Shown here: piece by piece, positions 1 through 64,000 of the stretch
Layout: every line of letters begins with the position of its first letter
Position numbering within the stretch: the stretch's first letter is position 1
Assembly: GCF_000003815.2 (NCBI RefSeq)
Contig: NC_049980.1
Coordinates: forward strand, 30,615,195-30,679,194
Length of the DNA: 64,000 bases
Source of the DNA: Branchiostoma floridae
Taxonomy: Eukaryota; Chordata; Leptocardii; Amphioxiformes; Branchiostomatidae
Direction: 5' to 3'
The notes under the pieces: generated by a model
Told to the model about the DNA's origin: nothing
What the model saw: the letters and a program-made list of their open reading frames with translations, nothing else
The model's database searches: none
Translations under genes and position numbers: made by a program

Positions 1-193
1 GGACAGGGGGAGCTGTCTTACGATTATACCCATCACCATGTGCACGGTCCGCCTACGTCACATCGTTGTGTAGAGTGAAAGTGAAAATAAAGTGGAAGTG
101 AAAGTGAGCGTTTGGACCGATAAGTCTTGGGTTCCAATCCCCATGCAACTAGTATTGTGTCCCTGGGGCAGGGGGGGGGGGGGGGGGTACGGG

Positions 194-325
194 GCTTTCT
201 TACATTTATACCCAACACCACGATCCTCCTACATTGGGAGGGAGCTCAACGTTACAGCGTCGTTTGGAGGCTAGAGCGTTTGGACCAATATACGTCTTGG
301 GTTCGAATCCTCTTGCAACCAATGT
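194..325 (+). repeat. Left copy of a 130-bp repeat flanking a GT microsatellite
   Basis: This segment begins GCTTTCTTACATTTA and ends GCAACCAATGTTGTG. It is nearly identical to 533-662. It contains a polymerase III B-box-like GGTTCGAATCC near its end, which suggests a tRNA-derived SINE. More divergent relatives lie at 5-172 and 690-848, so four units are lined up head to tail. Confidence 0.7.
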
Positions 326-662
<337 letters not shown>

Positions 663-689
663 TGGCCTTGTTATTATTATTGGGGAAAG

Positions 690-935
690 CGGGGGATTCC
701 TTACCCATCACCCCGATGCTCCTACATTGGGATAGAGCAGACGTCATGTCGTTGTGTGGCCTAATTTATGGTTAAGGGTGTTTGGATCGGGACCCATTGG
801 TCCAGGGTTTGAATCCCCTGACATCCCACCGACATTGTGCCCTTGGGAAATCCACTTTGATCACTCTACCAAGGAATAAAAATGGATACCTAACTTCGGT
901 TAGAGGGGTAAAAGGCGTTGAAAAGTGAGAGAATT
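690..935 (+). repeat. tRNA-derived SINE-like element
   Basis: A tRNA-like head (GGTTAAGGGTGTTTGGATCG, then GGTTTGAATCCCC as B box) is followed by CCTTGGGAAA and a tail containing ACCTAACTTCGGTT. The same order of landmarks occurs on the minus strand at 1660-1820, which supports a dispersed family. Confidence 0.55.
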
Positions 936-1098
936 GGGCACTCTCTCCCAATACCGTGTCCTAGACAATATAAATGCAACAATTCCAATGAAATCCAAAC
1001 CCAAAGTGTTTCAAAAAGGATATTGGATTTACCTTTAACTTTAGATGTGACTATATCACATGCTAGCCTCTTGTACACGTCTCGATTCACGTCTCATT

Positions 1099-1195
1099 TA
1101 ATAGTTTGATAACATGTTTCTTAATTGGTCAATGCAATAATAATGAGTAATAGTTTGATAACATGTTCCATAATTGGTCAATGCAATAAAAATGA
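1099..1195. repeat. 49-bp tandem duplication
   Basis: Two adjacent copies of a unit beginning TAATAGTTTGATAACATGTT and ending near AATGAG, with few differences. Confidence 0.85.
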
Positions 1196-1659
1196 GCTAA
1201 AGGGCGATTTGGTCTCTTCAATAAACATTAGACTTTCAAAATCCCCTCACACCATGTCAGATCGTTTGATGTTGCTTAGTGTACTTTCTGTGGTCAGGAT
1301 ACAAATTGTACTGATATTGTCCAAGTATGGTGATCGTGGTTAAGGGACGGTTGGGGTTTCATTGCCCGTTTATTGCGACCTGATGACGTCACAGAGAGAC
1401 GCGTGTACACCCATTGAGGCACCTTTGGGACCAGGCTTATCTTATCCTTTATAAATGCGAATCGGATAGCCAATTTCTCTAAGTTTAATCCTATCGAATT
1501 GATGTTTGGTTTGGTTCTGTGAGTAAAAGGTAGGTACATAAATGTAGCTGAATATACTTTTGAGGCAGTAGGAGCAGTGGATTGGCATCCACACTATTAT
1601 CGACTCTATTGGAAGACGGAGACCTTTCTTCTCCTCATACCGGCTTTCACCTCCCCAAC

Positions 1660-1820
1660 CGAAGTCAGGTACTCATTTATTCGTACACCTAGGCGGGGTG
1701 GGAAATGTCGTGTAAAGCGCATTTCCCAAGGCCACAACATATTGGCGGCATATCAGTGGATTCGAACCTATCACCTCTGGGCCCCAAAACCCTAACCGCT
1801 ACGCAAACACGACGCCACAT
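1660..1820 (-). repeat. tRNA-derived SINE-like element, minus strand
   Basis: Read on the minus strand it has a tRNA-like head with GCGTAGCGGTTAGGG and the B box GGTTCGAATCC, then CCTTGGGAAATGCGC and a tail with GTACCTGACTTCGGTT. It is the inverted counterpart of 690-935. Confidence 0.6.
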
Positions 1821-4659
1821 TTGTCGGTAGATGTGCTCTTCCTACGTAAGAAGAGCGCCCGTGTAATTTTTCCGACTACTACTATATCTGCGTGATTCAA
1901 CCTCTGCTTGGAGAGTGTGGAAACATGAATCTTTGTAAACAGACCGTTACGTTTTCAAGGCGTATGTAGGGAACACTTAAACCATTTCCGCTACCATCTG
2001 GCCCGGGAGTTCGCTTACAGTATAATATACGGAAGCAATCGTTGTAACCTAGATTCAATAGACACCTTTGATTGGAACAAATTGCCGCGGGGCGGATGAT
2101 TAATGAAAAAGTAAAACAGTTTAGAAGCAAATCATATTTCCAGAGGCCCCCAGGCGAGTAGCGTTCAATACAACAGTCAATACGGACGGCAGCTTTTAAA
2201 TACCAGATTGCAAAGCTGGCAAAATATTGTTTTTATCAGTGAGAGCTTTTCAGCGCACTACATGGTTCTCCTCTAGCTCACACCAGCACTACACACGTCC
2301 TTTCAGAGCAACAGCTTCGCTCCACGGACTGCAATGTTATGTTACTCTCTCTGTAATTGTTTCCCTATCGAATACAACCTGCAAGCTTCAAAACAAATCT
2401 TCTGCCACAATCCCCTTTATTTCAAATCAACTAAGTTTAGTGCCTAAAAGGGGCTTCTTCTGGCCTTGCAATAGCATTGAGCAAACTCATGGCAAAAAAA
2501 ATCTCTTTCAACAGGAATCGCCACGCTCAATGAATCTTTTATTTTCCGCTGTACTAGCAAACAACCTGTTATGTACAAATGTGCTCACGGTGCAGTGAGT
2601 CCCTTTACGCTCGTTGGTTTTAAACGACCCGGGATCCTTTGAGATGTTTTCTTTTGTAGTCGAGGGCTTCACTCGATACGGCCTTATTTTTAGCCACCCG
2701 ATTCATTCGACAAAATTGTATTACATGTATACAGTACAAGCCGTTTAATTGCAGTCCCCTTTGCAAGCACAGTTTGTGCAATTGTCCGGACGGTGCAAGA
2801 AAGCGAAGTTATTCAGCTAGAACGCATCACCACGGGACTTTGGGATTCCGTGCAATCAACAGAAGTGTGCAGTGATCGTTGTGCAATTTACTGGCTTCTA
2901 CTTTCTACTCGCAAATTAGGTTGTGAAGAATATACAATTAGCATTCTTAGAATGATTGTGCTAAATTGTGTTGGGTGATGGTTGGCACAAACATATTCAT
3001 GTGACTCACATGTGAGGAATCGTTTAGCCTTAAGGGTACACATCTAAATATAGCTATGACAGACAGTTCAGGTAAGGTCACACTTTCATGGATTCAAACT
3101 CTTCATGTATTGCCTTGTGAGACCTTTTATCTGCCATGCGCGACAGAGCCGCTTGGGGGAATTCATGACACCACCTATTGATGGATGAATTGAACTGAAC
3201 TAAACTCATGTATTGTGAATGTTCATGTTATATCATGTTCTTCAAACACTGGGCAGTTTCGATCTGTGTGAGTCTTATTCGTCTTTACCTAAGTCCCAAA
3301 ACAATAACGTTCTTTTACAAAACATGTTTCACTATCAGGCTAAGGACACATTACCCCGTAGAAGGCACCAAGTATGTATTGTAGGGACCACACGACAGCA
3401 AGCTAACAACCATATTGTACAAAGTTCGACTATTGTAAGAATTACATGATAGCAAGCTAGCAACTTGTACAAAGCTCGACATTTTTCAGGAGCCATATAT
3501 ACTGTAGCAATTTTACATCAGACACGTTTGTTGAATATATGAGACAACCACACCATTCAAAGGTCAATACAACTCAAAAGGTTACCCTACGATGTAATTA
3601 GGTGGTTGGAGCCGAACATTATCTACAGAGCTTCAGCATTGTCTGCACGCTGGAAGAGTGTGAGTCTTTTTTTTTTCTAACGACTTGTTCATTGTTGGTG
3701 TGAGTGGCCGCGTATTACCCTGGTTGACTGGCCCATTTGGGGTTCTGCATGGTTTGTGATAAAGTTTTAAGCATTGACTGATACACAGCGAATGTATTAT
3801 CAGAAGATAAGTGATTCAGAGGCCGATGACTAAGGTTTTGAGCATTGACTGATGCACAGCGAATGTATTGGCAGACGATTCATAGGCCAATGACTTGAGA
3901 GGCTTTTTGGCCCAAAGCAACGGCAAGAAAAAAATTTCGATTATGATATTATCAATGTGATAAAAAGGCTCACATATTGAACGTATTGAATGGATGCAAT
4001 TATTCGAAATGCCTTGACGGTACAAACCATTCAACACTGAAAAAGCGAAGCGCGCGACTTTCTTGATATGAGTATTTCAACAACTGCACTTATACACGTT
4101 GACCTTTAAATGGTTATATATACGGGTGTATGTATCCAGATCAGATCCGGTACGTGGTAGACAAAGTACCAGATTCTAAATTAAAAGAAAATTCTTTGAT
4201 ATATGCTAGAACAATGTGAATTTAAGGTGCATGTAAAGTTACCTTCCCAATTGCAAAACTGTTCTGCCCCTCCCCAAAACTACTTGTTAAAATACTTTCA
4301 GCAACAAATTAGATATGATATTCTCTTGCAAAATCTATTTTCCTGTCGGTAAGCTAAGCACGTATTCAACTACCATTGTCCCAATCTCTTCTTGAACCGC
4401 CAGTCTTCACTCCAGCTTTATTCAACTTTACTAATAGGATGTGCGAGCCCCTTTCAGCGCAACAATAGACATCACCATTCGGTGCTGCAGATAAGGTTCG
4501 GCATGCCGGGCCTGTTGCTCACTTTTACGGCAGGCTCAATCAATATAATCCGCTTTCTCTGGCGATGTACGGAGAGCAGGCCGACCCCGCTGGGATTACA
4601 GAACGCTGATCCTGCCAAAGCGTCCCCGCTCACTAGTCTTGCGTGAAGAAACTAAGCGT
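1821..4659. other. Intergenic stretch without recognised genes
   Basis: Short frames only, none with a recognisable domain or codon pattern. It contains small local duplications (near 3391-3480 and 3764-3901) and a possible TIR relic near 1900-1915 (CCTCTGCTTGGAGAGT) resembling the foldback family described at 47135 and 56834. Confidence 0.5.
3764..3901. repeat. Two-copy tandem duplication of about 70 bp
   Basis: Units start GTTTTAAGCATTGACTGAT at 3764 and GTTTTGAGCATTGACTGAT at 3835. Both continue with CACAGCGAATGTATT and end with a GGCC(G/A)ATGAC block. Confidence 0.8.
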
Positions 4660-5108
4660 AACGTGAACCGCCAGACAAAGCCGCCAGGCGGGGCGTGTCA
4701 GGAAAAATCAGGTGAATGCAGAAGAGTGAGTATGGCGCCCTCCCCCTGTTCGGGCCCCGCCAAGACAGCGGCAGCAGTGCGGAGTGCCGTGCGCTCTGGG
4801 GTGTGATTGTCTGCACGTCTGTAGTCTGGTGGTGGTTTGGGAGTTCATCCTCGGGGTCTTCGTAAACACAACACGGACGCTTAACACAAGGTCGGGTCGG
4901 GGCCGAGTGCGCCTGTACAGACACGCACACACCTGTGTAGTAGTAGGATCCCGAACGCGGAAGCGGGACAGCATTTCAACACATCCCGGGCAGGTGCATC
5001 GCAGCGGGGGAGTGTGTGAGTGAGGGCGAGCGGGATTCGAACCCGGGATCTCTCGTACCACCAAAGGGCTGCTGACATGCGGTTGGGCTCGGCCCGGCAG
5101 AGGTTGAG
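4660..5108 (+). promoter_or_regulatory. GC/CpG-rich putative promoter and 5' UTR of first exon 1a
   Basis: Base composition changes from AT-rich to GC- and CpG-rich just before the ATG at 5109. CpG-rich sequence also continues into the intron, where AAAATGGCGACGG occurs near 5440. No TATA box is obvious. A B-box-like GGTTCGAATCCC on the minus strand (about 5030-5050) indicates an old SINE fragment inside the presumed 5' UTR. Promoter function is inferred from position and composition only. Confidence 0.4.
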
Positions 5109-38793
<33,685 letters not shown>

Positions 38794-40880
38794 CCCACGT
38801 GACTCACCAGATGCCTTTGTATCACCACGCAAGTGCAACCATGGGCTATGTCGTCATTGGTCAGAGCTTCGCCTGCCCCGCGATGTGCTCAAGCCAGCTA
38901 TCCTGACCTCCTGAGAGAGGGAAAACGTTTTCACGCGAGACCGCGTGAAGATTCCACTGGGACGTGCAAAAATATCTGGTATAGTCTCCTCTGCTCGTGA
39001 GTGTTGCATTCGGGAGATGTGGACTACAGAATTTTGTTCAGGTGTAGCTATAGAAAATGCGTATGGTAGAGTGTTTTCACTGGAAGGTTATAGGTGAAGG
39101 GAATGTGCAATGTTTTATTAACAAGGTTTGGTATGTGTATATGAGACAAAAAAATTTATCAAATGAAATTGGAAGCAAATGGGCCGCTTGGCATTGGAAT
39201 GCCAGCATTAACCACCCTCAAAAGGTGCATTGTTGTACCATCAATGTAAGTGAAGAAATCGTGCACGAACTAAGAATAAAGATTAGAATGTCTCATAAAT
39301 GTTACAGATGGACTCTTCCAAACTCTCTGGACCAGAAGAATAGAGAGCTCTGTGATAAATGTGTAAAAAGAACAAATGCATTGCACTGTTCAATATCTGT
39401 CCTAAGGTTGCAGTATCAAGGTCTAGACTGGATTTCTGACTGTTGTAAGGATGTAGGACGGTAGAAACGGAAACAAGAGAGTTTTTTTTTCTGACAGAAA
39501 CAAAAATGTACATAGATTTTGGTGCTTAGTGATCAATGAAAAAGTTGAAGTCAATATTGCAAGGAATACATACTAGAATATAGGATGCTTTCTTTGTCAC
39601 AAACAGTTTTGCTGGTGTAATAAGCTGTACATTATTGCAGAATCTAATGTCCTCTTGAGCAGGACTGAGTCAGAACAATGTTGGTAATTCTACTAGAGCC
39701 AAATTGATACAACTATAAAGGTTCAACCACAGTCCAAAGTCTTCAAAAAGACGGAGCGATATTTATAATCAAATGAATGTTGCACAAAAACGCAAACACA
39801 GAAATCTCCAGGTGTCTTACTCTTTATCACTTTTGTTGAGAACAATAGAATAATGTCACACAGAGGAAAGGTAAATATATCGTTACATGCTGATCTAGCA
39901 GCCTTTCCGTCAACCATACATGTAGATATGATTCAGTGTATGTGGGAAGAAAGGAAAGTAATTAATGTAGCAAATTTTAAAAAGAATTTGAGTCAAATTT
40001 GTGTTACATCTCCTTTCCACTAGAGTCTGTGACCACTGCTGACCAAAACATTTGACAGGTCGATGAACAGATTTCTTAGACAAAGAACAAATCTTTTTTA
40101 GTTTTGTGCGTTCATTGCCTTAAATCTTTATTTTCATACTTTTAAATTGTGAATCATATTTCAATTTGATTAAAATGGTAGCCCAAATCCAATTGTGGTT
40201 GCTCACTGCTATTGCAATCCGGTGGAAGTTGGGACCAGATTGAGATAACCTACTTGGTGTTTTGAATTTTAAAGAAAAGTACAGTATCATAATTCATATA
40301 GATGTAAAACCTCCTGGTGCACTAATCTAATGCTTGAGGTGTTGGCAACTTGATATCTATTACTTGGTGTTCACATTGAAGCACATGGCTATGGGTGGGG
40401 ATGATCTACCTGGATTTTCTCCTAGTTAGGTTTTAAACTTCCAGTCCAACAACTTTAAGAAGGTTCTTACAAAGGCAATGTAAAAAAAATTAGCCTGGGT
40501 TCAACTGAGGCAACACTGTCAACTCTCATAAGTCTGCCACATGCTTTAATACTGTCATCTAAGCAAAATACATACTAATGGATTTAATCAGTTATCCCAG
40601 AGGTATCCACACTTCATATGTCCAAATATCTCAAGACATTTTTAGAAGGCCTCGATAATGTCTTTAAAATATGGAGTCATCTAAGGGCATCCAGCAGAAT
40701 TATGAGAGTTGGGGTTAAATGTGCATAATTGTTAAACAACTGAAAAGCCATACAAGTTGTATCTTCCACTTTGATGGCAAAGAAGCTTTTAGTTAACAGG
40801 ATTTTTGTCATCTTTTGTTGACCAATTGTTCAGATGCTTGAAACCATGAGGGAATAAAATGTTACAACAATAAAAGGTGG
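38794..40880 (+). other. Putative long 3' UTR
   Basis: No exon or repeat family recognised. Two AATAAA signals close it, at 40853-40858 and 40869-40874. Confidence 0.5.
40853..40874 (+). terminator. Polyadenylation signals of the ankyrin/DD gene
   Basis: AATAAA at 40853 and 40869, followed by a GT-rich stretch (GGTGGTTCAGTGTTCTTGTC). About 2.1 kb after the stop codon. Confidence 0.5.
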
Positions 40881-42464
40881 TTCAGTGTTCTTGTCACTTT
40901 ATTTTACCCCCCTTGAAAGCAACCAAGTTCAAAACATAATTGTGACAGGTGTAAGTTACTGAAGATTACATGCCTTGTGTGTCATTCATTATTAATGTAT
41001 AAAGTTAACATTTAATACCCTAAAGTGCAATGTACCCAGGCACAGAAAGACACATTTCAGTAATTCCTTAGTCATCGATGATCTTGTGTTGTAAAACTGT
41101 TGAGTACCTACCTTCAGCCAGTCGCTACTGTACTTGAAAGTTCAACTTGCAAGACCGACTATATAAGCCGGCTCCTAGGCCGGCACCAGGCCGCTTTCCG
41201 TTAGATATATTCTTCTAACCTTGTGCCAGGCAGAACGTTTTGACACCTTTATAGTCACTACATATATGACTACGCCATTGCGACGTTATTAACCAAGAAT
41301 ACCTTATCAAAATTAAGATAATTTAACAGATTCAACTTGCACTCACTCACTATATATCAGCATGCCTTTCGGTGACCTCTGCCCTTAGTTGAAAAATACC
41401 GCGAAAATAAAGGTCAGGGGTCACGCATTCAAAGTTTTTTTGGGGTGCGCCGCCTAACGGTCATTTAAGAAACAGCATGACATATAACATACCGAGTGAA
41501 GACGACCCATCAGCATTAAGACCAGAAAAGTCACTTTCTTCTTTCTTTATTTTTTGGCAATCCTTATCATGTTACTCGCAATTAGCTTTCGCGGTAAGAA
41601 TTTATAAACGTATTCTAAACATCTTTTCTCACTTGTTAATGGTCCACTCCCACTAGTAGTACTTTGCGTGCAATACTAAATCTTTTCAATATTTGGTATT
41701 TGGTGCACACAGTAGGAAAGCTGAGACAACGAATTAGATTAATGCGACGTGTCTATCATAGGATCACCGTTTACAATTTGACTAATATTAACGCTTAGCT
41801 GCGAACCGTGCTGCATCGCTTTGACTTTATTCAGATCAACATTTAACTTAATATACGAGTATATTGTAGCTATTCTTCCTGTGGGCTTTTCAACAACTTA
41901 ACAGGGCGACAACTAGACCCACAGGACAGGAATACATATACAAACCACACATTGTCCATAAGATTCACACATGATTAGAGATAAGGCAACTTGAGGTCAT
42001 ATGGGAAGGATATCTAAATCAGTTCAGTTCAGGTCTAAATAACATTTTGAAACTATTTCATGTCCTAGATATTCTGTACAAAAAAAAAAAAACTTTTCTT
42101 TTGAGCATTTCTTCTGGGCTTTGGTAGTCTCATAGTTTGGGATTTTGATGAACCTGTTTGACAGCCATATCGCTACCGAATGAGTCTCTACCAGGTTCCA
42201 CGGGTAGGTAGTAACGGAAAGCCATGGCCATGGATTTAAAAATCTCATCACCATAAGGCACGGTAGTCTTGGAAATCAATCTATATCAAGCACTGTTCAT
42301 GCTAATGCTTTTCAAAGAGTGGTCTATGTTCACTCAGGCACTAATTTTGGCATACTTCATGAGGTTATATCACATTTTTTGCTTAAAATCGCTCCTCTAA
42401 TCTAAAATCAAAATATAGAATTCAAGTTCTTTATAAAACGTCGTAAAATCTTTGTTGCTGCCAT
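40881..42464. other. Convergent intergenic region
   Basis: Separates the 3' ends of the ankyrin/DD and caspase genes. An AATAAA on the minus strand at 41826-41831 could end the caspase transcript. TATATAAG near 41160 precedes a GCCGGC/CCTAGG palindrome, with no gene attached. Confidence 0.4.
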
Positions 42465-42590
42465 CTACTCCACACCAGGAAAGAAGTAGAGAGGCTTGTG
42501 CAGCTTGTACAGAAACTCCGCCTCTTCCTTGCCTCCGTGGTGTGGATAACCTGGGCACGATGCGGTTCGTTTGGACACGTCATTGATCAC
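42465..42590 (-). CDS. Caspase exon 9 (C-terminus)
   Basis: Starts VINDVSKRTASC and ends EAEFLYKLHKPLYFFPGVE then TAG. KPLYFFPG matches the conserved C-terminal strand of the small subunit. Acceptor CTCCAG. Confidence 0.92.
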   Translation of the reverse strand: MINDVSKRTASCPGYPHHGGKEEAEFLYKLHKPLYFFPGVE

Positions 42591-43854
42591 CTGGAGAAAT
42601 GAGAAAATAAGACTCTATGACTAAGAAAACGAAATAAAACGTTCAAATGTATACAGTTAAGAGAATTTTTCATCAAGCAGTGACTACTTTTTAAAGGTAA
42701 ACACACGTTCCTCCAAATTTTCGATAGCTATCTCTTCAACGATGTTCAAATGTATCTGTATCTACATAGCCGGTATAACCTCCCTTCGGCGTAACACACT
42801 AGCTTGATATGTATGGAGCAATCAAAATGATGGCAATGATGTTCATAAAAGTGAGCAGGAATCTATCATCTTTTATGTCATATCTGGGTCGTGATAATGT
42901 TAGATACGAGTGTGCCGGACTGAATGATAATTTGGTGTATCATATGATCAGGGCCAAACGGGAACAAACTTGAACATAGCCTGTGTTTACACAATCTCTC
43001 GCTGGCTTGGGTTAATGACTTCTCCCATGCGGCAGCATCTGTAGGGCCGACCGCTAGGGGCGCGATTTAATCAGGCCAACTTGAACGCACCCAAAGACAA
43101 ACAAACGAGCAAACCACAAACAGTATCTCCGTTTTCACTGAGGGTTGCGAACTCACTTTTGGCATCATCTCGGTCACACTCTTGTCCTTGGCGTGCTCCA
43201 TGAAGACCTTGGTGATGGCCTGGATGAACCAGCTGCCATTCTCAATGTTCCGGAAGGACTTATACCCTGGTGGAGAAGGTCACGATAGAGAAGATAATAT
43301 TACTATCTAGAGTGGAGGTAAAATGTTCTTTTTTGTTGTTGTTGTTGAATTGATTCACGTTGAAAGGATTTGCACCCATGCATACCCTCATTTTCAACTA
43401 TTTGTTAGTGAGTGATTACCTAGTAGCTGGCACCACAAAGAGCACCCAAGTGGACGCTGCCTGTTTTACGCGCTGTATTTACCTAGTTGTGTGGCGTATC
43501 CACAGAGCATTTCAGTTCTGGTCGGCTGAACCTCTGGCCCATCACTCTCATCCTCCGGGAGATGTAGGAAGCTTCTCATCTCGCTCTTAAGGTTGACCTT
43601 AACGTCAGGTCCTGGGCCGTCCGCTTCGTCTACAGGCACACCTTTGTCAACCTTTACTGTGATAGAGAAAGGACAACTTTTTTTTATTCTTCGTAGATAA
43701 CATGTTAGAGAAGGAGACACTGACACTGCCTGTTGGAAGAAGATTTATTTGCTTCTTATTGTTAAGAGAGGCGGGTGTGATGACTTACGAGTTTCCATAC
43801 TGTGTTTGTGCATGCCTGTTCTTCCCTCTCTCTCTCTTTTTCTGTGTGTGTACA

Positions 43855-43895
<41 letters not shown>

Positions 43896-44022
43896 GTGTG
43901 TGTGTGTGCGTCTGTGTGTGTGGTGTGTGTGTGTGGTGTATATGTGTGTTACTGCGTGTATCTGTGTGTCTGTGAGTGTGTGTCACTGTATTTGTGAGTC
44001 TGTCTGTGTGTGTGTATGTGTC

Positions 44023-44076
<54 letters not shown>

Positions 44077-47029
44077 TCGAGAGACAGGAAGAAAGAAGTA
44101 TGAAGTATTATAGAAATATCAAGAAACCTACGTCCACGACAAGCTTGAATAAAGAACAGCTTTGGTTTCCCCTTCAGACGAGGGCAGTTCTTGTTGTCAA
44201 ACATGCTGAAGATGTCGTCCAGCTGCACGGGCACGTCGTCGCTTCCGAAGATGACGCCTTCCTCTCCATGTGACATCAGCACCACGACACAGCAGTCCTT
44301 CTGTCTGTGTTCTTTTCGCTGAGAAAATGCGAGGACTTCACCTTTTATTTCCTGGAATGTATGAAAGAAAATATTAACTAAAAGAAAAAGGACGTCCAAG
44401 ATACAGAGCGGCGTCGGTGAGGCCTAGATTCTAGAGCGTTGGGCTCAGAACCAACAGGTTCCGGGTTCGATACCCGCCTGGCCCGACGTTTGCCTCTTGG
44501 AAAAGACACCTTCAGGTGGACTCTAACTGCACTTGGGGCACCGGTGCGGCACTGCGGGGTTCGTAGATGACTCATCGAATTTTAAAGATAAAGAACGAAT
44601 TTTCTTCCATTTTGTGTATTTTGTTGTCCTCTAAGTCTTATACGTATTACACAAATTATCTAAACTCTTAAAAATCGCGAAAATAACAAAAGAGTGCCGC
44701 AGTGAACGAGCTCCGCAGTGCCATACCGGTGCCCCAAGTGCAGTGAGAGTCGACCTTTACAGGCTATCCCTAACATGACGCTTACCTGACCAAAAAAGAA
44801 AGTAAAAAACACACGCGCGGTATTAGTTCAAGAGTGTTCCATTATCTGCGCAATCAAAGGCCGTAAGTATAAGTGATAGCATTATAAGGCAGATGGAGGC
44901 ACTGAAATAGTAATGCATGATAATTCTTGGACACGAATTTCCAACCTGAGCTTTCTTGTCTTCCAGGACGTGTGTTTCAAATGACAGCCCCTGAAAGAGA
45001 GATGTGATGTTGCTCAGATCGACGGCAGAACCTCCTCGATAAGGCAGACTTGTGAAGTTCTTATTGTTGAGAATCAAGGCGTAACCGCGTGGCTTGCTGT
45101 CCATTCTGTAAGGGTCTTTCTGTAATCATAAATTAGCGGCAGCGACGTTATTTGACATCGCAACCTGTCACTACTGACAAAATTCCAAAAATGCAAAGAT
45201 GAACTTTGTAACAAATTAATTCTAATTGCTTTGAAACAACATACAACCCAATATCTCAGCAAAAGTATTTTGCTGCAGAGGGGAGGGGAAATCAAAAGAT
45301 ATTGCCGCTTCATTGGCTCCTTTAATTTGTCACTGGTTGCATGATATAGCGACTCCCAAGTACCAAAAAAGAACAATGCATTGTTGTCATCTTCCCCCTA
45401 TCTGCATGCTGATTTTACAATACAATTGTATGTACATGTTAGCTCATTAATGATTTTAGCTAGATGTTATATTAGATGAAGGTTTCTAGACTATAGCTCT
45501 AGACTAGACTGTTACCTCATTCATGATTTTGTCCCAGAATTCCTCATCGCATGTTTTAACCATCACGTTGATTTTGCCGTCGTCCTCGTCAGCTGAAGCT
45601 TCCCAGTTTCCTCCAGCCCCAGGTCCAGCGCTGTCCTGGTGATGTGGTTTCGGGTCATCTATAGTTTCAGTATGATGATAAATAAACTTCATCGTGCTCG
45701 ACAATCGTACATGGCACAATGCATGGCAACGAATAATAAACAACAACAGTAGTACGCGGCTGCATTTAAAGAACAACAAAATGTTATCGATAACACTATT
45801 ATCTAATAGCACATTCATGTGATCTGCTTTAAATTCGCATTTGGAATGGAGAGAGTGCGAAGGTCAAAATTGATTTTGTTCAATTTGTTTTATCATGTTG
45901 CAAGTCATTGTGATTTCGAGTCTGTGGTCATTGTTGTCTACTACAATTTCATCACCCAACTTGCGAGTACTAAATATATATATATATAAAGATAAAAAAA
46001 AAGAAATAGGGCATTTAAATTACCTAATGTCGATCCTCCTCTGGGCCCTTCTTCCTGGACTGCGTTGCTTGGTCCGGCACCTTCTGTAAGCAGGAGTTAA
46101 TACACATGTTTACAATGTATCATATTTATTGTTCTTTCTCCTGCTGTGGTGTCAATATGGTGTTTGATGTTCACGATAAATTGACAAGACATTCTACCCT
46201 TTCATCAAAGCTTTAATACATTTAAAACATTTTTCTTTACAGAGACTATAGCTAGAGACTAAAATAAATTCAGTGATCACATAATTGTTTCCTCCAATTT
46301 TTACGAATAAGAATACAACAGCAACAGATCAAATGTCATAATAAATGGTTTCACTATACATGAAAGACACGCTACTTTTTTTAGTGCTTAGCAACCAACT
46401 GGTTTTAAAAAGGCGTACCTTCCAACGCTTGAGCTGTGTCTCCCTCCTCTATGTTGACGAGGGCCTCCTGCAAAACTTGTAAAGTAGCTTCTCTTCCGTA
46501 CTTGTTTTTCCACTTCCAGAGTACCTCCCTGCACCTGCGATCTTGGTCAGGTACGTCGCTTTTTATGTTTCTTATTTCGTTCCGGTTGAAGCCGAGTTCC
46601 TTTGCCAAACCGTCCCAGTTGTGACTGGCTTCTTTAACGACTGTGTCGAAATGTACGGACACATCAGCTGGAATAAACACAGAAACGTTATCACTGGCAT
46701 TCTCAACCATTGAAGATCGGTCGACATTCTTTTGTGGTGTTGACTTTGTGTGGAGCTGATTGAAGTATAAACTACCCCGTTATCGACATAATGTTTTGGA
46801 GTATTACCATTCATAGCTAGATGTTCTTTATTGTTAGCAATAACTCAATGGCCATGTATGTACAGGTTGTAATACATTATAAATGTTTCTCCATGGAAAA
46901 TCAATTACCTTTGTTGTGACAACCTGTATTCCTTCACATATCTACGTCTCTATAAGTTTACTCACTTTTGGTTGTTCCTCTGGCACTCTGGCCGAACAGC
47001 TGTTGCCTGGATCGTTTTGGTTGTGACAT
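42465..47029 (-). CDS. Death-domain caspase, whole gene
   Basis: Nine exons with matching phases, minus strand: 47029-46966, 46667-46419, 46083-46024, 45658-45516, 45119-44946, 44351-44132, 43656-43483, 43266-43157, 42590-42465; 1,320 nt, 439 residues. Residues 22-104 form a death domain; 105-172 a Gly/Pro/Asp-rich linker; about 173-303 the large catalytic subunit with His258 in SHGEEG and Cys301 in QACRG; 304-350 an inter-subunit linker with DEADG and DESDG, good candidate cleavage sites after Asp; about 351-439 the small subunit with YATQLGYKSFRN and GSWFIQ. All catalytic motifs are intact, so an active cysteine protease cleaving after Asp is expected. Vertebrate initiators carry CARD or DED instead of a death domain; death-domain caspases are known in invertebrates. 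It probably binds a death-domain adaptor and is activated by proximity. Confidence 0.93.
43157..43266 (-). CDS. Caspase exon 8 (small subunit)
   Basis: GYKSFRNIENGSWFIQAITK then VFMEHAKDKSVTEMMPK. SFRN and GSWFIQ build the substrate pocket. Acceptor CACCAG, donor AAA|GTGAGT. Confidence 0.93.
43483..43656 (-). CDS. Caspase exon 7 (inter-subunit linker)
   Basis: KVDKGVPVDEADGPGPDVKV, then an acidic LPEDESDGPEV and TEMLCGYATQL. Phase 1-1. Asp-Gly pairs at DEAD|G and DESD|G fit maturation cleavage. Confidence 0.9.
43856..44074. repeat. (GT)n microsatellite in caspase intron
   Basis: Two long TG runs with interruptions; the frames over it are artefacts. Confidence 0.95.
44132..44351 (-). CDS. 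Caspase exon 6 (catalytic His and Cys)
   Basis: EIKGEVLAFSQRKEHRQKDC, VVLMSHGEEGVIFGSDD and KPKLFFIQACRG. Both catalytic residues lie in this exon. Acceptor TTCCAG, donor C|GTAGGT, phase 1. Confidence 0.95.
44406..44566 (+). repeat. tRNA-derived SINE in caspase intron
   Basis: tRNA-like head: CGTCGG / CCGACG acceptor-like pairing, anticodon-arm-like GTTGGGCTCAGAACCAAC and T-arm CGGGTTCGATACCCG. A tail with CACTTGGGGCACCGGTGCGG follows, whose inverted copy lies at 44695-44752. The tail and loop size argue against a functional tRNA. Confidence 0.65.
44946..45119 (-). CDS. Caspase exon 5 (start of large subunit)
   Basis: KDPYRMDSKPRGYALILNNK, then YRGGSAVDLSNI and LEDKKAQ. PRGYALILNN is the conserved first strand. 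The donor CAG|GTTGGA is weak but the frame joins exon 6 cleanly. Confidence 0.92.
45516..45658 (-). CDS. Caspase exon 4 (linker)
   Basis: DPKPHHQDSAGPGAGGNWEA then an acidic ADEDDGKINVM and EEFWDKIMNE. Phase 1-0. Confidence 0.88.
46024..46083 (-). CDS. Caspase exon 3 (60-nt linker exon)
   Basis: Acceptor TTACAG, donor G|GTAATT, phase 1-1: GAGPSNAVQEEGPRGGSTL. Small, and symmetrical in phase, so it could be skipped in some transcripts. Confidence 0.8.
   Translation of the reverse strand, partial: KVPDQATQSRKKGPEEDRH
46419..46667 (-). CDS. Caspase exon 2 (death domain)
   Basis: DVSVHFDTVVKEASHNWDGL, AKELGFNRNEIRNIK and LWKWKNKYGREATLQVLQEA. The six-helix pattern with W-D-G-L-A-K and LWKWK fits a death domain rather than CARD or DED. 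Confidence 0.92.
46966..47029 (-). CDS. Caspase exon 1
   Basis: ATG at 47029, MSQPKRSRQQLFGQSARGTT then K, donor A|GTGAGT in phase 1, which joins exon 2. Basic N-terminus. Confidence 0.82.
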
Positions 47030-47134
47030 TATATTTCGAGCACCTGGTCAAATGGATAAGGTGTGGTCCCTGAAAAACAGTTATTTGTTAACATCCAAAA
47101 TATTTTAAAAAAACACCAAGTTTGCGTAACCTAC

Positions 47135-47269
47135 TACTCTCTAAGTAAAGGTTTGTCGTGCTTCCCTTTTTCCTTATGTTTGTCAGGCGGACATGAAGAA
47201 AATGTAAAATAGAAAGCCCGACAAAAACGCCAAAAAAACAGCCGGAGACGAACGTCTGCTTGGAGAGTA
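47135..47269. mobile_element. Foldback MITE, 9-bp target duplication (copy A)
   Basis: Termini TACTCTCTAAG and CTTGGAGAGTA are inverted repeats. The 9-bp duplication GTAACCTAC lies at 47126-47134 and 47270-47278. The right arm contains AGAAAGCCCGACAAAAACG, as in 56834-57008. It lies about 100 bp upstream of the caspase ATG, in its presumed promoter. Confidence 0.8.
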
Positions 47270-47881
47270 GTAACCTACACTATCCGTGTGGTCATCAAAC
47301 CGTAAGCTAAAAATTAATCATTATGTAAAGATGTGTGTGTGTTTTAACTCAAAGGGCATTGTGACGTAGGTTTCGTCTCATTCATAACGATCTTTATTAA
47401 TCACCAAGAATGCTTGAACTGATTTTGTTCAAGAAGGTAAAATCTGGTCGTGTCTGTACTTATACAATGTCTGTAAGATTAATCCCAGCATCTGCTGTAT
47501 TTGACAATTTAAGAATTCTCTATCAATTTACGCGGTAATAAACAGGTATGCATTCGGCTTCTTGTAAGAAGGAAGTCCCTGGTAAAGCAGAGATGATTTG
47601 TACGTGGCGCTTTACAAGTAATTGTTTTCATGCTTATTCAACCGTGAATTGTTTTTGAAAGTGAAACTAGTTTACACATGGCCTCCCTCGTGTTGATCTA
47701 ACAATAACACGTACAGCCTAATTCCCCATGAATTTGCCACTAAACTTGATTACGCAATGTATATCACACATACATAACGTAAACTGTTCGCATTACATTC
47801 TATCTAACTATTTTTAGAACCGCGAATATTGACAGTGAAACTAGTTTACATAACGTTTTCCTCCTGACATATGGGTGTAAC

Positions 47882-48004
47882 TACTCTCCAGGCTGACTGT
47901 TTTTTCGGGCTTTCTGTCCTGTTCTCTTCATGTTCGCCGGTTTGGTCGATCCCTAAAAACATGTAAACAACAACAGCTGGACCCGGAAATTTGCTTGGAG
48001 AGTA
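47882..48004. mobile_element. Degenerate member of the foldback MITE family
   Basis: Ends TACTCTCCAGGC and GCTTGGAGAGTA. A left-arm block TTTTTTCGGGCTTTCTGTCC is shared with the family. No clear 9-bp duplication, so this may be a rearranged copy. Confidence 0.5.
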
Positions 48005-48100
48005 ACTTAGGTCTTACAACACCGCGTATACGGACGAGTGTTGAACGAATGTTCGACTACACTTTAACATATACATTATGTACACGGCATACGTCCCCAC

Positions 48101-48545
48101 CTTTCTCCTCGAGGTCTTCTTCAGCAATCTGCTTCGCCTCCTTTGCAAATTCCTTCCTGAACTTTCTTTCCCCTTGTCAATCTTAGTCAAAAATGGCGGA
48201 CTACTCACCTGTCCCGGTATTGTGGGGAATCCCCTGCACGTTAAGTTTCGGTAAGTCCACGAAGGGGTGAGTCAAGAGTTGTATCGGGGTTCATTTCTGT
48301 GTCTGACTCGATAGAAAACTGTACCTCTTTTCCTAAACATTATATTTTGATTGAATGCTTTCATTTTCAAACATTACTGAATCATAGAGATCATTTTGAA
48401 ACAAACAAAAAATGTTACAGTTGACTCCCCATTTGTACCATGGGACGGTCTTGTTGTCTTCGGGTCATGACCTTACAGGTGAGTCGCGGCCTTTGTTCAA
48501 GGACAAACAGGCTTGGTGTACCATTACCTGCTACCTGTACATTAC
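48101..48545 (-). pseudogene. Inverted, internally deleted DED gene relic
   Basis: On the minus strand 48545-48420 matches the upstream block of the DED genes (compare 52500-52600 and 59810-59910), 48235-48186 matches their 5' UTR (GGGACAGGTGAGTA...CCGCCAT), and 48187-48101 matches the end of the DED exon (FAKEAKQIAEEDLEEK) up to the donor AAAG|GTGGGG. The DED front half is missing; the junction sits at a TGAC shared by both break points. No start codon remains. Confidence 0.72.
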
Positions 48546-49220
48546 TTGCCACCTGTATCAAGTGGGTTCCTGACTGGACTGGGACACGTTGGCGGTGGCG
48601 TTCTGTATGATCTCTCATGCATTTTATGACGGTGGGGTGTTTTTTTCAGTGTAGGTTTTATGCTAGTACCGTTGATAGTTTTCAGGTTTCTTTTTCTTCG
48701 ATGTTTTATTCGGTAAGGGTATCGCGGGCAACACAAGTACACCCGAATTTTGTCCTTATTACAAAGCTTGACAACAAACTGATAACCACATAAAACTATG
48801 AATGTTTACACTCTTGCTTAACATAGTACAGCCTACTTCAGCACTGGTCCCCCAGTGCTGAGGTGGCTTTGACCATTGAATCAGCACTGGAATACTAGTG
48901 CGGAAGGTGAAGCTTTCGTAGACTTGCCATAGTACAACATGTTGTTCACATGATAGAAAAAGTGAACAGATCTCTATTTGATTAAAGAAATGGGAGACGA
49001 AATTTTGCACAACAGCGGTGCATTTATGATTCAACAAGCTTAAGCAGATACTTACGTGAAATTCAAAGAAAGGTGGCGCTGTTCAGAGAAAGTATCAACC
49101 ACAGGGTATCCTGTTCTTGTGTACTCTCTATCTTTGAAAATAGTATTCTTCTACAGACTTACGTGAAATAAAGGAGGTAAAGTTAGATATCAACTAACGG
49201 GTTACCTCGTGGCGTAACAG

Positions 49221-49663
49221 CTGAAGATGTCCCAGAAAACAAGGCAATCATTCAAGGCAACATGGAGAAGGGTAAATTCAACTTCACTCCCCGGAAGTAC
49301 GGCACCCAAGAAGATCTGTCCAAGGACATGCAGCAGGCCCATGTCGTTCTGATGCCGTTTCGTGCAGAGCCTTTCGGACTGGTTGGTCTGGAGGCTATCG
49401 CTGCAGGGGTGCCAGTCCTGATCTCCCACAAGTCTGGTCTTGCCTGGTTCTTAAGGAGCCAGGATCCTGAGTTCGACCGCCTGATCGTGGAGATCGAAGA
49501 TGATGACGAAGAGGCTGCTAAAACACTGGCCAAGCGGATCATCAGGATCCTGAAGGATGGAAACAGGGAGTTCCAAGTGGCAAGAAGGCTCAAGGAGAGG
49601 CTGCTGGCATCCAGGTACAGGGAAGCGTCACACCGGCAGTTTCTGCAGGCATTTGGCCTTTAG
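49221..49663 (+). CDS. Terminal exon of a GT-B (family 1-like) glycosyltransferase, orphan
   Basis: Acceptor GTAACAG, then a phase-1 codon remainder and 147 codons ending at TAG 49661-49663. MPFRAEPFGLVGLEAIAAGV is the E-x7-E nucleotide-sugar motif of GT-B transferases; preceding VVL and following PVLIS fit the Rossmann C-terminal domain. The last part is an amphipathic helix ending AFGL. No N-terminal domain or other exon was found between the caspase and this point, so it may be a retained fragment, a product of rearrangement, or the end of a gene whose other exons are missing from the assembly. Open, unbroken frame and AATAAA signals at 50304 and 50311 suggest it was recently functional. 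Confidence 0.75.
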
Positions 49664-51136
49664 AAATAATAGAAGTTAATTTGCAAGTTAGGTCAAAGTT
49701 AGGTCACCAGATCTTTTCCTGGAGCACAGTACTCTTTGTATCCCCCATGTAAAAACTTTGCTGTATACATAATAACATGAGTGTGATTGTGAATGTAATT
49801 CTAGGTGCTCTGATTGTTTTATCTGTTAGAAATGTTGAACTAGCTTGGAGGAGGACAACATGCTTTTCCTTACGTAGAAACAGTGTACACATTACATCAT
49901 GTGCACACTATGATTTCTGGAACTGTAGCATCATCACGTTATGTGCACACTTCCTGTTATATGGTACAATTACAATAATTACAATCACAATTAGCTACCT
50001 TAAGGGATGCATAGATATGCTTTTTTTGTGAACAGACTACTTCGACAAATGTTACAGGAAATCACACAGTGCTGTAGGCAATGGAGAATTACCAAATAAT
50101 GGACTGTTTAGTTCATTGACTGACACTCATATTTCATTGATGTTCTGTACAACATAGAAAGTCGGTAGAGTAGGACATGATTGACCCCAGTCATCAAGTC
50201 AGTGTTTGGTGATTGATCAGATTTTTGTACACCATTCTTAAGAGACCATTACTCCTGAAAGAGAACCTGTTGTAGTGATACGCTGTCAACAACCAATGGA
50301 GTCAATAAACAATAAATAATCTATTGTTAATTTTAAGTATCCAGGAGTCCAGATAGATAGATACATTGATTAGCATCTTCCTTACTTGATTTAACCAGTC
50401 TTGTCAGGTCTGCTTGCTAGTATGCTGTGGACATTTGATGCCTTCTTGTTTGTTCCAACATTAGACTATTTGTTTTTTCTCTGATTAGGATCCAGAGCCC
50501 TCTGATGATGGTGTCATTTTATGCTTAGGTCACAATTAAAGAAAGGGCCCTACCGGGCAATACACGGGCTATTTTTTTAGAATAGAAGCCGTGACCTACC
50601 CACGAAAATACTAAGAGGTACCCTCGCGGTCCACCGGGACAACTTTATGGCTTCGGAGCCCGGCTGGGGCTACATCCCTGACAGGCACCGGCGTAATTGT
50701 GACCGTAGCATTATGCAGGACCATTGTGAAGCAATCAACTTGAAATGAATAAAGGCACTGATTGCGTAATACTGATGAGTCAGTTTTATGTTCCCAACGC
50801 ACAATTTTACAAATGAATACATACATATATGCTAAAAAGTATAGTTTTCAATTTCTTTCTTGTATGCATTTTGAAGAAGCAGGGCATGCTCGGTAAAGTC
50901 TTTTTCTTCTACTGACAAACCAGGGATTTAATCCTCCGTGTGATGTCAGATGTACACCAAAATGGCAAAAAAGACATTAATTTACGCTTTCCAGAATGAC
51001 ATCAAGCCCAGTCCAATTTGTGACGGTCAGATTTTCGGCGACAAATACAGCCGACGCTCGGGCGATTTTGAAATTCGGCGAGATCCAGCCAATCTACAAA
51101 GGCGGCCGAATCGGAGTTCGCTTGAATTGTGACATA
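49664..51136. other. 3' UTR and intergenic region, no gene recognised
   Basis: The first 650 bp is the probable 3' UTR of the orphan exon. The rest contains short frames without domain signal and mixed low-copy sequence. Confidence 0.4.
50304..50316 (+). terminator. Polyadenylation signals after the glycosyltransferase exon
   Basis: Two overlapping-spaced AATAAA motifs, about 640 bp after the stop. Confidence 0.4.
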
Positions 51137-51380
51137 TGCTTTATCACTATCAAAGGGGGTATGTATGGGGGTGGTGGTGGAGCAGACCGTTCATGCAATG
51201 GAATTGTTATTTAACTCCACTGCTGTAACCATGTAGTCAGGCCTTTATACTAAGAGCTCACTGCACTGCTTTATGCATTGTGTAACCGTGTCTGCTCAAT
51301 ATTTGTTTGCAACACTATTTCTAATAGAAGTATGTGCCGTGTGTAGTATTAAAGGCACTAGTCGCTGGTTTGTACATGTA

Positions 51381-51969
51381 CGAGGGGCATTCAATAAGTA
51401 ATGTCCCTGACCCATTTCCCATAGCAGGAGATAAATGAAACTTGGCACAGTTATTAGTCTTTCTCTTCATAGGAACCACCCAAAGTTTTGCATTTCTCCC
51501 ATCATTTGACGTAGCTCTGGACACCGTTCTTGTAGGACATCCCAGGTTGGTCCTTCTGCCATTGATAACCAGGTTGGTCATCAATGGCAGAAGAGGGACG
51601 ACCAGGTCTGGGAGCTGTTTCCACAGACTTCCGACCTTGTTTGAATTCAGGATGCCAGCGTCTTACAAGGTCATATGATGGGGCATCATCACCATAAGTT
51701 TCTTTCATTTCATCAAAAGTCCCCTTTGGTGTGCGTCCTTTCAAATACAAAAACCGGATCACTGCGCGACACTCAACTTGCTCCATTTCACACCTGGTCC
51801 ATTTCACACCTGACTCAGTTCAAACACCAGTAAATCAGTAACCACAATTAGTTCAGAGCTGCTTTTTGCAACATAACCCATAGAGATATGACTCATTACA
51901 CATGCAAAATTTCATTTAGATCAAACAACTGGAAGTGGGTCAGGGGCATTACTTATTGAATGCCCCTCG
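51381..51969 (-). mobile_element. Mariner-like element, internally deleted
   Basis: Inverted termini CGAGGGGCATTCAATAAGTA and TACTTATTGAATGCCCCTCG flanked by TA on both sides (51379-51380, 51970-51971), 589 bp. The minus-strand frame 51807-51502 keeps the N-terminal helix-turn-helix of a mariner transposase (VIRFLYLKGRTPKGTFDEMK and KSVETAPRPGRPSSA). The DDD/E catalytic part is deleted, with a small inverted repeat at the junction (51555-51590). Cannot move by itself. Confidence 0.9.
51502..51807 (-). pseudogene. Mariner transposase N-terminal fragment
   Basis: About 70 residues of DNA-binding domain: ECRAVIRFLYLKGRT, YDLVRRWHPEFKQGRKSVE, PRPGRPSSA. Catalytic core missing. Confidence 0.85.
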
Positions 51970-52299
51970 TAAGGCTCAAAGTATGACATGGGTAGACGAA
52001 AGATGTAATATGAAGGTGTATGAACTGAAACTGAAAGAATACAAGAATCGATTAAGTAAATAAATCACTTTACTGAGTTAAAATGTAAAAAACAAATTAT
52101 CAACATCAACAAAGCGTCAATAATGTATGAAAATCATTGATCAACCGCAAGTAGTATTTACTTTTGCTTCAAATGCTTAGTAATACACTTTTGTGTGCTT
52201 TTCCAGAAAAGACCATTAGTTAGTGTAGCTACACAATGGCTTAAAGATAAATGTACTTGAAGTGTAGTCATGATATTGTTTGTACTATTATGTCACTGC

Positions 52300-52876
52300 C
52301 ATGTCTCCAATAACGTGAGGTCAATATAAAAGCTTCTCTCACGAAGACTTATCGCGTTCTTTACGATACGGATACATCATATTACATACGTGGTTATTAC
52401 TGTTAAAAGCAAAGACAAGTAAAAACACCCACTTTGATCCGATTGTAGTTGGTGTGATTCCTATAGAACCATATTCTACACAATAGCCATGTAGCCAAAG
52501 CCCAACAGGTAACGTTACCCCATGCCTGTTTGTCCCTGAACAAAGTTCGCTACTCACCTGGAAGGTCATAACCTTAAGACAACAATAGGACCGCACCAAG
52601 CTATAAACGACTGGGTGGCGGGGATCAATTTTTTTATTTTCTTTTTAAACAGCCCTGTATTATCAGGTAGTTCTTCAGTAAGAAACTCATTCTTAAAGAG
52701 AGCTTAGGAAAAGAGTGTTCTGTTTTTTTCTCGATTTAGAAACAGAACTAAACCCAAGATCAAACACCATATACCGCGCCCCCCTCCCCCATTGTCATGA
52801 CGGAACTTACGGTGTAGGGGGATTTCCTATTCTAGCGGGACAAGTGAGTCCGCCATATTTGACTTGAGGTGTGAAA
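52300..52876 (+). promoter_or_regulatory. Promoter and 5' UTR of the DED-pseudokinase gene
   Basis: Conserved with 59600-60154: GAGGTCAATATAAAA (TATA-like), CAACAGGTAACGTTACCCC, CTCACCTGGAAGGTCATAAC, AATAGGACCGCACCAAGCTA, and GCGGGACA(A/G)GTGAGT(A/-)CGCCATATTTGACT just before the ATG. Part of it also occurs at 54442-54565 (intron) and, inverted, at 48420-48545. Conservation between copies may only reflect recent duplication. Confidence 0.55.
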
Positions 52877-53150
52877 ATGGCGGAAACTTCTCGTTACGAT
52901 CTCTTTTTGCGGATCTCGCAAAACCTCAACGACACAGAATGCAGGGATCTTCGCAACTATGTAGGCAACAATCAACTTTTGCCAACTAGAGGTCTCAAGG
53001 ATATGGACCCGCAAGAAATCTTTGTGAAACTAGAACACGGGGGAAAGTTAAACAAGGGCGACCTCTCACTACTTGTCACCCTTATGACGAAGATAAAAAG
53101 AGCGGACTTTGCAAAGGAGGCGAAGAAGATTGCTGCACAGGAGAGGAAAG
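52877..53150 (+). CDS. DED exon
   Basis: MAETSRYDLFLRISQNLNDT, MDPQEIFVKLEHGGKLNKGD and LVTLMTKIKRADFAKEAKKI. The helix pattern and the charged R-A-D-F near the end (RxDL-like) fit a death effector domain. Donor AAAG|GTAAGA, phase 1. Confidence 0.92.
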
Positions 53151-56100
53151 GTAAGAATAGGTATCAATAAATATTGAACATAATGCTTTAGAATTGGTTT
53201 GTACGTGACATTGTTCGACCAGCATCACCCCCTTTAAGTTCAGCTCCGGACGGCGCACACGGTTCAGTTCCAGAGCTCACGGTCCAGCTAAGGCCCGCAC
53301 TATTCCAGCTTTTAGGAAAATACGGGGACAACATGCAAAATCGTATAGCGCAGTCTTCGGCTAATGCATTTTGTCTGTTCGCCTATCCTCTGACCGAATA
53401 TGACGGCCCAAGACCCACCAGGTTTTGAGATAACCCCCTACCTCCCGTCTTATACGTATAGTACAAGCCTAATATCAAATTGCAACATTGACGTTTATTC
53501 TTTCAATGTTTTATTACAGTATCTAGTGACAGCTTTGAAGAAAAGAGTACAGACGGCGCTGATAGTTCCCAAGAAAGCAGCTCAGATGAGGTTGAGGAGA
53601 GTCTTTTCTATAGCATACTCGATACCCATGAAAAAATATTTGACGAGGAAGTCCTTCAAAATCTTGAAAAGTTTAAAAGCGTGCTATCAGATTTTAGGGA
53701 ACATGTTGATGCTGCCTTGCCCCACCTGAAATGCAAAGCAAAGTTACGAGTTAAGAGGAGAGCCGAACACCTTTTTGGAAAGGTACACAAAACCATATTT
53801 TCGATAAAAGAAGTAAAGAAGAAGTATCCCAAGATAGTGAAGTGCTTTAAGCTCTACAGTGCAATCATGAAAGATCTTAAAAAAGGATGTGTGCTCTGTA
53901 GTCTTGAGTTTGAGGACACCCAGCATTTGAAGTCATTTCTCAGAGGTTACCGGGATGGGAAGTTGTCAGACACTTTGACACAAGAATTGATTACAGAGAA
54001 GATGAAACAAGAAGAAGGACCCGGCCTTTACGTCCACGTAACACTGCTGGTTGCAAGAGACCAAGGGACTGCAAGATCAGGTGAGAAAGCTTAACACATT
54101 TTTCCTCGGCCGATTGAGGTAAAATGTATAACGTTACATAGCTTCGATTAGGGACTTTATTTCGGATAGCATGAAAAGCTGGTTGCTCCGAATTAGAATT
54201 CACACCTATAGCACGTTCAAGAACCCATTACTGTGTGTGTTTTAATGTAACCTTACAGTCTGATCGTCGGGTTGACATCTTGAAAAGGTAATAGTTACCT
54301 GTGATTTGTCAATTGTTCTATAAATATGCTAAATATTAATCGAATGCTAAATGATTAAATCTCAATTAAGGTACAGTCTCTGAATTACATGACCTATACA
54401 GACACTTCATGCTAAGGATAAATACCTTCTTTAGTTACTCACTACTCACCTGGAAGGTCATAACCTTAAGACAACAATAGGACCGCACCAAGCTATAAAC
54501 GGTGGAGGGGGGCAAGTTTGTTATTTTCCTTTTAAACAGTCCTGTAATATCAAGTAATTCTACAGTAATTCTCCAACCAATCACGCACAAATTGATGGCC
54601 CCGTTTGTTTTTACGAGTGATCACTTTCTGGTCCAGCTTTTATGCTCAATTATAATAACGATAGTTTACTGATTGCTGTTCCAATCCCCAAATACATTGC
54701 AGCGCTGAATTGCATATTCAGGCATTAAAACAAGTACACATGTACATTTCTATAACGTTTTCCATCCACCTAATACAGACAGTGAACCGATGGTAACAGA
54801 TCGTTTGCCAGAAGATGAAGAGATGCAGGAGAACATCCATACTTCAGATTCAGCCACCCAAGACCAGGAAGCATCAGGTGATGTGTATGGATTATGAGAT
54901 TGGACAAAAGAAATGATGTCATAATTTGCTAATCTCCAAGCAGATCCTACGGTATCTTAAGATAGTATCAAAAGTTGCCAGCGCTCTAGAGGAGTGAGAC
55001 AGGCCTAGGAGTGTGTTTGGCTACCGGTGGCTGATAACTCGACTGATAACTGGCCGACTGTACTCCTTAGCCAGCTTTGATACTATCTTATGCCACTGGT
55101 AAATCTGCCTGGAGATTAAGAAATTGCATTATCCAATAATATACCAGGGTTACATATTTGATTTGTATGATTTTCTTTGTAATTATTTTTTTCTGAAACT
55201 ACAAGTATACGTATAAAGGTACAAGTATTATGTAATTTGCTCATTGATCATGTCAATGCAGTTTTCATTTGCAACGAAAGAGTTGTGTGAAACGTTTCCA
55301 CAGCCGATACACTGCATAGATAGAAAATCTAAGAAATGAAACGAGGGAATTGTTTTTCAATGGGCAGTTCAGCCGGCAATTTGGGTAGGTCACAATTCAT
55401 CACCGTGTTGGTTTTGTAAAGTTAACCCCATTCTTTATAATATCGTTTACCAACACAGGTGAACATTCATGCTAAGATTGAATTACATTTTAAGGTATCA
55501 CGTTTATCGGCTTGCCACCCGACGACGACATTCCCTTCATCCTGAGTAAAGACATAACTGTGAAGGAAGAAATCGGAAAGGGATCTTTCAGCACTGTGTA
55601 CCTAGCTAACTACAAAGGTAGACAGGTGGCTATTAGGAAGCAGGAATATGAAGACTACCCATGGCGACTCCCGTAAGCGAATTAATTTGTTTGTCGCATG
55701 TTTAGCGAAGTTATTTGTGTGCTTTGTTTTGCGCTGTCATTTAGTTGTAGCGTACGGTTCAACTTTTGTGAGCTGAACAGTATTTGTGTGGGCCAGGCCA
55801 ATTCCACCCTAGCATCTATTTGCAAAACTGTACTTCAGTCAAAACTGTACTTAAGTCACAAGTATACAAAAAATTAGTTGTTGCTACTGGAGACCAGACT
55901 GAGCAAATACATGTATATCAAACTGTTAATGGTGACATTATTGTTTTGTGAAATGATGTACAGTGAGCCAGCGAGAGTCCTGCGGGAGAGTGTGCTGGAA
56001 GAAGCGGCGATCATGCAGCAGGTACAGGCAGAGAACGTGGTTCGGCTGATCGGAGTGTGTTTAGAACCCGGTAGGCATTACACAATGCTACATTTGTTAA

Positions 56101-59052
56101 TTCAATTTTGATAGATGTATGATGTACAGTCAAACCTGCCCGAGCGACCACCTCTTCTCAGCGACCACCTGGCCATTTCGACCGCTTTTTCTCGGTCCCG
56201 ATTTTTTTTCCCATTGACGTAAGCATTAAGCGACCTTTTCTCAACGACCACCTGTCCAATGCGACCGCGACCGGCCAAAAATGGGACCTATGAAGACCGC
56301 GTCATTTTCAATCTTGATGTTTTTATCGATTTTTGATGATAACTAGCGCGATTTTGTGCCGAAATCGGCCAGTTTGCGTCGATGTTATGTTTAGAATAAA
56401 GATGGCGGCGGTCAATGGGTGTGTCAATGTGGCAGTCTACTGTAATATGGGATGAAATTTCGTTGTAAGAAAATCCGAATTTAGTTGTTACAGAAGTTGT
56501 TTTTCAAATCTTTATCATTATAAAGTGAACGAGTGTTGAAACGTATATAGCCTCATACTTTTTAAAGAAAGATCTGTGTAGCTCATACCTTTTTAAGAAA
56601 GATATGTACATGTCGCATTCCTGCGTCTACAGTCGTCTTAATATTTGTACACTAGCGTTTTAGACCTTAGGGGAACTTTGATGCTGTCAGTTACCATACA
56701 AGTCTTTATGAGTCGCTGTGTTCTTGATCGCCGTATCTGAAATAAGTACGGTGTGCCTTTCGAATTCGATGCCTGCGGAGATGCCCGGTACGTCCCGTAG
56801 CGTACTTACCCACGGGTGAATGTACAGTACAGTTACTCTACGAGCAGAGGTTAGGCTCCGGCTGTTTTTTAAACGTTTTTTAGTCGTTTTATCGGGCTTT
56901 CTATTTTGTATTTTATTTTCAAGAAAAATGACAAAATAGAAAGCCCGATAAAAACGACTAACAAAATGTTTTAAAAAAAGCCGGCGCCTAACCTCTGCTC
57001 GGAGAGTACAGTACAGTTGGACAAAAGCACTCACACAGTAGATTGAGTAGACTGTCTTTTTGACCTCCCTGAGTAGAGTTTCTCTGGCGCAGGTAGGAAC
57101 GTCCTGATCCAATTTGCTCCAATTTCTGTTTATTTACTGTATTAAACTTCACCAGGCTTACTGATGATTATTACTTACGTTTTTGCGTGCGTGTGCGTGT
57201 TTTACTTGACATTAAAGACTTCGCTTACTTACTTCTTTGCGTTCGTGTGTTTGCTATTGGCTATCAAACACAACGGAAACCATTTATACTATGCATAGGG
57301 CATGTTTTGAGTCGATACTCTTCTCAGCGACCACCTGTCCAAATCGACCGCTTTTTTCCGGTCCCCCGGGTGATCGTCTTGGGCAGGTTTGACCGTACCT
57401 GCTAAAACTACCTAACATTTATCATCTCGTAAATAGCAGAAAGTTGTGAAGAGCAAACAATTGAGTAAATTAAAGTTATTAGTCTGATTCTGATTGTTCT
57501 CTTGTGGCTGGCATTGTTACATTGGCATTGTGTTTAAAATCACAAATGTCGCAGTGTGTAGCACTCTTACACCTTTCATAACTCTGTATGTCTTACCACA
57601 GCAAACTACACGATTGTGATGGAGTACATGCCGGGAGGGTCCCTTCTCAACCTGCTCCTCAGTGACACGCGCTTGGCATGGAAACAGCTGCTGCAGTTCA
57701 GCACAGATGCCGCCAGAGGTCTCTGTGCTCTGCATCATCCAAGGAGATACTGCCCACAGAGAGTTCACGGCAACTTGACGACCTCAAAATTTCTCATTGA
57801 TGCCAACATGCGAGTTAAGGTATGTTTTGGTTCTACCACACTGCATACATAAGTTCTGACTCTATGTAGTTGCTACCTTCCTATCAAACCCCGTTTTGTC
57901 TTCACTTAAGTGTTGTACAGTATGAAATATGTCATTGACACACAATCTGGTGTACGCACAGCTTACAGGCTTCTGTAACACGAAGACAACGACATCTGTC
58001 ACGAGATACTCCAGGTTCCGCAGAGGAAGAAGCACAATTGCTTTCGTTGCGCCGGAGAACCTCAGAGATATCAACGCAGGGCTGACTGTGGCCGCAGAGG
58101 TGTTCAGGTAGATGATGTCGGTTTAATGGCGTCCTCGATTTTACGCGTTTCTTTTGCCACACCTGCATTCTTCATTCGTATATTGTTAAAGTTATTCGCC
58201 CAAACTTTGCAACGCGATCACCTGCCTTCGTATGAGACTAATTTGAAGTGTTTTTTTTATTATAGTTTCGGCATTGTTCTATGGGAGATAGCAAGCAGGA
58301 AGTTGGCACACGAAGGTATATCATTTTTTTCTGTATATTCCATACAAGTACATGACTTTTGTATGGATATGATTTACATTCTTCCCTTTGTGGTATTATT
58401 CTGGAACACATCAACGACATATCATGTTGATATATGATGTCCATATTATGACACATTTTTATATCTTTAGCTATAAGATACCAGGAAAACGAGATCTACA
58501 AGTTCGTCCTGGAGGAGAGAAGAAAAGAGGACATACCTGCCAACTGTAACAGCTCTCTTGCCGACATTATAGAGAGTTGTAGGCAACTTGAAGAAACAAG
58601 GCGACCGACAATGATTGGTAAAGAGCTTTTTTCTACATCTGTTATTGAAAAAATCACATACATAGCAGTGTTCATGCAACACATGTAAAACTCATTCAAA
58701 CACATATGAACTCATGCAATTTTTTACATGGTAAATAGGAAGTACATGTACTTGAATTGAGAATTGTGTCTTTTCAGAAGGCAAAATTTGTGTTATGAGA
58801 TCAGCAGTAATGTCATGTATATGTGTGTAAATTCTTTTAAATGCTTTCTTTTCGCTATCCAGCTTTTGTATCAAACATGCCAGCTAACTTATTCATTTTA
58901 TAATTTCCTTCTTTCATATTTTATTCACAGATGTGGTAAAGCTGCTGGAAGGCGCCCTGCTGACCTGTCCCGATCACCACGATAGGCTTTCCTCATCACC
59001 ATCAAAGGGGGCATGTATGGGGAGGGAGCAGACCGTTCATGCAATGGGATAG
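52877..59052 (+). CDS. DED + TRADD-N-like + pseudokinase protein, whole gene
   Basis: Ten exons with consistent phases: 52877-53150, 53520-54080, 54779-54877, 55495-55672, 55964-56070, 57602-57819, 57962-58107, 58266-58315, 58471-58617, 58931-59052; 1,902 nt, 633 residues. Residues 1-91 are a death effector domain; about 92-278 an unfamiliar basic helical region followed by a beta-alpha-beta segment resembling the TRADD-N-like domain of invertebrate death/NLR proteins (from memory); 279-311 an acidic spacer; about 330-630 a kinase fold of TKL/RIPK type. The glycine loop GKGSFSTVY (339 on) is intact, but VAIRK has Arg at the usual Lys, HRD is HGN (462-464), the following Asn is Lys, and DFG is GFC (482-484). 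APEN and SFGIVLWE remain. It should bind partners rather than phosphorylate. The ATG at 52877 has a strong AAAATGGCGG context. Confidence 0.9.
53520..54080 (+). CDS. Helical and TRADD-N-like exon
   Basis: 561 nt, phase 1-1. A Ser/Glu-rich start, then KFKSVLSDFREHVDAALPHL, a Lys/Arg-rich helix, then KKGCVLCSLEFEDTQHLKSF, LRGYRDGKLSDTLTQELIT and LYVHVTLLV. The last three parts form a strand-helix-strand unit. Acceptor TTACAG, donor CAG|GTGAGA. Confidence 0.88.
54442..54565 (+). repeat. Partial copy of the DED promoter block inside the gene's own intron
   Basis: CTACTCACCTGGAAGGTCAT through AGCTATAAACG and a TTTAAACAGTCCTGTAATATCA block match 52553-52680 in the same orientation. Confidence 0.8.
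54779..54877 (+). CDS. Acidic spacer exon
   Basis: SEPMVTDRLPEDEEMQENIH then TSDSATQDQEAS, phase 1-1. Symmetrical, so skippable without a frameshift. Confidence 0.82.
54930..55118. mobile_element. Foldback MITE with TAATCTCC termini
   Basis: 189 bp. TAATCTCCAAGCAGATCCTA... and its inverted partner ending ATCTGCCTGGAGATTA, with AAGATAGTATCAAAAG / CTTTGATACTATCTTA subterminally. Flanks ATAATTTGC and AGAAATTGC agree at 7 of 9 positions, so an aged 9-bp duplication. Related termini to the TACTCTCC family. Confidence 0.75.
55495..55672 (+). CDS. Pseudokinase exon, N-lobe with glycine loop
   Basis: ITFIGLPPDDDIPFILSKDI, KEEIGKGSFSTVYLANYKG and RQVAIRKQEYED. Donor CC|GTAAGC, phase 2. The usual VAxK lysine is Arg, with a Lys one position later. 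Confidence 0.9.
55964..56070 (+). CDS. Pseudokinase exon, alpha-C helix
   Basis: EPARVLRESVLEEAAIMQQV then NVVRLIGVCLEP. Phase 2-1, donor G|GTAGGC. Confidence 0.9.
56127..57395. mobile_element. Tigger/pogo-like element with a MITE nested inside
   Basis: Ends CAGTCAAACCTGCCC and GGGCAGGTTTGACCG, flanked by TA (56125-56126, 57396-57397). Subterminal CGACCACCT repeats occur at both ends (compare 56137-56250 and 57325-57360). No transposase frame. CAG... ends with a TA duplication fit the pogo/Tigger group. Related fragments lie near 20040 and 29590. Confidence 0.75.
56834..57008. mobile_element. Foldback MITE, 9-bp target duplication (copy B)
   Basis: Long inverted arms: TACTCTACGAGCAGAGGTTA ... 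TAACCTCTGCTCGGAGAGTA, continuing through GGGCTTTCTATTTTGT / ACAAAATAGAAAGCCC. The 9-bp duplication CAGTACAGT lies at 56825-56833 and 57009-57017. It inserted into the Tigger-like element, so it is younger. Confidence 0.88.
57602..57819 (+). CDS. Pseudokinase exon, hinge and catalytic loop (HGN)
   Basis: NYTIVMEYMPGGSLLNLLLS, LLQFSTDAARGLCALHH and RVHGNLTTSKFLIDANM. VHGNLTTSK replaces HRDLKxxN, losing the catalytic Asp and the metal-binding Asn. Donor AAG|GTATGT, phase 0. Confidence 0.92.
57962..58107 (+). CDS. Pseudokinase exon, activation segment (GFC for DFG)
   Basis: LTGFCNTKTTTSVTRYSRFR then STIAFVAPENLRDIN. The metal-binding Asp of DFG is Gly, and the Gly is Cys; APE is retained. Phase 2 at the end. 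Confidence 0.92.
58266..58315 (+). CDS. Pseudokinase 50-nt exon, alpha-F
   Basis: Short exon completing VF-SFGIVLWEIASRKLAHE. Acceptor TTATAG, donor G|GTATAT. Confidence 0.85.
58471..58617 (+). CDS. Pseudokinase exon, C-lobe
   Basis: IRYQENEIYKFVLEERRKED then SLADIIESCRQLEETRRPTM. ETRRPTM matches the conserved Arg-Pro of helix H-I. Phase 1-1. Confidence 0.9.
58931..59052 (+). CDS. Terminal exon
   Basis: DVVKLLEGALLTC closes the kinase fold; a low-complexity tail DHHDRLSSSPSKG and about 14 more residues end at TAG 59050-59052. The end is copied at 51137. Confidence 0.88.
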
Positions 59053-59221
59053 TATTGGAACTCCACATAGAGCACCCACTGCTGTAACCAGTCAGGCGTT
59101 GACATTTTGTACTAAGAGCTAACAGCATGGCTTTGTGCATTGTGTAACAGTGCACATGTGTGCTCAAGGGTTTGTTTGTAACAACATTTCTGATAGAAGT
59201 ATATGCCCGGCCGTGTGTAGA

Positions 59222-59227
59222 ATTAAA
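59222..59227 (+). terminator. Possible polyadenylation signal (ATTAAA)
   Basis: ATTAAA 170 bp after the stop; ATTAAA is also kept at the matching place in the 3' tail relic (51350). Confidence 0.4.
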
Positions 59228-59599
59228 GACGCTAGTCTTCGGTTTGTACAAGTACGACAGAAGTATGACATGGGTAGACAATAGATGTAATGCGTAGGTG
59301 TATGAACTTAAACACACGATGCAAGAAATGTATAGAATTGGTCAAGGCAATTCATGATTAATCACTTTACTGATGTAACGACTAAATGTGAACGAAGAGT
59401 TAACAGTATGTAGTAAGAAACCACTAAAAAGATTACTTACTTTGTTTCCAGTGATTAGATTTTGGTGTGCTCGTTTAGAAAAGACCACAACTTAGAATAA
59501 TTATACAATAGCATAGATAAATGGTATTCAAAGAAATGCACGTATTTGAAATGTAGTCATGAAATTGTTCATACTGTTAAGTTAATGTCATGTCTCTGA

Positions 59600-60154
59600 G
59601 TTCTTGAGGTCAATATAAAAAGCGTCTTTTTATGGAGGCTTATCATGTTTTCTTAACGATACGGATACATAATGTCCAATGCATACTCAACGTACGTGGT
59701 TAGAACTGTTAAAAGCAAAGACAAATAAGAACATCCCCTTTGATTCAGATTGTAGCTGGTGTGATTCCTTATAATGGGACCATATTCTACACAATAACCC
59801 AGTAACCACAGCCCAACAGGTAACGTTACCCCAGGCCTGTTTAGCCTTGAACAAAGGTCGCGACTCACCTGGAAGGTGATGACCTTAAGACAACAATAGG
59901 ACCGCACCAAGCTATAAACGAGAGGGGGGTCAAATTTGTTATATATATTATCAGGTAATTCTACAGTAAGAAATTCATTTGTGCTTAGGGAAAGGGTGTT
60001 TAGTTTTTGTCTAAATTTAGAGACAGAACTAAACTCAAGTTCAAACACCATTTATCCCCCTCCCAACCCCCCCCCCCTTGACATGACGGAACTTAAGGTG
60101 TAGGGGGATTCTAGCGGGACAGGTGAGTACGCCATATTTGACTGAAGAGTAAGA
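59600..60154 (+). promoter_or_regulatory. Promoter region of the second DED gene copy
   Basis: Copy of 52300-52876 in the same order, including AATATAAAAAG, AACAGGTAACGTTACCCCA and GCGGGACAGGTGAGTACGCC. A run of nine C lies at about 60070. Confidence 0.5.
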
Positions 60155-60428
60155 ATGGCTGAAACCTCTCGTTACGATCTCTTTCTGGAGATCTCACAAA
60201 ACCTTAACAAGACAGAATGCAGGGATCTTCGCACCTTTGTAGGAAGCAATCGACTTTTGCCAGGTAGAGACCTCCAGGATATGGATCCTCAACAGATCTT
60301 TGTGAAACTAGAACACAAGGGGAAGTTGAAGACCGGAGACCTCTCACTAGTTGTCGACCTTATGACAAAGATCGAAAGAGACGACTTTGCAAAGGAGGCG
60401 AAGCGGATTGCTGCTCAAGAGAGGAAAG
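60155..60428 (+). CDS. First (DED) exon of a tandem DED gene copy
   Basis: ATG at 60155. MAETSRYDLFLEISQNLNKT, MDPQQIFVKLEHKGKLKTGD and LMTKIERDDFAKEAKRIAAQ. Same 274-nt length and phase-1 donor (AAAG|GTGGGA) as 52877-53150, with roughly four of five residues identical. The coding frame is intact. No second exon is seen before the window ends; a retroelement occupies the expected position, so later exons are either beyond 64000 or lost. Confidence 0.85.
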
Positions 60429-60649
60429 GTGGGAATAGATGCCATCTTTAATGTGTAATCGTACTCGTTCGTAAGTTGTGTTGCCACAAGGTAGACCTAA
60501 ACTAGTCTTATTGTCAACATAACGGTTGAGTAAGCATGGAAAGGATTCGATAAAAGACGAAACGTGCATTTTACGTGTGTATCATGTACATATGTTATGT
60601 ACATGCAGTATGCTACTGTACGTAACGGTTGGTGTCGCTAGACCAACAT

Positions 60650-61655
60650 TTTTACTCCGCAAAAAAGTGTTTTACAATTCATGAATTTTGCCGACACCAG
60701 GAGAATAAAGATGTGGTCTGAGACAAGATCGGGTTTGGCAGGTATAACAATTTATTCCTCGTACGGGAAAACAAACAAATAAGTATAACAAACAGTCTGA
60801 GTCACATCAGAGAAACAGTAATACAAATGACGTCACATGATAGTATTTTAGGGGGTAATTCCCATGGGGATAAACAGCATGTTGATCGCGTACTGGGCTA
60901 TGGACATCCAAATATCATGACATTGTCAGACGTGGGAAAATACAAACAACATTGTTTTCAGGTTAAAGCTCACAAATCTAACCACTTAGCTTACGAAAAC
61001 AGCATGCAAGCAACACTGCGAAGGAAGCATCGCAGCAAGCTTTAAATAACGAAACAGAGGAACTGCAGAGAACGAAACCTAAAAATTGCAACGAAAACTC
61101 AATCGTCCGTTGGGACTAATGGGCTACGAAAACAAAGGCAAAATGAAAGAACAAGGAGTGATATAAGTAAGGCACGGCAGTGTTGAAGTACCATTGGAGG
61201 ACTAGAAGTAGTGACTAAGCGATACAAATGTTATCTACACAATAGCTGCTCGTCTTACACAGAGTGGATAAGTGGGCAAACTGGACATGGCTGCTGGAGA
61301 CACTTTAAAGTGAGGCTGAAACATGAACAAAATACAAAATGCTACTCGTACAAAACGGTACTTACTACTCAACAGCACTATACTAAACAAGGAAGTAGGG
61401 TGCGTCTTGCGCTAAGGCTAAAGGGAGGGCTACGTAAACAACAATCTTTAACGTCTTAAACCGTTAACAAATTTTACTCTACAAACATAGGGTAATATAA
61501 GTACCTACTGCTATACAATGTTATAGGACGCATCTTGCGCTAAGGCTACCATTAAAGCTACGTGAACCAAAAACTTGTGACGCACCTGTCACCAATGCTC
61601 TATACTGGGATCAACATACAATCCCAAGATAATCTAGAGTACCTAATGCACCCAC
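60650..61655 (-). mobile_element. Probable 3' untranslated part of the Ngaro-like element
   Basis: No frame or host homology. It contains a direct repeat (about 61401-61445 and 61529-61575, sharing CTTGCGCTAAGGCTA and a GCTACGT(A/G)AAC block). Its left border cannot be fixed; these elements make no target duplication. Confidence 0.4.
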
Positions 61656-62546
61656 CTAAGGTCTAATATAAGACTTGAACGCATCTGAGGACCACCTCCC
61701 TAGTGCTCGCAACTGTGTGTCGGGGACACCATTAAGTGATGCATGTGTAGCAGCCCCGATACGGAAAGAGTGAACTGTGAATGCACGTGGATCAAGGTTT
61801 AGATAAGTGACGCATTTTCTCAGTGTGTTTGAAAACAGGTCACTGGAAACAGGGCGGCCGTCCCTACGCAGGAAGAGGTAACCTACGCACTTCCCCCGCA
61901 GGGCTAAGTATGTGTTCATGTTGGCTACTGGGCAGTACAAACTGCTGGCGTGGGGAGATACGGCGATGGTAGCGGGGCGACTTGGGTTGCCGTGCTTATA
62001 CGTGCGGAAGGTGACCAATAAAGATGGTGTGTGAGGGGTTGTGTACTGTATGTTAACGTCGGCTAGTTGTAGGGTGTGGTTTGACGAACCCGTGACCGTT
62101 ACTTCCCCGATGCGTGCCAAGGTGAAATAGCTGAAGAGAAACAGGGCTTTGAAAAGCTGCTGGTCATATGCGTGAGTGATTACTGAAGGTAAGGAGTCAA
62201 GTAGGGACTTGAGGATGGAAGGGCTAATCGGTCTCCTCCCGTCTGGGGTTTGGGACTTGCGGGCTGCATGCATGAGTTTTTGTATAAGGAATGATTGCGT
62301 GGGGTCAGGGAAGTTCAGCAACTTATGGACAAAGGCGATAGCAGAGAGTTTGGAAGAGATGGATGAGGCAACGAAGCCTTTATTGTGCATGTGCGCTATG
62401 AATTGGGAGACGAGAGATGTGGCAACCGGGGGAACGGCCAGGTCCTTTCTGTAGATATCTAAGGTGAATTGGCGAAATGTCTGCCATGCCTGGCGGTAAG
62501 CGCGAAGAGTGGAAGGAGCAAGGGAGGACGTTAAGAGGTCTGTCAC
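61656..62546 (-). CDS. Tyrosine recombinase of a YR retrotransposon
   Basis: About 296 residues, minus strand. N-terminal SAM-like half (SSLAPSTLRAYRQAWQTFRQ) and catalytic half with Arg in TLARIGEV, HSFRIGAATH (His-x-x-Arg), LGRWSSDAF and Tyr in KSYIRP just before the stop. The nucleophile set R-H-R-Y is complete. The recombinase inserts the circular cDNA of DIRS/Ngaro-type elements. The frame is open upstream of 62546 and overlaps the RT frame, the first possible start being GTG, so it may be made by frameshifting or re-initiation. Confidence 0.9.
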   Translation of the reverse strand: MTDLLTSSLAPSTLRAYRQAWQTFRQFTLDIYRKDLAVPPVATSLVSQFIAHMHNKGFVASSISSKLSAIAFVHKLLNFPDPTQSFLIQKLMHAARKSQTPDGRRPISPSILKSLLDSLPSVITHAYDQQLFKALFLFSYFTLARIGEVTVTGSSNHTLQLADVNIQYTTPHTPSLLVTFRTYKHGNPSRPATIAVSPHASSLYCPVANMNTYLALRGKCVGYLFLRRDGRPVSSDLFSNTLRKCVTYLNLDPRAFTVHSFRIGAATHASLNGVPDTQLRALGRWSSDAFKSYIRP

Positions 62547-64000
62547 TGTTCTATTAAGGCCGACGGCTGCAGGTGTGACGGGATCGGCGATGGGTGCGGA
62601 TCCATATTTGGGTAGGTCTGACGGAAGCGGGCAACCTGCAAGCGAGACAAGGAGTCAGCCATATCATTTTGAGAGCCGGGCACGTGAGTCGCCCGACAGA
62701 GAATGTTATGTCTTAAAGACATCAGCACAAAATGGCGCACTAGGGGCATGATTAAGGGGTTTTTTGAGGTTTGACGGTTGATTATATGGACCAGGGCTGC
62801 GTTATCAGTGTGTAAGAGAATACTTCTGTTGGACCATTGTTGACCCCAGAGATGTAGGGCAACTACGATAGGGTAGAATTCTAGAATGGTGATGTTACGC
62901 GAGCGTAAGGAGGGAGGCCATGCTCCGTAGAACCATGCTGTCCCACAGACCCCACCGTAGCCAAGAGACGCAGCAGCGTCGGTGAAGAGATGTAAAGTCG
63001 AATTTGATGCGAAAGCCTCATCTAAGAAAAAGGACCGACCGTTGAAATCGGTCAAGAAGTTGAGCCACATTTGGAGATCTTGGTGGACTTGTAAGGTAAG
63101 AGGAATGAGACTGTCGTTTTGATGTCGTGATTTTGTGAGGTCAATAAGGCGGCGCAAGAAGGCGCGCCCCGGACGTACAACTTGGCAGACATGGTTTAAG
63201 AGACCAATGAGGGATTGAATTTGTTTCAGGCTTGCACTGCGGCGTGTCAAAAAGGAATGTACCTGTTCGCGGCATTTTTGTAATTTGTCTAAGGGGAGTC
63301 TGGCCTCCATCGCTATCGTGTCTAGTTCTATTCCCAAAAATGACATGACGGTGTCAGGTGGGAATGTTTTCTCCTCTGAAAGGGGAACCCCCACATCAAG
63401 GCACATGACCTTGAAAGCTATAAGATCATGGTGACACTTTTGGAAGGTTTTGTTGGCGAAAAGGAAATCGTCAAGAATATGTGTGGGAAACTGGATATTG
63501 AGTTTGTTACGGGCAATCCATTCTAAGGTTGAACTAAAGGATTCAAAGATAGCGCATGACGTGGAACATCCCATTGGCAAACACCTGTCGAAGTAGAAGT
63601 TTCCGTTCCAGTAAAAGCCAAGAAGATGATGGTCGTTGGGATGGACAGGGATTAGACGGAAAGCTGACTCGATATCGGTTTTGGCCAGGAAACAGCCAGG
63701 GCCGAGGGTTTTTATGTGCTGAATGGCGTTGTCAATAGTAGCATACGAAACAGAGGACAATTCTGTGGGAATGCCGTCGTTGATTGAAGACCCGGGGGGG
63801 TAGGAGAGGTCATGAATGAGTCTAAATTTTCCAGGAGTCTTTTTGGGAACTGCGTATAAAGGGGAAAGACACAGGTTTTCTAGTGGTGGGAATGAAAATG
63901 GTCCAGCAACCCGCGTAGACTCAAGTTCTTGTTGTAATTTTTCCGAAATTGGGGCAAAATGTGATGAATTGGCTGGGGAGGGAATGTTAAGGGTCGGTTT
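62543..64000 (-). CDS. Reverse transcriptase-RNase H of an Ngaro-like retrotransposon, partial
   Basis: 485 codons open from the right edge of the window to TGA at 62543-62545. RT motifs: FRLIHDLSYPPGSS, AKTDIESAFRLIPVH (first catalytic Asp), LPMGCSTSCAIFESF and THILDDFLFA (catalytic Asp pair). RNase H motifs: LHLFTDAAASLGYGG, ITILEFYPIVVAL, LLHTDNAALVH and NDMADSLSR. No methyltransferase follows, and the order RT-RH then YR fits Ngaro rather than DIRS1. The gag region lies beyond the window. Confidence 0.9.
   Translation of the reverse strand, partial: KPTLNIPSPANSSHFAPISEKLQQELESTRVAGPFSFPPLENLCLSPLYAVPKKTPGKFRLIHDLSYPPGSSINDGIPTELSSVSYATIDNAIQHIKTLGPGCFLAKTDIESAFRLIPVHPNDHHLLGFYWNGNFYFDRCLPMGCSTSCAIFESFSSTLEWIARNKLNIQFPTHILDDFLFANKTFQKCHHDLIAFKVMCLDVGVPLSEEKTFPPDTVMSFLGIELDTIAMEARLPLDKLQKCREQVHSFLTRRSASLKQIQSLIGLLNHVCQVVRPGRAFLRRLIDLTKSRHQNDSLIPLTLQVHQDLQMWLNFLTDFNGRSFFLDEAFASNSTLHLFTDAAASLGYGGVCGTAWFYGAWPPSLRSRNITILEFYPIVVALHLWGQQWSNRSILLHTDNAALVHIINRQTSKNPLIMPLVRHFVLMSLRHNILCRATHVPGSQNDMADSLSRLQVARFRQTYPNMDPHPSPIPSHLQPSALIEQ

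Follow-up and report, generated by a model that had tools for sequence, protein, structure and literature searches.

The window analysed here, 64,000 nucleotides of Branchiostoma floridae DNA, contains a forward-strand gene at 52877-59052 whose rebuilt model comprises 10 exons and nine junctions, all GT-AG, where the preliminary description had claimed ten junctions. The start ATG lies at 52877 and the stop TAG ends at 59052, and the reading frame is uninterrupted (1,899 coding nt plus stop), giving a protein of 633 residues. As no N runs are present in the window at 23534-64000, no assembly gap divides the gene, and an assembly artefact was ruled out. The exons for a death effector domain (DED), a TRADD-N domain and a pseudokinase share one open frame in the rebuilt model and by Pfam, as had been described, and all ten exons are inferred from the sequence to be joined in one transcript.

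52877..53150, + strand: exon 1, start codon and DED, aa 1-91 (gene model, Pfam, predicted fold)
53520..54080, + strand: exon 2, acidic linker, low-confidence predicted-helical stretch and TRADD-like_N, aa 92-278; symmetric 1-1 phase
54779..54877, + strand: exon 3, low-complexity linker; symmetric 1-1 phase
55495..55672, + strand: exon 4, kinase N-lobe with GKGSFSTVY and VAIR
55964..56070, + strand: exon 5, alpha-C, LEEAAIM, Glu kept
57602..57819, + strand: exon 6, pseudo-catalytic loop VHGNLTTSKFL
57962..58107, + strand: exon 7, GFC, activation-loop KTTTS (aligned with human MLKL Thr357/Ser358) and APE
58266..58315, + strand: exon 8, alpha-F, SFGIVLWEIA
58471..58617, + strand: exon 9, C-lobe, IIESCRQ, with Arg where most compared TKL kinases have Trp
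58931..59052, + strand: exon 10, C-terminus and stop codon
51143..51383, + strand: tandem-copy relic with sequence from the last exon and 3' flank (73% to 58995-59257)
60155..60427, + strand: second DED exon, a tandem duplicate (80% amino acid identity, upstream DNA duplicated too; Pfam 39.1 bits)

The DED-TRADD-N head and its relatives

The head is encoded by three exons, every one of which ends in phase 1. In the whole-protein Pfam search the DED (residues 9-84) scored 32.7 bits, just below the cut-off of 35.9, and in a frame-wise genome search it scored 36.3 bits, above the same cut-off. A structure predicted from the DED exon with a two-row alignment (pLDDT 88) best matched the DEDs of vFLIP, caspase-8/cFLIP and FADD (probability 1.00, TM 0.77 by query length). 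The best E value of this structure search was 0.03, with none of the 115 matches (E up to 10) at E ≤0.001, and 49 of the 50 rows listed were structures of DED proteins, the 50th being a pyrin domain. The Pfam score is borderline; the predicted fold is convincing for a DED, and the N-terminal DED of the preliminary description was borne out. TRADD-like_N (PF20694, residues 187-253) reached 40.6 bits in the whole protein and 44.4 bits in the genome search against a cut-off of 23.7; a structure model of its exon made without an alignment was too poor for use (pLDDT 44). No death domain, CARD or ankyrin repeats were among the five Pfam families found in the 633-aa protein at E up to 1.

Related heads were found elsewhere in the genome. 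In the 10 kb read on C215, DED and TRADD-N exons are followed by a frame that we take to encode LRRs, and the 10 kb read on C9 holds DED and TRADD-N (both by eye and tblastn); neither stretch gave a kinase match by tblastn or by eye. In the relative on C13 (L038), a likely counterpart of exon 3 follows the TRADD-N exon (E 0.73; assigned from its position and content) and is itself followed by GT; a GT4 frame precedes the TRADD-N exon, and the sequence downstream of it is mostly N in the stretch read. A GT4 glycosyltransferase piece also lies upstream of the present gene (49187-49660) but was left out of the model because it has its own stop and no GT donor at the C13-like splice place (by eye). 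Lineage-specific expansions of DED-TRADD-N proteins have been published for Branchiostoma, and in the available part of that source they are put forward as immune proteins whose heads stay constant and whose C-termini vary (PMC8195603). The DED-TRADD-N half of the architecture, which had been called new-looking, is therefore already published there, and it is the MLKL-type pseudokinase as C-terminal partner that looks to be the new element.

An MLKL-type pseudokinase domain

In the whole protein, Pfam assigned residues 332-598 to PK_Tyr_Ser-Thr with 149.3 bits. The substitutions first described, VAxK Lys to Arg (VAIR), HRD to HGN, catalytic-loop Asn to Lys and DFG to GFC, were all confirmed in the alignment, and the kinase domain is predicted to be catalytically dead. 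The glycine loop, described as unchanged, actually reads GKGSFS, its third Gly being Ser, and of the APE and C-lobe motifs said to be kept, APE is present while subdomain IX Asp is replaced by Glu. As to whether relatives retain intact HRD and DFG, the picture is mixed: among the four aligned amphioxus MLKL-type kinases the HRD Asp is lost in 4/4 and the DFG Asp is kept in 3/4. The beta-3 Lys, Arg in the candidate, is Lys in the other six MLKL-type rows; the Met of the RIPK1 row at this column was attributed to a slip of the alignment, and the glycine loop is missing from the rat MLKL row (6vbz), of which the printed part alone was used. The retained activation-loop Thr-Ser pair aligns with human MLKL Thr357/Ser358, which are named as RIPK3 phosphorylation sites in the accessible portion of PMC11476962.

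In a search of solved structures, the first 11 of the 60 listed matches (1451 in all) were MLKL chains (136.7-109.3 bits), and among those listed RIPK1 chains reached at most 77.6 bits. A tree was built from 16 kinases, namely seven MLKL-type (four of them from amphioxus) and nine other TKL kinases; the MLKL_N locus L032/L035, in which an N run cuts the kinase exons, was left out, as were L031 and L033. The MLKL-type sequences were split from the other nine with support of 100/100, which fell to 96/94 when 43 columns around catalytic and diagnostic sites were removed, and the candidate grouped with vertebrate MLKL and with the 4HB-bearing MLKL of the same genome; the placement of the three amphioxus copies inside the MLKL group was weakly supported (62.6/70). 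AU tests rejected a grouping of the three closest amphioxus sequences with the RIPKs (RIPK1/2/3; p = 0.0013) or with CTR1 (p = 2e-6), and did so again without the 43 columns (p = 0.017 and p = 0.0036, respectively). Furthermore, three marks, chosen by eye once the alignment was seen, occur in 7/7 MLKL-type rows and 0/9 others: the subdomain IX Asp has become Glu, Trp/Leu gives way to Arg/Lys after the subdomain XI Cys, and the activation loop carries a K-T-x-[TS]-S run. By score ranking, diagnostic marks and AU tests, a RIPK-like kinase was rejected, and the proposed link to RIPK-like scaffolding is not supported; on these sequence comparisons the kinase domain is MLKL-type.

The MLKL_N four-helix bundle (4HB; PF22215) gave no match in the 633-aa protein at E up to 1, and a hidden 4HB was rejected; the candidate was therefore not classed as an MLKL, its pseudokinase domain alone being MLKL-type. 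Genome-wide, at the same E limit, four MLKL_N matches were found, three on C6 and one on C18. The genome contains 4HB-MLKL loci (PF22215 score 66.8 bits, cut-off 27), and for the kinase part of one 4HB-MLKL the first 11 listed solved-structure matches were MLKL. As modelled, the amphioxus 4HB-MLKL has kinase exon lengths that equal those of the candidate or differ by multiples of three. The closest paralogue of the candidate, on C6, is a free-standing, complete pseudokinase of 301 aa that begins with a 19-nt coding exon of its own, and its five internal exons have the lengths of candidate exons 5-9 (107, 218, 146, 50 and 147). In its solved-structure ranking plant CTR1 came second, ahead of 10 of 11 MLKL chains.

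Proposed mechanism and rival readings

The explanation that we favour, with a probability of roughly 0.45, is that the gene encodes an exon-shuffled fusion of a DED-TRADD-N head and an MLKL-type pseudokinase, which would assemble through its DED and, as an adaptor or decoy, bind either MLKL or the kinase that activates MLKL. A reusable amphioxus head would have been joined through phase-1 introns to an MLKL-family pseudokinase, itself derived by duplication of an MLKL-type kinase whose closest copy is that on C6. The DED would join or nucleate a DED assembly resembling those of FADD/caspase-8, and TRADD-N may supply a second binding surface. The pseudokinase, from which no phosphorylation would be expected, could serve as a docking or decoy module for amphioxus 4HB-MLKL or its activating kinase, binding via MLKL-type pseudokinase contacts, with the Thr-Ser pair as a possible phospho-switch. 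MLKL-type regulation would thus be brought to, or held off from, the DED platform by a protein that would itself be no executioner. Of the dead adaptor previously proposed to link DED caspase signalling with a RIPK-like scaffold, the predicted loss of catalysis is retained and the kinase is MLKL-type instead. Such a fusion suggests that the machineries of apoptosis and necroptosis are directly linked at the molecular level. A more specific version, in which the DED assembly itself would recruit and gate MLKL by pseudokinase pairing, bypassing the vertebrate RHIM-RIPK3 step and acting as an apoptosis-necroptosis connector, is considered doubtful.

The locus could instead hold two adjacent genes, a DED-TRADD-N gene (exons 1-3, ending at a stop shortly past exon 3) and a kinase-only gene (exons 4-10, with a short first exon in intron 3). 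The stand-alone C6 kinase with its own short first exon offers a precedent; the donor at the exon 3 to exon 4 junction is weak (GTGATG), and exon 3 extended beyond it reaches a stop within a few codons. With any GT accepted as a donor, intron 3 holds 8 ATG-donor combinations that fit phase 1, among them a candidate first exon at 55360-55384 with a fair donor (GTAGGT) that resembles the short first exon of the C6 paralogue; a stricter GTRAG filter left none, but just 3/9 of the gene's own donors pass it. The first exon of the C6 paralogue, however, has no match in intron 3, exons 3 and 4 are separated by only 617 bp and are both phase 1, and in the C13 relative the GT stands directly after the likely exon 3 counterpart; two genes appear unlikely. 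A decaying duplicate without function would fit the lost conserved residues and the duplication relics on both sides of the gene, that downstream being a DED exon alone: no TRADD-N or kinase exon was found after it, and the remainder of a second full copy could hide beyond the window end, where the bases (L023 5196-9462) read N. The ten-exon open frame speaks against decay, as do the substitution rates, although each dN/dS is an average over both branches of a pair and so says little on the candidate copy alone. Kinase dN/dS against the C6 paralogue was 0.107/0.447 by NG86 and 0.114/0.389 by YN00 (ratios of 0.24 and 0.29), the TRADD-N exon gave 0.22-0.38 (NG86) against four paralogues (0.23 against its closest relative), and the DED pair gave 0.30 by NG86 and 0.52 by YN00, all within the one genome of B. 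floridae, to which every comparison of candidate and paralogue belongs. Because the ratios for the kinase and the TRADD-N exon are well below 1, the candidate is probably not a local pseudogene, an alternative raised in the preliminary description and now disfavoured, and decay is judged very improbable.

Two further readings concern what the protein would do. As a c-FLIP-like decoy or inhibitor, the protein would cap DED assemblies, titrate the MLKL-activating kinase and restrain death; the loss of the beta-3 Lys and DFG Asp beyond the losses in the paralogue, the undetected 4HB and the retained phospho-acceptor pair would all agree with such a role, but the direction of effect cannot be read from sequence, and we regard this reading as rather unlikely. 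Alternatively, the pseudokinase might be bait for microbial proteins that target MLKL/RIPK signalling, the head firing once the bait is touched. The proposed immune role of DED-TRADD-N proteins, with their constant heads and variable C-termini, would suit such an integrated decoy (PMC8195603, as far as its text was available), whereas arms-race bait should diversify and the kinase dN/dS against the paralogue is low, although that figure is averaged and does not test individual sites; this was considered quite improbable.

Comparison with known systems

The candidate shares with MLKL its pseudokinase group, the lost HRD Asp, the subdomain IX Glu, an Arg/Lys that replaces the Trp after the subdomain XI Cys, and the [TS]S pair of the activation loop. 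It differs in its beta-3 Arg and in having DED and TRADD-N in place of a detected 4HB/MLKL_N. RIPK1 and RIPK2 combine a kinase with a death domain or CARD. They are alike in pairing a TKL-group kinase fold with a death-fold domain (PMC11507063), whereas in the candidate the death fold is N-terminal (the order being reversed), is a DED and not a death domain or CARD, and is joined to a non-RIPK kinase. The Branchiostoma proteins of the NCOA6 and DEDD2 clades (Kaur et al. 2021) have the same constant N-terminal DED and TRADD-N with a variable C-terminus; the accessible text names WD40 propellers as partners and, in the DEDD2 clade, GT4 with LRRs and others, but not MLKL (PMC8195603). In the sponge Amphimedon, one or more death-fold domains, TRADD-N and an S/T/Y kinase follow one another in the order of the candidate, although these proteins are not from a chordate and are known here from a description that gives no kinase type (PMC8195603, in the part available). 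No description of a fusion of DED-TRADD-N with an MLKL-type pseudokinase was found in the literature searched.

The candidate may bear on how animals that lack RIPK3 control MLKL. Cephalochordates reportedly have no RIPK3 and amphioxus is reported to have multiple MLKL copies, and sea cucumber MLKL is reportedly activated by caspase cleavage and not by phosphorylation (PMC11932488, from the portion available). A DED head joined to an MLKL-type pseudokinase would be a concrete, testable candidate link for such control, and would represent an MLKL pseudokinase half evolving apart from the killer half while the same genome retains a 4HB-bearing MLKL. The candidate further resembles DEDD2 and c-FLIP, DED proteins that regulate without catalysis, and DEDD2 likewise has a DED followed by TRADD-N (PMC8195603, in the accessible part). 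Both differ in having no kinase domain, c-FLIP carrying an inactive caspase domain.

Gene model and surroundings

The candidate gene (window 52877-59052, plus strand) was rebuilt from sequence as a 633-residue protein encoded by ten exons with nine introns, GT-AG throughout, and this model confirmed the DED, TRADD-N and kinase domains named in the preliminary description. In Pfam searches of the whole protein, TRADD-like_N scored 40.6 bits (cut-off 23.7), the protein kinase domain 149.3 bits and the DED 32.7 bits, below its cut-off of 35.9. A frame-wise search of the genome (513,431,437 bases, 431 contigs; the window is C2:30615195-30679194) gave 36.3 bits for the candidate DED; that of a tandem copy scored 39.1 bits. 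A structure model of the DED exon, built from both window copies (pLDDT 88), was used for a structure search; of the 50 rows listed, 49 were DED structures, led by vFLIP MC159, caspase-8/cFLIP and FADD, with a probability of 1.00 and a best E of only 0.03. The candidate DED is taken to be real. The following features were recorded around the gene (window positions unless stated).

23164-23533: N run
43986-46779, minus strand: Death frame (58.1 bits) and Peptidase_C14 frames (90.4 and 32.2 bits), as separate frames
48122-48530, minus strand: decayed copy, in inverted orientation, of the end of the DED exon with its upstream DNA (blastn, 67-94% over separate pieces)
51143-51383: repeat of last-exon/3' flank sequence (73% over 273)
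51380-51972: mariner-like element, inverted ends by eye, with a minus-strand HTH_48 frame of Mos1 type (35.5 bits)
56824-57017: imperfect palindrome in candidate intron 5 (85% over 197 columns)
59542-60438: repeat of upstream DNA and the DED exon (79% over 935 columns)
61659-62654, minus strand: tyrosine-recombinase frame (Phage_integrase 27.3 bits, barely above the 27.1 cut-off)
L023 (a stretch read from the same genome) 5196-9462: N run

The repeats at 59542-60438 and 51143-51383 are the remains of a tandem array. The N run of L023 begins exactly where the window ends, and a downstream copy could therefore be partly hidden; no TRADD-N or kinase match besides the candidate was found on C2. 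The mariner-like element sits within the 3' relic of the array. The Death and Peptidase_C14 frames are probably one death-domain caspase gene, next door to the candidate, and the recombinase frame probably comes from a eukaryotic mobile element.

Ancestry of the kinase domain

The kinase had been described as RIPK-like, a reading that is corrected here to MLKL-type. Against solved structures, 11 MLKL chains led (136.7 to 109.3 bits), plant CTR1 came next (108.9 bits) and RIPK1 chains scored at most 77.6 bits, among the best 60 of 1451 matches. An alignment of 16 kinases was used for further comparison, in which the RIPK1/2/3 letters were confirmed by matching and those of TAK1, ZAK, BRAF and IRAK4 are provisional. 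Three marks, chosen by eye, were common to all seven MLKL-type rows and to none of the nine others: Glu at the position of the subdomain IX Asp, Arg or Lys following the subdomain XI Cys, and an activation-loop K-T-x-[TS]-S, the final two residues of which aligned to human MLKL Thr357/Ser358, the sites targeted by RIPK3 (PMC11476962). In a maximum-likelihood tree the MLKL-type kinases, seven in all, formed a group apart from RIPK1/2/3, CTR1, TAK1, ZAK, BRAF and IRAK4 (support 100/100). AU tests rejected both alternative placements of the three closest amphioxus sequences, with the RIPKs at p 0.0013 and with CTR1 at p 2e-6. As a control for convergence among dead kinases, 43 columns round the catalytic and diagnostic sites were removed; the MLKL split then received 96/94 and the AU values were 0.017 and 0.0036, respectively, weaker but with the answer unchanged. 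On these sequence comparisons, the kinase is assigned to the MLKL type. The candidate is classed outside MLKL proper, as having an MLKL-type pseudokinase domain only, because the 4HB (MLKL_N, PF22215), the N-terminal four-helix bundle and killer domain of MLKL, was sought in it and not found.

The nearest copy of the kinase in this genome is gene B on contig C6, a complete, free-standing kinase (8 exons, 301 aa) with 220 of 270 aligned residues identical to the candidate and five internal exons equal in length. Against solved structures gene B ranked CTR1 second, ahead of 10 of 11 MLKL chains, despite which it grouped with MLKL in the tree. Its motifs are VAVKK/HGN/DFC, and those of a third amphioxus relative, gene A (partial model), are VAVK/HGH/DFC. 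None of the four amphioxus MLKL-type kinases in the alignment has the HRD Asp, while the beta-3 Lys and DFG Asp are retained by gene B and lost in the candidate. The beta-3 Lys is partnered by the alpha-C Glu in human, rat and horse MLKL, and by an activation-loop Gln in mouse (PMC7305131). The Arg at this position in the candidate would predict a further loss of nucleotide binding.

Contig C6 also carried three MLKL_N domains in the genome profile search, some 0.1-0.2 Mb off the kinase relatives. One of these loci, L034 (515-5082), holds a 4HB-bearing amphioxus MLKL (MLKL_N 66.8 bits; kinase part VAIKK/HMN/DFG, its first 11 solved-structure matches listed being MLKL) in which HMN replaces HRD; VAIK and DFG are intact, which leaves the catalytic motifs less degraded than those of the three vertebrate MLKLs in the comparison. 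According to a metazoan MLKL survey (PMC11476962), lancelets have the protein, and human cells are killed by the N-terminal domains of the B. floridae and B. lanceolatum forms; B. lanceolatum MLKL is given without MLKL_N in one paper (PMC11507063), cephalochordates are reported without RIPK3 (PMC11932488), and a RIPK survey counts 19 amphioxus homologues (PMC9573974), the term DED having no match in its text.

The DED-TRADD-N head and its proposed fusion to the kinase

The nearest relatives of the TRADD-N exon lie on C13 (69%, 58% and 58%), followed by C1 (54%); further ones occur on C3, C9 and C215. Those of the DED exon are the tandem copy (80%), then C10 (58%) and C9 (59%). The order DED then TRADD-N recurs on C9 and C215, where no kinase match was found in stretches of 10 and 9.9 kb, respectively; the C215 head runs on into a long LRR frame. 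A GT4 frame precedes the TRADD-N exon of the nearest C13 relative. In the window, 3.2 kb upstream of the candidate (49187-49660, plus strand), lies a GT4-conflict glycosyltransferase C-terminal piece (PF20706, 113.6 bits), 47% identical to that C13 frame. These relatives and GT4 pieces fit the picture given in passages of Kaur et al. 2021 (PMC8195603), which describe Branchiostoma DED-TRADD-N expansions with WD40 propellers and GT4-TRADD-N-LRR proteins in cephalochordates among others. A cluster on C17 (18.29-18.90 Mb) holds exon matches to DED and to TRADD-like_N, several dozen of each, consistent with the published expansion.

The architecture had been called new-looking. The order itself is not new, since the same passages report S/T/Y kinases after death-fold/TRADD-N units in the sponge Amphimedon, in the order of the candidate; what does appear new, on present sequence, is the combination of two known modules. 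Neither "MLKL" nor "pseudokinase" occurs in the text of PMC8195603. Passages of a 2008 amphioxus domain-shuffling paper (PMC2575513) describe DED-NACHT and others with no mention of DED-kinase, those of PMC2246300 and PMC9444067 hold no DED-kinase-like protein, and no description of a DED-TRADD-N/MLKL-type fusion was found in the literature searched, as judged by titles, the beginnings of abstracts and passages of text, with most subscription papers outside its scope.

Phase 1 is shared by the ends of exons 1, 2 and 3 and by the start of the kinase, an arrangement permitting exon shuffling. The similarity to gene B becomes clear in exon 4, and exon 3 has a likely counterpart behind a C13 TRADD-N exon (E 0.73, judged by position and content, not score). 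It is unlikely that head and kinase are instead two separate genes, a reading favoured by the weak exon 3 donor (GTGATG) and by eight phase-1 ATG-to-GT stretches in intron 3, one of which (55360-55384) has a fair donor; a stricter donor filter leaves no such stretch, yet passes only three of the nine donors of the candidate itself.

Values of dN/dS were averaged over both branches and so are not proof of function for the candidate copy alone. The kinase compared with gene B gave 0.24 by NG86 and 0.29 by YN00, the DED pair gave 0.30 by NG86 and 0.52 by YN00, and the TRADD-N exon, compared with four paralogues, gave 0.22-0.38 by NG86.
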